From the NCBI RefSeq assembly GCF_003965815.1, contig NZ_RXOE01000001.1, positions 1,550,001-1,614,000 of the forward strand: 64,000 bases of DNA. Reading direction: 5' to 3'. The position numbers were made by a program, and so were the translations under genes. Below, in pieces: positions 1 through 64,000 of the stretch (position 1 is the stretch's first letter; each line of letters begins with the position of its first letter). The notes beneath the pieces are model-generated. The model saw nothing but the letters and a program-made list of their open reading frames with translations. It ran no database searches and was not told where the DNA came from. Source of the stretch: Variovorax gossypii (GTDB taxonomy: Bacteria; Pseudomonadota; Gammaproteobacteria; Burkholderiales; Burkholderiaceae_C).

Positions 1-135
1 CGCGACGGCTCGACCCGCCACCACGGCCTGGGTCTGTCGATCGTGGAAGCCATCGCCCGCATGCATGGCGGGCGGGTGTTCGCGGCCAGCGGGGGCGGCG
101 AGACGCGCATCGGGTTCACCGTCGCGCGTCAGTGA
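1..135 (+). CDS. Sensor histidine kinase, C-terminal fragment
   Basis: This frame is open from the window edge and ends with TGA at 133-135, giving the last 44 residues of a protein. It contains GLGLSIVEAI, the G2 box of the HATPase_c ATP-binding domain of two-component sensor kinases, followed by the usual closing strand pattern. The kinase would autophosphorylate on ATP and pass phosphate to a response regulator. The start, sensor domain and H-box lie outside the window. The wording of the G2 box is common in heavy-metal and general stress kinases, so the signal cannot be named. The next gene is convergent and leaves only 6 bp between the two stops. Confidence 0.85.
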   Translation, partial: RDGSTRHHGLGLSIVEAIARMHGGRVFAASGGGETRIGFTVARQ

Positions 136-141
136 CCGGCA

Positions 142-1398
142 TCAGGGCTTGGCTGCGTGCGCGGCGTCGGCCGCCACAGCCGGCTTGCGGCCGATGAAAA
201 GATTGATCAGCGGCCCCGTCATCGCGGTGGTCGCGAGGGCCATCACAAGCAGCATCGTGAACAGCTCGGGGCCGATCAGCCCCGCGTCGAGGCCGATCTT
301 CATCACGATGAGTTCCATCAGCCCGCGTGCATTCATGAGCGAGCCGGTGGCCAGGCTGTCGCGCCAGCCGTAGCCCGCCATGCGCGCGCCGGCAGCGCCG
401 CCGGCGATCTTGCCCACGGTGGCCACGCCCACGATCAGCAGCATCGCGCCCAGGCTGGCGCCCGAGAAGGCGTTAGGCGTGGTGCCCAGCCCGGCGAGAG
501 CGAAGAAAAGCGGCATCAGCACCACGATGGAGATCGGCTCGATGCGCTCGGTGAGCGACTTCAGCAGGCGGTCGTCGCGCGGCAGGCAGGCTCCGAAGAG
601 GAAGGCGCCGAACACCGCGTGCAGGTGCAGCCACTCGGTAGCGAGGGACGTCGCGAGCAGGCCGATCATCAGCGCCGCCATCACGGTGGTCGAAGGCTCG
701 CCCTCGGGCGCCTTGACGCGCAGCAGCCACGCGAAGGCCGGCTTGAGCCCGAAGAACAGCGCCGCCAGCACCACCGCCATGCCCAGCGTGATCTTCAGCA
801 GCCCCTGGTAGCCCTCGCCCGCACCGACCATCGCGACCACGAAGGCCAGCAGGATCCAGGCGAACACATCGACCACGGCAGCAGCGCCGAGCGAAAGCTG
901 CCCGAAGGGAGTGCGCGTCATGCCGCGGTCCTTCAGGATGCGCGCCATCACGGGGAAGGCAGTGATCGACAGCGCCGCCGCGATGAACAACGCGAAGGGC
1001 CAAAAGCCGACGCCGGCCGGCGCGAGCGAGGGATGCAGCGCCGGCGCGATCGCGAGGCCCAGCGCCATCGGCACGACCACGCTCAGCACGCCCACGTAGC
1101 CCGCCGAGCGAAGCTGCTCGCGCACGCCCTTCGAAGCCCGCAGCTCCAGGCCGACCACGAACATGAACAGCACCAGCCCCAGGGTGGAAAGCGACGAGAG
1201 CCCCTGCAGCGACTCCTTGGAGAACAGCTGCGCATGCAGCGAGGGAAAGAGCGCCCCCATCACGACCGGGCCGAGCATCAGGCCCGCTGCCATCTCGCCG
1301 ACCACGCCGGGCTGGCCCACGTGGCGAAGAACCCAGCCGCAGAAGCGGGCGGTGACCAGGATGACGATGAGCTGCAGCAGGAGCGAAGTGACGGACAT
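142..1398 (-). CDS. Cation:proton antiporter, CPA2 family (KefB/NapA type)
   Basis: This is a 418-residue polytopic inner-membrane protein with about twelve hydrophobic segments. The start MSVTSLLLQLIVILVTARFC leads straight into the first helix, and GQPGVVGEMAAGLMLGP is the typical first conserved block of CPA2 (KefB/NapA) Na+ or K+/H+ exchangers. It ends at the last membrane helix plus a short tail and has no TrkA-N/RCK nucleotide-binding domain, so it is the short transporter form, not a glutathione-gated KefB/KefC. The likely role is monovalent cation or pH homeostasis. It lies head-to-tail with the HxlR regulator gene (36 bp apart, same strand), so the two may be co-transcribed. The ion it carries is not known from sequence. 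Confidence 0.88.
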   Translation of the reverse strand: MSVTSLLLQLIVILVTARFCGWVLRHVGQPGVVGEMAAGLMLGPVVMGALFPSLHAQLFSKESLQGLSSLSTLGLVLFMFVVGLELRASKGVREQLRSAGYVGVLSVVVPMALGLAIAPALHPSLAPAGVGFWPFALFIAAALSITAFPVMARILKDRGMTRTPFGQLSLGAAAVVDVFAWILLAFVVAMVGAGEGYQGLLKITLGMAVVLAALFFGLKPAFAWLLRVKAPEGEPSTTVMAALMIGLLATSLATEWLHLHAVFGAFLFGACLPRDDRLLKSLTERIEPISIVVLMPLFFALAGLGTTPNAFSGASLGAMLLIVGVATVGKIAGGAAGARMAGYGWRDSLATGSLMNARGLMELIVMKIGLDAGLIGPELFTMLLVMALATTAMTGPLINLFIGRKPAVAADAAHAAKP

Positions 1399-1434
1399 CG
1401 AAGGACTGGAGTCGGAGGGGAAATCCGGCCTATG

Positions 1435-1752
1435 TTAGTTCGAAGCCGTGTCGTCCAGCCAGCGGTTGGCCCACTGGTTCAGCGGCAGCAGGCGCCGGAC
1501 GAGTTCCGCGCCCGCCTCGGTCAGCACGTATCCCGCGCCCGCGAGCTCGACCACGCCGGCCGCGCGCAACTCCTTGAGCCGGTCGTTCAGCACCGAGGGC
1601 GACATCTGGTCCGTGCTCGTGCGCAGCGCCCTGAAGCTCTGCGGCAGGCCGTCGCGCAGCTCCCAGAGGATGCGCAGCGTGCCCTTGCGGCCGAGCTGCT
1701 CCAGCAGCCGCATGACGGGGCGGCGCGATGCGGCGGGTTGTGCTTCTTCCAT
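1435..1752 (-). CDS. HxlR-family winged-helix transcriptional regulator
   Basis: This 105-residue protein is almost entirely one winged helix-turn-helix domain. KGTLRILWELRDGLPQSFRAL is shifted slightly from the usual HxlR opening (K..l.iL..L..G..RF.eL), and SVLNDRLKELRAAGVVE is the recognition-helix and wing region. HxlR proteins act as dimers and often sense electrophiles, quinones or oxidants. The gene is divergent from the CMD-family gene at 1882, and the 129-bp gap carries two copies of the palindrome GCTACG-N5-CGTAGC, the expected operator. It is probably an autoregulator and repressor of the neighbour. Starting at ATG 1752 gives the complete domain. Confidence 0.88.
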   Translation of the reverse strand: MEEAQPAASRRPVMRLLEQLGRKGTLRILWELRDGLPQSFRALRTSTDQMSPSVLNDRLKELRAAGVVELAGAGYVLTEAGAELVRRLLPLNQWANRWLDDTASN

Positions 1753-1795
1753 GACGAGGCCTTGCTTGATCGATCAGGCGAGTGTACGCGCTTGC

Positions 1796-1847
1796 GCTAC
1801 GCAATCCGTAGCGATAGACTGCACCCGCCCGCTACGTATTTCGTAGC
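1796..1847. promoter_or_regulatory. Twin palindromic operators of the divergent HxlR / CMD pair
   Basis: Two perfect inverted repeats share the same half-sites. GCTACG-CAATC-CGTAGC lies at 1796-1812 and GCTACG-TATTT-CGTAGC at 1831-1847, with centres 35 bp apart. They sit between the HxlR gene (start 1752) and the CMD-family gene (start 1882), the position expected for operators bound by the HxlR dimer. The repeat of both the 6-bp arms and the 5-bp spacing makes chance unlikely. Confidence 0.8.
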
Positions 1848-1881
1848 GATTTCAGCCTCATCGCCATCAAGGAGACTCCTC

Positions 1882-2454
1882 GTGACCGACACCGCCGAAC
1901 ACCACCCGCCGCGCATCCCTCCGCTCGAAGCCCCCTACCCCGAGCCCATCGGCGAACTGCTCGTGCGCATGACGCCGCCGCAAGCGCCAGAAGTACTCGC
2001 GCTGTTCCGCGTGCTGGCCGTGAACCCGGCACTGGCCGAGCGCACGCTGGACCTGGGGCGCTACCTGCTGGGCCGCAAGGCGGCCATCAGCCTGCGGGAA
2101 CGCGAGATCGTCATCCTGCGCGTCTGTTTCCGTTGCGGCGCCGAATACGAATGGGGCGTGCACTGGACCGGCTTCGCCGATGCCGCAGGCTTCAGCGGCA
2201 CCGACCGCCGCGCGATGGCATCGGCCGACGGCGACCTCGCCCTGCTCGCGCCGCGCGACCGGCTGCTGGTGTCGATGGTCGACCAGCTCCACGACACCAG
2301 CGACTTGGACGATGCGCTCTGGGAGGCCCTGCGCGAGCACTGGAGCCATGCGCAACTCATCGAGCTGATGATGCTCGCGGGCTGGTACCACTCGGTGAGC
2401 TACGTGTGCAATGCGGCGCGCGTGCCGCTGGAGAAGTGGGCGGCGCGTTGGTGA
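1882..2454 (+). CDS. Carboxymuconolactone decarboxylase / AhpD-family protein
   Basis: This 190-residue protein contains a CMD/AhpD-like core. The block LREREIVILRVCFRCGAEYE is followed by WGVHWTGFADAAGF, which matches the family pattern of E...R. ..aEYEW..H......G. Family members are small helical proteins that act as decarboxylases or as thiol-based peroxidase partners; this one lacks a clear CxxC AhpD active-site pair, and the Cys residues lie just before the EYEWGVH block. The start is GTG at 1882, supported by AAGGAG at 1869-1874 seven bases upstream. The open frame extends much further upstream, but that part is antisense to the antiporter. Control by the divergent HxlR regulator is likely, so it may be part of a response to an electrophile or oxidant. 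Confidence 0.82.
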   Translation: MTDTAEHHPPRIPPLEAPYPEPIGELLVRMTPPQAPEVLALFRVLAVNPALAERTLDLGRYLLGRKAAISLREREIVILRVCFRCGAEYEWGVHWTGFADAAGFSGTDRRAMASADGDLALLAPRDRLLVSMVDQLHDTSDLDDALWEALREHWSHAQLIELMMLAGWYHSVSYVCNAARVPLEKWAARW

Positions 2455-2483
2455 CGTGGCGTCCGCAGCATGGTGCTTTCCGT

Positions 2484-2512
2484 TTGACCAGCCCCGGAGC
2501 GAACGCTACGAT
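2484..2512 (+). promoter_or_regulatory. Sigma-70-like promoter of the cysS leader
   Basis: TTGACC at 2484-2489 and TACGAT at 2507-2512 are separated by 17 bp, a near-consensus sigma-70 arrangement. The expected start of transcription is about 2518-2520, on or just before the ATG of the Cys leader peptide at 2520. The leader would then be translated from a leaderless or nearly leaderless mRNA, which fits the lack of a Shine-Dalgarno sequence close to that ATG. Confidence 0.6.
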
Positions 2513-2519
2513 CACTTTG

Positions 2520-2597
2520 ATGTTTGCTTTCGCATCCTTGTCTTCCCTGCTTTTCCGCGCATGCTGTCTGAGCCTGCCAAGGGGAGTCTGCGGCTAG
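2520..2597 (+). CDS. Cys-codon leader peptide of the cysS attenuator
   Basis: ATG at 2520 to TAG at 2595-2597 encodes 25 residues. The C-terminal half reads RACCLSLPRGVCG, with Cys codons TGC TGT at 2562-2567 and TGC at 2589-2591. A short ORF with tandem codons for one amino acid, followed 29 bp later by an intrinsic terminator and then by the gene that charges tRNA with that amino acid, is the classic layout of ribosome-mediated attenuation. Ribosomes stalling on the CC pair when Cys-tRNA is scarce would favour read-through into cysS. The promoter at 2484-2512 places the transcription start at this ATG. No alternative ORF or Shine-Dalgarno explains the stretch. The competing antiterminator fold was not computed. 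Confidence 0.72.
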   Translation: MFAFASLSSLLFRACCLSLPRGVCG

Positions 2598-2625
2598 CGC
2601 TTCGGTTCACGTCCGCATCCCTGAT

Positions 2626-2662
2626 GGCCACCTGTTGCAAGACCGGTGGCCTTTTTGTTTTT
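2626..2662 (+). terminator. Intrinsic terminator in the cysS leader (attenuator)
   Basis: GGCCACC at 2626-2632 pairs perfectly with GGTGGCC at 2645-2651, and is followed by TTTTT-G-TTTTT at 2652-2662. This is a full rho-independent terminator. It lies after the Cys leader peptide stop (2597) and only 32 bp before the synthetase start (2695), so it would stop transcription before cysS unless it is disrupted. It could also serve the CMD-family gene upstream, but its place beyond the new promoter points to attenuation. Confidence 0.85.
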
Positions 2663-2694
2663 CAACGACCACCCTCGCATCACGAAAGGCCCGC

Positions 2695-4089
2695 ATGTCC
2701 GTTGCCCTGTACGACACTTGGTCGCGCTCCCTGCGCCCGTTCACGCCCTTGCAACCTGAGCATGTGGGCCTGTACTGCTGCGGACCGACGGTGTACGACT
2801 ACGCGCACATCGGCAACCTGCGCACGTACGTTTTCGAAGACGTGCTGCGCCGCGTGCTGGAGTTGAACGGCTACCGCGTGCGGCATATCGTCAACATCAC
2901 CGACGTCGGTCACCTTGTCTCAGATGCCGATGAGGGCGAAGACAAGATGGAGAAAGGGAGCAGGCGATCCGGAGAGACTGCCTGGTCCATTGCGCAACGC
3001 TATACGGCAGCCTTCCAGTCCGACTGGCGGGCGCTGAATCTGCTGGAGCCAGCAGAGTGGCCGCGTGCCACTGACCACATTCCCGAGCAGCTGGAATTCA
3101 TCGCCGCTCTCGAACGCAAGGGCTACACCTATCGGACCTCCGACGGCATCTACTTCGACACCATGAAGCAGGACGACTACGGCCATCTCGCCCGCCTCGA
3201 GCGCACAGGCCTGCAGGCCGGCAAGCGAGTCGCAATGGGCGAAAAACGCAATGTCTCGGATTTCGCCCTCTGGAAATTCAGCCCCACGGACAGCAGACGA
3301 CAAATGGAGTGGGACAGCCCCTGGGGACGCGGCTTTCCCGGCTGGCACATCGAATGCTCGGCCATGTCGGCCAAGCACCTGGGCCCGTGGTTCGATATTC
3401 ACTGCGGCGGAGAAGACCACATCGGGGTGCATCACAGCAACGAGATCGCGCAAACACAGGCATGCCACGGCACCCGGCTTGCCAACTTCTGGATGCATGG
3501 CCATTTCCTCACGCTGGACGACAAGAAGATGGCCAAGACGGAGGGCGACTTCCTCCGCCTGCAGACATTGATCGACCGAGGCTTCGACCCGTTGGCCTAT
3601 CGCTACCTGTGCCTTACCGCGCACTATCGGAGCACGCTGCGCTTCACCGAGGAGGCCATGGGCGCGGCGCAAGCCACACTGGAGCGGTTGCGCAACACGT
3701 ATGCCAGTTGGCCGGAGGGCGGCACGGCACACGAGGGCTTCGTGGCCCGCTTCAATGCAGAGGTGAACAAGGACCTCAACCTGCCGCGCGCTCTGGCCGT
3801 TCTGTGGGAGTTGAGCCGAAGCGATCTATCGGCAGCGACACGGCGGGCCACTGTCGATCATTTCGACGCGGTGCTCGGGCTGCGGTTGTGCGACTGGCAG
3901 GCAGACTCACCCGAGGTGCCTGCGGATGTAGTGGCCTTGCTGGATCAACGCCGGAAGGCCCGTGCCGGCAAGGACTGGGCGCTGTCAGACCGTCTGCGCG
4001 ATGCACTTGAAACGCTGGGCTGGCAAGTCGAAGACAGCGCGGAAGGGCAGCGGCTGCGCCGGGACGGGAGCGCGGCAAAAGGAAGCTAG
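2695..4089 (+). CDS. cysS: Cysteinyl-tRNA synthetase (divergent, attenuator-controlled copy)
   Basis: This 464-residue class I synthetase joins cysteine to tRNA-Cys with ATP in the cytoplasm. The Rossmann catalytic core carries HIGN at 38-41 (the HIGN form is normal in many CysRS) and the zinc ligands C29, C221, H246 and E250, in the spacing of the family. The second signature reads KMAKT at 278-282 instead of the near-universal KMSKS, an unusual pair of substitutions. The region around GGEDHIGVHHSNE also differs from the housekeeping type. ATG 2695 was chosen because the protein then opens with the usual MSVALYDTWS; the frame is open further upstream, through the terminator. It is probably a second CysRS induced by cysteine or Cys-tRNA shortage, but the presence of a housekeeping copy elsewhere cannot be seen here. 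Confidence 0.92.
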   Translation: MSVALYDTWSRSLRPFTPLQPEHVGLYCCGPTVYDYAHIGNLRTYVFEDVLRRVLELNGYRVRHIVNITDVGHLVSDADEGEDKMEKGSRRSGETAWSIAQRYTAAFQSDWRALNLLEPAEWPRATDHIPEQLEFIAALERKGYTYRTSDGIYFDTMKQDDYGHLARLERTGLQAGKRVAMGEKRNVSDFALWKFSPTDSRRQMEWDSPWGRGFPGWHIECSAMSAKHLGPWFDIHCGGEDHIGVHHSNEIAQTQACHGTRLANFWMHGHFLTLDDKKMAKTEGDFLRLQTLIDRGFDPLAYRYLCLTAHYRSTLRFTEEAMGAAQATLERLRNTYASWPEGGTAHEGFVARFNAEVNKDLNLPRALAVLWELSRSDLSAATRRATVDHFDAVLGLRLCDWQADSPEVPADVVALLDQRRKARAGKDWALSDRLRDALETLGWQVEDSAEGQRLRRDGSAAKGS

Positions 4090-4133
4090 ACCCGCCTGCG
4101 GCGACCGTCGATGCGGGACGGCCCGCAGGGTCT
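4088..4133. terminator. Possible bidirectional terminator hairpin between cysS and cadA
   Basis: AGACCC at 4088-4093, a three-base bulge, then TGCGG at 4097-4101 can pair with CCGCAGGGTCT at 4123-4133. The hairpin starts at the cysS stop codon and lies between the convergent 3' ends of cysS and cadA. No U-tract follows, so termination is plausible but unproven. Confidence 0.35.
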
Positions 4134-4166
4134 GCCGACAGGCCTCCTCCTCACTGGTGCCTTGCC

Positions 4167-6503
4167 TTAGCCGCGCACCTTGTCACCCGAAGGCACGCGC
4201 ATCAACCGCAACCCGTTCGCCACCACCAGCAGACTCGCGCCCATATCCGCGAACACCGCCATCCACATCGTCGCGCTGCCGAACACGGCGAGCACGAAGA
4301 ACACGCCCTTGATGCCCAGCGCCAGCGTGATGTTCTGCCACAGCACTGAGTGCGCGCGGCGCGAGAGGCGGATGGTCTCGGGGATGCGGCGCAGGTCGTC
4401 GTTCATGATGACCACGTCGGCCGCTTCCATCGCAGTGTCGGTGCCGGCGCCGCCCATCGCGAAGCCGATGTCGGCCTGCGCGAGTGCGGGAGCATCGTTG
4501 ATGCCGTCGCCGGTCATCGCGGCTGCGCCGTAGCGCTGCTGCATGGCCTTGACGGCGTCGAGCTTCTCCTCGGGCAGCAGATTGCCGCGCACGTCCTCGA
4601 TGCCGGCATGGGCGCCGATGGTCTTCGCGGTGGCTGTGTTGTCGCCGGTGAGCATCACCGGCACCACGCCGAGCGCGCGCAGTTCCGCAACTGCAGCCTG
4701 CGACGACTCCTTGATGGTGTCGGCCACGGCGAACAGCGCGAGCACGGCCTTGTCGGATGCCAGCAGCGTGACGGTGCGGCCGGCTTCCTCATGGCGCTTG
4801 AGCTCGGCTTCGAGCGACGGCGTGCAAAGGCCGCGCTCCTCGATCAGCCGGTGGTTGCCCAGCACGTAGACCTGCCCCGCGTGCGCGGCCTGCACGCCGC
4901 GTCCGGGCAGCGCGGTGAAGTCGGAGACTTCGCCCTGCACGCTCTTCAGGCCTTCGGCGATGGCCTTCGACACGGGGTGGTCGGAGCGGCCCGCGATGCT
5001 GGCGGCAACGACGAACACGGCTGCTTCATTGCCCGCATCGCCAACGAGCGATGACTCCACCAGCTTCGGCTTGCCTTCGGTGATGGTGCCGGTCTTGTCG
5101 AGCGCCACCGCCTTGAGCTTGCGCGCCTCCTCGAGATACGTGCCGCCCTTGATGAGAATGCCGCGCCGCGCGGCCGAGGCCAGCGCGCTCACCACCGTGA
5201 CCGGCGTGGAGATCACCAGCGCGCACGGGCAGGCGATGACCAGCAGCACCAGCGCCTTGTAGACCGACTGCATCCAGGTCCAGTCCATGAAGAACGGCGC
5301 GAACACCGCGATGGCCAGTGCCAGCACGAACACGGTCGGCGTGTAGATGGCGGCGAACCTGTCGACGAAGCGCTGCGTGGGCGCGCGCGAGCCCTGCGCT
5401 TCCTCGACCGCATGGATGATTCGCGCGAGCGTGGTGTTCGACGCCACCGCCGTCACGCGGAACTCCAGCGCGGCGGTCTGGTTGATGGTGCCGGCGAACA
5501 CCTGGTCGCCGACGGTCTTGTCGACCGGAATGCTCTCGCCGGTGACCGGCGCCTGGTCGATGGCGCTGTTGCCTTCGGTGACGATGCCGTCCAGCGGCAC
5601 GCGCTCGCCGGGGCGGATGCGCGCGACGGCGCCGAGCTCGACCGCGCTGGCCATCACGGTCTTCCAGCTGCCGTCGGCCTGCTTCACCTCGGCCTGCTCG
5701 GGCGCGAGCGCCAGCAGGCTCTGGATGGCATTGCGCGCGCGGTCAACGGCGCGGGCCTCGATGAGTTCGGCAATGGCGTAGAGCGCCATCACCATGGCGG
5801 CCTCGGGCCACTGGCCGATGATGAAGGCGCCGGTGACGGCCACGGCCATCAGGGCGTTGATGTTCAGCCGCCCGCGCACCAGCGCGGCGAAGCCCTTCTT
5901 GTAGGTGTCGAGGCCCGCAAGGCCGATGGCGCCCAGCGCCAGCAGCATTCCGGCCGCCATGAAGCCCTTGCCCTCGAGCCCCATGAAGGAGATCGACTCG
6001 GCCGCGATGGCCAGCACCAGCGCTGCGACCAGCCGGGCCAGGCCCGCGCTCATGCCCGCGATGCGTGCCGGTGCGGCCGCGGCCTGCGCGCCTGCGGCCG
6101 GGCCGGTTGCGTCGCCCAGAGGCTCGGGCTTGAAGCCGGCCTTGCGGATGGCTTCGAGCGCGTTGGGCAAGGCTGCGGTATCGGCCGTGATCGCCATCGT
6201 GCGTTCGCCGAGACGAAAGCGCAGAGCCCTGACGCCCGCGACCGGTTCGAGCGCGCGGCGGATCTCCGACTCCTCGACTGCGCAGTCCATCGTGGGAATG
6301 CGAAAGAGCAAGGCTCCCTTGGGAATGTCGCCCGTGTCGACTGCGGGCGACGAGCCGCAGACCGGGTTGCCGCAACACGATGCGGCGGCGGGAGGATGCG
6401 CATGCCCGTGCGAGTGATCGTGACCGTGGCCATGCTCGTGGCCGTGATCTTGCGGATGAAGGGCCGGCGTCACCGGCTTCAGGGCGTTCTGGTTCGTCGT
6501 CAT
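4167..6503 (-). CDS. cadA: Zn/Cd/Pb-translocating P1B-type ATPase
   Basis: This 778-residue inner-membrane pump exports divalent soft metals at the cost of ATP. In order it shows a His-rich N-terminus (residues 20-36, many HGH repeats), a CCGNPVC cluster near 43-49, an HMA domain with MDCAVEE at 72-78 (the Zn/Cd/Pb form rather than the CxxC copper form), transmembrane helices, TGES at 321-324 in the actuator, CPC at 425-427 in the ion path, the phosphorylation motif DKTGT at 469-473, and a SDHPVSKAI HP block. The start is ATG 6503; longer in-frame starts run across the promoter and cadR. It is divergent from cadR, whose MerR-type operator overlaps the cadA promoter. Confidence 0.94.
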   Translation of the reverse strand: MTTNQNALKPVTPALHPQDHGHEHGHGHDHSHGHAHPPAAASCCGNPVCGSSPAVDTGDIPKGALLFRIPTMDCAVEESEIRRALEPVAGVRALRFRLGERTMAITADTAALPNALEAIRKAGFKPEPLGDATGPAAGAQAAAAPARIAGMSAGLARLVAALVLAIAAESISFMGLEGKGFMAAGMLLALGAIGLAGLDTYKKGFAALVRGRLNINALMAVAVTGAFIIGQWPEAAMVMALYAIAELIEARAVDRARNAIQSLLALAPEQAEVKQADGSWKTVMASAVELGAVARIRPGERVPLDGIVTEGNSAIDQAPVTGESIPVDKTVGDQVFAGTINQTAALEFRVTAVASNTTLARIIHAVEEAQGSRAPTQRFVDRFAAIYTPTVFVLALAIAVFAPFFMDWTWMQSVYKALVLLVIACPCALVISTPVTVVSALASAARRGILIKGGTYLEEARKLKAVALDKTGTITEGKPKLVESSLVGDAGNEAAVFVVAASIAGRSDHPVSKAIAEGLKSVQGEVSDFTALPGRGVQAAHAGQVYVLGNHRLIEERGLCTPSLEAELKRHEEAGRTVTLLASDKAVLALFAVADTIKESSQAAVAELRALGVVPVMLTGDNTATAKTIGAHAGIEDVRGNLLPEEKLDAVKAMQQRYGAAAMTGDGINDAPALAQADIGFAMGGAGTDTAMEAADVVIMNDDLRRIPETIRLSRRAHSVLWQNITLALGIKGVFFVLAVFGSATMWMAVFADMGASLLVVANGLRLMRVPSGDKVRG

Positions 6504-6513
6504 GGAATCGATT

Positions 6514-6541
6514 GGAAACCCTGAAGCAGGTGTAGAGTCAA
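6514..6541 (-). promoter_or_regulatory. MerR-type cadA promoter with CadR operator
   Basis: Reading toward cadA, the -35 box TTGACT occupies 6541-6536. The dyad arms ACTCT (6538-6534) and AGGGT (6522-6518) lie in an extended spacer of about 19 bp before a weak -10 (TCCAAT, about 6516-6511). A long spacer with a central dyad is the hallmark of MerR-family promoters, which are activated when metal-bound regulator untwists the DNA. The sequence resembles pbrA/cadA promoters. Confidence 0.75.
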
Positions 6542-6573
6542 CCACCCATCTCCACCCTTTCATTTGCCGCATC

Positions 6574-7047
6574 ATGAAAATCGGTGAACTGGCCAAGGTC
6601 GCGAACACGCCTGTCGAGACCATCCGGTACTACGAGCGCGAGCAGCTGCTGCCCGAGCCCGCGCGCACCGACGGCAACTACCGCATCTACGACGAAGACC
6701 ACGCCCAGCGCCTGGGCTTCATCCGCCGCTGCCGCTCGCTGGACATGACGCTCGACGAGATCCGCAGCCTGCTCAAGTTCCGTGACGCGCCGCAGGAAGA
6801 CTGCGGCGAGGTCAACCAGCTGCTGGACGACCACATCGGCCACGTGGCCGCGCGCATCGCAGAGCTGAAGACGCTGGAAAAGCAGTTGAAGGCATTGCGC
6901 CAGCAGTGCTGCGGCCCCGAGTCGGCGAACGCCTGCGGCATCCTGCAGGAGCTGGACACCGCAGCGCTCGCGCCCGAGACCTTCGGGCAGCACGCGGGCC
7001 ACGTGCACGGCTCGCTGCACGGTACCGGAGCGAAACGCTCGGCCTGA
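6574..7047 (+). CDS. cadR: MerR-family Cd/Pb/Zn-responsive regulator
   Basis: This 157-residue protein begins MKIGELAKVANTPVETIRYY, the MerR winged-helix DNA-binding domain, followed by the long dimerisation helix. Cys residues at 77, 112-113 and 121 match the metal-binding positions of CadR/PbrR proteins. The His-rich tail (HAGHVHGSLHG, 140-150) matches the second CadR metal site. ATG 6574 gives the standard N-terminus; an upstream in-frame ATG at 6502 would overlap the cadA start and promoter and was rejected. The gene is divergent from cadA and should repress it without metal and activate it with metal. Confidence 0.93.
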   Translation: MKIGELAKVANTPVETIRYYEREQLLPEPARTDGNYRIYDEDHAQRLGFIRRCRSLDMTLDEIRSLLKFRDAPQEDCGEVNQLLDDHIGHVAARIAELKTLEKQLKALRQQCCGPESANACGILQELDTAALAPETFGQHAGHVHGSLHGTGAKRSA

Positions 7048-7109
7048 GGAAGGTCGAAGGCCGGACCGGCGCACGCAACGCTACACTGCGCTCCCTCATC
7101 CTTTCGAAC

Positions 7110-7496
7110 ATGGCCCGCCGGCATTCCATCCATCGCTGCCTGACCGCGCTTCTCGTGGTCATGTCGCTGCTGTTCTCGCAGCTGGCACTGGCGAGCTATG
7201 TCTGCCCGGGCACGCCGGACACGGATTCCATGGCCGAGATGATGGCGACTGGCGCTCCCTGCGAAGGCATGGACATGGCCCAGCCGGTGCTGTGCTTCCA
7301 GCATGCGGCCGACATGTCGCTCTCCTTCGAGCCCGTGAAGCTGGCCACGCCCTCGCTGCCCGCCATCGTGCAGGTCGTGGTCCTCCCGCTGGTGCTGGCG
7401 TCGGAAGGCCATGCCCTTCCGCGGCAGGCCGTGCCCGAGCGGCAGCATCCGCCGCCCGATCCCGTTTTTCTCTCCACGCTCAGACTGCGAGTCTGA
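7110..7496 (+). CDS. Small exported Cys/Met-rich protein of the cus locus
   Basis: This 128-residue protein has an N-terminal hydrophobic stretch (LTALLVVMSLLFSQLALA) that looks like a signal peptide or anchor. It is followed by a short region with three Cys and several Met and His residues (YVCPGT, MAEMMATGAPCEGMDM, VLCFQHAADM). The C-terminus is proline-rich and ends STLRLRV. Small proteins of this build often precede czc/cus efflux operons (CzcI-like), but I cannot assign it firmly. It lies 77 bp before the TolC-family gene on the same strand. It may bind metal in the periplasm; that is inference from residue content and position. Confidence 0.65.
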   Translation: MARRHSIHRCLTALLVVMSLLFSQLALASYVCPGTPDTDSMAEMMATGAPCEGMDMAQPVLCFQHAADMSLSFEPVKLATPSLPAIVQVVVLPLVLASEGHALPRQAVPERQHPPPDPVFLSTLRLRV

Positions 7497-7572
7497 AATC
7501 TCCGTCGACTGACCGGTGCTGGCGCGGCTTGTCCGCCTGCCAGCGATCACCTCGTTCGTCCGCGGAGTTTTC

Positions 7573-8805
7573 ATGTCCATTCTTTTCCCGCGCGCGGCCG
7601 TGCTGGCCGCCGCGCTGCTGCCGTACCTCGCGACGGCGGCCCCCCTGTCCCTCGAGGAAGCGCTCCGGCTCGCAGTCCGGCGCTCCGAAACCACGCGCGC
7701 CGCCCGCGCCGGCGCATCCAGCGCCACCGAAGCGGCGCATTCCGCCGCACAGCTTCCCGACCCCACGCTGCGCATCGGCATCGACAACCTGCCCGCGACC
7801 GGCCCCGACCGCTTTCGCACGACCAGCGACTCGATGACGATGAAGCGCATCGGCATCAGCCAGGAATGGCTGTCCGCCGAGAAGCGCGCCGCGCGGCAGG
7901 CGGCCGCCGACGCATCGGTCGGCCGCGAGACGGTGCTGGTGCAGGCCGCTGCAGCCGACACCCGCCGGCAGGCCGCGCTCGCCTATGTCGACGCCTTCTA
8001 CGCCGGCGAGAGCCTGAAGCTCGCCAGGCTCATGGAGCACCATGCGCACGAAGAGCTCGAAGCATCGCGTGCACGCCTGTCCTCCGCCACGGGAAGCAGC
8101 CAGGAAGCTCTGGCGCTGACCGGCGCAAGAGGCGCCTCCGAAGACGAGACGGCCGACATCCTGCAGCAGCAGGGCACCGCCGCCATCGCGTTCGAGCGCT
8201 GGACCGGCGTGCCGCCCGACGAGCTGCAGCCTCCCGGCGCCATCGCGCTGCCTTCCGAGGAAAGCTACGTGGCCGCGCACCCCACGGTCGCGGCGATGCA
8301 GCGCGACCTCGAAGTGGCGAGGCGGACCGCCGATGTCACCGCGACCGACCGCAAGCCCAACTGGACCTGGGAGATCGCCTACGGCCAGCGCACCGGCTAT
8401 GCCGACATGGTGTCGGTGGGCGTGAGCATCCCCCTGCCCGTCGCCCCCGGCGAACGCCAGGACCGGAACACCGCCGCCAAGCTGGCGCTGGCCGCGAAGG
8501 CCGAGGCCGACCTGGCCGAAGCGACCCGGGCGGCGACGGCCGAATACCGGTCGCTGCGCAGCGATGCCCAACGCCTGGAGCAACGCGTCGACCGCTATCG
8601 CGCCGGCGTCGTCGTTCCCGCCGGCCAGCGAACCGCTGCCGCGACGGCTTCTTACCGGTCCGGCCAGGGCAGCCTCGTCTCACTCTTCGAGGCACGCCAC
8701 GCCGAAGTCGAGGCGCAACGCAAGCTGCTGACGCTGCAGCGCGACCTTGCGAAAACTCAAGTCCAACTGGCCTTCCGGCCGCTCACTGCCGAGGTGGCGC
8801 AATGA
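7573..8805 (+). CDS. cusC: TolC-family outer-membrane factor of the metal efflux system (CusC/CzcC-like)
   Basis: This 410-residue protein begins with a signal peptide (VLAAALLPYLATAAPLS). It has two long helical repeats typical of outer-membrane efflux proteins, with SLEEALRLAVRRS at the start of repeat one and paired GxxP-like and LF-ARHAEVEA segments late in the protein. It should form the trimeric channel that lets the RND pump expel metal across the outer membrane. ATG 7573 has GGAG at 7564-7567 upstream; longer in-frame starts lie in the upstream leader. The stop overlaps the next start as ATGA, so the cus genes are translationally coupled. The name is by operon context with CusB/CusA. 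Confidence 0.85.
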   Translation: MSILFPRAAVLAAALLPYLATAAPLSLEEALRLAVRRSETTRAARAGASSATEAAHSAAQLPDPTLRIGIDNLPATGPDRFRTTSDSMTMKRIGISQEWLSAEKRAARQAAADASVGRETVLVQAAAADTRRQAALAYVDAFYAGESLKLARLMEHHAHEELEASRARLSSATGSSQEALALTGARGASEDETADILQQQGTAAIAFERWTGVPPDELQPPGAIALPSEESYVAAHPTVAAMQRDLEVARRTADVTATDRKPNWTWEIAYGQRTGYADMVSVGVSIPLPVAPGERQDRNTAAKLALAAKAEADLAEATRAATAEYRSLRSDAQRLEQRVDRYRAGVVVPAGQRTAAATASYRSGQGSLVSLFEARHAEVEAQRKLLTLQRDLAKTQVQLAFRPLTAEVAQ

Positions 8806-10319
8806 ACAGAACCCGCATGATCGGCTCGTCGCTGCTGGCCGCCCTGCTGCTCGCTACGGGCGCCTTCTACCTGGGCCGCAAGACGGCGCAGCCCATGGAC
8901 ACGCCGCCCGCCATGTCGGCGGCAGACGGCCGCAAGGTCCTCTACTGGCACGACCCCATGGTGCCCGGCCAACGCTTCGACAAACCCGGCAAGTCGCCTT
9001 TCATGGACATGCAACTGGTGCCCGTGTACGCGGACAGTTCGACCGGCACGGCCAATGAAGGCAGCGTGCAGGTCAGCCCGGGAGTGCGGCAGAACCTCGG
9101 CATCCGCCTTGCCGCCGTGCGAAAGGCTGAAACCTCCGCGTCCTTCGACGCGGTGGGCAGCGTGCAATTCGACGAGCGGCTCAACGTCGCGGTGCAGACG
9201 CGCGTCGCCGGCTACGTCGAGCGCCTTTCGGTGCGCGCGCCGATGGAGCGCGTGCGCAAGGGGCAGGCACTGGCGACCGTCTTCGCGCCGGAGTGGCTGG
9301 GGCCGCAGAACGAGTTCCTGGCGCTCAGGCGATCGGGCGTGGCCCCGGAACTCGTGGCGGCAGCGCGCGAGCGCATGCGGGCCATGTCCATCCCCGACGA
9401 GCTCGTCCGCCGCAGCGAGCAAAGCGGCACGGCGCAGGCGCGCTATGTGCTCTCGGCGCCGTCCGATGGCGTCGTGGCCGAGCTTGGCGTGCGCGAAGGA
9501 GCCGCCGTCACGCCGGGCATGACGCTGTTCCGCATCGCGGGGCTCGAGAAGGTCTGGGCGGTCGCCGAGATTCCGGAAGTGCAGGCGGCGCGTCTCGCGC
9601 GCGGCCAGAAGGTCAAGGCGGTGTTCCAGGCGGATGCGACCCGCACCTTCGACGGAACGCTCGACGAGCTGCTTCCCGAGATCAGCGGCTCGACACGAAC
9701 CCTGAAGGCCCGCTTCGAGGTCGACAACCGGAACGGCGGGCTCACGCCCGGCATGCTGCTGCGCCTGCAGATGGCCGGCCCTGCCAGCACGCGGCTGGTC
9801 GTGCCCGCCGAAGCAGTCATCCGCACCGGCAGGCGCGCCGTCGTCATCGTGCGCAAGGCCGATGGCGCCTTCGAGCCGCGCGATGTGTCGCTTGGCGCGG
9901 ACCTGGGCGACGACACCGAAGTCCTCGCGGGCCTGAACGAAGGCGAGCAGGTGGTCGCCAGCGGCCAGTTCCTGATCGACTCGGAAGCCCGTCTGCGCTC
10001 CGTGCTCGGCAACATGGCGGCCTCCGCACCTCCTTCCGCACCGCCCCCCACGCCTGCCCCCGCAGCCACGCCGGCCGCGACGATCCACAAGGCGGAAGGC
10101 AAGGTCGAGAGCGTGGCGCCAGACGGCATCACCATCTCGCACGGTCCCGTCGCCACGCTGAAGTGGCCGGCCATGACGATGGGCTTCGCGAAGGCGTCGC
10201 CGGATGCCTTCGCCGGAATCAGGCCCGGTGACCAGGTCCGCTTCGAGTTCATGGAAGGCGGCCCCACGGGTTACGAACTGGTCTCCGTCCAGCGCATGCA
10301 ACAGGGCGCCAAGCAATGA
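8802..10319 (+). CDS. cusB: RND periplasmic adaptor CusB fused to a CusF-like domain
   Basis: This 505-residue membrane-fusion protein has an N-terminal anchor or signal (residues 7-25). A heavy-metal-binding domain follows at about 46-76, with [12 protein letters not shown] and [12 protein letters not shown]. Next come the barrel-sandwich and helical-hairpin adaptor domains. After an Ala/Pro-rich linker (about residues 408-425) comes an extra C-terminal domain with [10 protein letters not shown], the Trp plus two-Met copper/silver site of the CusF chaperone. Classic CusB lacks this domain, so adaptor and chaperone are joined here. It links CusC and CusA and probably hands Cu(I)/Ag(I) to the pump. 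Both neighbours overlap by 4 bp (ATGA). Confidence 0.92.
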
Positions 10320-13300
10320 TCGCCGCCCTCATCCGCTGGTCGGTCGGCAATCGCTTCCTGGTGCTGATCGCGACCCTGTTCCTCGTGGCCGCGGGCTGGT
10401 GGTCCGTCGCCCGCACGCCGCTCGACGCGCTGCCCGACCTGTCGGACACGCAGGTCATCATCCGCACGCCCTTCCCCGGCAAGGCGCCGCAGGTGGTCGA
10501 GGATCTCGTCACCTATCCGCTGACCACCACCATGCTCAGCGTGCCGGGCGCGAAGACGGTGCGCGGCTACTCGTTCTTCGGCGATTCCTTCGTCTACGTG
10601 CTGTTCGACGACAAGACCGATCCCTACTGGGCGCGCTCGCGCGTGGTCGAGTACCTCAACCAGGTGCAGAGCAGGCTTCCCGCGGGCGCGAACGCGTCGC
10701 TGGGCCCCGATGCCACCGGCGTGGGATGGGTCTACGAGTACGCGCTGGTCGACCGCACCGGCACGCGCGACATCGGCCAGCTGCGCGCGCTGAACGACTG
10801 GTTCCTCAGGTTCGAGCTCAAGACCGTGCCCGACGTGGCCGAGGTTGCCAGCATCGGCGGCATGGTGCGCCAGTACCAGGTGGTGCTCGATGCCGACCGC
10901 ATGCGCGCACTCGGCATCACGCAGCAGACGGTGGTGGAGGCGCTGCAGAAGGCCAACCAGGCCTCGGGCGGCTCGGTCGTCGAGTTCGCCGAGGCCGAGT
11001 ACATGGTGCGCTCTCGCGGCTACCTGCGTTCACTGGACGACTTCCGCGCCATTCCGCTTTCGGCGACGGGCGCCACGCCCGTGCTGCTGCGCGACGTGGC
11101 CACAGTGCAGGTCGGCCCCGAGATGCGCCGCGGCATCGCCGAGCTGGATGGCGAAGGCGAAGTGGCCGGTGGCGTGATCGTCATGCGCTCGGGCAAGAAC
11201 GCCCGATCGACCATCGATGCCGTCAAGGCGAAGCTCGAGAAGCTCAAGCCCGGCCTGCCGCCGGGCGTGGAGATCGTGCCGACCTACGACCGGTCGCTGC
11301 TGATCGACCGCGCCGTGGAGAACCTGCGCGGCAAGCTGGTCGAGGAGTTCGTCGTGGTGGCGCTGGTCTGCGCGGTCTTCCTGTTCCACCTGCGCTCGGC
11401 GCTGGTGGCGGTGGTGGCGCTGCCGGTCGGCGTGCTGGCTGCCTTCATCGTCATGCACTGGCAGGGCGTCAACGCCAACATCATGTCGCTGGGCGGCATC
11501 GCGATCGCCATCGGCGCGATGGTGGACGGCGCCATCGTGATGGTCGAGAACGTGCACAAGCACCTCGAGGCCTTCGAGACGGCACAGGGTCGGCAGCCCA
11601 CGACGGCACAGCGATGGCGGCTCGTCGCCGATGCTTCCGTGGAGGTGGGGCCCGCCCTCTTCTTCTCGCTGCTGGTGATCACGCTCTCGTTCGTGCCCGT
11701 GTTCTCGCTCGAAGCGCAGGAGGGACGGCTGTTCTCGCCGCTGGCCTTCACCAAGACCTACGCGATGGCGGCGGCGGCCGGCCTGTCGGTGACGCTGATC
11801 CCGGTGCTCATGGGTTACCTGATACGCGGACGCATCCCGCACGAGGAGGCCAATCCGGTGAACCGCTTCCTGATGGCGGCGTACCGGCCGGCGCTGGAGC
11901 TGGTGCTTCGCTTTCCCAAGGGAACGCTCGCCGTTGCGGCGCTGCTGCTCGCGCTCACCGCTGTGCCGCTGAGCCGGCTCGGCGGCGAATTCATGCCGCC
12001 GCTGGACGAAGGCGACCTGCTCTATATGCCGTCCGCGTTGCCCGGGCTGTCGGTGTCGAAGGCCTCCCAGCTGCTGCAGCAGACAGATCGGTTGATCAAG
12101 ACCGTGCCCGAAGTCGCCCGCGTGTTCGGCAAGGCCGGCCGCGCCGACACCGCGACCGACCCCGCGCCGCTGGAGATGTTCGAAACCACCATCCAGTTCA
12201 AGCCTCGGTCAGAGTGGCGCCCCGGCATGACGCCCGACAGGCTGGTCGAGGAACTGGACCGCGCCGTCAAGGTGCCGGGCCTCACCAACGTGTGGGTGCC
12301 GCCCATCCGCAACCGCATCGACATGCTGGCCACGGGCATCAAGAGCCCCGTCGGTATCAAGGTGGCGGGGGCGGACCTGGCCACCATCGATTCGCTGACC
12401 ACGCGGATCGAGGCGGCGGTCAAGGGGGTGCCCGGCGTTTCGTCGGCACTGGCGGAGCGGCTAACAGGCGGGCGCTACATCGACGTCGATGTCGACCGGC
12501 TCGCGGCGGCGCGCTACGGCCTCTCCGTGGCGGACGTGCAGGCCGTGGTGTCGACGGCGATCGGCGGCGACAACGTCGGCGAGGTCATCCAGGGCCGCGA
12601 GCGCTACCCGATCAACGTGCGCTACCCGCGCGAGATCCGCGATTCGCTGGAGCGGCTGCGGCAGCTGCCCTTCGTGACCGACAAGGGCGCCCAACTGCTG
12701 CTGGGCGACGTCGCGCGCATCGCCGTCGAGGACGGTCCGCCGATGCTGCGCAGCGAGAACGCGCGGCTGTCGGGCTGGATCTACGTCGACGTGCGCGGCC
12801 GCGACCTGCGCTCGGCCGTCAACGACATGCAGGCGGCGGTCGACAAGGCCGTGAAGATGCCCGCGGGCTATGCGGTGTCGTGGTCCGGCCAGTTCGAGTA
12901 CCTGGAGCGCGCGACCGAGCGGCTGAAGCTGGTGGTGCCGGTCACGCTGGCGGTGATCTTCGTGTTGCTGTACCTGCTCTTCAGGTCGTTCGTCGACGCA
13001 GCCCTCGTGATGGCGGCCGTGCCGTTCTCGCTCATCGGCGGCTTCTGGCTGATCTGGGCGCTGGGCCATTCGATCTCGGTGGCCACGGCGGTCGGCTTCA
13101 TCGCGCTGGCCGGCGTGGCGGCCGAGTTCGGCGTGGTGATGCTGGTCTACCTGAAGAACGCGCTGGCTCGGCGCCTCGAAGCCGGCGAGCCGGCGAACGA
13201 CGAAACGCTGCTCGCCGCGATCCGCGAAGGCGCCGTGCTGCGCGTGCGGCCCAAGGCCATGACCGTGGCGGTCGTGATGGCCGGCCTGCTGCCCATCCTG

Positions 13301-13489
13301 TGGGGCACCGGCACCGGCTCGGAGGTGATGACGCGCATTGCCGCGCCCATGGTGGGCGGCATGGTCACCGCGCCGCTGCTGAGCATGCTCGTCGTTCCCG
13401 CCGCGTGGTACCTGCTGCGCCGCCGCGGCCGCGCGGCACGACCTTCCGTTTCCCTTACCCCCGATCTCAACCAAGGAGCTACCCAATGA
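10316..13489 (+). CDS. cusA: Heavy-metal RND efflux pump (CusA type)
   Basis: This 1057-residue inner-membrane proton-driven pump has the RND layout: a first helix, a large periplasmic porter domain, helices 2-6, a second porter domain and helices 8-12. [20 protein letters not shown] near the N-terminus is the HME-RND signature. [20 protein letters not shown] in the second half is of the CusA (monovalent Cu/Ag) kind rather than the CzcA kind. The two CusF domains encoded next to it support Cu(I)/Ag(I). It overlaps the stops of both neighbours by 4 bp, so the whole operon is translationally coupled. Confidence 0.93.
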
Positions 13490-13842
13490 AAGTCTCGCAC
13501 GCCCTCGCATTCGCACTGTTTGCAGCCTCGGCTGCCGTCGCGCAGGCGCAGATGTCGAAGGACGACATGTCGTCCATGAAGATGCCCGCGCAAGGCCAGC
13601 CGGCCCAACAGGCGGGCGCCATGATGACCGACGCGGTCGTCCAGAAGATCGACCCCGCCAAGGGCCTGGTCGTGCTCAAGCACGGCGACATCCCCAACCT
13701 CGCCATGCCGGCCATGACCATGGGCTTCGACGTGGCCGACAGGAAGATGCTCGATGCGCTCAAGCCCGGCGACAAGGTCCGGTTTCATGTGGAGGTCGTG
13801 AAGGGCAAGCCGACCGTGACGCAGCTGGAAACTGCCCGCTGA
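13486..13842 (+). CDS. cusF: CusF-like periplasmic copper/silver chaperone
   Basis: This 118-residue protein has a signal peptide ([16 protein letters not shown]), a Met-rich linker ([14 protein letters not shown]), and one small beta-barrel CusF domain. The metal loop reads [11 protein letters not shown] at 71-81. The two Met ligands of CusF (M77 and M79) are present, but the capping Trp of the classic site is replaced by Met at 74, so Cu(I)/Ag(I) may be bound by three Met residues. AAGGAG at 13473-13478 precedes ATG 13486, which overlaps the cusA stop. It differs from the CusF domain fused to CusB, which keeps the Trp. Confidence 0.9.
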
Positions 13843-13864
13843 ACGACGGCCTGTGACGGGCCAT

Positions 13865-13895
13865 GACGGGCGCGGCCTTGCGGCAAGCGCCCGTC
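13865..13895. terminator. Bidirectional terminator between cusF and cysE
   Basis: GACGGGCGC at 13865-13873 and GCGCCCGTC at 13887-13895 form a perfect 9-bp stem with a 13-base loop. It sits between the convergent cusF and cysE stops and is followed on the plus strand by CCCCGTTTACTT. It is a likely shared terminator with a weak U-tract. Confidence 0.65.
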
Positions 13896-13902
13896 GCCCC
13901 GT

Positions 13903-14676
13903 TTACTTGCCGATCAGCTGAGTGAGCTTGTCGGCCTCGAAGCTCTCGTCGCGAGCGGCGTCGCCCGGCACGCAGTCCTTGCTGCCGGGCTGGGCCGACA
14001 GCTTCTCGATGGCCTGCCACAGCAGCGCGATCTGGTGCTCCTGGCCGGAGGCGTTGTCGATCAGGCCTCGCAGCGCCTGGCTCAGCGGGTCGTCGTTCTG
14101 CGTGACGCCGTAGGCCGAGAAGCCCATGCGCGAGGCGGTTTCCTCGCGCCGCGCGGCCGCTTCGGCCTCGATGATGCGCGCCGGGTTGCCCACCGCCGTG
14201 GCGCCCGCGGGCACCGGCTTGGTGACCACCGCGTTCGAGCCCACCTTGGCGCCGTCGCCCACCACGAAGCCGCCGAGCACCTTGGCGCCCGCGCCCACCA
14301 CCACGTTGCGCCCCAGCGTCGGATGCCGCTTGGTGCCCTTGTAGAGCGAGGTGCCGCCCAGGGTCACGCCCTGGTAGATGGTGCAGCCGTCGCCGATCTC
14401 GGCCGTCTCGCCCACGACGACGCCCATGGCGTGGTCGAAGAACACGCGCTCGCCGATCTTGGCCGCGGGGTGGATCTCGATGCCGGTCAGCCAGCGGGCC
14501 CAGTGCGCGATGAAGCGCGCGGGCCACTTGAAGCCATGGGTCCAACAGGCGTGCGCCCAGCGATGCAGCACCACGGCATGGAAGCCGGGGTAGACCGTGA
14601 TCACTTCCCAGGCGCTTCGGGCGGCCGGGTCGCGTTCGAGGATGCACCGGATGTCGGCGCGCAGTCTGGAGAACAT
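13903..14676 (-). CDS. cysE: Serine O-acetyltransferase
   Basis: This 257-residue cytoplasmic enzyme makes O-acetylserine from serine and acetyl-CoA, the first step of cysteine synthesis. It shows an N-terminal helical region (MFSRLRADIRCILERDPAAR) and left-handed beta-helix hexapeptide repeats with IEIHPAAKIGERVFFDHAMG and VVGETAEIGDGCTIYQGVTL. The catalytic His/Asp pair falls in the FFDHAMG block. A C-terminal extension of about 80 residues follows the hexapeptide region, as in other Burkholderiales. It lies in the same order and orientation as trmJ, with 102 bp between them. That two cysteine-related genes (cysS and cysE) occur within 12 kb is probably coincidence. Confidence 0.94.
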   Translation of the reverse strand: MFSRLRADIRCILERDPAARSAWEVITVYPGFHAVVLHRWAHACWTHGFKWPARFIAHWARWLTGIEIHPAAKIGERVFFDHAMGVVVGETAEIGDGCTIYQGVTLGGTSLYKGTKRHPTLGRNVVVGAGAKVLGGFVVGDGAKVGSNAVVTKPVPAGATAVGNPARIIEAEAAARREETASRMGFSAYGVTQNDDPLSQALRGLIDNASGQEHQIALLWQAIEKLSAQPGSKDCVPGDAARDESFEADKLTQLIGK

Positions 14677-14778
14677 CGCTGCCTTATGCCTTCTGTCTGT
14701 TGTCGTTATATCGATAGGGGCCGCGCAGTCTAAGGCCCGGGGTCTTCGCGTACGGGCGATGGGGTTTTAGTCAATCCG

Positions 14779-15528
14779 TCAGGAGCCCGCGCCACCCCTG
14801 GGCGGGCGCGTGGCGTCGCTCATGGCCTTGGCGATGCCGCGCAGGATGTGGATTTCCTCGGGCGTGGGCTGGGCGCGGTTGAAGAGCTGCCGCAGCCTGG
14901 GCATGAGCTTCTTGGGCGCCTCGGGGTCGAGGAAGCCGATTTCCACCAGCGAGCGCTCCCAGTGGTCGAGCATGCCGGTCACGGCCTGCGCGTCGGCCGC
15001 CTGCACGGGCTGGATGGCCTCGCGCACCTCGTAGCCGCCCAGCGCCAGCCGCCATTCGTAGGCGATCACCTGGATGGCCGCGCCCAGGTTGAGCGAGCCG
15101 AACTTCGGATCGGTGGGGATGCTCAGGGCCACGTTGCAGCGGTAGACGTCCTCGTTCCGCATGCCGAAACGCTCGGAGCCGAACAGGAAGGCCACATGCT
15201 GGTCGCCCTTTTCCCCGTCTTTCGCGAGCGGCTCCAGGTGTTCCCGGGGCGTGCGGGTGGGCGGGCCGAAGTCGCGCGGGATCATGGCGGTGGCGCACAT
15301 ATGGGTCACGCCGTCGAGGGCTTCGTCGAGCGTCTCGACGATGCGGGCGTTGGCCAGCACGTCGAGCGCGCCGCTCGCGCGCTGGATGGTTTCCTCGCGC
15401 CGCAGCACGTTGGCCCAGCGCGGGGCCACCAGCACCAGGTCGGAAAAACCCATGGTCTTCATGGCGCGGGCGGCGGCGCCCACGTTGCCGGCGTGGCTGG
15501 TCTGGATCAGGATGAAACGGGTACGCAT
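14779..15528 (-). CDS. trmJ: tRNA (cytidine/uridine-2'-O)-methyltransferase
   Basis: This 249-residue SPOUT-class enzyme transfers a methyl group from S-adenosylmethionine to the 2'-OH of nucleotide 32 in tRNA. The N-terminus RFILIQTSHAGNVGAAARAM and the knot sequence SIPTDPKFGSLNLGAAIQVI are typical of TrmJ. A C-terminal helical extension follows (PEEIHILRGIAKAM). ATG 15528 was chosen because the protein then starts directly with the RFILIQTSH strand; the open frame continues upstream into the suhB promoter region. It is divergent from suhB (110 bp), a neighbourhood widely kept in Burkholderiales. Confidence 0.93.
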   Translation of the reverse strand: MRTRFILIQTSHAGNVGAAARAMKTMGFSDLVLVAPRWANVLRREETIQRASGALDVLANARIVETLDEALDGVTHMCATAMIPRDFGPPTRTPREHLEPLAKDGEKGDQHVAFLFGSERFGMRNEDVYRCNVALSIPTDPKFGSLNLGAAIQVIAYEWRLALGGYEVREAIQPVQAADAQAVTGMLDHWERSLVEIGFLDPEAPKKLMPRLRQLFNRAQPTPEEIHILRGIAKAMSDATRPPRGGAGS

Positions 15529-15638
15529 GACGGGTTTGGAGACACTAACGGGCGGAGCCGGTAAAATCCCCCGATTCTCGCCGCCCGCATCGCCGGGCCG
15601 TCTCCGGGGGCCCTCCCCACCGTTCTTCCCACAATCCA

Positions 15639-16697
15639 ATGTCGTCCCCCAACCTGCATCCCATGCTCAACGTGGCCGTCAAGGCCGCACGCGCCGCTGG
15701 CGCAATCATCAATCGTGCCGCCCTCGACGTCGAGGCCGTGCGCATCTCCCAGAAGCAGGTCAACGACTTCGTCACCGAAGTCGATCACGCCAGCGAGCAA
15801 GCGATCATCGAGACGCTGCTCGGCGCGTACCCGGGGCACGGCATCCTGGCGGAAGAATCCGGCAGCCAGTACGGCGCCAAGGACTCCGACTACGTCTGGA
15901 TCATCGATCCGCTCGACGGCACCACCAATTTCATCCACGGCTTCCCGGTCTACTGCGTGTCCATCGCGCTGTCGGTGCGCGGCAAGATCGAGCAGGCGGT
16001 GGTCTACGACCCCACCCGCAACGACCTCTTCACCGCCACCAAGGGCCGCGGCGCCTACATGAACGAGCGCCGCATCCGCGTCTCGAAGCGCACCCGGCTC
16101 AACGAGTGCCTGATCTCCACCGGCTTCCCCTTCCGCACCGGCGACAACTTCAAGCAGTACCTGGCCATCATGGCGGACATGATGCCCCGCGCCGCCGGCC
16201 TGCGCCGCCCCGGCGCCGCCGCGCTCGACCTAGCTTACGTGGCCGCCGGCTTCACCGACGCCTTCTTCGAGACCGGCCTGAATCCCTGGGACGTGGCCGC
16301 GGGCTCGCTGCTGGTCACCGAGGCCGGCGGCCTGATCGGCAACTTCACGGGTGAGCCCGAGTTCATCGACCAGCGCGAATGCCTGGCCGGCGCCCCGCGC
16401 GTGTACGGCCAGCTGGTGCCGCTGCTCGCCAAGTACTCCAAGTTCGCCACCGTCGACGAGAAGCTGCGCGCCAGCGACCGCGTGCGCGCCGTGTCCGCCT
16501 CCACCAAGGCCAGCAAGGCCGACGAATCGGTCGACCTCTACGCCCGCAGCACGGTGCCGGGCTTCGCCGACGAGGCCGCCGAAGCCCCGGCTCCGGCAGT
16601 TGCAGCGGCGGCTCCCTCTCCGCGCAAGCTCACGCGCGTGCGCCGCGACGCGCCCGCCAACGGCGCGCCCTCCGAGGGCAACTCCTCCGCCAAGTGA
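15639..16697 (+). CDS. suhB: Inositol-1-monophosphatase family protein
   Basis: This 352-residue Mg-dependent phosphatase has ILAEESGSQ (first metal-binding motif) and [20 protein letters not shown] (second motif), with [17 protein letters not shown] near the end of the catalytic fold. SuhB also binds RNA polymerase and acts in rRNA antitermination in E. coli. The conserved domain ends near residue 265. A tail of about 85 residues rich in Ala, Pro, Ser and Lys follows ([14 protein letters not shown] and later Ala/Pro runs) and looks disordered. It is divergent from trmJ, and the FUSC gene starts 3 bp after its stop. Confidence 0.93.
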
Positions 16698-16699
16698 CG

Positions 16700-18946
16700 A
16701 TGCTGGGGCCCAGCAACGCCGCGCCCCGGGTCCGTGCCGCTCTGCGCATCGCGCTGAGCCACTACGTCGCGAGCGGGCTCACCGTCGCGCTGGGCCTGCT
16801 CTTCATCTCCGGCGGGGTCCATCTCTGGCTGGGCACCCTCGCGGCCTCGGCCGCCGCCACCGGCGTGATCGTCACCGCGCCGCCCGACCTGCCCGGCCCG
16901 CGCCGCGGCAAGTTCCTGCAGATGCTGCCGGCGCCGCTCATCGGCCTGCCGCTGTTCTTCGCGGTGCAGATGCTGCACAGCGCGCCCATCCGCCTCGGCC
17001 TCGTGCTGGTGCCCGCCACCTTCATGGCCTTCCTGGCCATGGCCTGGGGCAAGCGGGGCATCCCGATCGCCATCGCGGTGATGTTCTCGATGGTGTTCTC
17101 CATGGCCACGCCGGCGCCCACCGGCATGGCCGACGCCATCGAGCGCACCTGGCACTTCGGCATAGGCGCGGGCCTCTACGTGATCTGGGCCACGCTGGCC
17201 AACCTGCTGCTCAACGGGCGCTTTCGCACCCAGTCGGTGGCCGACGTGCTGTATTCGCTGGCCGCGCTCATGCGCACCGAGGCCAGCCAGTTCCTGCCGC
17301 AGGACGAGACCCGCGACGTGCGCGACACCCCGGCGCCCATGCTGGGCCAGCTGCTGCGCGAGCAGGCCGCGCTGGCCGACCAGCTGCAGGCCACGCGCGA
17401 CATCGTGCTCGAGTCGCCGCGCACCCCGCGCCGCCAGCGCCTGGCGGCCATGCTGGTGATCGTGCTCGAGATGCGCGACCAACTCCTGGCCAGCGAACTC
17501 GACCTCGACACCCTGCGCGCCCACCCCGCGCATGCCGAAGCGCTCATCGAGATGCGCCGCGTGCTCGAGGAGCTCTCCGACGAAACCATCGCGCTGGCCG
17601 ATTCGCTCCTGCTGGGCCGCCAGCCCGACGCCGTGGCCGACCGCCGCCCGCGCCTCGCGGCCATCCACGTCTCGGCGGACGACAGCACCGCCAGCGGCGG
17701 CCACATCGGCCCCACGGCCGCCATGCTCGCGCGCGGGCTGGCCAGCCGCATCGGCCACATCAACGACGAGGTGCTGCGCCTGTCGGCCATGGCGCGCGGC
17801 GACGCCGAGCCCAACCTCGCCGTGGTGCGCGCCAACTGGCAGCTCTTCGTGAGCCCCACCGACTGGTCGCTGCGCCCCTTCTTCACGCTGTGGAGCTGGG
17901 ACCAGCCGCCGTTGCGCCACGCCATCCGCGCCGCGCTGGCCATCGCTGCCGGCTACGCCATCGCGGTGTCGATGCCATGGGGCTCGCACGACTACTGGAT
18001 CCTGCTGACCATCGTGGTCGTGCTGCGCGGCAGCCTCTCGCAGACGCTGGAGCGCCGCAACGCGCGCGTGGCCGGCACGCTGCTGGGCTGCGTGCTCGCG
18101 GTGGGCCTGCTGTCGGCGCACCCGTCGGCGCTGATGCTGCTGGTCATCGTCACGGTGGCGCAGGCCATCGCGCACAGCTTCGCGGTGCGGCGCTACCTCA
18201 TCACCGCGGTGGCCGCCACGGTGCTCGGCCTGGTACAGGCCCACATGCTGAACGTGGGCATCGCGCCGATCTTCGCGCTCTTCGAGCGCATCGCCGACAC
18301 GCTCATCGGCGCGGCGCTGGCCTGGGGCTTCTGCTACGTACTGCCCTCGTGGGAACGCACGCAGATCCCGGCGCTGGTCTCGCGCGTGCTCACCGCGCAG
18401 GCCCGGCATGCGCGGCTGGCGCTCGGCCTGGGCCAACTCAAGGCCATCGACAGCAGCCCCGAGCTCGAATGGCGCCTCGCGCGCCGCGAAGCCTACGACA
18501 GCCTCTCCGCGCTGGTGCAGGCCACGCAGCGCTCGCTGTCGGAGCCGCGCGCGGTGCAGCCGCCGCTGGAGCCGCTGGAGCACCTGCAGGCCCACAGCTA
18601 CCAGCTTCTCGCGCAGCTCAGCGCCGTGAAGTCGATGCTGGTGCTGCGCCGCGACCGCCTCACGCCGGCGGAGGTCGAGGGCCCCATCGGCCGCACCGCG
18701 CAACGCATCGAGGCGGCCATCGGAACTATTCCAACCACCGGTCCCTCCCACCCCGAGAGCGCCGGTTCGACCACGGTCGGCGGCCCGATCCCCCTGCCCG
18801 ACCCGTTCGACAACGACATCAGCCCCTGGCTGCTTCGCAGGCTCGACCTGGCAACGGCACTCGCCACGCAGCTGCGCGACGACGCGGCGCGCATTCTTCA
18901 ACCTCTGAACGAGACAACAGAACAAGCGAAGACGACCACCGCCTGA
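16700..18946 (+). CDS. FUSC-family inner-membrane protein (YccS-like)
   Basis: This 748-residue membrane protein has two groups of helices separated by a cytoplasmic helical domain: residues about 15-160, and again about 400-540 (AIRAALAIAAGYAIAVSMPW, TIVVVLRGSLSQTLERRN). This is the fusaric-acid-resistance-protein (FUSC) duplicated layout, as in YccS and AaeB. FUSC proteins are linked to efflux of aromatic acids, but the substrate here is unknown. ATG 16700 follows the suhB stop by 2 bp, and its own stop overlaps the mscS start (TGATG), so suhB, this gene, the MscS channel and the DUF454 gene form one probable operon. Confidence 0.85.
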   Translation: MLGPSNAAPRVRAALRIALSHYVASGLTVALGLLFISGGVHLWLGTLAASAAATGVIVTAPPDLPGPRRGKFLQMLPAPLIGLPLFFAVQMLHSAPIRLGLVLVPATFMAFLAMAWGKRGIPIAIAVMFSMVFSMATPAPTGMADAIERTWHFGIGAGLYVIWATLANLLLNGRFRTQSVADVLYSLAALMRTEASQFLPQDETRDVRDTPAPMLGQLLREQAALADQLQATRDIVLESPRTPRRQRLAAMLVIVLEMRDQLLASELDLDTLRAHPAHAEALIEMRRVLEELSDETIALADSLLLGRQPDAVADRRPRLAAIHVSADDSTASGGHIGPTAAMLARGLASRIGHINDEVLRLSAMARGDAEPNLAVVRANWQLFVSPTDWSLRPFFTLWSWDQPPLRHAIRAALAIAAGYAIAVSMPWGSHDYWILLTIVVVLRGSLSQTLERRNARVAGTLLGCVLAVGLLSAHPSALMLLVIVTVAQAIAHSFAVRRYLITAVAATVLGLVQAHMLNVGIAPIFALFERIADTLIGAALAWGFCYVLPSWERTQIPALVSRVLTAQARHARLALGLGQLKAIDSSPELEWRLARREAYDSLSALVQATQRSLSEPRAVQPPLEPLEHLQAHSYQLLAQLSAVKSMLVLRRDRLTPAEVEGPIGRTAQRIEAAIGTIPTTGPSHPESAGSTTVGGPIPLPDPFDNDISPWLLRRLDLATALATQLRDDAARILQPLNETTEQAKTTTA

Positions 18947-20037
18947 TGACCAAAGAGATACTCGCCCACCCCTGGTTCGGCACCTGGATTGCCGCGCTGA
19001 TCGCAGTTCCCCTCTCTCTTCTCGCCCACCGCATCGTCGGCCTCGTGCTCAGGCGGATCACCCGCCCCGCGCCGGCGCTGCATGCGATGGTGGTCAATTG
19101 CAGGGCGCCCGCGCGGCTGGTGTTCCCGCTGGTGGCGCTCACCGTGGTGTGGCAGGGTGCCCCCGACGACCTGCGCTTCATCGGCAACGTGCGCCACCTC
19201 ACCGGCCTGCTGCTCATCGCCTCCACCACCTGGCTCGCGGTGAAGGCCATCAGCGGTTTCGCCGAGGGCGTGCTGGCGCAGCACCCTTCCGACATCGCCG
19301 ACAACCTGCAGGCCCGCCGCGTGCTCACGCAGACGCGCGTGCTCGCGCGCACCGCCATGTCGGTGGTCGTGGTGGCCGGCGGCGCGATGATGCTCATGAC
19401 CTTCCCGGGCGCGCGCCAGGTGGGCGCGAGCCTGCTGGCCTCGGCCGGCGTGATCGGCATCGTGGCCGGTCTCGCGGCCAAGCCGGTGTTCAGCAACCTC
19501 ATCGCCGGCCTGCAGATCGCGCTGGCACAGCCCATCCGCATCGACGACGTGCTGGTGGTCGAGGGCGAATGGGGCCGGGTCGAGGAAATCACCGGCACCT
19601 TCGTGGTCGTGAAGATCTGGGACGAGCGCCGGCTGATCCTGCCGCTCACCTACTTCATAGAGAAGCCGTTCCAGAACTGGACGCGGCATTCGGCGCAACT
19701 GCTGGGCGCGGTGTTCATCTACGTCGACTACGGCATGCCGCTCGCGCCGCTGCGCGCGGAGGTCGAGCGCATCGTGAAGGCCGCGCCCGAGTGGGACGGC
19801 CGCTTCTTCAACCTGCGCGTGACCGACGCCACCGAGCGCACCATGCAGATCCGCGTGCTGTGCACGGCCGCCACCTCGGGCCTGACCTTCGACCTGCGCT
19901 GCAGCGTGCGCGAAGGCCTCATCGACTTCATGCAGCGCGAGTACCCGCAGTTCCTGCCGAAGATGCGCATCTCGGCCGACGGCCTGCCCGAGCGCGAACA
20001 GCAGCCGCAGCCGCAACAGGGACAGGCCCCGGCCTGA
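18946..20037 (+). CDS. MscS-family mechanosensitive ion channel
   Basis: This 363-residue protein has about four N-terminal helices, then the pore helix and beta domain of small-conductance mechanosensitive channels. GVIGIVAGLAAKPVFSNLIA is the Gly/Ala-rich pore helix, and QPIRIDDVLVVEGEWGRVEE starts the cytoplasmic beta domain. These channels open under membrane tension and release solutes during osmotic downshock. A Gln/Pro-rich tail ends the protein (REQQPQPQQGQAPA). The start ATG overlaps the preceding stop (TGATG at 18944-18948), so it is translationally coupled to the FUSC gene. Confidence 0.92.
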   Translation: MTKEILAHPWFGTWIAALIAVPLSLLAHRIVGLVLRRITRPAPALHAMVVNCRAPARLVFPLVALTVVWQGAPDDLRFIGNVRHLTGLLLIASTTWLAVKAISGFAEGVLAQHPSDIADNLQARRVLTQTRVLARTAMSVVVVAGGAMMLMTFPGARQVGASLLASAGVIGIVAGLAAKPVFSNLIAGLQIALAQPIRIDDVLVVEGEWGRVEEITGTFVVVKIWDERRLILPLTYFIEKPFQNWTRHSAQLLGAVFIYVDYGMPLAPLRAEVERIVKAAPEWDGRFFNLRVTDATERTMQIRVLCTAATSGLTFDLRCSVREGLIDFMQREYPQFLPKMRISADGLPEREQQPQPQQGQAPA

Positions 20038-20044
20038 TCCGGCC

Positions 20045-20449
20045 TTGAAGCCAGAGCCGGCCCCGGCCCCCGAACGCAAATCAGCGCTCACGCGCGCGCT
20101 GCTCTATGCCTTCGCGGTGCTGTGCCTGGTGCTGGGCCTCATCGGCGTGGTCGTGCCCGGCATGCCGACCACGGTGTTCATCCTGATGGCCGCATGGGCC
20201 GCCGCGCGCAGCTCTCCGCGGCTGCACGCATGGCTGCTGAACCACCGCCTCTTCGGCCCGCTGCTGCACAACTGGGCCAACGGCCGCACCGTGAGCCGCC
20301 GCGCCAAGTGGAGCGCCACCGTCACGATGGCGGTGTGCGCAGTGATCGTCTCGTTCACCGCGCACCGAGCCTGGCTGGCCGGGCTGGCCATCGGGTGCAT
20401 GGCCTGCGTGCTGGCGTGGCTGTGGTCGCGGCCGCTTCCTCCGCCCTAG
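20045..20449 (+). CDS. DUF454 (YbaN-like) small inner-membrane protein
   Basis: This 134-residue protein has two hydrophobic blocks. LCLVLGLIGVVVPGMPTTVF is the DUF454/YbaN signature, and AWAAARSSPRLHAWLLNHRL with the FGPLLHNW segment completes the family pattern. The function of the family is unknown. The proposed start is TTG at 20045, 7 bp after the MscS stop; no ATG exists before the conserved block, and TTG gives the usual length. No clear Shine-Dalgarno is seen, so coupling to the upstream gene is likely. Its last four bases overlap the stop of the convergent Lrp gene. Confidence 0.8.
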   Translation: MKPEPAPAPERKSALTRALLYAFAVLCLVLGLIGVVVPGMPTTVFILMAAWAAARSSPRLHAWLLNHRLFGPLLHNWANGRTVSRRAKWSATVTMAVCAVIVSFTAHRAWLAGLAIGCMACVLAWLWSRPLPPP

Positions 20450-20910
20450 CGGCGAGCCTGCTTGTCCACTTCCGGTGCGGTGATGGCGCGCGCCGGAATC
20501 GGCACCGACATCACGATCGACGTGCGCGTCTCGCCCAGGTGGTTGATGCTGCTCACGAAGGCTTCGAGGTGCTCGATGTCTCGCGCGACCACCTTCAGCA
20601 CGTAAGAGTCCTGCCCCGTCACGTGGAAGCATTCGAGCACCTCGCTCCTGCCCTCCAGCAGCTTCAGCAGCCGCGCCTTGTCGGGCTGCGGCGTGGTCAT
20701 GCCGACGAGCGCCATCACGGTGTAGCCCGCCTTGCGCGGCGGCACCACGGCGCGATAGCCGGCGAGCACGCCGGATTCTTCCAGCCGCTTCACGCGCTCC
20801 GAGGTCGAGGGCACCGACAGGCCCACCTGCCGCGCCAGCGCGGTGAGCGAAGTGCGCGCATCGGCCTGGAGCACTTCGAGGATCTGCCAGTTCTTGCTGT
20901 CGATTTCCAT
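20446..20910 (-). CDS. Lrp/AsnC-family transcriptional regulator
   Basis: This 154-residue protein has an N-terminal helix-turn-helix (LEVLQADARTSLTALARQVG, then SVPSTSERVKRLEESG) and a C-terminal RAM domain (ALVGMTTPQ, GQDSYVLKVVARDIEHLEAF). Lrp-type regulators bind amino acids and control their transport and metabolism. It is divergent from a LysE-family exporter gene, the usual arrangement for a regulator of amino-acid export. The gap carries three TTCAGGC copies. ATG 20910 gives a complete domain. Confidence 0.92.
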   Translation of the reverse strand: MEIDSKNWQILEVLQADARTSLTALARQVGLSVPSTSERVKRLEESGVLAGYRAVVPPRKAGYTVMALVGMTTPQPDKARLLKLLEGRSEVLECFHVTGQDSYVLKVVARDIEHLEAFVSSINHLGETRTSIVMSVPIPARAITAPEVDKQARR

Positions 20911-20913
20911 GGA

Positions 20914-20993
20914 TTTCAGGCTCCGGCGAGTGATTCTTCTTGAATTTCAGGCAAGAGGCGCATTCCGCCTGAGCTTCGCCATTCTCTTCAGGC
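20914..20993. promoter_or_regulatory. Repeated TTCAGGC motif between the lrp-like and lysE-like genes
   Basis: TTTCAGGC occurs at 20914-20921 and 20945-20952, and CTTCAGGC at 20986-20993. An inverted GCCTGA at 20967-20972 pairs with the second copy. All lie in the 106-bp gap between the divergent Lrp-type regulator and LysE-type exporter and are plausible Lrp binding sites. An A/T-rich stretch (GTAAAGACAATTTACAAATG) follows just before the exporter start and contains the imperfect dyad GTAAAgacaaTTTAC. Confidence 0.5.
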
Positions 20994-21016
20994 GACGGCG
21001 TAAAGACAATTTACAA

Positions 21017-21643
21017 ATGGACTCTACCCTCTTCCTCAAGGCCCTCGTCATCGGCCTCTCCATTGCGGCGCCGGTCGGCCCCATCGGCCTGCTCTGCATC
21101 CAGCGCACCCTTGCGCACGGCCGCACCATCGGCTTCCTCAGCGGACTAGGCGCCGCGCTGGCCGACGCCTGCTACGGCGCCATCGGCGCGCTCGGCGTGT
21201 CGGCCGTCATCGCGTCGATGGTGGCGGCGCGGGTGCCGCTGGCGCTGGCCGGGGCGGCCTTCCTCGCATGGATGGGCGTGCAGCTGCTTCGCGCGCCGGT
21301 CGCCACGCAGGCCCGCCAGGCCGCGGACGCCACCACGCCGCTGAAGGCCACGCTGTCGGTCTTCCTGCTGACGCTGGCGAACCCGATGACGATCCTGTCC
21401 TTCGTCGCGGTGTTCGCCACCATCTCGACCGGCCACACCGGCGGCAGTGGCGGCATCCCGGCCGCGACGATGGTGCTCGGCGTGTTCCTGGGCTCCGCGC
21501 TGTGGTGGCTCGGGCTGTCGACGATGGTGTCCTCGGTGCGGCACAAGCTCAGCGCGAAGACGATGCAGTCGATCAACCGGCTCTCGGGCGCGATCCTTCT
21601 TGCCTTTGCCGTCTATCAGCTGTCGACGCTGCTGCCGCGCTGA
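21017..21643 (+). CDS. LysE-family amino-acid exporter
   Basis: This 208-residue membrane protein has about six helices. Its N-terminus (LKALVIGLSIAAPVGPIGLL, CIQRTLAHGRTIGF) is the LysE/RhtB signature with the APVGP loop. Family members export lysine, arginine, threonine, homoserine or other amino acids and relieve toxic accumulation. ATG 21017 gives the standard start. It is divergent from the Lrp-type regulator. The 3' end overlaps the convergent DUF418 gene by 28 bp. The substrate is not known from sequence. Confidence 0.9.
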   Translation: MDSTLFLKALVIGLSIAAPVGPIGLLCIQRTLAHGRTIGFLSGLGAALADACYGAIGALGVSAVIASMVAARVPLALAGAAFLAWMGVQLLRAPVATQARQAADATTPLKATLSVFLLTLANPMTILSFVAVFATISTGHTGGSGGIPAATMVLGVFLGSALWWLGLSTMVSSVRHKLSAKTMQSINRLSGAILLAFAVYQLSTLLPR

Positions 21644-22893
21644 GCCGGCGCCACCGGCTTGCGGCGCATCGGCGGAAGCTCCAGGTTCGTGAAGGCGCGC
21701 AGCAGCCATTCGACCGGCCCGTAGACGAATCGCCGCAGCCACCACCGGCTCAGCACGAGCTGCGCCGCGAAGATGACGAAGGCGATGCCCGTGGCGGCCA
21801 GGGGCCCCATGGTGCCGATCCAGCGCAGCCCGTAGGCCAGGAAGAGCCATGCGCAGACGAGCGACTGCAGCAGATAGTTGCTCAGCGCCATGCGCCCCGC
21901 CGGCGCCAGCACGCCTTCGAGCACCCGCCCGCGCGGCGTCATCATCAGCAGCACCATGCCGGCCGCATAGGCCGCCGTGAGGAAAGGCGCCGTCAGCAGC
22001 GTGGCTGCGAGCCCGTAGAGTTCCTTGACCGCGTTGTCCAGCCGGATCGACGGGAAGGCATACACGGCCGCACCCGGCAGCCCGATGACCAGCCCCCACA
22101 GCAGCAGGCGCCGGAACAGCGGCCGGTAAGCATCGGCATTCACGAAGAGCTCGCGCCGCCCCGCGATGAAGCCCGCGAAGAACATCGCCAGCGCGGTAGG
22201 CGCCTGCACCAGGCCGGTGATCCACCAGATCTGCGACAGCTCGCGCAGGTGCTGCACGATCACCGTGAAGGGCGTTCCGCGATACGCGGCCAGCGCGGCG
22301 ACGGCATCCGCATGGGCGGTGCGCGTATCCGACGGAATGCCGGCCTTCGTCAGCAGGAAGCCGATGCTCGCCCACAGCAGCGAGGTGAGCAGCACCAGCC
22401 CGATGGCGCAGCGCGCCATGAAGACATCGCCGCGCCTGCGCAGCATCAGCAGCACCGCGCCCAGCACCGCGTAGGTGGTGAGGATGTCGCCGTGATACAG
22501 CACCACTGCGTGCGCCAGCCCCAGCACCCACAAGCCCACCAGCCGCCGCCCCATGCGCGGCGCGAAAGCCTTGCCGTCGCGTTCGGCCGACTGCATCTGC
22601 AGCGTGAAGCTGTAGCCAAAGAGGAACGAGAACAGCAGGTAGAACTTGGTCTCGAACACCAGCGTGCGCACCAGCAGCGCCGCGCGTTCGAGCACCGACT
22701 GCGCCATCGGGTCGGGTATGCCCGCGCCGTAGTAGGTCGAGGAGAAGCTCGCGATGTTCACCACGAGGATGCCCAGCAGCGCGAAGCCGCGCAGTGCATC
22801 CACCAGCGACTGGCGCTCTCGGCCTCGCGTGACCCCGGGTTGTGCCGGAGGATTCGGTTGCGACGACATGTGTTCTTTCTGCATGCCCTGCAT
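21616..22893 (-). CDS. DUF418-domain membrane protein
   Basis: This 425-residue protein has about ten hydrophobic helices. It begins with RERQSLVDALRGFALLGILV, the heparan-acetyltransferase-like N-terminal block, and ends with the DUF418 region (RMALSNYLLQSLVCAWLFLA, YGPVEWLLRAFTNL). Such proteins are thought to be membrane acyl or sugar-modifying transferases, but none of the close family is well characterised. Three in-frame ATGs lie near the start; the third, at 22869, is preceded by AGAAAGAA and could be the true one. It follows the SDR gene on the same strand by 3 bp, so an operon TetR-SDR-DUF418 is likely. Confidence 0.82.
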   Translation of the reverse strand: MQGMQKEHMSSQPNPPAQPGVTRGRERQSLVDALRGFALLGILVVNIASFSSTYYGAGIPDPMAQSVLERAALLVRTLVFETKFYLLFSFLFGYSFTLQMQSAERDGKAFAPRMGRRLVGLWVLGLAHAVVLYHGDILTTYAVLGAVLLMLRRRGDVFMARCAIGLVLLTSLLWASIGFLLTKAGIPSDTRTAHADAVAALAAYRGTPFTVIVQHLRELSQIWWITGLVQAPTALAMFFAGFIAGRRELFVNADAYRPLFRRLLLWGLVIGLPGAAVYAFPSIRLDNAVKELYGLAATLLTAPFLTAAYAAGMVLLMMTPRGRVLEGVLAPAGRMALSNYLLQSLVCAWLFLAYGLRWIGTMGPLAATGIAFVIFAAQLVLSRWWLRRFVYGPVEWLLRAFTNLELPPMRRKPVAPAQRGSSVDS

Positions 22894-22896
22894 GCT

Positions 22897-23796
22897 TCAG
22901 GCGGTGGTCAGGCCGCCGTCGATGACGAGCTCGCTGCCGGTCACGTAGCGCGACTCGTCGCTGGCGAGATAGAGGATGGCGTTGGCAACGTCGAGCACCG
23001 TGCCCGCATGGCCGAGCGGCACCGCGCTGCGCCCCGCCGCGCCGAGGACAGCGCGGCGCCAGAGCCTTCTCAGGCTGCACGCCACGCCGCCGCCAGGCTG
23101 CTCCGGTTGCTGCTGCTGCGCGCGGGCGTTCGTGCTCCAGATCGGCGTATCGATCACGCCCGGGTGCAGCGAATTGACCCGCACGCCGTTGCGTGCGCGA
23201 GCGCACTCCAGCGCCACCGACTTGGAGAGCATGCGCACGCCGCCCTTGCTGGCCGAGTAGGCCGACAGCCCCGCATTGCCGACCAGGCCGGCCGTCGACG
23301 ACATGTTGACGACGGAGCCGCCGCCCGACCTCGACATCAGCGGCACGCCGTGCTTCAAGCCCAGGAACACGCCGTCGAGATTCACAGCGAGCTGGCGGCG
23401 CCAGTCTTCCACGCTCATCTCGAAGGTGCTGCCCGCGAGCGCGATGCCGGCGTTGTTCACGAGCACATGCAACGCGCCGTGGGCGGCAATGACCACGTCG
23501 ATCACATCCTTCCACGCGGCCTCGCTGCTCACGTCGTGCGCGACGAACATGGCTCGCCCGCCCGTGGCGCGCGCAAGGCCGGCGGTTTCCTCGCCACCCT
23601 TCCCGTCGATATCCGTGGCGACGACGGTCGCACCCTCGGCGGCCAGCCGCAGCACCGCCGCGCGCCCGATGCCCGAAGCCGCGCCCGTCACCAGCGCCAC
23701 CTTGCCGAACACGCGGCCGCTGGCGCGGTCCCATGCGGGGCGCTGCGCCGGTGCGAACGCGTATACCGATGCGGGCGCGGGCATGAAAGCGCTCAT
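22897..23796 (-). CDS. SDR-family NAD(P)-dependent oxidoreductase
   Basis: This 299-residue enzyme has GKVALVTGAASGIGRAAVLR (TGxxxGIG cofactor motif), NNAG in VLVNNAGIALAG, and the YxxxK active site in SAYSASKGGVRM, preceded by the catalytic Ser in VNMSSTAGLVG. It is of the classical 3-oxoacyl reductase / alcohol dehydrogenase-like SDR type; the substrate is unknown. An unusual insert of about 30 residues with Gln-rich and Arg/Trp-rich parts (RAQQQQPEQPGGG, SLRRLWRRAVLGAAG) lies in the substrate-loop region between IDTPIW and PLGHAGT. Its start overlaps the TetR gene stop by 4 bp, so the TetR regulator likely controls it. Confidence 0.88.
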   Translation of the reverse strand: MSAFMPAPASVYAFAPAQRPAWDRASGRVFGKVALVTGAASGIGRAAVLRLAAEGATVVATDIDGKGGEETAGLARATGGRAMFVAHDVSSEAAWKDVIDVVIAAHGALHVLVNNAGIALAGSTFEMSVEDWRRQLAVNLDGVFLGLKHGVPLMSRSGGGSVVNMSSTAGLVGNAGLSAYSASKGGVRMLSKSVALECARARNGVRVNSLHPGVIDTPIWSTNARAQQQQPEQPGGGVACSLRRLWRRAVLGAAGRSAVPLGHAGTVLDVANAILYLASDESRYVTGSELVIDGGLTTA

Positions 23797-24398
23797 CGGG
23801 CGCTCCCGGCCTTCAGGAAGCGGCTCACCACGAGTCGAAGCATGGGTGCTTCGCGCTGCGGATCGAAGCCCGGGTCCATGGCGAGGCGCGAGAACACGCC
23901 GTCGATCAGCGCGACGATCCAGCTCGCGGCCTGTTCGGGTTCGAGGCCTGCGTCGACCTGCCCGTTCGCCATGGCGCCGCGCAGCAGCCTGGCGATGTCG
24001 GCGCGGGTCTGCGCGTCGCCGGCGGCCATCTGCGTGTTGATGGCCGGGTTGCGCGTCGCTTCTGCGGCGATCTCGAGCGCCAGCCGGGCGTAGGTCTTGT
24101 CGGCCGCAAAGGCCATCACCGCGTCGAGAAAGTCGAGCAGCGCCTCCAGCAGGTCTGAAGACTCGTCGAGCGCGGCGAAGTAGGCGGCGGTGTCGGCGCG
24201 CTCCTCTTCCACGATGGCCTCGACGATGGCGCTCTTGCTGTCGAAATAGTGAAAGAGATTGCCGGGGCTCATGCCAGCCTCGGCGCAGATCTCGGCGGTG
24301 GTCGTGGCGTGGAAGCCGCGCCGGGCGAAGCAGTTGCCGGCCGCCTCCATGATCTGGCGGCGCTTGGCCTGCTGGCGTTCGGGGTCGATCTTTCTCAT
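23793..24398 (-). CDS. TetR/AcrR-family transcriptional regulator
   Basis: This 201-residue protein has the TetR N-terminal helix-turn-helix (QIMEAAGNCFARRGFHATTT, then AEICAEAGMSPGNLFHYFDS) and a divergent helical C-terminal ligand domain. ATG 24398 (MRKIDPERQQ) is the first sensible start; the frame is open upstream to a TTG at 24431, but that runs into the promoter. It heads a minus-strand operon with the SDR and DUF418 genes and probably represses it. An A/T-rich imperfect dyad lies just upstream. The inducer is unknown. Confidence 0.9.
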   Translation of the reverse strand: MRKIDPERQQAKRRQIMEAAGNCFARRGFHATTTAEICAEAGMSPGNLFHYFDSKSAIVEAIVEEERADTAAYFAALDESSDLLEALLDFLDAVMAFAADKTYARLALEIAAEATRNPAINTQMAAGDAQTRADIARLLRGAMANGQVDAGLEPEQAASWIVALIDGVFSRLAMDPGFDPQREAPMLRLVVSRFLKAGSAR

Positions 24399-24430
24399 GT
24401 CGCTGACTTGGGGTTTGCCGTCATGCGCCA

Positions 24431-24465
24431 ATTATTAAACTAACTAGTCGATCTATTTATTAAGG
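24431..24465. promoter_or_regulatory. A/T-rich promoter/operator region upstream of the TetR gene
   Basis: In very GC-rich surroundings, 24430-24464 is nearly all A/T: ATTATTAAACTAACTAGTCG, then ATCTATTTATTAA. The outer TTAA blocks and inner CTAACTAG / CTATTTA segments make an imperfect dyad of the type bound by TetR dimers. The stretch also covers the stop codon of the LysR gene at 24453. No clean -10/-35 pair was settled. Confidence 0.4.
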
Positions 24466-25409
24466 ACCCCTGAAGCCTTCGGGGCAACCGGGCTCTTCCG
24501 CGTGGCCACCACCTCGCGGATCGCCTCGATCAGCAGTCGCGCGCCCTCGCCCGGCGCGTCGCTGCGCCGCACGGTGAGCCCCACCGGCCCCTCGGTGCTT
24601 GTGGTGTCGATTGCAAGCCGCTTGAGTTCCCCGCGCGCGATCAACCCCTCGACCGCGCCCTGCGGCGCGAACCACACGGCGTCGGAGCGCTGCAGCAGCC
24701 CCAGCACGAAGCTGGTGTCGGTGGCCTCCACCAGCCGCCCGGGCAGCGCCATGCCCTGTGCGATGAGGAATGCATCGGCCGTGTGCCGGATCAGCGTGCC
24801 CGACACCGGCAGCACCAGCGGATGGCCCGCCAGCGCATCGAGCGGCGGCTTGCGCCGCGCCGCCAGCGGATGCCCGGGCCTGGCCACCAGCAGCAGCGGC
24901 TCGCTGTAGAGCTGCTCGAAGGCCAGGTCGGCCATGGCCGAGGCCTGCGCGAGGCGGCCCAGCACCAGGTCGATTTCGCCCTGGCGAAGCTGCGTCATCA
25001 GCTGCGCGTTGGTGCCGCTCACCACGCGCACCCGCAGCGCGGGATGCGAGGCATGCAGCGAGACCACCACCTCCGGCAACAGGTTGGCCACCATGTTCGG
25101 CAGCGCGCCGACGGCCACGCGCAGTTGGTCGGCCTCGGGCTGGTCCATGGCCAGCCCCAGCCCCTCGCGCAACCCGCGCAGCGCCGAGACCGCATGGCGC
25201 ACCAGCACCTCGGCGGCCGGCGTGAGCTCCACGCCCCGGCGGCGGCGCAGCAGCAGCTGGCGACCGACGATCTCCTCCAGCTCGGCGACCGTCTTGGAGA
25301 CGGCCGGCTGCGTGAGCGACAGCGCCTTGGCGGCGCGCACGAGGTTTCGCTCCTGCGCCACCATCACGAGGCATTGCAGATGGCGCATCTTCAGGCGCGC
25401 AAAGTTCAT
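24453..25409 (-). CDS. LysR-family regulator (PcaQ-like)
   Basis: This 318-residue protein has the LysR helix-turn-helix near the start (LVRAAKALSLTQPAVSKTVA) and a periplasmic-binding-protein-like inducer domain. The opening RLKMRHLQCLVMVAQERNLV resembles PcaQ, the activator of protocatechuate genes, in the family sense only. ATG 25409 was preferred because it sets the usual 10-residue lead before the HTH; an ATG at 25448 is an alternative but abuts the operator. It is divergent from two Bug-type binding-protein genes and the sulfatase, which it likely controls. Confidence 0.88.
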   Translation of the reverse strand: MNFARLKMRHLQCLVMVAQERNLVRAAKALSLTQPAVSKTVAELEEIVGRQLLLRRRRGVELTPAAEVLVRHAVSALRGLREGLGLAMDQPEADQLRVAVGALPNMVANLLPEVVVSLHASHPALRVRVVSGTNAQLMTQLRQGEIDLVLGRLAQASAMADLAFEQLYSEPLLLVARPGHPLAARRKPPLDALAGHPLVLPVSGTLIRHTADAFLIAQGMALPGRLVEATDTSFVLGLLQRSDAVWFAPQGAVEGLIARGELKRLAIDTTSTEGPVGLTVRRSDAPGEGARLLIEAIREVVATRKSPVAPKASGVLNK

Positions 25410-25449
25410 GGCTGACACCGCGTTTCCTTGGGAGAGTGGCAGCTTCAAT

Positions 25450-25470
25450 ATAACCAGCCGGAATAGCTGG
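25450..25470. promoter_or_regulatory. LysR-type operator upstream of the Bug-sulfatase cluster
   Basis: CCAGC at 25454-25458 and GCTGG at 25466-25470 form an inverted repeat with a 7-base spacer. The same stretch holds ATAACC-N4-GGAATA at 25450-25465, close to the ATAACC-N4-GGTTAT site recalled for PcaQ. It sits 41 bp from the LysR start and 70 bp from the first Bug gene, as expected for a divergent LysR operator. Confidence 0.5.
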
Positions 25471-25540
25471 CAGAAGAGCTTTCAGTTGTGCCGCCTGCGT
25501 CGCCCACCTAGAGTCGGCCGGATAACGGAGACACGACGAC

Positions 25541-26563
25541 ATGACGACCACCGGTTCGCCCTACACGCCCTGCACCTTCTTCGGCGGCACCCGCCGCCGC
25601 CTCGCCATTGCCGCAGCCTGCGCGGCGCTCGCCCTTGGAGCCACCGCCACCGGCGCCTTCGCGGCCGACGCGCCCTACCCCACCAAGCCGGTGAAGTTCC
25701 TCACCAACTTCCCGGCGGGCGGCCCCATCGACATCCTCGCCCGCGCGCTGGCCGACGCGCTGCAGAAAGACCTGAAGCAGCCCTTCATCGTCGACAACCG
25801 GCCCGGCGCGGGCGGCAACATCGGCGCCGACTTCGTCGCCAAGGCCCCGGCCGACGGCTACACGGTGCTGATGGGCATCGACAGCACCTTCACCATCAAC
25901 CCGCACCTGTACGCCTCGATGCCCTTCGCGGCCAAGGACCTGAAGCCGCTGATGATCTTCAGCTCCTCGGGCCTGGCCTTCGGCGTGGCGCAGGGCGTGA
26001 AGGCGAAGACGCTGCCCGAATTCATCGCCCAGGCCAAGGCCGAGCCCGCCACCTTCAGCTCGGCCGGCAACGGCAGCCCCGGCCACATCGCCGCCGAGAT
26101 CTTCGCCAGCGAGACGGGCGCGAAGATCACCCACGTGCCCTACAAGGGCAACGCGCCGGCCGTGCTGGCGCTGATGGGCGACGAGGTGCAGGCCGGCATC
26201 CTGGCCACGCCGGGCCTGCTGCCGCAGATTCAGGCAGGCAAGCTGCGCGCGCTGGCCGTGACCGGAAAGCAACGCTCGCCGCTGCTGCCGCAGGTGCCCA
26301 CCGTGGGCGAGCTGGGCCTGAAGGGCCTGGAATTCGAGGTGCTCTACCTCGCCATGGTGCCCGCTGCCACGCCAGAGCCGGTGATGCAGACGCTGCGCGG
26401 CTCGCTGCAGAAGGCGCTGGCGCTGCCCGAGATCAAGTCGCGCCTTTCCTCTCTGGACATGGTGCCGCTCGGCGAAACCGGCAGCGCGGCCAGCGAGCAC
26501 CTGGCGGCCAGCCAGGCGCGCTACGGGCGCATCGTCAAGGCCACGGGCATGAAGGTCGACTGA
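25541..26563 (+). CDS. Bug-family periplasmic solute-binding protein (tripartite tricarboxylate transporter type)
   Basis: This 340-residue exported protein has a signal peptide after a charged start (RRRLAIAAACAALALGATAT, cleaved near GAFAAD). The Bug/TctC fold is shown by PVKFLTNFPAGGPIDILARA, FIVDNRPGAGGNIGADFVAK and THVPYKGNAPAVLALMGDEV. Bug proteins capture carboxylates in the periplasm, often without a membrane partner encoded next to them, as here. It is the first gene downstream of the LysR operator. The ligand is unknown. A second Bug gene and a sulfatase follow, so an organic acid or sulfated compound is possible. Confidence 0.9.
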   Translation: MTTTGSPYTPCTFFGGTRRRLAIAAACAALALGATATGAFAADAPYPTKPVKFLTNFPAGGPIDILARALADALQKDLKQPFIVDNRPGAGGNIGADFVAKAPADGYTVLMGIDSTFTINPHLYASMPFAAKDLKPLMIFSSSGLAFGVAQGVKAKTLPEFIAQAKAEPATFSSAGNGSPGHIAAEIFASETGAKITHVPYKGNAPAVLALMGDEVQAGILATPGLLPQIQAGKLRALAVTGKQRSPLLPQVPTVGELGLKGLEFEVLYLAMVPAATPEPVMQTLRGSLQKALALPEIKSRLSSLDMVPLGETGSAASEHLAASQARYGRIVKATGMKVD

Positions 26564-26745
26564 GCAGCAGAGCGCAGCAAGAATCAGAGCAAGGTGTGGA
26601 GCAAGGTGCGGAGCAAAGGGTAAGTCCGGGGAATGGTTGATTTGAACAATCGAGTGCCGCGTCTTCAGAATCGTCCGCAACTGCGGATCTCGCGGCCACA
26701 CTGGCGCGCCATCGCCTGAACGACGAAGACAAGGACTTGCTCACC

Positions 26746-27753
26746 ATGCTGCCGACCCAATCCCTCCCCATGACCCGCCGCCTCGCCGGCATGCTGGCCA
26801 TCGCCGGCCTCGCGACGGCTTTCGCCACCGGCGCAGCCGCTCAACAGCAACAACAGCAGGTCAAGTTCGACACCCCGCTGCACATCGTGGTCGGCTACGC
26901 CCCCGGCGGCGCCACCGACCGCGTGGCGCGCATCGTGGGCGACAAGCTCACCTCCCGCCTCGGCGTGCCCGTGGTGGTCGACAACAAGCCCGGCGCGGGC
27001 GGCCGCCTCGCCGCGCAGCAGGTGAAGGCCACGCCCGCCAGCCAGAACGTGCTGATGCTCGCCAACCCCGCCGTGATGGTGGTGGCGCCGCTGGTCTTCA
27101 AGGACAACAACTACGACGCCGAGCGCGACTTCGTGCCCGTGTCGTACGTCAACGACTACAACTTCGCGCTGGCCGTGTCGCCCACCCTGCCCGTGCGCGA
27201 GCTGAACCACCTGCTCGCCTGGATGCGCGCCAACCCCAACCAGGCCAACGTGGGCGTGCCGGCAACCGGCAGCCTGCCGCACTTCTTCGGCCTCATGGTG
27301 GGCGAGAAGGCCAAGGTGCAGACCCAGGTGATCGGCTATCGCGGCTCGGCCCCGCTGCTGAACGACGTGATCGGCGGGCAGGTGCCCGTTGCCGTCGACA
27401 CCGAAGACGTGGCCGTGCCGCAGCACGCCGCGGGCAAGCTGCGCATCCTCGCGATCTCGGGCGCCAAGCGCTCGCCCTTCCTGCCCGACGTGCCCACCTT
27501 CAAGGAAGCCGGCCTCGACCTCGCCGCCACCGGCTGGAACACCTTCTTCGCACCGGCCACCATGCCCAAGGAAAAGGCCGAGCGCCTCGCCGTCGTCATC
27601 CGCGAAGTCATGCAGGACCCGGACACCCAACGCAAGTTCAAGGACTCGGGCATGACGCCCGTGGTGAGCACCCAGGCGCAGACCGCCGCGATGCTCAAGG
27701 CCTACCGCGCCCAATGGGCGCCGGTCGTCCAGAAGTCGGGCTACCAACCTTAG
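26746..27753 (+). CDS. Bug-family periplasmic solute-binding protein, second copy
   Basis: This 335-residue protein has a signal peptide (RRLAGMLAIAGLATAFATGA) followed by a Gln run (AQQQQQQVKF). The Bug motifs LHIVVGYAPGGATDRVARIV, VVDNKPGAGGRLAAQQ and IGYRGSAPLLNDVIGGQVPV are clear. It is distant from the first copy in sequence, so it probably binds another ligand rather than being a recent duplicate. ATG 26746 is chosen over TTG 26737 because AAGGA at 26731-26735 is then 10 bases away. The 182-bp gap before it holds short GAGCAAGGTG-type direct repeats. No TctA/TctB membrane genes are nearby. Confidence 0.88.
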   Translation: MLPTQSLPMTRRLAGMLAIAGLATAFATGAAAQQQQQQVKFDTPLHIVVGYAPGGATDRVARIVGDKLTSRLGVPVVVDNKPGAGGRLAAQQVKATPASQNVLMLANPAVMVVAPLVFKDNNYDAERDFVPVSYVNDYNFALAVSPTLPVRELNHLLAWMRANPNQANVGVPATGSLPHFFGLMVGEKAKVQTQVIGYRGSAPLLNDVIGGQVPVAVDTEDVAVPQHAAGKLRILAISGAKRSPFLPDVPTFKEAGLDLAATGWNTFFAPATMPKEKAERLAVVIREVMQDPDTQRKFKDSGMTPVVSTQAQTAAMLKAYRAQWAPVVQKSGYQP

Positions 27754-27809
27754 GACAACCCCCAGTCTTCGCGCACTTCGTGTCGCTTCGCCAACCCCTT
27801 CCAGGGGGC

Positions 27810-27846
27810 AACACCAGCGGCCCGGCAAAGCCGGTTCCGCGGTGTT
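27810..27846. repeat. Strong hairpin in a likely dispersed intergenic element
   Basis: AACACC (27810-27815) pairs with GGTGTT (27841-27846). Inside, GCGG pairs with CCGC and CCGGC with GCCGG around a short AAA loop. It is preceded by TTCGCGCACTTCGTGTCGC-like sequence and CCCCTTCCAGGGGG. From memory, closely similar blocks recur between genes in Comamonadaceae genomes, so this is probably a family repeat that may also terminate the upstream gene. It ends 41 bp before the sulfatase start. Confidence 0.5.
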
Positions 27847-27886
27847 CCCCGAAAAGACCTCCGAGCCTCGAAAGCGCGATCAATTT

Positions 27887-29203
27887 ATGACCAGACCCAA
27901 CATCATCTTCATCGTGGCCGACGACCTCGGCTATGCCGACCTCGGTTGCTACGGCGGCCGCGACGCGGCGTTCGGCCCCGTCTCGCCCGTGCTCGACGGC
28001 CTTGCCGCCAACGGCCTGAAGCTCACCCAGGGCTACTCGAACTCGCCCGTGTGCTCGCCCACGCGCTTCGGCATGATCACCGGCCGCTACCAGTACCGCC
28101 TGCGCGGCGCGGCCGAGGAGCCCATCAACAGCAAGAGCCGCGGCAGCACCACCCTCGGCCTGCCCACCGACCACCCCACCCTGCCCTCGCTGCTGAAGGC
28201 CAGCGGCTACCAGACCGCCCTCATCGGCAAGTGGCACCTGGGCTACCCGCCCACCTTCGGCCCGCTGCGCTCGGGGTACGACGAGTTCTTCGGCCCCATG
28301 TCGGGCGGCGTCGACTACTTCACCCATTGCGACTCCACCGGCCGCCACGACCTGTGGTTCGGCGAGGAAGACAAGCAGGAAGAGGGCTACCTCACCGACA
28401 TCCTCTCGAAGCGCGCTGTCGACTACGTGGAGCGCATGGCAAAGCAGGAAGCCCCCTTCTTCCTGAGCCTGCACTACACCGCGCCGCACTGGCCGTGGGA
28501 AACCCGCGACGACGCAGCCAAGGCCCCGAGCATCAAGGACAACCTGTTCGACCTGGCCGGCGGCAACATCAACGTGTACCGCCGCATGATCCATCACATG
28601 GACGAAGGCATCGGCTGGATCATGGCCGCGCTCGAGAAGCACGGCATGGCCGACAACACCCTGGTGGTGTTCACCAGCGACAACGGCGGCGAACGCTTCT
28701 CCGACAACTGGCCGCTGGTCGGCGGCAAGATGGACCTGACCGAAGGCGGCATCCGCGTGCCATGGATCGCGCACTGGCCCGCAGTGATCGGCAAGGGCGG
28801 CGAAAGCACCCAGCTGTGCATGACCATGGACTGGTCGGCCACCATGCTCGACGCAGCCGGCGTGGCCGCGCACCCCGACTACCCGCTCGACGGCGTCTCG
28901 CTGATGCCCGTGCTCAAGGACGCGTCGAAGAGCTTCCGCCGCCCGCTGCACTGGCGCATGAACCATCGCGGGCAGGAAGCCATGCGCGACGGCGACTGGA
29001 AGTACCTGAAGGTCGACGGCAACGAGTACCTGTTCAACATCCCCGGCGATGAGCGCGAGCGGGCCAATCTGGCGAAGAAGGAGCCGGAGAGGCTGGCTGC
29101 GATGCGGGCGGATTGGCAAGCCTGGAATGCGACGATGCCGGCGATTCCGGAGGATGCGACTGTGAGCCTTGGCTACTCGGTGAAGGACATGCCGCAGAGG
29201 TGA
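27887..29203 (+). CDS. Type I sulfatase (arylsulfatase family)
   Basis: This 438-residue enzyme hydrolyses sulfate esters using a formylglycine made from Cys. The active-site signature CSPTR is at residues 56-60 (VCSPTRFGMITGRYQ), the Ca-binding DD at 12-13 (IVADDLGYADLG), and GKWHLGYPP and FTSDNGG supply further metal and substrate residues. No signal peptide is seen from ATG 27887, so it is probably cytoplasmic; an upstream in-frame ATG at 27842 adds a non-conserved stretch. A formylglycine-generating enzyme or anaerobic maturase is not in the window. The 3' 250 bp of this gene recur in decayed form near 35311, and a shorter match near 32181. Confidence 0.93.
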   Translation: MTRPNIIFIVADDLGYADLGCYGGRDAAFGPVSPVLDGLAANGLKLTQGYSNSPVCSPTRFGMITGRYQYRLRGAAEEPINSKSRGSTTLGLPTDHPTLPSLLKASGYQTALIGKWHLGYPPTFGPLRSGYDEFFGPMSGGVDYFTHCDSTGRHDLWFGEEDKQEEGYLTDILSKRAVDYVERMAKQEAPFFLSLHYTAPHWPWETRDDAAKAPSIKDNLFDLAGGNINVYRRMIHHMDEGIGWIMAALEKHGMADNTLVVFTSDNGGERFSDNWPLVGGKMDLTEGGIRVPWIAHWPAVIGKGGESTQLCMTMDWSATMLDAAGVAAHPDYPLDGVSLMPVLKDASKSFRRPLHWRMNHRGQEAMRDGDWKYLKVDGNEYLFNIPGDERERANLAKKEPERLAAMRADWQAWNATMPAIPEDATVSLGYSVKDMPQR

Positions 29204-29346
29204 ACGGCGACGGCAGCAGGGCTACCATCCAGCCCTTCCGTCAGAGGCGCCGGGCGGCGTCTCTACGGCCGGATCTGCATGCCGACGCCATCAAAGAACG
29301 AAATGGAGTAGCGCCTTCGCGACCTAGTTGCCCCTCGCCCCTGTAC

Positions 29347-29691
29347 TTAGCGCCGGCCACCCAGTTCCGTGATCAGGTCTTCGACGCCTCCATAGATCGG
29401 CTCCAGAGGATGATCTCGGCAGTACTTGTCTAGATACGCCAGCACCTTTGTGGGGGGAAGGGCCTTGTTTGGAGTCTGTATCCGCGCCACGTTGTTGAAA
29501 GCGCTGATGAAGCCCCACGACCACTGAACAATGCCGTCCTCATAAACGATGTCCTTGTTTCTCCGCCATGCAATGTGCTTGTCGCAACCTTCGGCGCCAA
29601 GGCCATGGAAATAGATCAGGTCATCTTTAGCGGCAGCGGCCAATGAAGTCGCTGCACAAGCAACGAGAACGGCAAGGACGGGGAGTCGCAT
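29347..29691 (-). CDS. Small exported protein, possibly Rap1a/HdeA-like fold
   Basis: This 114-residue protein has a signal peptide (MRLPVLAVLVACAATSLAAA) and a mature part with two Cys (EGCDKHIAW and DKYCRDHPLE). The pattern W..GFISAFN ... LPPTKVLAYLDKYCRDHP is reminiscent of small periplasmic HdeA/Rap1a-type proteins, which act as acid chaperones or immunity proteins, but the match is from memory and weak. ATG 29691 is set by a strong GGAGGAAGA directly upstream; the frame is open further 5'. It is less GC-rich than the flanks. No toxin gene is evident next to it. Confidence 0.7.
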   Translation of the reverse strand: MRLPVLAVLVACAATSLAAAAKDDLIYFHGLGAEGCDKHIAWRRNKDIVYEDGIVQWSWGFISAFNNVARIQTPNKALPPTKVLAYLDKYCRDHPLEPIYGGVEDLITELGGRR

Positions 29692-29781
29692 TCTTCCTCC
29701 AGAAATTTTCGTCTCGTCATTGTCTTCGACGCAGCTACTCCACATGCCTCCTTCATGGAGAAGCACGAAGCGCAGGGTTGT

Positions 29782-30657
29782 CTAATCGAGAACGCGCTCA
29801 ACCAGCACCGATAGAGGCCAAGCCAGATCGCCGGTTTTGTGAAAGGCACATGCCGTAAAGGTCAGACGCCTCTCCTTTTCCACACGCGCAACGATCACGG
29901 CCACGGTGCCACGAAAGTCCTCGTTGCCCTCGTGGTGCTCGCGAATGATCGCTTGCCACTCGCGCAGTTGCAGATAAGCGCCCGCCGCAGGCTCAGGCGT
30001 AAATGGCTTCTGCGTGAAAGTGATCAAGACACGCAATGGCGAATTGAGAGAACAAAGCTTTCGGATCTCATGTGTGGCACCCGAAAAACTGTTCTCCGAC
30101 TCTACGTAGATGGATGGAATGGCATACCCGTTCCTACCGAACCTGGCGGCCACATGATCCACTTTGAATTCCTCCTTGCCATGCACCATTCCAAGGTCAG
30201 CTGCGACACGTGGAAGCAGTGAGCTTGCATAGAACTGGGTGCGCTGCGTATTGGACGTGGCGATCCTCTGCAGATCACTGCCCTCGTAGTCCGAGATCCG
30301 CTTTTCAAAGGCCTTGAAAAATCGCCGTGCAAGATCTTGCCCCTGAGTCCGTTCGGTTCTTGGACGCGAGAGCGTTGCAAGATACTTTCGGAGTTCATCC
30401 GTCGACATAAAGAGCTTTGAATCGTCCGCGACGACGCCGCCGGTCTTGCTTGGCGCAAAGGCGGTTCCGCAAAACTTCGCGACACGCGAATCCTCGAACC
30501 GGAAATTCCCCGCACCTCGAAATGGCATGACAGTGGCGACCAAGCCATCCATGCCTGCGCAAACCAAGTGACAGCTTGGGCACTCCAGCAGATCAGATGT
30601 ATTCAGGTGCAAATGGCTTGCACTGCAATTTGGGCATTCACCGTCGCTAAAGACCAT
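29782..30657 (-). CDS. Zinc-ribbon protein with a PD-(D/E)xK nuclease-like core, unknown function
   Basis: This 291-residue protein is not recognised as a named family. It opens with a zinc ribbon (GECPNCSASH and LECPSCHLVCAG; Cys at 8, 11, 26, 29). A central helical region follows, and near residues 160-215 the pattern FKVDHVAARFGRNGYAIPSI then YVESENSFSGATHEIRKL and PLRVLITF. The D ... E.EN ... strand order is like the core of PD-(D/E)xK nuclease-fold proteins. AGGGA six bases before ATG 30657 supports that start over the ATG at 30663. Base composition is clearly more A/T-rich than the backbone, suggesting horizontal transfer. Defence or DNA repair is a guess. Confidence 0.7.
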   Translation of the reverse strand: MVFSDGECPNCSASHLHLNTSDLLECPSCHLVCAGMDGLVATVMPFRGAGNFRFEDSRVAKFCGTAFAPSKTGGVVADDSKLFMSTDELRKYLATLSRPRTERTQGQDLARRFFKAFEKRISDYEGSDLQRIATSNTQRTQFYASSLLPRVAADLGMVHGKEEFKVDHVAARFGRNGYAIPSIYVESENSFSGATHEIRKLCSLNSPLRVLITFTQKPFTPEPAAGAYLQLREWQAIIREHHEGNEDFRGTVAVIVARVEKERRLTFTACAFHKTGDLAWPLSVLVERVLD

Positions 30658-30690
30658 TGGCATTCCCTACGTTGAGCTTCGACCGCATTT

Positions 30691-30720
30691 CTACAGGCAC
30701 TTGGAAAGAAGAGAGTTCAT
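30691..30720 (-). CDS. Possible 9-residue micro-ORF
   Basis: ATG 30720 to TAG 30691 encodes MNSLLSKCL. It is preceded by an excellent Shine-Dalgarno (AAAAAGGAGGG) a few bases upstream. It lies between the HxlR gene stop (30734) and the zinc-ribbon gene start (30657) on the same strand. It could be a translated leader of the zinc-ribbon gene, or the strong ribosome site may be chance. Confidence 0.3.
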   Translation of the reverse strand: MNSLLSKCL

Positions 30721-30733
30721 GGGCCCTCCTTTT

Positions 30734-31174
30734 TCACGGCCCTTCACGCCCGCTCCCGGCGTCGAACTCCTGTCGTGCCTGCTCGATCACCGCGCGGTTC
30801 TGCATCGCCCACCTCGAGAGCGAGCGAAGCGGTTCGATCAGTGAATGGCCCAACACCGTCAGCTCGTACTCGACCTTCGGCGGGATCGTCGGATAGGCGG
30901 TGCGCTTGACCAGGCCATCGCGCTCGAGCCCTCGAAGAGTGAGCGTCAGCATGCGGTGCGATACGCCCTCTATGAGCCGCATCATCGCGTTGAAGCGCAC
31001 CGGCCCTTCGGACAGCGCACCGACCACCATCACCGTCCACTTGTCGCCGATGCGGTCGAGCACGTCGAGCACCACTCGGCACTCTACATAGCGGTCTTCC
31101 TCTTTGCGCGCTTCTCCGGTAGTGGCCGCAGCTTGCGCATCTGCCCGGCGCGATGCCGCCTTCGAACCCGCCAT
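30734..31174 (-). CDS. HxlR-family regulator (QorR-like)
   Basis: This 146-residue winged-helix protein has CRVVLDVLDRIGDKWTVMVV, GALSEGPVRFNAMMRLIEGV and SHRMLTLTLRGLERDGLVKR, the full HxlR domain including the redox-active Cys position near its start. An N-terminal arm of about 40 residues is Ala/Arg-rich. ATG 31174 follows AAGGAG at seven bases; the longer open frame upstream runs through the divergent promoter. It faces a QorB/NmrA-like NAD(P)H quinone reductase gene, a pairing known as QorR-QorB in actinobacteria and others. Two perfect palindromes lie between them. Confidence 0.9.
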   Translation of the reverse strand: MAGSKAASRRADAQAAATTGEARKEEDRYVECRVVLDVLDRIGDKWTVMVVGALSEGPVRFNAMMRLIEGVSHRMLTLTLRGLERDGLVKRTAYPTIPPKVEYELTVLGHSLIEPLRSLSRWAMQNRAVIEQARQEFDAGSGREGP

Positions 31175-31200
31175 TGCCTGGCTCCTTCCATGTCGTCCAA

Positions 31201-31220
31201 CACGATCAAATCTGATCGTG
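31201..31220. promoter_or_regulatory. Palindromic operator 1 of the HxlR / quinone-reductase pair
   Basis: CACGATCA-AATC-TGATCGTG is a perfect 8-bp inverted repeat with a 4-base centre. It lies 27 bp upstream of the HxlR gene start and shares the CACGA / TCGTG ends with operator 2, so one dimeric protein, most likely the HxlR regulator, may bind both. Confidence 0.7.
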
Positions 31221-31271
31221 GGCACCAATTTGTGCATTCTTGTGCGCGCTGGCGATATCCGCCAAAGTGGC

Positions 31272-31290
31272 CACGAACATTTTGTTCGTG
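31272..31290. promoter_or_regulatory. Palindromic operator 2 of the HxlR / quinone-reductase pair
   Basis: CACGAACA-TTT-TGTTCGTG is a perfect 8-bp inverted repeat with a 3-base centre, 21 bp before the reductase ATG at 31311. It overlaps the region where the -10 box and the ribosome site (AAAGAAAGGA) of that gene would lie, so binding should repress it. Confidence 0.72.
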
Positions 31291-31310
31291 TGCAAAGAAA
31301 GGATATCGCA

Positions 31311-32168
31311 ATGAAGATCGGAGTCAGCGGTGCGAGCGGCCAACTCGGCAAGGCTGTTGTTGAAGAGCTGAAGGCCAGGGGCGGCAACCACGGCATCGTC
31401 GGCATTTCCAGAAACCCGCAGACCGTGTCGCCGCCCGCCACGGGCAGGCTGGGCGACTACGACAGGCCCGAGACGCTGGCCGAGGCGTATGCCGGCCTCG
31501 ACAGGCTGCTCATCATTCCCGCCAGCGACGTGCGCCCGGGCATACGCGCCCGCCAGTTCGTGACCGCCATCGATGCGGCCGTGAAAGCGGGCATTGGGCA
31601 CATCGTGCTGATCTCGACCGCAGCCACGCGCGAAGTGGCCGAGCCCGACATGTACGCGCCCTACTGGACGGCGGAGCAACACCTGATGAAGACGGCGCCC
31701 CGCTGGACCATCCTGCGAATGAACTACTACGCGGAAACCTTCGCGCAGCTCGCGGCCATGTCATTGCGCATCGTGCCCGGCCTCGGCGAGAACCGCGTTG
31801 CGTTCGTCTCGCGCGACGACCTGGGCGCGGCGGCTGCCGGAGTGCTTTTGGGCGAAGGCCACGCCGGCGCCATCTACAACGCGACCGGCCCCGCCGCCCT
31901 GACCGGCGAGCAACGCGCGGCGGTCATCACCGAAGTCACCGGCAACCCCTCGCGCTTCACCGTGCTCACCGAACCGCAGCTTCGCGGCGGAATGCTTCAG
32001 GCGGGCATTCCGCAGGAGTACGTTGATTCGATGGTCGACATCGAGAAGCACTTTCTGGCGGGGAGCTTTGACATCGTTACGGGGGATGTGGAAAAGCTTG
32101 CGGGGCGGACGCCGAGATCGTTGCGGGATGTTTTGACGACAGCTATTGGTCAACCTTCAACAGTCTGA
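31311..32168 (+). CDS. NAD(P)H-binding quinone reductase, QorB/NmrA-like
   Basis: This 285-residue atypical SDR begins MKIGVSGASGQLGKAVVEEL, with the GASGQLG dinucleotide motif of NmrA/QorB proteins. HIVLISTAATREVAEPDMYA and NYYAETFAQL are also typical of QOR2-type NAD(P)H:quinone reductases. It would reduce quinones or related electrophiles, protecting the cell. ATG 31311 follows AAAGAAAGGA. Expression is probably repressed by the divergent HxlR protein through the two palindromes. The 3' end is followed within 20 bp by a short sulfatase-tail remnant. Confidence 0.88.
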   Translation: MKIGVSGASGQLGKAVVEELKARGGNHGIVGISRNPQTVSPPATGRLGDYDRPETLAEAYAGLDRLLIIPASDVRPGIRARQFVTAIDAAVKAGIGHIVLISTAATREVAEPDMYAPYWTAEQHLMKTAPRWTILRMNYYAETFAQLAAMSLRIVPGLGENRVAFVSRDDLGAAAAGVLLGEGHAGAIYNATGPAALTGEQRAAVITEVTGNPSRFTVLTEPQLRGGMLQAGIPQEYVDSMVDIEKHFLAGSFDIVTGDVEKLAGRTPRSLRDVLTTAIGQPSTV

Positions 32169-32180
32169 ATACCCGGCCTC

Positions 32181-32213
32181 GCGGACGATTGGCAGGCTTG
32201 TAACGCGACGATG
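32181..32213 (+). pseudogene. Short remnant matching the sulfatase 3' end
   Basis: The stretch GATTGGCAGGCTTGTAACGC then GACGATG aligns to the sulfatase tail at about 29104-29137. From ATTGGCA to the final ATG, 22 of 26 bases agree, and three of the four differences are transitions. It lies just after the QorB-like stop and is not part of any gene. It may be a second, shorter trace of the duplication seen at 35311-35567. The short length makes this tentative. Confidence 0.4.
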
Positions 32214-32435
32214 TATCGAACCCCAGACGCGCGACGCACGAGGCCAGATCACTCTTTCAGGGGATGGCGCGATATCGCGCTCGAAAAAACAATTCCTGCC
32301 GCGCAGGTTGCGTAGCGCGCATTCATTGCACGTGCGGCATTTCTTCTACCCAGGCTATTTGCCACAAGGTGCCCGATAAAGACAACGCGACGACGAACCT
32401 GTTCTTTCGACAACAGCCCTCAGGGAGGATCCCGT
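32214..32435. other. Intergenic stretch before the Ig-like protein gene
   Basis: No gene is supported here. The DNA is mixed in composition, and the last 25 bases hold the ribosome site (CAGGGAGGA) of the gene at 32436. No repeat or clear promoter was identified. Confidence 0.5.
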
Positions 32436-33293
32436 ATGGCAATAGTCAAACCCGTTCTCACCCCTGCCGTCGCAGTCGTCAACCGCACTGCTGGCCAGTA
32501 CGGTATCGGCGAGGTGATTGGCTTGAGTGTGCAGGTGAAGCCCGCCACCTCCAACATCGCGACATTCGGCGGCATCACATGGCGTCGGGCAAGTGGTGTT
32601 GCTGGAACCCTTACCCTGATCACCCCCGCCGCTGGTACAGCCACCTTGACCCTGGGCGGTACGGGCGGAACGATGACACTGGAGGCATGGAGCGGCAATC
32701 CGCTTGCAAAGCAAGCAACCGTCACCATCACGGTGGTAGCTCCGAATGACGTGCTCTTCAGAAGAGTGGCAGGAGGAACGATTGAACACACACAGTATCA
32801 AGCGAGCGCCGGTTTCATCGGCGAGGCCGACATCCTGCCTTCGGGCGTCTCATTCGCAAATGTGGAAGTGCGTGAGGGCAGCTTCAAATCAGTAGCCAGC
32901 GGTGCTTTCGAGGCTTTCAACGGCGATGAGCATCCTGCGGGCCCATGGGCTGGAATTACCTGTACAGCAGCAACCGGGAACAACAATTGGCAAGCATATG
33001 ACCAGGTCCGTTCCGGATGGGGTGCGCCAAGGACAACCCCGCAGGGTGCTCCAATCCTTGACCAGCAAGGGAGGCTGACATACGAAGCCGCAAGCTTTGA
33101 ATGGAATATCCCCTGGCACTACAGAATTGTCGGCACGGTGGGCAACGGGGTGATATTCCGCTACATGCTTCACAAGCAGACCGTCAATATGGCCGGCCAC
33201 GTCACCATCAAGAAACATAACTCGGAGACCTGCGCCGCAAACTGGGGAGATCCAACTTCTACTTTTGGCCTGCCTGGCATTGGTTACCCGTAA
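32436..33293 (+). CDS. Orphan protein with an Ig-like N-terminal domain, unknown function
   Basis: This 285-residue protein is not recognised. Residues 1-103 look like a bacterial Ig-like beta-sandwich (GQYGIGEVIGLSVQVKP, TLTLITPAAGTATLTLGG, QATVTITVVAP). The rest is rich in aromatic and polar residues (EWNIPWHYRIVGTV, FRYMLHKQTVNMAGHV) and looks like a second beta-rich domain with a His-rich and Cys-containing end (KHNSETCAANWGDP). There is no signal peptide. GGGAGGA ahead of ATG 32436 is a strong ribosome site. Composition is more A/T-rich than the backbone and the gene stands alone, suggesting transfer. It could be a structural or adhesive protein, or an effector of a contractile injection or type VI system, but nothing nearby supports one. 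Confidence 0.7.
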   Translation: MAIVKPVLTPAVAVVNRTAGQYGIGEVIGLSVQVKPATSNIATFGGITWRRASGVAGTLTLITPAAGTATLTLGGTGGTMTLEAWSGNPLAKQATVTITVVAPNDVLFRRVAGGTIEHTQYQASAGFIGEADILPSGVSFANVEVREGSFKSVASGAFEAFNGDEHPAGPWAGITCTAATGNNNWQAYDQVRSGWGAPRTTPQGAPILDQQGRLTYEAASFEWNIPWHYRIVGTVGNGVIFRYMLHKQTVNMAGHVTIKKHNSETCAANWGDPTSTFGLPGIGYP

Positions 33294-33463
33294 AGAACTA
33301 CGACTGACCTCTGCCTTGCAGCACTGCAAGTGTCCAGTGAACTCGCCTTGACTTCGGTTTCGGCGATCAACTCTGCTGCCAGAAGGCGCTGCGCCTGAGC
33401 GTGCGTACGCTGGCTTATATGGATGCCCAGCCCCCAAAAGGGAGGCGACGGTCGCGCACGGAG

Positions 33464-34264
33464 TCAATCGCGCGGCAGCGCCGATGGCGGGCGCCCCGTC
33501 AGGCGCCGACTCTCGCGCGCCAGGTGCGGCTGATCGGCATAGCCGGCCTCGGCGGCCAGATGAGCCAACGACGTCGATGGCTCCGCGCGCGCCAGCTGCA
33601 GAAAGCGCTGGTAGCGCAGCACGCGTGCCAGCGTCTGCGGACCGTAGCCGAAGTGCCTCACGAAACGGCGGCGCAGCGTGCGCTCGGGCTGCTGCAGGCG
33701 CTCGGAGAGCCAGCGCAGCGGCGAATCTTCAGGGGCCATGCCTGACTGCAGCAAGCGGAAGGCTTCGGCCATTGCGGCATCTGGCGTGAGACTGGCGGCT
33801 GGCTGTGGCCGAGCGGCCACCTTGTGCATGAATTGGGCAGACGAATCCGCGGCGAAGCATGCCGCCGCGCGCGCACCCCACAGATCGCGCAGCGCAACGC
33901 GGCGATCCGCGAGCGCACTCATGTCGATGCCCAGCCACGCGGCCGCCGCGCCGGGGTGGAAGCGCAGGCCCAGCACCTGCGCGCCGGGCCGCAGCGCTTC
34001 GGCATGCGGTTGCCGGTCGGGGCCGGCCACGCGTACCACGCCATCGATCCACTGCAGATCGATCGAGCCGTCGGGCACCACCAGCAGCGGCGATGTGCCG
34101 GCGGCATCAGCGGGCAGCACGTGCATCCACTGGCAGGCAAAGATGCCGCGCAACGAAGGCGGCACCGGGGCTTCGGCATAACGGCCGACCTCCTGCGCGA
34201 GCGGCGGCGTGGCCGTTTTGTTCAAGTCGGCGGACATGGCGTGGAGCAAGCTCGGGGCTTCCAT
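33464..34264 (-). CDS. AraC-family transcriptional regulator
   Basis: This 266-residue protein has an N-terminal sensor-like region with PDGSIDLQWIDGVVRVAGPD, a motif of the DUF6597 / AraC-type group that controls small stress genes. A C-terminal double helix-turn-helix follows (LRWLSERLQQPERTLRRRFV, LARVLRYQRFLQLARAEP, HLAAEAGYADQPHLARESRR). It is divergent from a VOC-family gene 32 bp away, which is its likely target. Two starts are possible, ATG 34264 and ATG 34237 (MSADLNK), and neither has a clear ribosome site. Confidence 0.88.
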   Translation of the reverse strand: MEAPSLLHAMSADLNKTATPPLAQEVGRYAEAPVPPSLRGIFACQWMHVLPADAAGTSPLLVVPDGSIDLQWIDGVVRVAGPDRQPHAEALRPGAQVLGLRFHPGAAAAWLGIDMSALADRRVALRDLWGARAAACFAADSSAQFMHKVAARPQPAASLTPDAAMAEAFRLLQSGMAPEDSPLRWLSERLQQPERTLRRRFVRHFGYGPQTLARVLRYQRFLQLARAEPSTSLAHLAAEAGYADQPHLARESRRLTGRPPSALPRD

Positions 34265-34296
34265 TGAACAACAACTGCGAAGCAGGAGCCTCCCGC

Positions 34297-34719
34297 ATGA
34301 AAGCCCGTATTTCCGTTCTCACCATCTGCGTAGACGACCTGGAGCGCGCGTTGCGCTTCTACTGCGACGGCCTGGGCCTAGTAACGCCCGGCATCATCGG
34401 CCAGGAATTCGAACACGGCGCGGTTGCCTTCTTCGACCTGCAGCCCGGCCTGAAGCTGGCGCTGTGGCCGCGCGACAGCCTGGCGCACGACAGCGGCATC
34501 GCGCGCCGCGGCAGCGCCTCGCCCGACTTCACCATCGGCCACAACCTGCGCAGCGAAGCCGAGGTGCAAGCCACGATGGCGCAGGCCGAGGCCGCCGGCG
34601 CGACCATCGTGAAGCCGGCGCAGAAGACCTTCTGGGGCGGCTTCGCGGGCTACTTCCAGGACCTGGACGGGCATCTGTGGGAAGTGGTCTACAACCCGGC
34701 CTTCCTGCCGGAAGACTGA
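34297..34719 (+). CDS. VOC-family (glyoxalase-like) protein
   Basis: This 140-residue protein has the paired beta-alpha-beta-beta-beta modules of vicinal-oxygen-chelate enzymes. LTICVDDLERALRFYCDGLG opens module one, and FWGGFAGYFQDLDGHLWEVV closes module two with the metal-ligand Glu near the end. Members include glyoxalase, fosfomycin and bleomycin resistance proteins; the substrate is unknown. AGGAG at 34284-34288 precedes ATG 34297. The divergent AraC regulator probably controls it. Its 3' end overlaps the convergent 2'-5' RNA ligase gene by 31 bp. Confidence 0.9.
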   Translation: MKARISVLTICVDDLERALRFYCDGLGLVTPGIIGQEFEHGAVAFFDLQPGLKLALWPRDSLAHDSGIARRGSASPDFTIGHNLRSEAEVQATMAQAEAAGATIVKPAQKTFWGGFAGYFQDLDGHLWEVVYNPAFLPED

Positions 34720-35294
34720 AGCGGATAGGACGCCAGCACCTCGTGCCACACGGGCCGCGTCTTCAGCCACGAACGCACGAACTGAAACTCGCGCACCGAC
34801 CAGCGAACAGGCGGCATGGTCGGCGCGGCGGCCCCCGATGCCTTGCGAGCGATGGTGATGTGCGGCGCCCAGTCCTCATGGCGCCCCGACAGCCACGGCG
34901 CGAGTTGACGCACGACGGCCTGATGCAACCGGTCGAGCGCGGCGTTCGGCTGCGGGCGCACGATGGCGATGCCGTTGTGGGCCCAGACGCCGGACCAGTC
35001 CAGCAGCAGCTCGAGGTCTTCTTCCATGCGCAGCTCGCCCAATGCCTGGCGGATGCCTTCGACGGCGGCATCGCCCTGTGGCGAGATGTGGCACAGCGTC
35101 ATGTGCAGCCGGTGCGGCTTTGGAATGCTGGGCTTGGGCTGCGTGCGCCAGACCCACTGCGCGCGGTGCTCAGCGATGGCGGCCTGTACCGCCTCGTCGG
35201 GCTTGAGCCAGGCGTAGAGCATTGGCATTTCCAGGCGCGCGCGGCGCGCGGCATCGGCGGGGGTGAAGGGCTCGATGTCCATGGTGCCTGTCAT
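34689..35294 (-). CDS. thpR: 2'-5' RNA ligase / cyclic phosphodiesterase family protein
   Basis: This 201-residue protein belongs to the 2H phosphoesterase superfamily. The two HxTx motifs are HMTL at 64-67 and HITI at 145-148, with the expected spacing of about 80 residues. Family members open 2',3'-cyclic phosphates or join 2'-5' tRNA halves in vitro; the cellular role is unclear. A 20-residue lead precedes the usual start, so ATG at MPMLYAWL (about 35225) is an alternative. It is convergent with and overlaps the VOC gene. The upstream side faces the sulfatase pseudogene. Confidence 0.87.
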   Translation of the reverse strand: MTGTMDIEPFTPADAARRARLEMPMLYAWLKPDEAVQAAIAEHRAQWVWRTQPKPSIPKPHRLHMTLCHISPQGDAAVEGIRQALGELRMEEDLELLLDWSGVWAHNGIAIVRPQPNAALDRLHQAVVRQLAPWLSGRHEDWAPHITIARKASGAAAPTMPPVRWSVREFQFVRSWLKTRPVWHEVLASYPLQSSGRKAGL

Positions 35295-35310
35295 TGGACA
35301 TCAGGTGGCG

Positions 35311-35567
35311 GCGCGATGCTTGAACCATCACGGGCAGGAAGCCATGCGCGACGGCGACTGGAAGTACCTGAAGGTCGACGAGGACCAGTACCTGTTCAAA
35401 CTCCTCAGCAATGAACGCTAGCGGATGAACCTGTGACGATGAAGTAGTTGGAGAGGCTGGCTGCGATGCAGGCGGATTGGCAGGCTTGGAATGCGGCGAA
35501 ACAGGCGATTCCGAAGGATACGATGGTCAGTCTTGGCTACTCGGCCAAGGACATGCTGCAGAGATAA
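35311..35567 (+). pseudogene. Decayed duplicate of the sulfatase 3' end
   Basis: This stretch aligns along its whole length with the last 250 bp of the sulfatase gene (about 28954-29203). The first part still translates as GQEAMRDGDWKYLKVD, identical to the sulfatase, and then diverges. A TAG at 35419-35421 breaks the frame, a shift follows, and the end again resembles it (SLGYSAKDMLQR, ending TAA 35565-35567). No 5' part of the gene and no ribosome site are present, so this is a dead fragment. It lies 6 kb from the intact gene in the same orientation and marks the edge of the accessory region. Confidence 0.85.
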
Positions 35568-35603
35568 CTGATGATGGCAGGATCGCCAATCGGCAAAGCA
35601 TCA

Positions 35604-37073
35604 TTAGCCTTTTGGCGACGCCAGATCTTTCTTTTTTATAGCCGCTGGGATCTTGATTTTCCCAATCACACCCAGCGCCTGCATAGTCAGATGACTATGG
35701 GTATACGCTAGAACGGATTTAGCGCCCGACAACTGGTATCCGGAAAATGCTCGTGCGAGCGGCTCTCGACTGCGCAGACCTAACGATGGCTCGTTCGAGA
35801 CGCCCAGCGTAGCATCGTCTGCCTTCACCTCGAACACCACGCGGTCGGTATCCTTCAGGAAGGAGACGTCCAGGTTAGCGTAAATGGTCGCCAGGTCGTT
35901 AAGTTTGCGCAGCAATAGGCCTGGGCCTTTCGCCCACTCATCTTCCGCAGGACGGTCAGAGATAAGGATTCGCACCTTGACGCCACGCTTCAGTGCTTGA
36001 TCCAGCAATAGCTGACGCATTGGTGTCAAACGCGCCTCCACGGGCAAGGTGGTGGTGATCAAGACTTCGCGTTTGGCCTTCTGGAGCGCGTAGTCGACGA
36101 GTTGAGGCACCTCGAACGGCAACAATGAGCGCACGGGAATCTGTTCGAGTTGCTGCTGAACGGTGGCGAGTTCGGCTTTTTTTGCATCGAGCTTGGCAGC
36201 GGCAACAGCGGAGTCCTGCCGCTCCAGTCCCGCAATGCCCAGTTGCAGCTTGCTCTTGAGTGTCAGCAGGTCAACGAGCGATCCATTGCCGGGAAGAATG
36301 TTTAGTGGCTTGACCCGCTGGTCCACCGCCATGACACCTGATCGCCGATTGAAAAGACTGTCCAATCCGAGCCGCGGCAACATCTCGTGCTTAGCAATCG
36401 CATCGCTGCTAGGGTGATCGATAACGCCATCAATAGCCACTCGGGCTAAGGGCTCTACACCTTTTCCGCGTGCATACAGCAGCAGCACCGCCGGGATGTA
36501 GCGCAGGGCGCGCCGTAGAACGGAAAGATAGCGGACTACCTGTTCGCCGTCGCGCAATTGATTGCCCGGCAATTGCTCCAAAGGCAGGTCTATCAGCGCC
36601 GGCAAGCGCGTGCTCGGCGGGGCAAGCCGAAGCGTACGTTCAAGTGCGAGAGCCGGCCCTAGCTCGAGGGTAAGCCGGGTCTTGACCACGCTCTGAGTCA
36701 GTGGATTCCAAGCGAGTGATATAGCTTTTTCAAAGATCTGCCGCTCCCCAGCCTCGCTAAGCACTGCGACGCCCTTGGGGCGTAGTGCTAACTGAGGTGT
36801 CAGCGTCAAGTACTCTTCGTTCGACAGAGATTCGATCACCCTCGCGCCATATCTATCACCGAGCCCCAAAATTCCGACCACATCCGCGCTCGAGCGAACT
36901 CCCCCTTGGACGGCTTTGAGGATGAACTCCTCCACGGGCATGAGGTTGCGCTTCTCGGAGACCAAGCTGTCAACCGTCAGCAGATAGATCGGCAAACCTA
37001 CGGGAAGGTAGTCGATGAGCGGCATGCCATCTATCTTCTGGTGCTGCTCTGCGACGGCGTCAAATTCGATCAT
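35604..37073 (-). CDS. mkoB: PLD-like protein of a type I Mokosh-like anti-phage system
   Basis: This 489-residue protein is the second gene of a two-gene operon. Residues about 44-110 look like a winged helix (FILKAVQGGVRSSADVVGIL), about 275-312 are a coiled coil, and about 318-460 resemble a phospholipase-D-fold domain (ALQKAKREVLITTTLP, ALKRGVKVRILISD, then FEVKADDATLGVSNEPSLGL). The usual catalytic HxK reads E-V-K at 415-417, so the classic PLD histidine is missing and activity may be lost or altered. The start ATG 37073 lies 14 bp inside the end of the kinase-helicase gene with no good ribosome site, so translation is coupled. Assignment to Mokosh type I (MkoA kinase-helicase plus MkoB PLD) is from memory of that system. 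Confidence 0.75.
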   Translation of the reverse strand: MIEFDAVAEQHQKIDGMPLIDYLPVGLPIYLLTVDSLVSEKRNLMPVEEFILKAVQGGVRSSADVVGILGLGDRYGARVIESLSNEEYLTLTPQLALRPKGVAVLSEAGERQIFEKAISLAWNPLTQSVVKTRLTLELGPALALERTLRLAPPSTRLPALIDLPLEQLPGNQLRDGEQVVRYLSVLRRALRYIPAVLLLYARGKGVEPLARVAIDGVIDHPSSDAIAKHEMLPRLGLDSLFNRRSGVMAVDQRVKPLNILPGNGSLVDLLTLKSKLQLGIAGLERQDSAVAAAKLDAKKAELATVQQQLEQIPVRSLLPFEVPQLVDYALQKAKREVLITTTLPVEARLTPMRQLLLDQALKRGVKVRILISDRPAEDEWAKGPGLLLRKLNDLATIYANLDVSFLKDTDRVVFEVKADDATLGVSNEPSLGLRSREPLARAFSGYQLSGAKSVLAYTHSHLTMQALGVIGKIKIPAAIKKKDLASPKG

Positions 37074-40000
37074 GGCTAACGATTGCGCACTCGGCGGGGT
37101 TGTTATCGATATGGGCCAACACAGAGCGAAAGGGGTTCTCGGAGTTGACCGATCGACAAAAGTCATCGTCTCCGACGATGATCAGCGCGTCGCGTCCCCG
37201 GGACAGCGCCACGTTCAAGCGAGGCACTTCCCGTTGGAAACCTAGTCGGCCCTTATCGTTAGAGCGAGTCACACTGTAGATACAGATGTCCGCATCCTTG
37301 CCCTGAAAGGCATCCACCGTGTTTATTACGATATCGAGGTTGTGAAACGGCTTGGCCGCACCTCGCAATCTTTGGTCCAACTCATTAACCTGAGCTGAGT
37401 AACCTGCGATAACCGCCACGCTCAACTGTGCTCGGCCGCGATTGGCCTCGTCGAGACGCTCCAGTATCTTTTGAATGATTGCCGCCTCCGTAGAGTTCTT
37501 GTACGTTCTGCCGGGCATTTCCTGATCCCGACGCTGCCTGAGTGCAGCAGTTGTGTGCCACTCCACTTCGCGCGGATGCAACTTGGCTGCGACGGGGCTG
37601 CGGTCCGTGACTTTACGAACCGTGACGAGTTTTCCATCGTAAAAGACGTCACTGATTAGCCTGCCAATCCCCGCCACCATGCGCCGCTGTTCCGTTAGCT
37701 GCGCTTTGCACGACTCGGGAAGATGGGGGGTAAGGATATCGAGCAGAGTGGCCTCAGCCTCCTCAATTGGGAAACGCTGCTCAAGCACCTTGCTCGGATC
37801 CAGTTCAGAATATGGTGGCAACTGCTTAGGATCACCAACCAACACCCAGCGCTTACTCCGGCTCATGGGAATAAGCGTCTCCGTAGCGGTAGCCTTGGAG
37901 ACCTCGTCCACGATACAAAGCTCGAACTCTTGCTCGCCGATCGCCTGAACATTGCCGAGTCCGACGCAGGTTCCGGCTACCACCCTAGCTTCACCGAGCA
38001 CGGCGCCGTGGAAGTTCTTCGAGGCACCGAGCCGAGTGAACCATTCCAGTTGTAGTTTCACTTGACTCTTGAGGTGCGCTGCACCTGGCACATCCGATTT
38101 GTCGAGAACCCCCATCCACTCCTTACTGATCTCAGCGGAAGGAGACGCCACTGCTTTTCCATATGAGCCGCGCGCGTTGAGCTTTTCTTCGACTTTTTTA
38201 AGGCGGCGTTTCAAGACTTGAAGTAGCTCGTTGATCTGCGTCTTCTCATCAAGCAACGTCGAGGTCTTAGTCACCACCTCGGCATCTGAGTCTTGTCCGT
38301 TTCCAGCAGATTTTTCGGCCATGCTATCTATTAGCGCCGCTAGCTGACCCTCCTGCTCCTGAACCTCGGCCAAGAGAATGTGTCGCTGCTCTCCGAGCAC
38401 AACGACCTCAACCTCTTCTGCGTCCATACCTAACTGTTTGGCCTTGGTGCGTAGGTAATCCCGTGCTCGCTCTTCCGCGCGTTCAATCCATGTGCGCGTC
38501 TTGTTGTCGAGCGTAAACGGGCGCGCCTGTTCGTCAATCTTCTCAAGGCGTTCGCCATGGATGCGAACGACGTCCTGTCCAATTCCCTTTTCCAGCAGCT
38601 TGATAATGACGTGATCCAACGCAGTATGGGTCTGCGACGACAGCAGGATCCGCGCATCTGGGAAGACGCGCAGATAGAGTCCGATCAGTTCCGCAATGAA
38701 TGTGGTCTTACCCGTCCCCGGGGGGCCTTCGACCATCAGGATGCTGTTGACACCGAGAGCCCGTTCAAGGAGCGTCCGTTTCTCATCATTCAGGTCATTG
38801 GCGAAACTTGGCGGCATTCCCCCTTGGTCAGGCTCTCGAGCGCTGGCAGGGTCGCACAAGATTGTTTTCAGGTCCGCAGAAGCAGCGCGATCTCTGCGCA
38901 CGTTCTCAAGCGCAGTGCGTTGCCTGGATACAGGTTGGCTCTGGGCGTGGTGGTTCGACTCCAGAACCCCGGGGCCCTTGGGCAGTTCGTCGTCATGCAA
39001 GTTCAATGGGCGAAGAGTGATTTCATCGCCGAAGACTCGATGAACTTCGAAAAACAGAAGACGCCCGGAAGGCAGCTTGTAGACGAGTGAATCGGGGAGT
39101 TCGTCTGGGTTGAGGTCACCTTCACAAAGAGCCACTGCATTGTTACCCTGAGAACGCATGCTGGCAAAAGCGATTCGCAACCTGCGATTCTTTTGAATAC
39201 GATCCTTCTCACGTAAGACGGCTACCCAGCAATCGAACCACTTCTCGCGAGCTACTCGGTCGCGCTCTCGACTTCGATGTTCTTCCTCTGTTTGGAGGCG
39301 CAGCCAAAAGGCTCGCTGGTTGGCGGCCCTACGTGTAGGCGACAGGGGCCCCAGAACGTCTACCGTCACGGTTCGCAACTCACTCGCTTGGCGTCGTTCC
39401 TTTTCCGCACGTTCAGGCTCCAGCAGTCTCACGCTCTGAGTTCGGAAGAGCTCACTGTCGTCCAGCGCCTTACAGGTCACATCCAATGTTGCACCGAGTA
39501 GACGCACCATGCGCTCCTCTTCACTGACTATGTATGCATGTAGCGAGCCATTGAGGTCTCGCTGCAGGAGGCCTACAGATTCCTCTGGCTTGCGGTCACC
39601 TAGCTTCTGTGCCAACTCACCCAGATCGCGCGTGCTGATTTGCACAGTAATCTGCAATGGCCGCCCATCGGTGAAGTCTCTGTGAAAAGCGTCCAGTTGG
39701 ACCTGCAAATCGGTAGCATTGGCAGGGCGCTCCAGCGGATTGAGCGACAGACACTCCTGCAGGACTGCGAGTGGCGCGGCTCGCGCCGATAGGGCCGAAA
39801 GGGCGTGCTTGAACTCGTCGTAGTTGGTAAAGGTCGTGCCCGTCAAACAGGCCAGCGCGACAGCGGCCCACGAATAAGTGTCACGCGCAAAAGAGTTTGC
39901 ACCGTCGTCAACTTCAGGAGGCGTGTAAGGCGGAGAGCCCGCCTGTTTGAAGGTCTCGCCAATACCGACGCCTGCACGCGCCTTGGCGATGCCGAAGTCT

Positions 40001-40464
40001 GTGACCTTAAGTGTGCCGAACTCGTCGAAGCGCAAGTTGTCGGGCTTGATGTCGCGATGGGCGATGCGTCGCTTGTGGGCGGCAACGAGAGCAGACACCA
40101 GGGGAGCACCGACATCTGCGTAAAATTCCTCCCAGGCCCATCGGCGGCCCTCCGCTAGCTTCTCGCTGAGGCAGGTGGGCAGCCATTCGAGTGCCAAGAA
40201 CAACTCGTCATGCTCCGTTCGACCCGAGTCGACTAGCTGAACGATGTTCGGATGGCGCAACTCATCCAACGCCTCGCGTTCGCGGCGGAACGCTAGACCA
40301 GCTTGCGCGTCTGTCGATGGCACAAGCGGCAGTTTCAAAGCCAACGTGAGCTGGGTGTCTCTGTCCTTGACTTTAAACACGCGGGCCATGCCACCCGGCT
40401 TTAGGGTTTCGACGACCGCATAGCGGTCGCAAAAGGTCTGCACCGTCTGATTTTCCTTATCCAT
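37060..40464 (-). CDS. mkoA: Ser/Thr kinase-SF1 helicase fusion of a type I Mokosh-like anti-phage system
   Basis: This 1134-residue protein joins two enzymes. Residues about 15-260 are a Hanks-type kinase: glycine loop KPGGMARVF, Lys44 in LALKLPL, HRDIKPDN at 136-143 and DFG at 156-158. Residues about 555-1130 are a superfamily-1 helicase of the Upf1/Dna2 (COG1112) kind: Walker A EGPPGTGKTTF near 578-588, motif II VDEVSK near 851-856, GDPKQLPP near 876-883, VDAFQGKDADI near 1049-1059 and NVALSRGRDAL near 1083-1093. A charged, coiled-coil-rich insert (about 655-765) splits the helicase. All catalytic kinase motifs are intact. Lower GC than the flanks suggests transfer. The overlap with the PLD-like gene supports a Mokosh type I system. 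Confidence 0.88.
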   Translation of the reverse strand: MDKENQTVQTFCDRYAVVETLKPGGMARVFKVKDRDTQLTLALKLPLVPSTDAQAGLAFRREREALDELRHPNIVQLVDSGRTEHDELFLALEWLPTCLSEKLAEGRRWAWEEFYADVGAPLVSALVAAHKRRIAHRDIKPDNLRFDEFGTLKVTDFGIAKARAGVGIGETFKQAGSPPYTPPEVDDGANSFARDTYSWAAVALACLTGTTFTNYDEFKHALSALSARAAPLAVLQECLSLNPLERPANATDLQVQLDAFHRDFTDGRPLQITVQISTRDLGELAQKLGDRKPEESVGLLQRDLNGSLHAYIVSEEERMVRLLGATLDVTCKALDDSELFRTQSVRLLEPERAEKERRQASELRTVTVDVLGPLSPTRRAANQRAFWLRLQTEEEHRSRERDRVAREKWFDCWVAVLREKDRIQKNRRLRIAFASMRSQGNNAVALCEGDLNPDELPDSLVYKLPSGRLLFFEVHRVFGDEITLRPLNLHDDELPKGPGVLESNHHAQSQPVSRQRTALENVRRDRAASADLKTILCDPASAREPDQGGMPPSFANDLNDEKRTLLERALGVNSILMVEGPPGTGKTTFIAELIGLYLRVFPDARILLSSQTHTALDHVIIKLLEKGIGQDVVRIHGERLEKIDEQARPFTLDNKTRTWIERAEERARDYLRTKAKQLGMDAEEVEVVVLGEQRHILLAEVQEQEGQLAALIDSMAEKSAGNGQDSDAEVVTKTSTLLDEKTQINELLQVLKRRLKKVEEKLNARGSYGKAVASPSAEISKEWMGVLDKSDVPGAAHLKSQVKLQLEWFTRLGASKNFHGAVLGEARVVAGTCVGLGNVQAIGEQEFELCIVDEVSKATATETLIPMSRSKRWVLVGDPKQLPPYSELDPSKVLEQRFPIEEAEATLLDILTPHLPESCKAQLTEQRRMVAGIGRLISDVFYDGKLVTVRKVTDRSPVAAKLHPREVEWHTTAALRQRRDQEMPGRTYKNSTEAAIIQKILERLDEANRGRAQLSVAVIAGYSAQVNELDQRLRGAAKPFHNLDIVINTVDAFQGKDADICIYSVTRSNDKGRLGFQREVPRLNVALSRGRDALIIVGDDDFCRSVNSENPFRSVLAHIDNNPAECAIVSHDRI

Positions 40465-40595
40465 GCAGCTTCACTCCAAGCAGGCATTGGGGATCGGCAT
40501 AGGCCGCCTCCTCGGCGCGACATTAGCGGAGAGGAAAGTTCTAGAGCATCCCGTCTTTGTGGGATGTCAAGGCCTTCAGCCGATCCCGCCTTCGC
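40465..40595. other. Intergenic stretch upstream of the Mokosh-like operon
   Basis: This 131-bp gap should contain the promoter of the kinase-helicase gene on the minus strand. GGAG nine bases before the ATG is the likely ribosome site. A short hairpin (CATCCC-N8-GGGATG, about 40547-40566) is seen. No operator or ORF was identified. Confidence 0.4.
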
Positions 40596-40886
40596 CTACC
40601 CCCTCCCACTTACCTGGAACAACATCTCCGCCTCCCGAGCCAAATCCGCAGCAATCCAGAGCATGTAATCCCGATGCTTCTCCCCCGCCTCCTCGAACCA
40701 CCCGTTGCCGTCGCCATAACAGCACCACAGCAGCGAGTTCAGCTGCGCCAGTTTGATTTCGAGTAGTTCCCTTGCCTCGTCGGGCGTCGGGGTCGGCGCC
40801 GTGGGCTTGGTGGTTGTGCCGCGCGTGGTGCTGCGGCGGCGGGAAGATTTGGGCGTGGAACGCCCGGCCATAATTCGCGTAGCCAT
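40596..40886 (-). CDS. Small conserved-looking hypothetical protein
   Basis: This 96-residue protein has a basic, Thr/Ser/Pro-rich, probably disordered first half (GRSTPKSSRRRSTTRGTTTK). An acidic helical second half follows (EARELLEIKLAQLNSLLWCC, GEKHRDYMLWIAADLAREAE). Short proteins of this form occur in Pseudomonas and Comamonadaceae without known function. ATG 40886 (MATRIMAGRS) is preferred, with AAGGA eleven bases upstream; the frame is open to about 40916. It is on the same strand as the Mokosh-like operon but 131 bp upstream, so a link is not shown. Confidence 0.6.
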   Translation of the reverse strand: MATRIMAGRSTPKSSRRRSTTRGTTTKPTAPTPTPDEARELLEIKLAQLNSLLWCCYGDGNGWFEEAGEKHRDYMLWIAADLAREAEMLFQVSGRG

Positions 40887-41284
40887 TTGGTGTGCTGTCC
40901 TTCCAAGGTTTTGCACGTCATGTGGTCAGACGGTCAGGGTGTTCACGCACCCTGGCCGTCGCCTTTTGTGCCTCACGTTCGCACCAGTGCACCGAGGAGC
41001 ACCGGCAACCCGCCGTGAGGTAGGCGGTTCATCAGTTCACTTGGTCAGCTGTTGGGGGAGCTCCTTTCACGATCAGTGTTCGTCGCCCACAAGGAGGGGC
41101 GTCTTGCGACAGGGGCATTCACTGTAGAGAAGTGAAGCCGCGCAAGAGAAAAAGATTTCGTCGAGGATTTCTCGAATCGGCGAGATATCTGCCGGGGCGC
41201 TGCGACAAGAAACAAAGCTCTGACGTTTGGCGTGTCCCCGGGAGTTTTCAGGAGCGCTTCTGGGCCGTCATCAAAGCGCGACGA
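40887..41284. other. Gene-free stretch with a long hairpin
   Basis: No convincing gene is present in these 398 bp. The clearest element is a hairpin at 40929-40960: GACGG and CAGGGTG pair with CACCCTG and CCGTC around a TTCACG loop, followed on the plus strand by GCCTTTTG. That looks like a terminator, but no plus-strand gene lies upstream, so it may be a remnant or part of a small RNA. A/T-rich DNA (AGAGAAAAAGATTTCGTC) lies near 41145. No promoter was settled. Confidence 0.5.
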
Positions 41285-41698
41285 TCAGCGATCTACGTCT
41301 GCGGCGTAGATGTCCAGGTCCAGCTTGATGCTGCGCTGCCCGAGCGAATGCAGAGTGGCTGGAGAGAGGCTGACTCCTTCGTTGTGCTCTCGCATGAACA
41401 GGCCACAGAATAGATCGAGCCTGTACTGTCTTGCGATGAGGCTCCAGACTTGGAGGTCTTGAGTCAGCCCTGCAAGCAGCTCCGCAACCTGTCTGTTCAC
41501 GTCTTCCGGCTCGGCATCCTTCGCGTGCAGCTGCCAATGCCCGAAGGTTGCGATGCGCGTGCCGCTAACTGCGGCTATTGCATCGCCCTTGCGGTATGCG
41601 CGCGTGGGCGAGCGGCCTAGAAGTCGGGTGATTTCTTCTGGGTCCAGCGCGTCGCCTGCGACGCGCAGCGTTGCCACTGATCGGGAAATGTTGGCCAT
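41285..41698 (-). CDS. DUF4279-domain protein
   Basis: This 137-residue protein matches the DUF4279 pattern: ATLRVAGDALDPEEITRLLG near the start, then GHWQLHAKDAE and LDLFCGLFMREHNEGVSLSP. Members are small cytoplasmic proteins of unknown function, sometimes found near polymorphic-toxin immunity genes. No toxin is visible beside it. It stands alone between the gene-free stretch and the polysaccharide genes. ATG 41698 gives the complete domain. Confidence 0.8.
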   Translation of the reverse strand: MANISRSVATLRVAGDALDPEEITRLLGRSPTRAYRKGDAIAAVSGTRIATFGHWQLHAKDAEPEDVNRQVAELLAGLTQDLQVWSLIARQYRLDLFCGLFMREHNEGVSLSPATLHSLGQRSIKLDLDIYAADVDR

Positions 41699-41754
41699 GG
41701 TTCGTTGCGGAGATGGGCTGCCGAGAGCCTACCGCTCGCTCTCGCGCGCCTTCC

Positions 41755-42726
41755 TCAAAACCGGATGATCCACTCGCCGCGCAGATACCGATACTGATAG
41801 CTCGGCCCCGCAAACGTGGTGCTGCGGCTGTAGCCGGCACCAAGGCGGAACACGTGCGCTCCCCTCACCGGGCTTTGCAGGCTCACGTCGAGGAGCCTCG
41901 TGGGTTGGCTCATGTCGTGGTTGATGGTTTCGTTGCCGAGGCCGGCCGTCACGGAGGCGGTCCATCCCTGGAAGCGGTGGCGCCAGCCGATGGCGAACAT
42001 CGACTCGCTGTAGCTCGTGGGGTTGAAGTAGGCCCTGTCGACGTCGTCGTGGGTGCTTCGGTATGTGCGGTAGCGCGCCTGCAGTGTGAGGCCGAGGTCG
42101 AGCGAGGGCTGGTAGATGAGCCGCACGCGTCCGTGGTCTCGACGGTTGCCGTCTGAAAAGTACTGCTGCGCGAGCAGCCCCACCAGGGTGAAGTGGCTGC
42201 CGAGCCCCTGGTCGACTGCGACGCCGACGAATGTGAAGTCGATCCCCCTGTCCAACGATTTCGGGGTTTCGACCCAGTCGCGCGTGACGAGGAATTCGAC
42301 CGCGGTGCTTTTCGTGGGCGATATGCGATAGCTGCCGTCGAGCGTCAGCAGCGTGTGGCCGCCCTGCTCGAACACGCCGGCCTCCATGGTGCCGCCGTCG
42401 GCAGTTCTGGTTTCTATGTTGCGGGCGAGGAAGGTGAGTTTCTGGCCGCTTCTTCGCCAGCTGTCCTGCTTGTATTGGTAGTCGCCGAGCCTGAAGCCCA
42501 GGAAGCGGTCGGCATTTTCAAAGGCGGGAAAGAATTCGACCGACACGCGGCGCGACTGGAAGTGGTCGCTGTCGTTGGTCAGGAAGAACTCGGGGCCGAA
42601 GGCCATGGTGGCGGGCTTTTCCTTGTTCTCCTTTTCTTCCTGCGCCTTGCAGGGCGCGGCGGCAATGAGCATGAGTGCCGGAAGAAAAAGAAAAGCGGCG
42701 GCCGAATGCCTCGATGCCCGGGTCAT
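41755..42726 (-). CDS. Exported, beta-barrel-like partner of a glycosyltransferase
   Basis: This 323-residue protein has a signal peptide (AAAFLFLPALMLIAAAPCKA) and a mature part of regular alternating beta strands (FGPEFFLTNDSDHFQSRRVS, RVRLIYQPSLDLGLTLQARY), ending YQYRYLRGEWIIRF. The terminal Phe is typical of outer-membrane barrels. It resembles the C-terminal barrel part of polysaccharide export porins such as PgaA, without the TPR region. The start overlaps the stop of the upstream GT2 gene (ATGA), so the two act together, probably in export of an exopolysaccharide. The family is not firmly recognised. Confidence 0.75.
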   Translation of the reverse strand: MTRASRHSAAAFLFLPALMLIAAAPCKAQEEKENKEKPATMAFGPEFFLTNDSDHFQSRRVSVEFFPAFENADRFLGFRLGDYQYKQDSWRRSGQKLTFLARNIETRTADGGTMEAGVFEQGGHTLLTLDGSYRISPTKSTAVEFLVTRDWVETPKSLDRGIDFTFVGVAVDQGLGSHFTLVGLLAQQYFSDGNRRDHGRVRLIYQPSLDLGLTLQARYRTYRSTHDDVDRAYFNPTSYSESMFAIGWRHRFQGWTASVTAGLGNETINHDMSQPTRLLDVSLQSPVRGAHVFRLGAGYSRSTTFAGPSYQYRYLRGEWIIRF

Positions 42727-44060
42727 TTGGTCCCCCAGGCCTTGGGCCTTTTGAAAAGCTCGTCCAGGTATCCGAGAACGCTGGCCGGCTGCAGGATCAG
42801 GCTGTAAAGCAGCACGTAGATGAAGAAGCCCTGGAAATTCTTTCGCACGACCAATCCTGTTTTCTTGAACATCCGGCGCTCGATGGAAAACATCAGCAGG
42901 CTCAATGCGAAAGCGGCCGGTATGAGCGCAAGGGTCATCGGACCGACGATCCAGAAATAGCCGAAGAGCGCGAGCACCAATCCCGGCATGAATCCGATGG
43001 TGTAGGCCAGGTCGAGCCACGGAAAAAGCAGGTTCCAGTAGATGAAGAAGGTCGACAGCCGCGGCTGCAGAAGAATGCCCGGGTGCTTGACGAAGGCCTC
43101 GGTCATGCCGCGCGCCCAACGCTGGCGCTGCTTCACCAGTTGCCGGATGCTGGTGGGCACGTTGGTGAAGAGGCAGGCGTCTTCGCAGTGGCCGATGCGG
43201 TAGCCGGCCTTCAGCAGGGCCCAGGTGAGCACGATGTCTTCGCCCACGCATTCGGGCCAGCCGCCAACCTCGGTGAGCGCGTCGCGGTCGTAGAGAGAAA
43301 ACGCGCCCTGTGCCACCAGCGTGCCCTGGAAGAGCGACTGCACCCGCTTGATTGCCGCAATGCCGTGGAAGTAGTCCCACTCCTGGCAGCGTGTGATCCA
43401 GTTGAAGCGCGAATTGCGGACCAGGATTTTTCCGGCCACGGCCCGCGTATTGGGCGGGTCGGAGTGGTAGCGCTCGACGATGCTGGTGAGCGCGCCCTTG
43501 TAGAGGAATGAATCGGCATCGACGGTGATGACGATGTCGTGCAGCACCTGCTTGAAGCCGATATTCAGCGCACGCGCCTTGCCGCCGTTCTGCTTCAAAT
43601 CGACGAAGGTGATCCACGGATATCGGGCGCAGGCGCGCTCGACGACGGCGGCTGTGCCGTCTTTCGAGCCATCGTTGATCACGATGACCTGCAATTCGCC
43701 GGGATAGTTTTGCCGCTCGATGCTGACGAGGGTTTCCTCGATGGAGGCTTCCTCGTTGTACGCGGCAATCAGGATGGAAATCGGGGGATACGTCAGGAGC
43801 GTGGAATGCGGCGGCCTTTTGTCCAGAAGCAGGCTGATGGCCAGGAATGCATTCATGAACCCCGGAACAATGGCAATGCCGTAAACCAGAAAAACAGCCA
43901 GCACGGTGCCGATATGGCTTTTCAGGTCGGTCAGCCAGGCCTGCGCGGCCCAGATCGAAAAGGCAACCCACGCCGCGGAGCCAATCAACGCTATAAGAAA
44001 CTTACCTGACACGGGCAGGTAAATCATCGAATGCGCTGTCTTTTGGCTACTCTCGTTCAT
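42723..44060 (-). CDS. Family 2 processive glycosyltransferase (PgaC/IcaA-like)
   Basis: This 445-residue inner-membrane enzyme polymerises a sugar from a UDP donor and moves the chain across the membrane. It has two N-terminal helices, the GT2 domain with NDGSKD at 129-134, DAD at 181-183, GED at 273-275 and QRQRW at 311-315 (the processive-enzyme signature), and C-terminal helices. PgaC-like enzymes make poly-beta-1,6-N-acetylglucosamine, but the sugar here is not known. ATG 44060 is set by AAGG five bases upstream; a TTG at 44075 is the alternative. No PgaB-type deacetylase or PgaD is encoded nearby, so the polymer may be unmodified or the set incomplete. Confidence 0.88.
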   Translation of the reverse strand: MNESSQKTAHSMIYLPVSGKFLIALIGSAAWVAFSIWAAQAWLTDLKSHIGTVLAVFLVYGIAIVPGFMNAFLAISLLLDKRPPHSTLLTYPPISILIAAYNEEASIEETLVSIERQNYPGELQVIVINDGSKDGTAAVVERACARYPWITFVDLKQNGGKARALNIGFKQVLHDIVITVDADSFLYKGALTSIVERYHSDPPNTRAVAGKILVRNSRFNWITRCQEWDYFHGIAAIKRVQSLFQGTLVAQGAFSLYDRDALTEVGGWPECVGEDIVLTWALLKAGYRIGHCEDACLFTNVPTSIRQLVKQRQRWARGMTEAFVKHPGILLQPRLSTFFIYWNLLFPWLDLAYTIGFMPGLVLALFGYFWIVGPMTLALIPAAFALSLLMFSIERRMFKKTGLVVRKNFQGFFIYVLLYSLILQPASVLGYLDELFKRPKAWGTK

Positions 44061-44179
44061 ATCGCCTTTTGACAATTCCGCGAAATGTAATCTTCCGCGG
44101 AGGCGATGAATAGTCTGGTTACCCCTTCAATGCATGTTTGCAACAGTCGCGCACCGGCGTGCGCGAGCGCTGTTGCTAT

Positions 44180-45094
44180 TTACGAGGGATCGAACCCCGG
44201 CGCCGAATTGATTTCGTTCGGCTTGTAGATCTTGTGCTGGGCCACACCGCTGCCCGCATCGGTCACCACCAGCAGGCGCCACAGCGGCTCGCGCGTGGAG
44301 CAGGCGGTTTCTTCCTTGCTGAGCTTGAAGCCGGGAACGCCGGGCGCGGTGCCCTTGACGGTCACGCGCAGCAGGGTCTGGCCCTTGGCGTTCGACACTT
44401 CGAGGTCGAAGCCCTTGCCGGTCATGTTCTCGGCCTTGTAGCCGTAGCCGGTGAAGTGCTTCACCACGTATTCGAGGGCGGCGGCCTGCACTGCCTCGGG
44501 CGTGGCCTTGTCGTCGTCGGCTGCCTTGGCGGCGGCGGAGAGCTTCTGCGGCACGTTGCCGCGTTCGCGGGCGGTCTGCACTTCGGCTTCGCTGGGCGCC
44601 CAGCCGCGCGGGCCGCGCACGAGCACGGCGAGTTTCTGGTCGGGCTCCCAGCTCGCGACGTGCCATTCGTCGTCGTCGCGCACGCGGGTGGACACCTTGG
44701 CGTCCTTGTTGCTTTCCACTTCGAGAATCGCGATGCGGTTGGTCTGCACCACGGCGCGGAAGCCGCCGCCGGCGTCATGGCTGCGCTTGAGCAGCGCGAG
44801 GCGGTCCTTCGCGCGCTGCACCTGCTGGGCGCTGCGCTCGCCGCCGCCGGCGCGGTGGTGAACGTCGAGCGACTCGAGGTAGAACCAGCGCCCGTTGGCG
44901 GCCACGTTCACCCATTCGGCCCAGATGGTGGCGATGACGTTGTCGCCGGTGGCCAGCCATGCGTGCTCGAATGGCTTGTCGCGCGCGTCGAACACACCCA
45001 TCTTGGCGACGATTTCCACCGGCGTGAGCCGGGGGCCCGAGAGCCGCATCTCGTCGATCACAGTGAGTACGCGGGGGTCGACTTCCTTGTCCAT
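44180..45094 (-). CDS. DUF3883-domain protein
   Basis: This 304-residue cytoplasmic protein has an uncharacterised N-terminal two-thirds (DEWHVASWEPDQKLAVLVRG) and, after an Ala/Lys-rich linker, a C-terminal DUF3883-like domain: AALEYVVKHFTGYGYKAENM, GKGFDLEVSNAKGQTLLRVT, VKGTAPGVPGFKLSKEE. The G-F-D-L-E-V ... V-K order is the restriction-endonuclease (PD-(D/E)xK) fold core. DUF3883 is often found in defence and DNA-processing proteins, but this copy is in ordinary GC-rich context with no visible partner. ATG 45094 gives a normal start. Confidence 0.78.
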   Translation of the reverse strand: MDKEVDPRVLTVIDEMRLSGPRLTPVEIVAKMGVFDARDKPFEHAWLATGDNVIATIWAEWVNVAANGRWFYLESLDVHHRAGGGERSAQQVQRAKDRLALLKRSHDAGGGFRAVVQTNRIAILEVESNKDAKVSTRVRDDDEWHVASWEPDQKLAVLVRGPRGWAPSEAEVQTARERGNVPQKLSAAAKAADDDKATPEAVQAAALEYVVKHFTGYGYKAENMTGKGFDLEVSNAKGQTLLRVTVKGTAPGVPGFKLSKEETACSTREPLWRLLVVTDAGSGVAQHKIYKPNEINSAPGFDPS

Positions 45095-45215
45095 TCAGCG
45101 GAATTTTCTTGAGGTTGATGAGGTTGGGAGAGGGGGCTGGGAGTATGCCGCATCGCCTGCGGCCGGCCTGCGAGTGACCTGTGGACGGGCGCATCGGTAT
45201 GGCACGATCCGGGGA

Positions 45216-45776
45216 ATGAACGAGCCGTCACGCCGCATACCGTATCGCACCTGGCCGGGGGCGCTGGCGGTGCTCCTCGCCATCGCGGCCTACGTGGGCG
45301 GCCTCACCTACTGGGACCGCCACACCTCGGGCAACCGCCCTCTTCCCGCGGGCAAGACGGTCGAGGCGGGCCAAGCCCGCTTCGTGCCGGCCGAGGGGTG
45401 GGAGATGGACGTGTCGCGCTCCAAGGCAGGCCAGTCGCTCATGCTCTTCAAGGGCGGCCACAAGTTCCTGGTTTCCACCTTCCCGTGGGCGGGCGGGCCA
45501 GACGGCCCGCTGGTGCGCCAGCAGCGGCTGATGGAGCGTGGCCAGCGGCTGCAGATGGACGGCGACGTGTCCGACTTCGTCACCTCCTGGGGCCTGCAGG
45601 GCAAGACCTTCGCGTATTACGGCTCGAAGCTGGCGGGGCGCTTCTGGCAGGTGGTCGACCAGCGGCGCAAGTCGCTGGTGCAGATCGATTTCTACGGCGC
45701 CAGCGACGGCATGGAAGAAGCGCTGGCCGACGCACGCAGCATGCTCGACTCGATGGACCTGGAGGCGCCGCAGTGA
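45216..45776 (+). CDS. Membrane-anchored protein preceding PrsW
   Basis: This 186-residue protein has an N-terminal hydrophobic helix (LAVLLAIAAYVGGLTYWDRH) and a soluble remainder of mixed alpha/beta type (EAGQARFVPAEGWEMDVSRS, FAYYGSKLAGRFWQVVDQRR). The family is not recognised. Its stop overlaps the GTG start of the PrsW gene by 4 bp, so the two are probably co-translated and may form a membrane complex. It could be a substrate or regulator of the protease; this is inference from position only. Confidence 0.72.
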   Translation: MNEPSRRIPYRTWPGALAVLLAIAAYVGGLTYWDRHTSGNRPLPAGKTVEAGQARFVPAEGWEMDVSRSKAGQSLMLFKGGHKFLVSTFPWAGGPDGPLVRQQRLMERGQRLQMDGDVSDFVTSWGLQGKTFAYYGSKLAGRFWQVVDQRRKSLVQIDFYGASDGMEEALADARSMLDSMDLEAPQ

Positions 45777-46987
45777 ACGCGCCCGTCTTCGACCGGAACG
45801 ACCAGGGCATTCCCACCAACCAGGACACCGGCGCATGGCCGGTGGGCACCGACTCCTTCTTCCAGCCGCGGCGCGTGGCCTTCTGGGTGCTGGTGGCGCT
45901 GATCGTCAACGGGCTCTTCTACCTGGCCTACATGTTCTCGATCGGCTTCCGGGTGGTGCCGGTCACCACATTGCTGGGGCTGACGGTGTGGGGCATCTAC
46001 ACGCTGCTTTTCGTGCTGGCCTTCGGCACGCTCGACCTGCTGGAGCAGCACCCGCCCGAGGCGTACGTGCTGGCCTTCGCGTGGGGCGGGCTGGGGGCGG
46101 TGTATTTCGCGGCGCCGGCGAACATCGCCATACAGAGCCTGTGCGCGAAGCTGGTGTCGCCGGAGTTCGTGGCGGTGTGGGGGCCGGCCATCGCGGGGCC
46201 GATCACCGAAGAATTCTTGAAGCTCATGGGCGTGATCCTGCTGGTGCTGGTGGCGCGCAACCAGTTCCAGACGTACCTGTCGGTGCTGATCGTGGGCGCG
46301 ATGGCGGGGCTGGGCTTCCAGGTGATCGAGAACCTGAGCTACACGGTGCGCTCCTCCATCCACTTTCCGCTGGAGAACCAGGTCTATCCGGTGCTGCTCA
46401 ACCTGTTCACGCGCGGGCTGCTGAGCGGGCTTTGGAGCCATGCGGCCTACACCACCATCGCTTCGTTCGGCGTTGCGTGGTTCCTGCTGCATCCGCAGCG
46501 GCCGATGGTGGCGCGCATCGCGGTCGCCGTGCTGTGCTTCCTGCTCGCGTGGGCTATGCACTTCATCTGGAACTCGCCCTTTCTCGAAGACCTGTTCGAC
46601 GGCGGCTACGGCGAAATGGCCGTCATGCTGGTGATCAAGGGGCTGCCCGCGATCATCGTGGCGGGGCTCTTCTGGCAGGTGGCCGCGCGCGAGAACGGCA
46701 CCTACCTGCACGCGCTGGCGGCCTGGTTCGTGCCCGAGCGCGACCTGATCCGCGACGACGAATGGGTGCGGCTGGGCGCGCCCATGCAGCGCTACAAGGT
46801 CCGCCGCGAAATGGGCTGGACCTACGGCTGGCGCGCCAGGCGCCTGAAGACGCACCTGCAGCGCGAACAGCTGCGGCTGATCCGCAAGGCGGCCACTTAC
46901 GGGCGCGGCGCGCAGACGCTGCGGCACGAACTGGCCGTGCGGCGCCTGCGCGCCAAGCTCGATCCGATCATCGAAGCGCGGACCTGA
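45773..46987 (+). CDS. PrsW-family intramembrane metalloprotease-like protein
   Basis: This 404-residue polytopic membrane protein has about eight helices. AGPITEEFLKLMGV (E146, E147, K150) is the EExxK motif of PrsW/CPBP-type glutamic intramembrane proteases. FQVIENLSYT and GLWSHAAYTTIASFGVAWFL carry the other conserved Glu and His positions. PrsW cleaves anti-sigma factors in Bacillus; the target here is unknown. A soluble basic tail of about 100 residues follows the last helix. The GTG start at 45773 has GGAGG at 45761-45765 and overlaps the preceding stop. Confidence 0.85.
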   Translation: MNAPVFDRNDQGIPTNQDTGAWPVGTDSFFQPRRVAFWVLVALIVNGLFYLAYMFSIGFRVVPVTTLLGLTVWGIYTLLFVLAFGTLDLLEQHPPEAYVLAFAWGGLGAVYFAAPANIAIQSLCAKLVSPEFVAVWGPAIAGPITEEFLKLMGVILLVLVARNQFQTYLSVLIVGAMAGLGFQVIENLSYTVRSSIHFPLENQVYPVLLNLFTRGLLSGLWSHAAYTTIASFGVAWFLLHPQRPMVARIAVAVLCFLLAWAMHFIWNSPFLEDLFDGGYGEMAVMLVIKGLPAIIVAGLFWQVAARENGTYLHALAAWFVPERDLIRDDEWVRLGAPMQRYKVRREMGWTYGWRARRLKTHLQREQLRLIRKAATYGRGAQTLRHELAVRRLRAKLDPIIEART

Positions 46988-47085
46988 GGGGTGCCTTCCG
47001 CCCGGGGCAGCAGTCGGGCGGATGCGTTGGAAGCAGGCAACTCCTGCCCTTCCTCGCGGAAAAGATTGCTAAAGTTGTACGCGTC

Positions 47086-49020
47086 ATGCGTCGACAAAAA
47101 GAACAACTCGGGCTGCGCCTGCTGATGCTGTTGGTACTGGCGGTACTGGCAGCCGGATGGAGTGCCTCCGCCCGTGCCGTGACGCTCATCGACCAGGCCC
47201 GGCTCACGCTGACCTTGCGCGGCCACGAAGCCGCCGCGCCGAACCCCGACGCCCCCTCCGAACCGCACGCCGTCTCGCTGCCCTACAACTGGGACCAGCG
47301 GCAAGGCGCCGTCGATGGCGAGGCGCGGTTCGCCTTCGACGTACCCGTGACCGACCCGGCCATGCCGCAGGCGCTGTTCGTGCCGCGCATCGGCAACAGC
47401 TTCAGGGTGCTGGTGAACGGGCGCGAGCTGGCGCGGTTCGGCACCTTCCCGCCGGGGCCCTACGACGATGCCTCGTTCACGCCGCAGTACTTCACGCTGC
47501 CGCCTGCGGGCTCTGCCGGGCCGCAGCGGGTGGAGATCGTCGTCGCCGCGCAGGCCGCGCGCCAGGGCGGGCTTTCTCCGGTGGTGGCGGGCAGCGAGGC
47601 CGAGATTCGCCCGCTGTACGAAGACGCCCTCTTCTGGCAGATCAGCGGCGGGCGCTTCATCGCCATCGTGAGCGGCGTGCTCGGGGCGCTGTCGCTGCTG
47701 GTGTGGCTGCGGCAGCGCGAATCCGTTTATCTCTTCTACGGGCTGGGCGAGCTTCTCTGGTCTGTGCAGACGGCGCGCGTGCTGTTCACGCACGCGCCGT
47801 TGCCCTGGCCGTGGTGGGGCGTGGTGCCGCTGGCGGCGTTCCAGGCGGCGGTGCCGCTGCTGTGCCGCTTCGCGCTGGCGGTGGTGGGCAAGGGCGACAC
47901 CCGGCTCGCACGCTTCCTGGGCTTGCTGGCCTTGCTGGCGCCCGTCACGGCCACGATCGGCATCACGGTGCCGTTGCTGTGGCTGATGCCGGCGTGGCAG
48001 CTGCTGTTCTTCCTGGCCGGGCTGGCGATGGTGGTGGTGGTCGTGAAGGTGGCGGTGCGCAGCTCGGTGCTGGAGCATCGCGTGCTGGGCGTGGCGGTGG
48101 TGATGGTGGTGCTGAGCGCCGCGCGCGACAACTGGGTGATGCGCACATCGCCCGAGGCCTATGCGGTGGTGCCGTGGATCCGCTTCGCGTGGGTGGGCTT
48201 CGCGATCTCGCTGGCCTGGGTGATCGCCGAGCGCATGCGCAAGGACGTGCGCGCCATGGCGCAGATGAACGCCTCGCTCGAAGCCGAACTGGCCGAGCGC
48301 AATGCGGCGCTCGAAGCCGTCTTCGCTCGCGAACGCGAGGGCGAGAAGGCGCGCGGCGCGCTCGAGGAGCGCCAGCGCCTCACGCAAGACCTGCACGACG
48401 GACTGGGCGGACAACTCGTCGGCCTGCTGCAGATGGCCCAGCAGCCCGGTGCCGCCATGGGCGACGTGGCGCTGCACCTGCGCGACGCGGTGGACCAGCT
48501 CAAGCTCACTGTGGACGCCATGCACGGCTGCGAGGGCGACGTGGCCTCCGCGCTGGGCAGCGTGCGCTACCGCCTGGGGCCGCGCCTGCAGGCGGCCGGC
48601 ATCGACCTGCGATGGGACGTGGGCTCGCTGCCGACCATGACGGGCTGGAGCGCGCGCGAATCGCACCAGTTGCAGATGCTGCTGTTCGAGGCCTTCGGCA
48701 ACCTGATGGCGCATGCACAGGCGACGCAGGCCGGCCTTGGCGCGAGGCTGGTGGAAGGTTCGGGAGAACGTGCCATCGAGATCGAGCTGCACGACAACGG
48801 CCGGGGCTTCGACACGCAAGCCGCGTTCGCGGGCAAGGGCCTCGCAAACATGCGCACGCGTGCCGCGGCGCTGGGGGGCACGCTCACCGTTCGCTCGCAG
48901 CCCGGGGAAACCAGCCTGCTGCTGCATCTGCCCGTTCCGGCAGAAGCATCAGCGCCGGTCGAACCCGGGCCGGAGCTGGATCAGCTGCCGATGCGGCCGG
49001 CGAACGGCACGCTGCGATAA
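47086..49020 (+). CDS. Orphan membrane sensor histidine kinase (7TMR-DISM / HisKA_3 type)
   Basis: This 644-residue protein has a signal or first helix (LLMLLVLAVLAAGWSASARA), a periplasmic sensor domain of about 150 residues, about seven helices, a coiled coil (SLEAELAERNAALEAVFARE), and a HisKA_3 dimerisation domain with the phospho-acceptor His437 in LTQDLHDGLGGQL. The HATPase_c domain follows (IELHDNGRGFD, GKGLANMRTRAAALGG). HisKA_3 kinases pair with LuxR-type regulators, but none is encoded next to it; the following gene is convergent and overlaps its 3' end by 40 bp. Upstream is the PrsW pair, 98 bp away. The signal is unknown. Confidence 0.88.
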   Translation: MRRQKEQLGLRLLMLLVLAVLAAGWSASARAVTLIDQARLTLTLRGHEAAAPNPDAPSEPHAVSLPYNWDQRQGAVDGEARFAFDVPVTDPAMPQALFVPRIGNSFRVLVNGRELARFGTFPPGPYDDASFTPQYFTLPPAGSAGPQRVEIVVAAQAARQGGLSPVVAGSEAEIRPLYEDALFWQISGGRFIAIVSGVLGALSLLVWLRQRESVYLFYGLGELLWSVQTARVLFTHAPLPWPWWGVVPLAAFQAAVPLLCRFALAVVGKGDTRLARFLGLLALLAPVTATIGITVPLLWLMPAWQLLFFLAGLAMVVVVVKVAVRSSVLEHRVLGVAVVMVVLSAARDNWVMRTSPEAYAVVPWIRFAWVGFAISLAWVIAERMRKDVRAMAQMNASLEAELAERNAALEAVFAREREGEKARGALEERQRLTQDLHDGLGGQLVGLLQMAQQPGAAMGDVALHLRDAVDQLKLTVDAMHGCEGDVASALGSVRYRLGPRLQAAGIDLRWDVGSLPTMTGWSARESHQLQMLLFEAFGNLMAHAQATQAGLGARLVEGSGERAIEIELHDNGRGFDTQAAFAGKGLANMRTRAAALGGTLTVRSQPGETSLLLHLPVPAEASAPVEPGPELDQLPMRPANGTLR

Positions 49021-49793
49021 GGACTGCGCGCCCCGCTCAGCAGCATGCGGTTGGTGCGCAGCAGGTTCTCTTCACGCGCGTCGGAATACTTCCAGATCAG
49101 GCCGCCGGCGATGTACGCCGCGCTCACCTGCGACCAGTCGGTGTATGCCTCGCGCACCTGCCTCGCGAGCCCGCCAGCAAAGCCCGCGAACTCCGCGCGC
49201 TCGATGTAGCCGAGCTGCACCGCCCAGCGCGACAGGCTGGCCAGGCGCACGGCGTCCCATGCGACCAGGTCGGATATCTGGCCGGGCGAGGCCTTGAAAT
49301 GCTTGCGCAACGCGTCGACCCAGCTCTGGCTGCCCGTCATCAGCTGGGCCAGTTCCGCCATCGGCTTGCCGCTTTTCGCCGCAAGCTCGCGATAGTCCAG
49401 GCTCTTGCGCGCCTTGATCTGGAAGAACGAGGGGAAGAAGGCGTCCATCACCATGCGCAGGACGGCGGGCGTTTCCTGCGTTGCCGTGTCGATCGCGGCA
49501 ATCGCCTTCCACAGGGGCTTGTAGGCCGAGCGCTGCCCTTCCTCGACGAGCCATCTGGCGGTCTGCTCGAAGCTGGCGCGGTCGTGCACGCTCCAGACCT
49601 CGGCGATGCTCTCGCGCAGCACGTCGCTGTCCTTGCCGGTGGGCACCGCGTTCATGAAGTCGCCGTTGAAGGCGGAGAGCGGTGCACTGAGCGTGACCAG
49701 CCATTGCTCTTCGCCCGCGAGCACGTCGGCGGTGTCGAAGTGAAGCTCCTGGTTGTCCATCAGCGCATGGCCGAGCGCATCCATCATTCCCAT
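48981..49793 (-). CDS. DUF1266-domain protein
   Basis: This 270-residue protein carries the DUF1266 pattern near its middle and end: DRASFEQTARWLVEEGQR, LVAWDAVRLASLSRWAVQLG, and SQVSAAYIAGGLIWKYSDA. DUF1266 proteins (such as YbeR/YbeU in E. coli) are cytoplasmic and of unknown function. No signal peptide is seen. It is convergent with the sensor kinase and shares 40 bp of sequence with its 3' end. ATG 49793 is the first Met; two further Met codons follow within three residues. Confidence 0.85.
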   Translation of the reverse strand: MGMMDALGHALMDNQELHFDTADVLAGEEQWLVTLSAPLSAFNGDFMNAVPTGKDSDVLRESIAEVWSVHDRASFEQTARWLVEEGQRSAYKPLWKAIAAIDTATQETPAVLRMVMDAFFPSFFQIKARKSLDYRELAAKSGKPMAELAQLMTGSQSWVDALRKHFKASPGQISDLVAWDAVRLASLSRWAVQLGYIERAEFAGFAGGLARQVREAYTDWSQVSAAYIAGGLIWKYSDAREENLLRTNRMLLSGARSPYRSVPFAGRIGS

Positions 49794-49959
49794 GGAAATT
49801 CCTGTGATCGAAGACAGAAGGGAGCTGCCCGGCCGGCGAGCCGGTGCCGGCCTGGCGCGACCCGCGCGCCGCAGCCCGGAAAGGGAGCGATGCTACACAG
49901 AAGCGCCGGCCGGGATTCTGATGAATTCTTCGCTCGCGCTTTGGCACTCGGCGGAACGG

Positions 49960-49994
49960 GAAAGGGAGGCGGGCTCCGAGCCCTCCTCCCTTTC
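49960..49994 (-). terminator. Strong hairpin, probable terminator of the phosphoesterase gene
   Basis: GAAAGGGAGG at 49960-49969 pairs with CCTCCCTTTC at 49985-49994, and GGGCT pairs with AGCCC inside, around a CCG loop with one internal mismatch. It lies 29 bp beyond the stop of the minus-strand phosphoesterase gene (50023). Outer GCGGAA / TTCCGC arms extend it. The U-tract on the minus strand is weak, so it may also act by blocking RNA decay. Confidence 0.6.
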
Positions 49995-50022
49995 GCTTCT
50001 TCCGCGGCCGTGAAGCCCGGGA

Positions 50023-52248
50023 CTACTTGCTGAAGCTCAGCGCGCTCGTCAGGTCGCCCATCGGACGGCTGCCGTTCTTCACGAGTGCGGCGTCGCGCTC
50101 GACCAGGCCCTTCAGCGGCGGCAGCGACCAGCGGTGCGTGATGAAGCGCAGCGTGGAGGCGGTGTCGTACTGGGTCTTGTCGACGAAGCCCTTCTTGGCG
50201 AACGGCGAGACGATGAGCGCCGGGATGCGCGTGCCGGGGCCCCAGCGGTCGCCCTTCGGCACGGTGGCGTGGTCGTAGAAGCCGCCGTTTTCGTCGTAGG
50301 TGACGACCACGAGCATGTTCTTCCACTGCGGGCTGGCCTGCAGCTTGGCGAGTACGTCGGCGATGTGCGCGTCGCCGTCGGCCACGCTGGCGTAGCCGGC
50401 GTGCTGGTTCAGGTTGCCCTGCGGCTTGTAGAAGCTCACGGCGGGCAGCGTGCCTGCGGCGACGTCCTTCAGGAAGTCGGCGTCGAAGTCCTTCAGGTGG
50501 GCGGCGCGTGCGTCGGGGTGAGCGCTCGGGTCGAAGGCCGCGTAGTAGTTGAAGGGCTGGTGGTGGAACTGGAAGTTCGGCGTCTGCGCGGCCGGCGGCA
50601 CGGCGGCCGGGAACTGGCGGTTGCCCGTCGCGATGGCCGTGGTGCTCGTCCACGCACCGCCGTACCAGGCCCAGCTCAGGCCCTTGGCGCTGAGCAGGTC
50701 GCCGATGGTGGCCTGCGTCTGCGGCGGCAGCGTGTTGGCCTTGGTCGGGTCGGCGAACAGCTTGCTCGTGTCGGTGCCCGCCGGCGCGTTGCCGCTGGGC
50801 TGGAACGGCGGCTGCATGGTGTTCACGGCGTAGAAGTTGCCGGCGGCATCCTTCGGCGTGAGCGTGCTGTCGTTGAGGTACGTGGGCGCGGCGTTGAGCA
50901 CCGAGGTCGACGCGTTGGCGGCAGGCGTGAGGCGCACGAAGTTGCCGTTGGCATCGGTGTCGATGGCCGAGATCGAGGCCTTGGCCGGCGAGGCGCTGGC
51001 GTCGGCGTTCGGATACAGCGGCGCACAGGCGCACACGAGGTACTGGTGGTTCAGGAACGAACCGCCGAACGCACCCATGAAGAAGTTGTCGGCCAGGGTG
51101 AAGTTCTTCGCCACCTGCCACAGCTTCATCTTGGTGCCGTCGTAGTAGCCCATGCTGAGGCCACCGGCATCGGAGTAGGCAGCGAACTTGTCGTTCTTGC
51201 CGCCGTTGATCTGCATCTGGTTGTTGTAGAAGCGATGCACTAGGTCGCGCGAGATGACGGTCTGGTCGATCTTGGTGCCGGTGTTGAAGAAGCCCGCGTC
51301 GGCGTCGATCTGGAACATCTTGTTGGGCATGCCCACGGTCTGCTGCTGCGTGATCGTGGTGGTCTGGCCTGAGGCAGTGACACCGCCCCACACCGGCGGC
51401 AGCGTCGGCAACGTCGAACCGTCGAAGTCCTTCTGCGGCTCCGGCGTGGCGGTCGACGACGTGGGGTTCACGCCCGGAATGCCGTTGGCGCCGGGGAACA
51501 GGCCGTACAGGTTGTCGAAGCCGCGGTTTTCCGCGTAGATGACGACGACGTTGGTGATCTGGTCGAGCGCGAAGCGGTTGCGCAGCGCGGCGATCACGTC
51601 GCCGCCCGGGCCGGCTTCTGCCACTGCTTCGGCGATGCGCTCGATGGACTGGTCGATCTCGTTCTGCAGCGCGGTCTTGATGGCCGGGTCGCTGATCTTG
51701 TTGTGGTCGGCCAGCAGTTGGGCTTCGGGCACGCCGAGGCGTGCGGCCAATGCGGTGCGGGCGGCCGCGAGGTTGCCGCCGTTGGCATCCATCAGCGCGA
51801 CCAGCTCCGTGCTGATGGCGCTCACCACGCCGTTGGCGGCGGCCGGCGCACGGAACACCAGGGGCTGCGTGACGGCGGTCTCGGTGTTGGTGTCCGGATC
51901 GAAGCGCTTGCTCGAGGTGCCGATCTCGACCACCAGGGCGCCCTGGCCCGAGAGCGTGAAGGCGCCGTTGGCGTCGGTGGTGGCGCTGGCCTCGCCGCTG
52001 TCGCAGCGGCCGTTGTTGTTGGCGTCGATGCAGACCTTGGCGTTGCGGTAGTAGCTGCCGGTGACCACGCCCGAGGTGGTCGGCGTGGCGCTGCCGGAAG
52101 GGAATGCGAGGAAGCCGGGGCCGTTGTCGCTGCCGCCGCAGGCCACGACCATCGCTGCCGCCGCGATGGCCGTGGGCCAGGGGGTCAGGTGGCGAACCAA
52201 TTTGCGCCCGCGAGAGGACGCCTTGCTGGATTGGGAGGGGGTCATCAT
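50023..52248 (-). CDS. Lipoprotein phosphoesterase (acid phosphatase / phospholipase C-like family)
   Basis: This 741-residue exported protein has a lipobox (AAAAMVVACGGSDNG), an N-terminal region with a DANNNGRCDSGE acidic loop like Ca-binding B-type repeats, and a phosphoesterase-family (PF04185) catalytic domain. VVVIYAENRGFDNLYGLFPG supplies the metal-binding Glu-Asn. VVVTYDENGGFYDHATVPKG and TRIPALIVSPFAKKGFVDK supply late active-site residues, as in AcpA acid phosphatases and phospholipases C. It should release phosphate from esters at the cell surface. ATG 52248 (or the adjacent ATG 52245) gives a normal lipoprotein signal; a longer open frame runs into the promoter. It is divergent from a paralogous gene. 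Confidence 0.85.
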   Translation of the reverse strand: MMTPSQSSKASSRGRKLVRHLTPWPTAIAAAAMVVACGGSDNGPGFLAFPSGSATPTTSGVVTGSYYRNAKVCIDANNNGRCDSGEASATTDANGAFTLSGQGALVVEIGTSSKRFDPDTNTETAVTQPLVFRAPAAANGVVSAISTELVALMDANGGNLAAARTALAARLGVPEAQLLADHNKISDPAIKTALQNEIDQSIERIAEAVAEAGPGGDVIAALRNRFALDQITNVVVIYAENRGFDNLYGLFPGANGIPGVNPTSSTATPEPQKDFDGSTLPTLPPVWGGVTASGQTTTITQQQTVGMPNKMFQIDADAGFFNTGTKIDQTVISRDLVHRFYNNQMQINGGKNDKFAAYSDAGGLSMGYYDGTKMKLWQVAKNFTLADNFFMGAFGGSFLNHQYLVCACAPLYPNADASASPAKASISAIDTDANGNFVRLTPAANASTSVLNAAPTYLNDSTLTPKDAAGNFYAVNTMQPPFQPSGNAPAGTDTSKLFADPTKANTLPPQTQATIGDLLSAKGLSWAWYGGAWTSTTAIATGNRQFPAAVPPAAQTPNFQFHHQPFNYYAAFDPSAHPDARAAHLKDFDADFLKDVAAGTLPAVSFYKPQGNLNQHAGYASVADGDAHIADVLAKLQASPQWKNMLVVVTYDENGGFYDHATVPKGDRWGPGTRIPALIVSPFAKKGFVDKTQYDTASTLRFITHRWSLPPLKGLVERDAALVKNGSRPMGDLTSALSFSK

Positions 52249-52595
52249 GTGTGGAGTTATGAGATGTGGATGAACCAGACCGGCGGTCGGGCGGCAGGAT
52301 GCTCTGCCCCGGCCGTGACAGCGGCATTTCAGGCGCACAGATCGCCAGAGAGTCAGGCCGGAGTCAGGTGTTGGTCAGGCCTCTTTGCGGCTCCTGCAGC
52401 CGCTGTTCGAGGTGTTTCGCGCGTTGCCCGATCGCGCGGCCATCCCGCGGCCAGCCACTAATTCGCTCCTAAGTCTTTTGCCTTTTGACTGACACAGGGC
52501 AAACCTAGATTCATCCGCGATCCGCAGCGGCGGCGCCAACTCACGGTGGCGTCGCCTGCTGTTTCTCGCGCTCCTCCCACACCCGAAAGAAGAAA
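52249..52595. promoter_or_regulatory. Divergent promoter region between the two phosphoesterase genes
   Basis: This 347-bp gap holds no gene. It contains a perfect inverted repeat GCGGCT-CCTGC-AGCCGC at 52387-52403. Near the second gene, GGCGGCGCCA (52529-52538) can pair with TGGCGTCGCC (52547-52556), with one G-T mismatch, in what would be the 5' leader. The A/T-rich stretch TAAGTCTTTTGCCTTTTGAC at 52471-52490 is the likely promoter for the plus-strand operon. No convincing Pho box was found. Confidence 0.45.
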
Positions 52596-54950
52596 TTGAA
52601 AGCCACTCAAAAAACCAGATCCGGCTTGCTGTACCCCACGCTGACCGTGCTCACCGCTTCGCTGCTCGCGGCATGCGGAGGCGGCGGCGATTCAGCGCCT
52701 GTCGCGTTCCTCCCGCCGCCCGCCAGCCAGCCTTCGGGCTCGGGCAGCACCACCGTCAGCGGCGTGCTCACCGCCAGCGCATTCAAGCCCGGCAGCAGCA
52801 CAGACCCGGTGATCGCGGCCGGCTACTACGCGGGCGCCACCGTCTGCGTGGACAGCAACGGCAACGGCCATTGCGACAGCGGCGAGCCGGCAGCCGTGAC
52901 GGATGCCGGCGGCAAGTTCAGCCTCTCGCTGTCGGGCCCCTCGGCGCTCATCGCCGACATCGGCACCGGCGCGAAGAACACCGCCACCGGCACCAGCGTG
53001 CCCACGCGCGAAGTGCTGCGCGTGACGCTCGACCAGGTGAAGGAGCAAGGCACGTCGGTGGTGGTGAGCCCGCTGTCGTCGGAAGTGGCCCGCCTGATCG
53101 AGGCCAACGGCACGAGCTACGCGACCGAGAAGCAGAACCTGGCCACGCGCCTGGGCGTGCCGGCTAGCGCCGTGCTCGCCGACGTCAACGCCGCGGCGGC
53201 CGGCGTGCAGACCGCCCTGCTCGCGGAATCGAACGCGCTCAACAACCGCTTCGCCTTCGCCACCACCAAGTTCGACCGCGGCGACCTGTACCCCGACGCG
53301 CTCGCCAACCCCGGCGGCGACCCGCGCCTGAGCGGCATGGCCGGCGTGACCGCGGCCACCGCCAACGTGGCCGACAACCGCAAGAAGATCACCTTCCTGC
53401 AGTCGCAGCAGGCCGCCTTCAACGTGGAAGGCGTTCCGCGCTACGACAACATCTTCATCGTGATGCTGGAGAACAAGGCCACGATGTCGATCCTGAACTC
53501 GGCCTACGCGCCCAAGATCAACGGCTACCTGAAGGCCGGCAACCAGCTCGCGAGCTACTACGCCACCGGCAATCCGAGCGAGCCGAACTACACGGCGCTG
53601 GGCGGCGGGGACGACTGGGGCATCACCGACGACAGCCAGTGGAACTGCGACGCCACCGGCGCCAACGCGGTGCAGGATCTGCCCGTGCCCGACAACACGC
53701 AGCCCGGCCTTGCCAAGTCGCCGTTCGCGGCCACCTGCACGCAGGGCGCGGCGGTCAACCACAACATCGTGGGCAGGCCGAACCTGTTCAACGCGATCAC
53801 CAGCGCGGGCCTGACCTGGCGCACCTACAGCGAGTCGATGAACCCGGGCCAGGACTTCCGCACCGACAGCGTGGCCGACACAGCCGTCACCGCGAAGGAC
53901 AACGTGTACGCGCCGGGCACGCTCGGCGGCAATGCCGCGACCATCGGCGACCCCAACCTCGTGCTGCCGCTGCCGGCGGGCCTGTACAAGACCAAGCACC
54001 ACCCCGGCATGGCCTACCAGAACGTGCGCAGCGCGCCCGAATGGAAGTACAGCAACCGCACCATGGGCGGCGGCCAATGGGACGCGGTGCTGAAGAACAG
54101 CACCGACTACGCCATCCCCGCGAACTACGACTACGACCAGCTCGGCACCGACCTGGCCAGCGGCAACGTCGGCAACCTGAACTTCCTGGTGCCCGACCAG
54201 TGCGACGACATGCACGGCATCAGCGTGAAGGGTACGAGTGGCGGTGTCGCCGGCACCGCGAGCGACTGCAGCAGCGTGGCGAACAACGTGTCGGCCACGG
54301 CCGTCTCGCCGATCATCACGCGCGGCGACAACTACGTGGACTTCACCGTCAAGCGCATCCAGGCCTCGCCGCTGTGGAAGAACACGCAGAAGCGCGTGGC
54401 CATCGTGCTGATGTTCGACGAAGGCAGTGCCACCAGCGGCTTGAACTCCTGCTGTGGCTGGGTCCCGTCGAACGTCGGCAGCGCCAATCCGCTCAAGCAG
54501 AACGCCGACGGCAGCTGGTCGATCGATACCAGCATCAACCACTACGGCGGCAGCGGCACCGGCAACGGCGGCAACCATGGCCACGGCGAGAGCATCTTCG
54601 GCATCCTGACGAACCAGCCCGACGCACCCAAGGGCGTGTCCGACAGCGACGCCTACAGCCACTTCTCGTTCGTGCGCACGCTGCAGGACATGTTCCAGCT
54701 GGCTGACCCGGCCATCGACGGCTCTTACATGAACCGCTCGAAGTACACCGAGGCCTTCATCGCGCAGAACATCCTGAACCTGCCGGAATACACGGGCAGC
54801 GCCGACACGCACTTCGACAGCGTGCGCCCGATCAACCATGCCTTCGTGATCCCGGCAGGCTACACGCAGAAGCAGTCGGGTGACGTGTCGACGACCGCGC
54901 AGGTCGGCCCCGATGCAAACCAGTTCAACGTCTGGTCGCTGAAGCAATGA
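52596..54950 (+). CDS. Lipoprotein phosphoesterase, second copy, head of the peroxidase operon
   Basis: This 784-residue protein has a lipobox (VLTASLLAACGGGG), the same acidic loop as its divergent neighbour (CVDSNGNGHCDSGE), and a phosphoesterase domain with YDNIFIVMLENKATMSILNS as the first metal block and VAIVLMFDEGS late in the fold. The two proteins share domain order but not close sequence. The start is TTG 52596, since no ATG lies before the signal peptide and AGAAGAAA precedes it. The stop overlaps the next ATG (ATGA), so it heads an operon with two di-haem peroxidases, a lipoprotein and a dioxygenase. The substrate is unknown; a surface phosphatase is likely. Confidence 0.82.
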   Translation: MKATQKTRSGLLYPTLTVLTASLLAACGGGGDSAPVAFLPPPASQPSGSGSTTVSGVLTASAFKPGSSTDPVIAAGYYAGATVCVDSNGNGHCDSGEPAAVTDAGGKFSLSLSGPSALIADIGTGAKNTATGTSVPTREVLRVTLDQVKEQGTSVVVSPLSSEVARLIEANGTSYATEKQNLATRLGVPASAVLADVNAAAAGVQTALLAESNALNNRFAFATTKFDRGDLYPDALANPGGDPRLSGMAGVTAATANVADNRKKITFLQSQQAAFNVEGVPRYDNIFIVMLENKATMSILNSAYAPKINGYLKAGNQLASYYATGNPSEPNYTALGGGDDWGITDDSQWNCDATGANAVQDLPVPDNTQPGLAKSPFAATCTQGAAVNHNIVGRPNLFNAITSAGLTWRTYSESMNPGQDFRTDSVADTAVTAKDNVYAPGTLGGNAATIGDPNLVLPLPAGLYKTKHHPGMAYQNVRSAPEWKYSNRTMGGGQWDAVLKNSTDYAIPANYDYDQLGTDLASGNVGNLNFLVPDQCDDMHGISVKGTSGGVAGTASDCSSVANNVSATAVSPIITRGDNYVDFTVKRIQASPLWKNTQKRVAIVLMFDEGSATSGLNSCCGWVPSNVGSANPLKQNADGSWSIDTSINHYGGSGTGNGGNHGHGESIFGILTNQPDAPKGVSDSDAYSHFSFVRTLQDMFQLADPAIDGSYMNRSKYTEAFIAQNILNLPEYTGSADTHFDSVRPINHAFVIPAGYTQKQSGDVSTTAQVGPDANQFNVWSLKQ

Positions 54951-56389
54951 GCGAGCACCGTTCGGGCCCGAAAGGGCCGGCGGTGACGCGTGCGGGCTGG
55001 CTCGGCCTGGCGACGCTGGCCGTGGCCGGTGTCGCGGGCGGGGTGCTCATGTCGTGCGGCGGCGGTGGCGGAGGCGGCTCGGCTGCTGTCGCCCTGCCGC
55101 CGGCAGCCGCGCCCGCGGCGCCGGCAAGCTCGCCGGCGGCACCCAATGCCGCCGGCAGCACGCTGAGCCTCGCGGCGCAGGTGGGCCAGAAGATGTTCTT
55201 CGACAAGAACCTTTCCGGCTCGGGCGCGATGTCGTGCGCAAGCTGCCACGACCCAGCCCATGCCTACGCGCCAGCCAACGACCTGTCGGTGCAGCTCGGC
55301 GGCGTGCACATGGACCAGGCCGGCCTGCGCGCGGTGCCTTCGCTGCGCTACAAGGACATCACGCCGGCCTATGCCGACCTGCTGGACAACCCCGACGGCA
55401 TCAGCGTGCCGGGCCCTGGCGGCGGCTTCACCTGGGACGGCCGCGCCGACACGCTGGCCGCGCAGGCCCGCATTCCGCTGCTCGACCCGATCGAGATGGC
55501 CAACGCGAGCAGCGCCGACGTGGTGAACAAGCTCAAGGCGGCCGACTACGCGCCGCTCATCGCCAAGGCCTTCGGCGAGAAGGTGTTCGACGACAGCGAC
55601 GCAGCGTTCGCCAAGGCGCTGCAGGCCCTGCAGGCCTATCAGCTGGAAGACAGCAGCTTCCATCCGTACAGCAGCAAGTTCGACCTCTACGCGGCCAACA
55701 AGATCGGCGGCAACCTCACGCCGGCGGAAACGCGCGGGCTGAAGGTGTTCACCAACCCGGCCACCGGCAACTGCGCCTCGTGCCACTACCAGGGCGCGGG
55801 GCTCAACGGCAGCTCGGCGCTGTTCACCGATTTCTCGTACGAGGCGATCAGCGTGCCGCGCAACGCGGGCATACCGGCCAACAACGACCTGAAGTACTTC
55901 GACATGGGCGTGTGCGGCCCGCTGCGCACCGACCACGCACCGGCCGCGCCCAATGCCGCGAACAGCTTCTGCGGTATGTTCAAGGCACCGACCATGCGCA
56001 ACGTGGCGACGCGGCAGGCCTTCTTCCACAACGGCGTGATGCATTCGCTGGAACAGGTCATCCGCTTCTACAACACGCGCGACACGCAGCCCGAGCTGTG
56101 GTACCCCACCGTCGGCGGAACGCCCAAGGCGAAGAACGACCCGGACTTTCCGACCTATGGCCTGGTCACCACGCAGTACACGGGCGGCAAGGTGCAGAAG
56201 TACGACGATCTGCCGCCGGCCTACGCGCCGAACATCGACACGCAACTGCCGATGGACGGCCGCGCCGCCGGCACCGCGCCGCCCATGTCCGAGCAGGACA
56301 TCGCGGACCTGATCTGCTTCCTGAACACCCTCAGCGACGCGGACACGAAGCCCGCAGCGCCCGTCAAGCCTGGGGCCTGCGTCAATTGA
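54947..56389 (+). CDS. Di-haem cytochrome c peroxidase / MauG-family lipoprotein
   Basis: This 480-residue exported protein has a probable lipobox (GGVLMSCGGG, Cys37), a Gly/Ala/Pro linker, and two c-type haem sites, CASCH at 97-101 and 276-280. MFFDKNLSGSGAMSCASCHD, FTWDGRADTLAAQA and MRNVATRQAFFHNGVMHSLE are family blocks of CcpA/MauG. Such enzymes reduce hydrogen peroxide or use a high-valent haem to oxidise a protein partner. The start overlaps the phosphoesterase stop by 4 bp. A second gene of the same family ends the operon. Confidence 0.92.
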   Translation: MSEHRSGPKGPAVTRAGWLGLATLAVAGVAGGVLMSCGGGGGGGSAAVALPPAAAPAAPASSPAAPNAAGSTLSLAAQVGQKMFFDKNLSGSGAMSCASCHDPAHAYAPANDLSVQLGGVHMDQAGLRAVPSLRYKDITPAYADLLDNPDGISVPGPGGGFTWDGRADTLAAQARIPLLDPIEMANASSADVVNKLKAADYAPLIAKAFGEKVFDDSDAAFAKALQALQAYQLEDSSFHPYSSKFDLYAANKIGGNLTPAETRGLKVFTNPATGNCASCHYQGAGLNGSSALFTDFSYEAISVPRNAGIPANNDLKYFDMGVCGPLRTDHAPAAPNAANSFCGMFKAPTMRNVATRQAFFHNGVMHSLEQVIRFYNTRDTQPELWYPTVGGTPKAKNDPDFPTYGLVTTQYTGGKVQKYDDLPPAYAPNIDTQLPMDGRAAGTAPPMSEQDIADLICFLNTLSDADTKPAAPVKPGACVN

Positions 56390-56402
56390 TTCACCTGCAT
56401 TC

Positions 56403-57023
56403 ATGAACAACAAGATTCTTCCGGCCGCCCTGGGCGCCGCCCTCCTCTCCTCGCTCGCGCTGCTCTCGAGCTGCGGCCCGCAGCAGCCCGAGGCCAACCT
56501 GCAGAACCTCACGGCGGCAATGAACGCCTACCTCGCGAAGAAGGGAGACCTGTGCCTGGGCAAGACCCGGTGGCCCATCGACGTGCCGCAGCGCGAGGCC
56601 GGCACGCGCGCGCGCAATGCGCTGCAGATGCCCGTGCTGGAGCGGCTGGGGCTGGTGAGCGCCTCGAAGGCGAAGGTCGAGGACGAGAAAGACAAGGAGG
56701 CCGGCGAGATCGAGGTCACCCGCTATGCGCTGACCGGTGAAGGAAAGAAGTACTTCCTCGAGCGCGAGCCGCAGGGCGACTTCTGCGCTGCCCACCTGAC
56801 GCTCGACAAGATCGTCGGCTGGGAAACCCGCAAGGACGCGAAGGAGCCGTCCGAGGTGGTGGTGACCTACACGTACAGGATCGACGCCGCCCCCTGGACG
56901 GGCGACACCGAGGTGCAGAAGGTGTTCCCGATGGTCGACCGCGTGGTGCGCGGCGCCGGCACGATGCAGCTGAAGCAGAACTTCAGGCGCACCGACACCG
57001 GCTGGGTTCCGGCGGAGGTCTGA
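56403..57023 (+). CDS. Lipoprotein of the phosphoesterase-peroxidase operon
   Basis: This 206-residue protein has a lipoprotein signal (LLSSLALLSSCGPQQPEANL). The mature part of about 180 residues is mixed alpha/beta (VEDEKDKEAGEIEVTRYALT, EVVVTYTYRIDAAPW) with two further Cys (GDLCLGK and GDFCAAH) that could form a disulfide. The family is not recognised. It starts 13 bp after the peroxidase stop and is followed by the dioxygenase gene after 8 bp, so it is part of the same operon. It may be an assembly or partner protein of the envelope set. Confidence 0.75.
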   Translation: MNNKILPAALGAALLSSLALLSSCGPQQPEANLQNLTAAMNAYLAKKGDLCLGKTRWPIDVPQREAGTRARNALQMPVLERLGLVSASKAKVEDEKDKEAGEIEVTRYALTGEGKKYFLEREPQGDFCAAHLTLDKIVGWETRKDAKEPSEVVVTYTYRIDAAPWTGDTEVQKVFPMVDRVVRGAGTMQLKQNFRRTDTGWVPAEV

Positions 57024-57031
57024 GCCCGCCG

Positions 57032-57934
57032 ATGACGGACACGATGCTGCATTTCCAGCCCGCGCTGGGCGACTGGATACTCCACAACCTGCGCCAGGGC
57101 TGCACGGCCGCCGACGTGGCCGAGGCCATGCGCGCGCAGGCCATGCCGGCCGACGCGGCGAAGGCCATCGTCGATGCCTTCGTCTTCGCGCTGCGCACGG
57201 GGAGCCCGCTGCCCGTCGATTCGGTGAAGGTGGAGCCCGCCTTCCGCCACGAAGCGCCGAGGCTGGCGGCGGGCACGGCGATCCGCACCTCCGACAGGCT
57301 CGTGCGCGTGGCCGCGCGCGCCACCCAGCCGGCACTGGCGGTGCTGAACGACGTGTTCAGCGCGCAGGAATACAAGGAACTGATTGCGCTGGCAAGGCCG
57401 CGCCTTGCGCCGTCGACGACGGTCGACCCGCTGACGGGACGCGACCTTGCGGGCGACAGGCGCAGCAGCCAGGGCATGTTCTTCCGGCTGCGCGAGAACC
57501 CGTTCATCGCGCGGCTCGATCAGCGGGTGTCGGAGCTCATGAACCTGCCGGTGGAGAACGGCGAGGGCCTGCAGGTGCTGCACTACCCGGCGGGCGCGCA
57601 GAGCATGCCGCACTTCGACTTCCTGGTACCGTCGAACGAGTCCAACAAGGCGTCGCTGGCGCGCAGCGGGCAGCGCGTGAGCACGCTCGTGTGCTACCTC
57701 AACGAGGTGGAGGAAGGCGGCGAGACGGTGTTTCCGGAGACCGGCTGGTCGGTATCGCCGCAGCCCGGCAGCGCCGTGTACTTCGAGTACTGCAACAGCC
57801 TCGGGCAGGTGGACCACGCCTCGCTGCACGCCGGAGCGCCGGTGCTGCGCGGCGAGAAATGGGTTGCGACCAAGTGGATGCGGCAGCGGCGCTTCGTCGC
57901 GGCGGGAGAGGCCGCCGCCCTGTCACACGGCTGA
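57032..57934 (+). CDS. 2-oxoglutarate/Fe(II) dioxygenase, prolyl 4-hydroxylase type
   Basis: This 300-residue enzyme has the P4H fold with iron ligands H194 and D196 in MPHFDFLVPS and H266 in ASLHAGAPVL, and the 2-oxoglutarate Lys276 in RGEKWVATKW. STLVCYLNEVEEGGETVFPE is the core beta strand region. It would hydroxylate a prolyl or other side chain using oxygen and 2-oxoglutarate. There is no signal peptide, so it acts in the cytoplasm, unlike the exported proteins around it, and may modify one of them before export. The Pro-rich linkers of the neighbouring lipoproteins are candidate targets; this is inference. Confidence 0.9.
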   Translation: MTDTMLHFQPALGDWILHNLRQGCTAADVAEAMRAQAMPADAAKAIVDAFVFALRTGSPLPVDSVKVEPAFRHEAPRLAAGTAIRTSDRLVRVAARATQPALAVLNDVFSAQEYKELIALARPRLAPSTTVDPLTGRDLAGDRRSSQGMFFRLRENPFIARLDQRVSELMNLPVENGEGLQVLHYPAGAQSMPHFDFLVPSNESNKASLARSGQRVSTLVCYLNEVEEGGETVFPETGWSVSPQPGSAVYFEYCNSLGQVDHASLHAGAPVLRGEKWVATKWMRQRRFVAAGEAAALSHG

Positions 57935-57997
57935 CTTATTGGCGGCCGATTCTTCCCGGCTTCCTTGCGGCCCTGCCCGCCTTCCTCCCAGCTTCAC

Positions 57998-59368
57998 GTG
58001 CCCGCGATTCCCCTTTTTCACCGCCGCCCGGCCCTGCTGGCCGTGGTCACGCTGCTTTGCGGATTGCTGTCGGCGTGCGGCCGCGACGAGTCGCTGTCGT
58101 CACCGACGCCTGCACCGGCGCCACAAGCGGCCCCCAAGCCTGCCGCGGCGCAGCCCGCCTACGTCGGCGCCACCTACGCGCCCGTGCCAGGCCGCCCCCA
58201 GCCCAGCGCCGCGCAGCTCACCGAGATCGGCCGGCGCATCTTCTTCGACGGCAGCCTCTCGGCCTCGGGCAAGGCGTCGTGCGCGAGCTGCCACGATCCG
58301 CAGCACGCATGGGGGCCGCCGAACGCACTGTCGGTGCAACTCGGCGGCGCCGACGGCAGGCAGGAAGGCCCGCGCGCCGCGCCCTCGCTGCGCTACCTTG
58401 AAACGCTCACCGCCTTCTCCGAGCACCACCACGACAACGACGGCGACGACAGCATCGACGCAGGCCCCACCGGCGGCCACATGTGGGACGGCCGCGCCGG
58501 CTCCGCGCACGAGCAGGCGGGCATGCCGCTGCTCTCGCCCGCCGAGATGGGCAACTCGTCGATGGCGGAGGTGGCGGCCAAGCTCGAGCGCGCGACCTAT
58601 GCGGACGACCTGCGCAAGGCCTTCGGCAACGACGTGTTCGGCAGCCCCGAGGCCGCCTTCAAGGCAGCCGGCCTTGCGCTGGAGGTGTTCCAGCAATCGC
58701 CGAAGGACTTCTATCCGTTCACCAGCAAGTACGACGCGGTGCTGCGCGGACAGGCGAAGCTCAGCGTGGCCGAGGCGCGCGGGCTGCGGCTCTTCAACGA
58801 CGAGAGCAAGGGCAACTGCGCCTCGTGCCACATCAGCGAGCGCACGCAGGACGGAGCATTCCCTCTCTTCACCGACTTCGGGCTGATCGCGCTCGGCGTG
58901 CCGCGCAACCGCAAGCTCAAGGCGAACGCCGACCCGGCATTCCACGATATGGGCCTGTGCGGCCCCTACCGCACTGACATGAAGGACCACCCGGAGTACT
59001 GCGGACTGTTCCGCACGCCCACGCTGCGCAACGTGGCGGTGCGGCAGAGCTTTTTCCACAACGGCGTTTTCCATTCGCTGGAGGAAGCCATCCGCTTCTA
59101 CGCGCAGCGCGACACCGCGCCGCAGCGCTGGTATGCGCGCTCGGCGAACGGCATCATGCAGCAGTACGACGACCTGCCACCGCAGTACCACGCCAACATC
59201 AACACCGATGCGCCCTTCGGGCAGAAGCGCGGCGGCAAGCCGGCACTGACCGAGGCGGAGATCCGCGACGTAGCGGCCTTCCTGCGCACGCTGACGGACG
59301 CGGATCAGAAGAACGCGACGGCAGCGCCCACCGCACCCGCCACGCCGGTCGCGAAGCAGCGCGGCTAG
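57998..59368 (+). CDS. Di-haem cytochrome c peroxidase / MauG-family lipoprotein, second copy
   Basis: This 456-residue protein has a lipobox (LLCGLLSACGRD), a Pro/Ala linker and two haem sites, CASCH at 95-99 and 274-278. It shares the block order of the first copy (IFFDGSLSASGKASCASCHD, GHMWDGRAGSA, LRNVAVRQSFFHNGVFHSLE) and adds an acidic, His-rich insert (SEHHHDNDGDDSIDAG) before the MWDGR block, possibly a metal site. GTG 57998 is preferred because it gives a compact lipoprotein signal; TTG 57965 is the alternative. It ends the operon and overlaps the stop of the convergent MarR gene by 4 bp. Confidence 0.9.
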   Translation: MPAIPLFHRRPALLAVVTLLCGLLSACGRDESLSSPTPAPAPQAAPKPAAAQPAYVGATYAPVPGRPQPSAAQLTEIGRRIFFDGSLSASGKASCASCHDPQHAWGPPNALSVQLGGADGRQEGPRAAPSLRYLETLTAFSEHHHDNDGDDSIDAGPTGGHMWDGRAGSAHEQAGMPLLSPAEMGNSSMAEVAAKLERATYADDLRKAFGNDVFGSPEAAFKAAGLALEVFQQSPKDFYPFTSKYDAVLRGQAKLSVAEARGLRLFNDESKGNCASCHISERTQDGAFPLFTDFGLIALGVPRNRKLKANADPAFHDMGLCGPYRTDMKDHPEYCGLFRTPTLRNVAVRQSFFHNGVFHSLEEAIRFYAQRDTAPQRWYARSANGIMQQYDDLPPQYHANINTDAPFGQKRGGKPALTEAEIRDVAAFLRTLTDADQKNATAAPTAPATPVAKQRG

Positions 59369-59805
59369 CCGCCGCCCATCCGATCGACGTTCGCGCTGAG
59401 CCGCGCCAGCAGCGCGGTGAGCTGCTCGACTTCCTCGGGGGAAAAGCCGGCCAGCACTTCCTGCGCGTGCGAGTCCATCAGCGCCTTGGCCTTCGGCAGG
59501 CGCCGCGCGGCCAGCGGGGTCAGCGAGATCAGGCGGCTGCGCTTGTCGACCGGATCTGGCACGCGCTCGACCAGCCCGTCGCGCTCCATGCGGGCCAGCA
59601 GCTGCGCCATGCTGGGCTGCTCCACCTGCGCGATGCGCGCGAGCTCGGCCTGCGACAGCGCCTTGCTCTTCTTGAGCGACACCAGCACCGGCAGCTGCCC
59701 CACCGCGAAGCCGAACTCGCGCAGGCCGCCGTCGGCGATGCGGGTGAAGCCGCGCGTCACGCGGCCGATGAGCTTCAGGGGATGGGAGGCTTCGTCGTCG
59801 GTCAT
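59365..59805 (-). CDS. MarR-family transcriptional regulator
   Basis: This 146-residue protein has the MarR winged helix-turn-helix (LSQAELARIAQVEQPSMAQL, then LLARMERDGLVERVPDPVDK with the RSR wing) and flanking dimerisation helices. MarR proteins are repressors released by phenolic or drug-like ligands. It is divergent from a TetX-like flavin monooxygenase gene, with two palindromes between them, so it should repress both. ATG 59805 gives a complete domain. Confidence 0.93.
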   Translation of the reverse strand: MTDDEASHPLKLIGRVTRGFTRIADGGLREFGFAVGQLPVLVSLKKSKALSQAELARIAQVEQPSMAQLLARMERDGLVERVPDPVDKRSRLISLTPLAARRLPKAKALMDSHAQEVLAGFSPEEVEQLTALLARLSANVDRMGGG

Positions 59806-59822
59806 GGACGGTATTCTATCTT

Positions 59823-59857
59823 CATAGGCTCCTATGCTAATATGAATAGGAACCTAT
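59823..59857. promoter_or_regulatory. Twin MarR operators
   Basis: CATAGG-CT-CCTATG at 59823-59836 and ATAGG-AA-CCTAT at 59846-59857 are near-identical palindromes with centres 22 bp apart, about two helical turns. They fill the gap between the divergent MarR (start 59805) and monooxygenase (start 59880) genes, as expected for cooperative binding of two MarR dimers. Confidence 0.8.
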
Positions 59858-59879
59858 CCTTTCAGAGAAAACGATCCAC

Positions 59880-61028
59880 ATGCAGACGCATCCCCGAATT
59901 GCCATCATCGGCGCCGGCCCCGGCGGCCTCGCCCTGGCGCGGCTCCTTCATCTTTCCGGCATCCATGCCACCGTGTTCGAGCGCGAGGAAAGCGCCCTCG
60001 CGCGGCCCCAGGGCGGCACGCTCGACCTGCACGAAGACTCCGGGCTGCTGGCCGTGCGGCGCGCCGGGCTGGAGAGCGAGTTCCTGCGCATCGCGCGCTA
60101 CGACGACCAGGGCTCGCGGCTGCTCGACAAGTCGGGCCGCGTCCTGTTCGAGGAGCCCGACTCGTCCGCCGGCAATCGTCCCGAGGTCGACCGCACCGCG
60201 CTGCGCGACATGCTCCTGGCCTCGCTGCCGGCCGGCTGCGTGCAATGGGGCTGCGCGCTCGTCGACATGCGGCTGCAGGAAGGCGGGCAATGGAATCTCT
60301 CGTTCGCCAACGGCGGCGAGGCAGGCCCCTTCGACCTGGTCGTCGGCGCGGACGGCGCATGGTCGCGCGTGCGCCCGCTGCTGTCGCCCTACAAGCCGCA
60401 GTACAGCGGCCTGACCTTCATCGAATTCGGCATCGACGACGTCGACCGCAGCCACCCGGCCATCGCGCAGCTGGTCGGCCGGGGCAAGCTGGAGGCGCAG
60501 GGTGACGGCAAGGAAATCATCGCCCAGCGCAACGGCAACGCGCACATCCGCGGCTATGCCATCTTCCGCGTGCCGGCGGACTGGGCGTCGAAGCGCTTCG
60601 ACTTCTCGTCGCCCACTGCGGTGCGCAGTGCGCTGATCGACGAGTTCTTGGGTTATGCCGACGCCATCACCGACCTCTTCCGCGCGAGCAACGACCAGTT
60701 CGTCGCGCGCCCGATCCACGCGCTGCCGGTCGGCCATTGCTGGGCGCCCCGGCGCGGGCTCACGCTGCTGGGCGACGCGGCGCACCTCATGTCGCCGTTC
60801 GGCGGCGAAGGCGTGAACGCGGCGATGCGCGACGCCGTCGAGCTCGCCGCCTCGCTGGCCCAGGAGAACGACTGGACCGCGGCCGTGACCCATTACGAAA
60901 TGCAGATGTTCGAACGCGTCATCGAGGCGGCGGAAGGCTCGGCCGAAGCCGCCGCCGTGCAGATGTCGCACGTCGGCGAGGCCCTGACACTGGCGCACCT
61001 GCAGGAACACCGGGCCGGCGCGAGCTGA
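59880..61028 (+). CDS. FAD-dependent monooxygenase, TetX-like
   Basis: This 382-residue flavoprotein has the N-terminal FAD motif IAIIGAGPGGLALARLL, the middle DLVVGADGAWSRVRPLL (DG motif), and the late GLTLLGDAAHLMSPFGGEGV (GD motif) of class A aromatic hydroxylases. Its length and the GGEGVNAAMRDAVELA end resemble the TetX tetracycline-inactivating group and related small-molecule hydroxylases. It uses NAD(P)H and oxygen to hydroxylate its substrate; whether that is an antibiotic is unknown. The divergent MarR protein and twin operators point to induction by an aromatic or drug-like ligand. Confidence 0.9.
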   Translation: MQTHPRIAIIGAGPGGLALARLLHLSGIHATVFEREESALARPQGGTLDLHEDSGLLAVRRAGLESEFLRIARYDDQGSRLLDKSGRVLFEEPDSSAGNRPEVDRTALRDMLLASLPAGCVQWGCALVDMRLQEGGQWNLSFANGGEAGPFDLVVGADGAWSRVRPLLSPYKPQYSGLTFIEFGIDDVDRSHPAIAQLVGRGKLEAQGDGKEIIAQRNGNAHIRGYAIFRVPADWASKRFDFSSPTAVRSALIDEFLGYADAITDLFRASNDQFVARPIHALPVGHCWAPRRGLTLLGDAAHLMSPFGGEGVNAAMRDAVELAASLAQENDWTAAVTHYEMQMFERVIEAAEGSAEAAAVQMSHVGEALTLAHLQEHRAGAS

Positions 61029-61062
61029 GCACCCGGCGCCGGGGCATCCGGCGTGTATCGAT

Positions 61063-61090
61063 TTGACTTTATCTTAGATATATCTAAAAT
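61063..61090 (+). promoter_or_regulatory. Promoter with PadR palindrome
   Basis: TTGACT at 61063-61068 and TAAAAT at 61085-61090 are 16 bp apart. The perfect 14-bp palindrome TTAGATATATCTAA at 61074-61087 covers the spacer and half of the -10 box. It precedes the PadR gene at 61123, so PadR autorepression is likely. Confidence 0.7.
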
Positions 61091-61122
61091 AATTCCGATA
61101 CACCTTAGAAAGGATGCCCCAC

Positions 61123-61692
61123 ATGAGACATTTCCACCTCGGCCATCACCACTGCCGCACCGCCCGCGGCGAGCATGAAGACGGTCTTTCCGGCGGCCGC
61201 GGACACCGCGGCGGGCGTGGCGGCGGACGCGTGTTCGGCCACGGCGGCCTGCGCTTCGTGCTGCTGCAGCTCATCGCCGACAAGCCCTCCCACGGCTACG
61301 AGCTGATCAAGGCCATCGAAGACCGCCTCGGCGGCAGCTACGCGCCCAGCCCCGGCGTGGTCTACCCCACCCTCACGCTGCTCGAGGAAATGGGCTACCT
61401 CAGCGTCGAGACCGCCGACGGCAGCGGCCGCAAGAGCTACAGCATCACCGACAGCGGCCGCGAATTCCTCGCAGCCAACCGCGAGATGGCCGACGCCATG
61501 ATGGCCCGCATGAGCGGCGGCGTCGACGGCGCCGGCCCGCGCGGCGGACGCCCGCCGCAGGTCACTCGCGCCATCGAGAACCTCAAGCTCGCGATGCGCA
61601 TGCGCCTGACGGGCGCGCCACTGACCGAGCAGCAGGCCCACGAGTTCGCCGCGGTGCTCGACGCCGCGGCCCAGCAGATCGAAAAGATCTGA
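61123..61692 (+). CDS. PadR-family transcriptional regulator
   Basis: This 189-residue protein has a His/Gly-rich N-terminal arm (MRHFHLGHHHCRTARG and Gly/Arg repeats), then the PadR winged helix (LRFVLLQLIADKPSHGYELI, PGVVYPTLTLLEEMGYLSVE) and a C-terminal dimerisation helix. The His/Cys-rich arm could bind metal, which would suit a neighbouring iron-uptake gene. ATG 61123 is chosen because AAAGGA lies eight bases upstream; an ATG at 61114 is too close to it. It precedes the siderophore-interacting protein gene by 53 bp and probably controls it. Confidence 0.9.
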   Translation: MRHFHLGHHHCRTARGEHEDGLSGGRGHRGGRGGGRVFGHGGLRFVLLQLIADKPSHGYELIKAIEDRLGGSYAPSPGVVYPTLTLLEEMGYLSVETADGSGRKSYSITDSGREFLAANREMADAMMARMSGGVDGAGPRGGRPPQVTRAIENLKLAMRMRLTGAPLTEQQAHEFAAVLDAAAQQIEKI

Positions 61693-61745
61693 AAGGCCTG
61701 CAATCCGAATCCCAACCAACCCTGTCTCGCAACAGGATTTCCGCA

Positions 61746-62588
61746 ATGACTGACTTCAGTACATCACCAGCGTCCACCGCGCCCGTCGCACCGGATCGCA
61801 CGCCCCGCCGGGTGCGCCACGACCTGCGCTTTCGCCGGCTCTCGGTGAAGACCGTGCAGCGCGTGACGCCGCACCTGATCCGCGTCACGCTCACCGGCGA
61901 CGACCTCGCCGGCTTCACCAGCCTCGGCTTCGACGACCACGCGAAGATCTTCTTTCCCGACGCCGCCGGCAAGCTCACGCTGCCCACGGCCGGCCCCGAC
62001 GGCCCCGTGTGGCCCGACGGACGCCCGACCATGCGCGACTACACGCCGCGCCGCTACGACGCAGCCGCAGGCACGCTCGAGATCGACTTCGCGCTGCACG
62101 AAGCCGGCCCCGCGACGCAGTGGGCCGAGCAGGCGAAGCCCGGCGACATCCTCGGCGTGGGCGGCCCTCGCGGCTCGTTCATCGTGCCGACCGAATTCGA
62201 CTGGCACCTGCTGATCGGCGACGACACCGCCCTGCCCGCCATCTCGCGGCGCCTGGCCGAACTGCCCGCCGGCACGCGCGTGGTGGTGCTGGCCGAAGTC
62301 GACGGCGAAGCCGACGAGCTTCCGTTCGACACGAAAGCCGAACTCACGCTGAAGTGGGTGCACCGCCGCGGCGCCGAGCCGGGCCTGAGCCCCGTGCTGC
62401 TCGACGGGCTGAAATCGATGCAGCTGCCGGCCGGTGACTTCCATGCCTGGGTGGGTTGCGAATCGGCCATCGCCAAGGCACTGCGCACGCACCTGGTGGG
62501 CGAGCGCGGCGCGAACCCGAAGTGGACCCGGGCCTCGGGCTACTGGCGCCGCGGCGCGGCAGCCACGCACGATTCGCACGACGAGTGA
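61746..62588 (+). CDS. Siderophore-interacting protein (ferric-chelate reductase, ViuB family)
   Basis: This 280-residue flavoprotein has the SIP pattern: VTPHLIRVTLTGDDLAGF at the FAD-binding start, the RDYTPRRYD FAD motif near residue 100, and LLIGDDTALPAISRRLAELP in the NAD(P)H-binding half, ending YWRRG. These enzymes reduce Fe(III) in siderophores to release Fe(II) in the cytoplasm. It follows the PadR gene on the same strand. PadR-type control of a SIP gene has been seen in Enterobacteriaceae (YqjI-YqjH), where the regulator has a His-rich N-terminus that binds nickel; the same pairing is likely here. Confidence 0.92.
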   Translation: MTDFSTSPASTAPVAPDRTPRRVRHDLRFRRLSVKTVQRVTPHLIRVTLTGDDLAGFTSLGFDDHAKIFFPDAAGKLTLPTAGPDGPVWPDGRPTMRDYTPRRYDAAAGTLEIDFALHEAGPATQWAEQAKPGDILGVGGPRGSFIVPTEFDWHLLIGDDTALPAISRRLAELPAGTRVVVLAEVDGEADELPFDTKAELTLKWVHRRGAEPGLSPVLLDGLKSMQLPAGDFHAWVGCESAIAKALRTHLVGERGANPKWTRASGYWRRGAAATHDSHDE

Positions 62589-62599
62589 TTGATCTTGCT

Positions 62600-62708
62600 C
62601 CTTCCCCCTCTGGGGGAAGGTTGGGTTGGGGGCAAGCGGCGCTTGATGATCCGCTGAAGACGGATACGCAGTCTGCCCCCACCCCAGCCCTCCCCCAGCG
62701 GGGGAGGG
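62600..62708. repeat. Palindromic intergenic element / bidirectional terminator
   Basis: Two hairpins, CTTCCCCC-TCT-GGGGGAAG at 62601-62619 and CCCTCCCCC-AGC-GGGGGAGGG at 62688-62708, flank a middle part. They are also joined by long-range pairing, since GGGTTGGGGGC pairs with GCCCCCACCCC. The layout is that of REP/BIME-like repeats found between convergent genes in many GC-rich bacteria. It lies between the SIP gene and the convergent exporter gene and probably terminates both. Confidence 0.7.
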
Positions 62709-62714
62709 AGAAAC

Positions 62715-64000
62715 TCAATGAGGTACTTCAGCCGGGCCCGATGCGGTCGCGCTGCGCCTGGGGCTGCGGATCAGCAACAGCAGCGGAATTGCCAGCACCG
62801 TGATGATCATCATGATGGCGAAGTCGTCGAGGTAGCCGATCAGCGCGCCCTGCCGCGTCACCTCTGCATTGAGCAGCGCGAGCCCCGTGGCGGTATCGGG
62901 CGACATCATCTGCGGCAGCGTCGACAGCGCGACGTTGCCCGGCGCAACGGTCGCCGCGATCTGCGCATGCGCCTTGCTCGAGCCCTCCGTCAGCAGCGCC
63001 TGCACGATCGAGATGCCGACGCTGCTGCCGATGTTGCGCAGCAGGCTGAAGATCGGCGTGCCCTGGTTGCGCAGCCTCGGCGCCAGCGTGGCGAATGTGG
63101 CGGTGGAAAGCGGCACGAAGGTGAAGCCGATGCCCAGCCCCTGGATGAAGCCCGAGACGACGATCAGCGTGCTGTCCATCTGCAGCGTGAGCCGAGTCAT
63201 CTGGTAGAGCGAGAACGCAGTGAGGCCGAAGCCCAGCGCCATGATCGCGCGCACGTCGATGCGCTGCACCAGCCGCCCGACGATGATCATCGCGATCATC
63301 GTTCCCACGCCGCGCGGCGCCGTCACCTCGCCGGTGTAGATCACCGGGTAGCCCATCAGGCCCTGCAGGAAGTTGGGCAAGAGCGCCATCGTCGCGAACA
63401 GGATCATGCCGACGATGAAGGCGAACAGCAGGCCGGTGACGAAGTTGCGGTCCTTCAGCAGGTCGCGGTCGAAGAAGGACACGCCCTGCACCGTCCATGT
63501 GTGGACCACGAAGAAGCAGAAGGCCACCAGCGCGGCCGCGGCCTCGAGCTTGATCTCCCACGACTCGAACCAGTCGAGCTGCTCACCCCGATCGAGGAAG
63601 AGCTGCAGCATGCCGATGGCGATGCTCAGCGTGACGAAACCGAAGATGTCGAGCCGCTCGCCCTGCGGCCGGCTTTCGGGCAGGTAGCGCGCGATGCCCC
63701 AGAAGGCGAAGACGCCCACCGGCAGGTTGATGAAGAAGACCCAGCGCCAGTCGAAGTTCTCGGTGAGCCAGCCGCCCAGCAGCGGCCCGAGGATGGGCCC
63801 GACCATGATGCCCGCGCCCCAGATGGCCATGGCCTGACCGACCTTCTCGCGCGGGTTGATGTCCAGCAGCACCGCCTGCGACAGCGGCACCAGCGCCGCG
63901 CCGAAGATGCCCTGCAGCAGCCGCGCGGCCACGATGCCGACCAGCGAGGTCGCCAGTCCGCACAGCGCCGAGGCCACGGTGAAGCCGATCACCGAGATGA
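62715..64000 (-). CDS. DHA2-type MFS multidrug exporter (EmrB/QacA family), 5' end missing
   Basis: The frame runs off the right edge of the window; at least 428 residues are present, lacking the true N-terminus. It has about twelve hydrophobic helices, motif C in the form GAGIMVGPILGPLLGGWL (antiporter motif of the DHA drug family), and the middle FDRDLLKDRNFVTGLLFAFI loop of EmrB-type 14-helix exporters. It would expel drugs or other hydrophobic compounds with proton exchange, usually with an EmrA adaptor and an outer-membrane factor; these would lie beyond the window. It is convergent with the SIP gene. Confidence 0.9.
   Translation of the reverse strand, partial: ISVIGFTVASALCGLATSLVGIVAARLLQGIFGAALVPLSQAVLLDINPREKVGQAMAIWGAGIMVGPILGPLLGGWLTENFDWRWVFFINLPVGVFAFWGIARYLPESRPQGERLDIFGFVTLSIAIGMLQLFLDRGEQLDWFESWEIKLEAAAALVAFCFFVVHTWTVQGVSFFDRDLLKDRNFVTGLLFAFIVGMILFATMALLPNFLQGLMGYPVIYTGEVTAPRGVGTMIAMIIVGRLVQRIDVRAIMALGFGLTAFSLYQMTRLTLQMDSTLIVVSGFIQGLGIGFTFVPLSTATFATLAPRLRNQGTPIFSLLRNIGSSVGISIVQALLTEGSSKAHAQIAATVAPGNVALSTLPQMMSPDTATGLALLNAEVTRQGALIGYLDDFAIMMIITVLAIPLLLLIRSPRRSATASGPAEVPH

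What the first reader, a model, noticed from the sequence alone, without database searches (positions are those of the whole stretch)
2484..2695. Cysteine-codon leader peptide and terminator form a probable attenuator for cysS
In order: a sigma-70-like promoter (TTGACC-N17-TACGAT), a 25-residue ORF containing CC and a later C near its end, an intrinsic terminator (7-bp stem, two U5 runs), and then cysS 32 bp on. This is the layout of trp/his/leu-type attenuation, but aimed at cysteine and at a tRNA synthetase. Amino-acid-codon leaders ahead of synthetase genes (as for pheST) are known but rare, and I know of no standard example for cysS in beta-proteobacteria. The leader also seems to be leaderless.
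Basis: partly seen in the sequence, partly recalled or inferred. Interest (0 to 1): 0.82.

Follow-up and report, generated by a model that had tools for sequence, protein, structure and literature searches.

The report
Cysteine-codon attenuator for a second cysS
A short cysteine-coded leader and a terminator sit in front of a spare cysteine-tRNA synthetase gene and probably let the cell switch that gene on only when charged cysteine tRNA runs short; related bacteria keep the same layout, and a similar switch has been predicted before in another bacterial group.

Summary
The leader is conserved: 24 aligned Burkholderiales loci keep -35/-10, an ATG 7 nt after the -10 (leaderless), tandem Cys codons and terminator. 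A Cys-blind scan found promoter plus such an ORF in 35 of 63 related loci; all 35 ORFs contain Cys (33 CC). Canonical cysS: 0 of 51. Strong model hits occur in 7 of 101 genomes of the genus (own included), all before this paralogue. Diverged loci keep locus-specific complementarity between the stretch after the Cys codons and the terminator's 5' side (permutation 1 of 20,000; two control segments negative), as an antiterminator requires. Weak points: in the close group that pairing hardly varies, single-sequence energies resemble shuffles, and at equilibrium the terminator wins even with a stalled ribosome, so any switch must be kinetic. There are no expression data. A Cys-codon cysS attenuator (uORFC-8-2) was predicted in Rhodobacterales in 2021 and leaderless trpL is known: a new variant of a known kind.

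The parts
2484..2512 (+). sigma-70 promoter: -35 TTGACC, 17-nt spacer, -10 TACGAT
   Evidence: TTGACC and TANNNT in all 24 close relatives
2520..2597 (+). leader-peptide ORF, 25 codons, inferred to be leaderless: its ATG lies 7 nt after the -10
   Evidence: no SD-like 4-mer upstream
2562..2567 (+). tandem regulatory Cys codons TGC TGT (residues 15-16)
   Evidence: tandem Cys codons kept in 24 of 24 close relatives
2559..2577 (+). small hairpin holding the Cys codons (segments 1:2)
   Evidence: RNAalifold consensus; one pair with C-G to U-A change in 10 of 24 rows
2576..2593 (+). segment 2, 5' strand of the predicted antiterminator
2613..2628 (+). segment 3, 3' strand of the predicted antiterminator, ending in the first three bases of the terminator
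2589..2591 (+). third Cys codon, next but one before the stop
2626..2662 (+). intrinsic terminator: 7-bp stem GGCCACC/GGTGGCC (segments 3:4) and T5-G-T5
   Evidence: A-U to G-C change in 12 of 24 rows at one pair
2695..4089 (+). cysS2, second cysteinyl-tRNA synthetase, 464 aa

Best explanation
A ribosome-mediated transcription attenuator, working like the trp leader but reading Cys codons, controls an accessory cysteinyl-tRNA synthetase. Transcription starts at or next to the A of the leader ATG (inferred from promoter spacing), and a ribosome loads on the leaderless ORF. With enough Cys-tRNA it runs to the stop codon and covers segment 2 (2576-2593); the terminator 2626-2662 forms and transcription ends before cysS2. 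When charged Cys-tRNA is short the ribosome halts at Cys codon 15 or 16; segment 2 begins just downstream (first paired base 14 nt after the start of the first Cys codon), pairs with 2613-2628 and blocks the U-tract-side base pairs of the terminator as they emerge, so RNA polymerase reads through into cysS2. Shown by sequence comparison: the elements, their conservation, their restriction to this cysS type among the loci tested, and the kept complementarity. Inferred: the start site, the stall, the antitermination, and the role as a starvation-induced spare synthetase.
For: Elements present and in order. Conserved in 24 aligned loci: the window, three congeners, and Paraburkholderia, Burkholderia, Trinickia and Achromobacter, five of these from plasmid records. 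Cys-blind scan: promoter (9 of 12 or better) + ATG 5-9 nt downstream in 35 of 63 loci, all 35 ORFs with Cys, 33 with CC. CC leader plus terminator in front of 40 of 86 cysS2-type genes, 0 of 51 canonical cysS. Genus: 7 of 101 genomes (own included) give strong model hits, all 7 directly before cysS2. Terminator and Cys hairpin: 97.9% of cells paired, 27 cells with both-side changes against 10.2 in shuffles, under 48% paired when slid. Segment 2:3 complementarity is locus-specific: 21 hand-picked lineage representatives, 1 of 20,000 permutations as good; upstream and linker control segments not (19,853 and 7,881 of 20,000). Among 23 loci outside the close group 10 rank in the best 5% of shuffles (Fisher 2.6e-8, but some loci are related). 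Leader Cys codons are TGT in 41 of 81 cases against 7 of 178 in the cysS2 genes they precede (26 loci). CysS2 can be the only CysRS: 9 of 33 genomes, all picked for having it, show no other.
Against: Within the 24 close relatives antiterminator covariation is weak: 2 pairs with both-side changes, reached in 16 of 500 shuffles; slides by -1 and -2 columns give an equal or higher covariation score. Only 2 of those 24 duplexes rank in the best 5% of shuffles (Fisher 0.015). Sequestration of the terminator base in the stalled state beats 90% of shuffles in only 4 of 27 loci of the core list and 10 of 50 in all. For terminator plus Cys hairpin the number of pairs with both-side changes (3) and of further pair types (7) is not above shuffles. 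At equilibrium the terminator is favoured in the stalled state too, by 10.3 kcal/mol on average against 14.9 with the ribosome at the stop (26 loci). In 7 of 50 leaders the best promoter match was not 5-7 nt before the ATG, and 28 of 63 loci failed the Cys-blind scan. In some diverged leaders the paired stretch begins 20-49 nt after the first Cys codon of the tandem. The 50 leaders were picked partly by Cys content, and segment limits were set after seeing the data. No transcript, start-site or expression data.
Confidence: 0.8

Rival explanations
1. The Cys-rich nascent peptide itself is the sensor: vicinal thiols bind a metal or respond to thiol stress and arrest the ribosome, rather than codon hunger for Cys-tRNA.
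For: CC is found in most leaders, and after it most of the close group share P-x-G. A copper-responsive upstream ORF is reported in print (PMC9426467, title and abstract start in a search listing only).
Against: Residues after CC differ between lineages while Cys codons stay; some leaders have a single Cys (L068, L084, L090, L115, L131). The shared P-x-G is what the conserved RNA stretch GCCNNGGGG would encode. TGT enrichment points to decoding, or to the hairpin.
Confidence: 0.08
2. Constitutive terminator with partial read-through; the ORF and complementarity are by-products and there is no cysteine response.
For: Terminator favoured at equilibrium in both states computed; antiterminator not exceptional in single sequences.
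Against: Cys codons in 35 of 35 Cys-blind ORFs; locus-specific complementarity; CC leader plus terminator at 0 of 51 canonical cysS.
Confidence: 0.06
3. The paralogue is governed at initiation, for example by zinc limitation (Zur), as reported for a cysS paralogue of Cupriavidus metallidurans, and the leader is secondary.
For: Zur-linked CysRS paralogues with zinc ligands kept are described (PMC2770081, passages); the residues that I recall as zinc ligands are kept here too.
Against: By eye the 24 aligned promoters share no operator-like palindrome (no operator search was run); leaders are also kept in genomes where this is the only cysS type found (G494, G679, G538, G765).
Confidence: 0.06

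Closest known systems
uORFC-8-2 motif (Rhodobacterales cysS leader; PMC8632094, passages read)
   Same: Upstream of cysS, short ORF with tandem Cys codons (usually positions 14-15 there, 15-16 here), first stem holding the Cys codons, terminator-like stem with U run, proposed ribosome-mediated attenuation.
   Different: Described only from alphaproteobacterial Rhodobacterales; here it is in Burkholderiales, before a divergent second cysS, with a conserved leaderless promoter-ATG layout. The passages read do not mention a leaderless start; the published alignment was not compared.
trp/his/leu-type amino-acid operon attenuators (recalled)
   Same: Leader ORF with tandem regulatory codons, overlapping hairpins, terminator before the gene.
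   Different: Controls a tRNA synthetase, not biosynthesis; antiterminator and terminator share only 3 bases of the arm in the window; no SD.
Leaderless trpL of Sinorhizobium meliloti (PMC7298713, passages)
   Same: Attenuator transcript begins with the ATG of the leader ORF.
   Different: Trp leader, alphaproteobacterium; there the 5' end is reported, here it is inferred.
His leader before hisS paralogues of bacilli (PMC2965389, passages)
   Same: Predicted amino-acid leader peptide in front of extra synthetase paralogues.
   Different: Histidine, Firmicutes.

Membership tests
Ribosome-mediated transcription attenuator (trp type) | Own promoter and short leader ORF with tandem codons for the relevant amino acid | tested here: met
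   (sequence only)
Ribosome-mediated transcription attenuator (trp type) | Intrinsic terminator between leader ORF and structural gene | tested here: met
Ribosome-mediated transcription attenuator (trp type) | Antiterminator that overlaps the terminator and lies downstream of a ribosome stalled at the regulatory codons | tested here: met
   (diverged loci); best duplex overlaps 3 or more terminator-arm bases in 46 of 47 loci; weak in the close group
Ribosome-mediated transcription attenuator (trp type) | Stalled state prevents the terminator | tested here: inconclusive
   equilibrium energies favour the terminator in both states; kinetics not computed
Ribosome-mediated transcription attenuator (trp type) | Read-through rises when the cognate charged tRNA falls | not testable with these tools
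   needs expression data
uORFC-8-2 motif | Upstream of cysS with tandem Cys codons, Cys-codon stem and terminator stem | tested here: met
   description
uORFC-8-2 motif | Occurs in Rhodobacterales (exclusively, as published) | tested here: not met
   the named close relatives are Burkholderiales
uORFC-8-2 motif | Matches the published consensus | not testable with these tools
   its alignment was not held; no Rfam family matches the region
T-box | T-box RNA family match | tested here: not met
   no such hit among Rfam matches up to E 10 in 1500-4500
Cysteinyl-tRNA synthetase | tRNA-synt_1e domain, HIGH-like motif, C/C/HxxxE motif residues | tested here: met
   the KMSKS loop reads KMAKT in the window copy

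The most novel reading that the evidence does not exclude
Many Betaproteobacteria carry a silent spare cysteinyl-tRNA synthetase, spread between lineages together with its own leaderless Cys-codon attenuator, that is switched on only when the housekeeping enzyme fails (for example when it is inhibited), making it a self-contained tRNA-charging alarm and bypass.
Probability: 0.25. Interest if true: 0.7.

Novelty: new variant of a known kind. Interest (0 to 1): 0.52.

Why it matters
It gives a compact, testable cysteine-tRNA sensor with a conserved leaderless start, suggests that Cys-codon control of cysS is not confined to Rhodobacterales, and ties such control to an accessory synthetase, which makes the question of why some bacteria keep two CysRS directly testable.

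Tried and rejected
Tried: Rfam scans: no convincing family. Single-sequence fold of 2519-2662: z -1.08. Sequestration scores: neither the arm-wide nor the base-only measure separates real loci from shuffles; I then turned to duplex energies and the permutation test. Fixed-column covariation of the antiterminator in the close group: inconclusive, partly because its 3' side has indels. Model R1 for leaders elsewhere: order sample, 12 of 200 genomes with hits at E <= 0.01, of which only the own genome is strong (108 bits, next 39.4); that sample held G494 and G463, whose diverged leaders R1 did not find, so R1 sees close leaders only. Of the weak hits I read five (L195, L214-L217): plain terminators by eye; the other fetched weak ones (L196-L207, L218-L226) were only checked for a cysS2 neighbour (none); weak hits without a locus were not looked at. 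Relatives of this cysS type in other classes of the phylum (L174-L192, unnamed, 19 loci): by ORF listing and eye no Cys leader plus terminator; L184 has a CC ORF without an evident terminator. Of 30 L173-like cysS loci (L227-L256) four have CC ORFs upstream. Papers: nine searches in open-licence PubMed Central only; none listed a paper that I recognised as on a Cys attenuator before a betaproteobacterial cysS, which does not show that none exists; most listed papers were not opened. Rejected: an attenuator of the housekeeping cysS (0 of 51 canonical upstreams pass the test, own genome included).

Dropped rows and choices: upstreams with identical ends were counted once; L172, L058 and L121 were left out; the 21 and 28 representatives were picked by hand; L008 (broken gene) was left out of the codon counts and, with other short or duplicate proteins, of the tree, which holds 11 canonical rows out of 51; L002 and L005 are the window itself.

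Full report
What is there. At 2484-2695 the window holds, in order, a sigma-70-like promoter, a 25-codon ORF with tandem Cys codons, an intrinsic terminator with two T5 runs and the start of a cysteinyl-tRNA synthetase gene. The gene is not the housekeeping cysS: the same genome has a canonical copy at G000:C1:82264 (437.9 bits to PF01406 against 312.2 for this one), 37% identical to it.

Who has it. Counts include the own genome. In a genus sample the protein is found at 77% identity or more in 4 of 61 genomes, one of them (G033) with the gene split between two frames; family sample 2 of 399 (E <= 1e-110), order sample 17 of 399 (E <= 1e-130), class sample 4 of 369 (E <= 1e-120). In a quick tree of 117 proteins the 11 canonical rows are one side of a branch (100*). 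Of 54 rows with Cys leaders (49) or poly-Cys ORFs (5), 53 lie in one fork of 62 rows (96*); its named rows are betaproteobacterial, apart from two Vibrio rows and one MAG named only Proteobacteria. The exception is the long-branched L172. Nine of 33 genomes, all picked for having this type, show no other, so it can serve as the sole CysRS.

Is the leader real. I listed 50 upstream regions with a Cys-containing leader ORF, a list chosen partly by Cys. In these the gap from the -10 to the leader ATG is 7 nt in 31 and 5-7 nt in 43 of 50; 42 of 50 have no SD-like 4-mer before the ATG, and in 7 of the other 8 the match is part of the -10. To remove the choice by Cys, I scanned the 63 loci of the leader-bearing clade (the 62 tree rows and L008) for promoter plus ATG alone: 35 of 63 qualified, and all 35 ORFs contain Cys, 33 of them CC; tiles of the 64-kb window gave none (the leader itself fell across tile borders). 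The combined test 'CC ORF + strong terminator' gives 40 of 86 for this cysS type, 0 of 51 for canonical cysS and 1 of 1158 for window tiles, that one being the leader itself. In a genus search with a covariance model of the leader, 32 of 101 genomes had hits at E <= 0.01, but only 7 strong ones (74-108 bits), and all 7 lie directly before cysS2.

How it would work. The 24 close relatives keep TTGACC, TANNNT, an ATG 7 nt on and tandem Cys codons, then GCC, a G-rich stretch, in most rows TGCG.CTAGC around the stop, and the terminator stem. RNAalifold predicts a small hairpin over the Cys codons and the terminator; together they have 97.9% of cells paired and 27 both-side-changed cells against a shuffled mean of 10.2, and lose the pairing when slid, though the number of pairs so changed (3) is no more than in shuffles. 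The 1:2 hairpin, the 2:3 pairing of 2576-2593 with 2613-2628 and the 3:4 terminator make a four-segment layout. In diverged loci segment 2 and the terminator side have different sequences but match each other: 21 hand-picked loci sum to -373.7 kcal/mol against -319.7 +/- 13.8 for permuted partners, 1 of 20,000 as good; the segment upstream of the Cys codons and the linker do not. 46 of 47 best duplexes overlap the terminator arm by at least 3 bases. In the window and the ten nearest representatives examined the first paired base lies 9-16 nt after the start of the first Cys codon of the tandem, about the leading edge of a ribosome halted there (footprint recalled); in some diverged leaders it lies 20-49 nt after it, and several of those have further Cys codons in between.

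What speaks against it. Within the 24 close relatives the antiterminator hardly varies and its covariation is weak, and energies alone are mostly like those of shuffles. If all of the RNA may reach equilibrium the terminator is preferred in the stalled state too, on average by 10.3 kcal/mol against 14.9 with the ribosome at the stop (26 loci). In the window the pairing blocks only the three terminator pairs next to the U tract, so it can only work while the RNA is being made. I hold the attenuator reading at 0.8 because codons, start, terminator and complementarity are kept together, against controls that lack them.

An extra feature: the Cys codons of the leaders are TGT in 41 of 81 cases, against 7 of 178 in the cysS2 genes they precede (26 loci: 23 of the close group and L117, L054, L059). 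The loci are related, so the computed p-value is too small, but the contrast is large; TGT could make the sensor more sensitive, or be set by the hairpin.

What is known. A comparative screen of 26 genomes (PMC8632094; passages read) describes uORFC-8-2, 145 examples upstream of cysS in Rhodobacterales with tandem Cys codons and a terminator, and proposes the same logic. I found three loci of one unnamed family outside the window's class (f260; L250, L251, L256) with short CC ORFs upstream of cysS, possibly of that kind; their order could not be checked. Leaderless trpL is reported in Sinorhizobium meliloti (PMC7298713, passages). His leaders before hisS paralogues are predicted in bacilli (PMC2965389, passages). 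A Zur-controlled CysS paralogue is described in Cupriavidus (PMC2770081, passages). New here, as far as nine searches of open-licence papers show, are the betaproteobacterial leader, its conserved leaderless start and its link to an accessory cysS.

Noticed in passing
L049, L050, L051, L080, L116, L118, L119 upstream of cysS2: Undibacterium-type relatives have another design: an ORF with Cys codons at or near its stop (for example LSVCCCCCC* in L051), roughly 60-110 nt before cysS, without an intrinsic terminator found; perhaps Rho-dependent or translational control.
   Followed up: partly
L240, L250, L251, L256 upstream of cysS: Short CC ORFs (for example MFVRAFSPCCCACCCR in L240) before L173-like cysS outside the window's class; by eye some have the ATG close behind a -10-like hexamer.
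   Followed up: partly
L171 (Vibrio coralliilyticus pOCN014): A cysS2-type gene near a phosphopantetheinyl transferase and a serine O-acetyltransferase gene, with no Cys leader seen upstream; perhaps part of a biosynthetic cluster.
   Followed up: no
plasmids collection: 496 of the 600 plasmid records with a match to this CysRS are Klebsiella; nearly all matches (593 of 600) are below 60% identity.
   Followed up: no
L008/L209 (G033): A congener keeps the leader but its cysS2 is split between two frames; described only.
   Followed up: no
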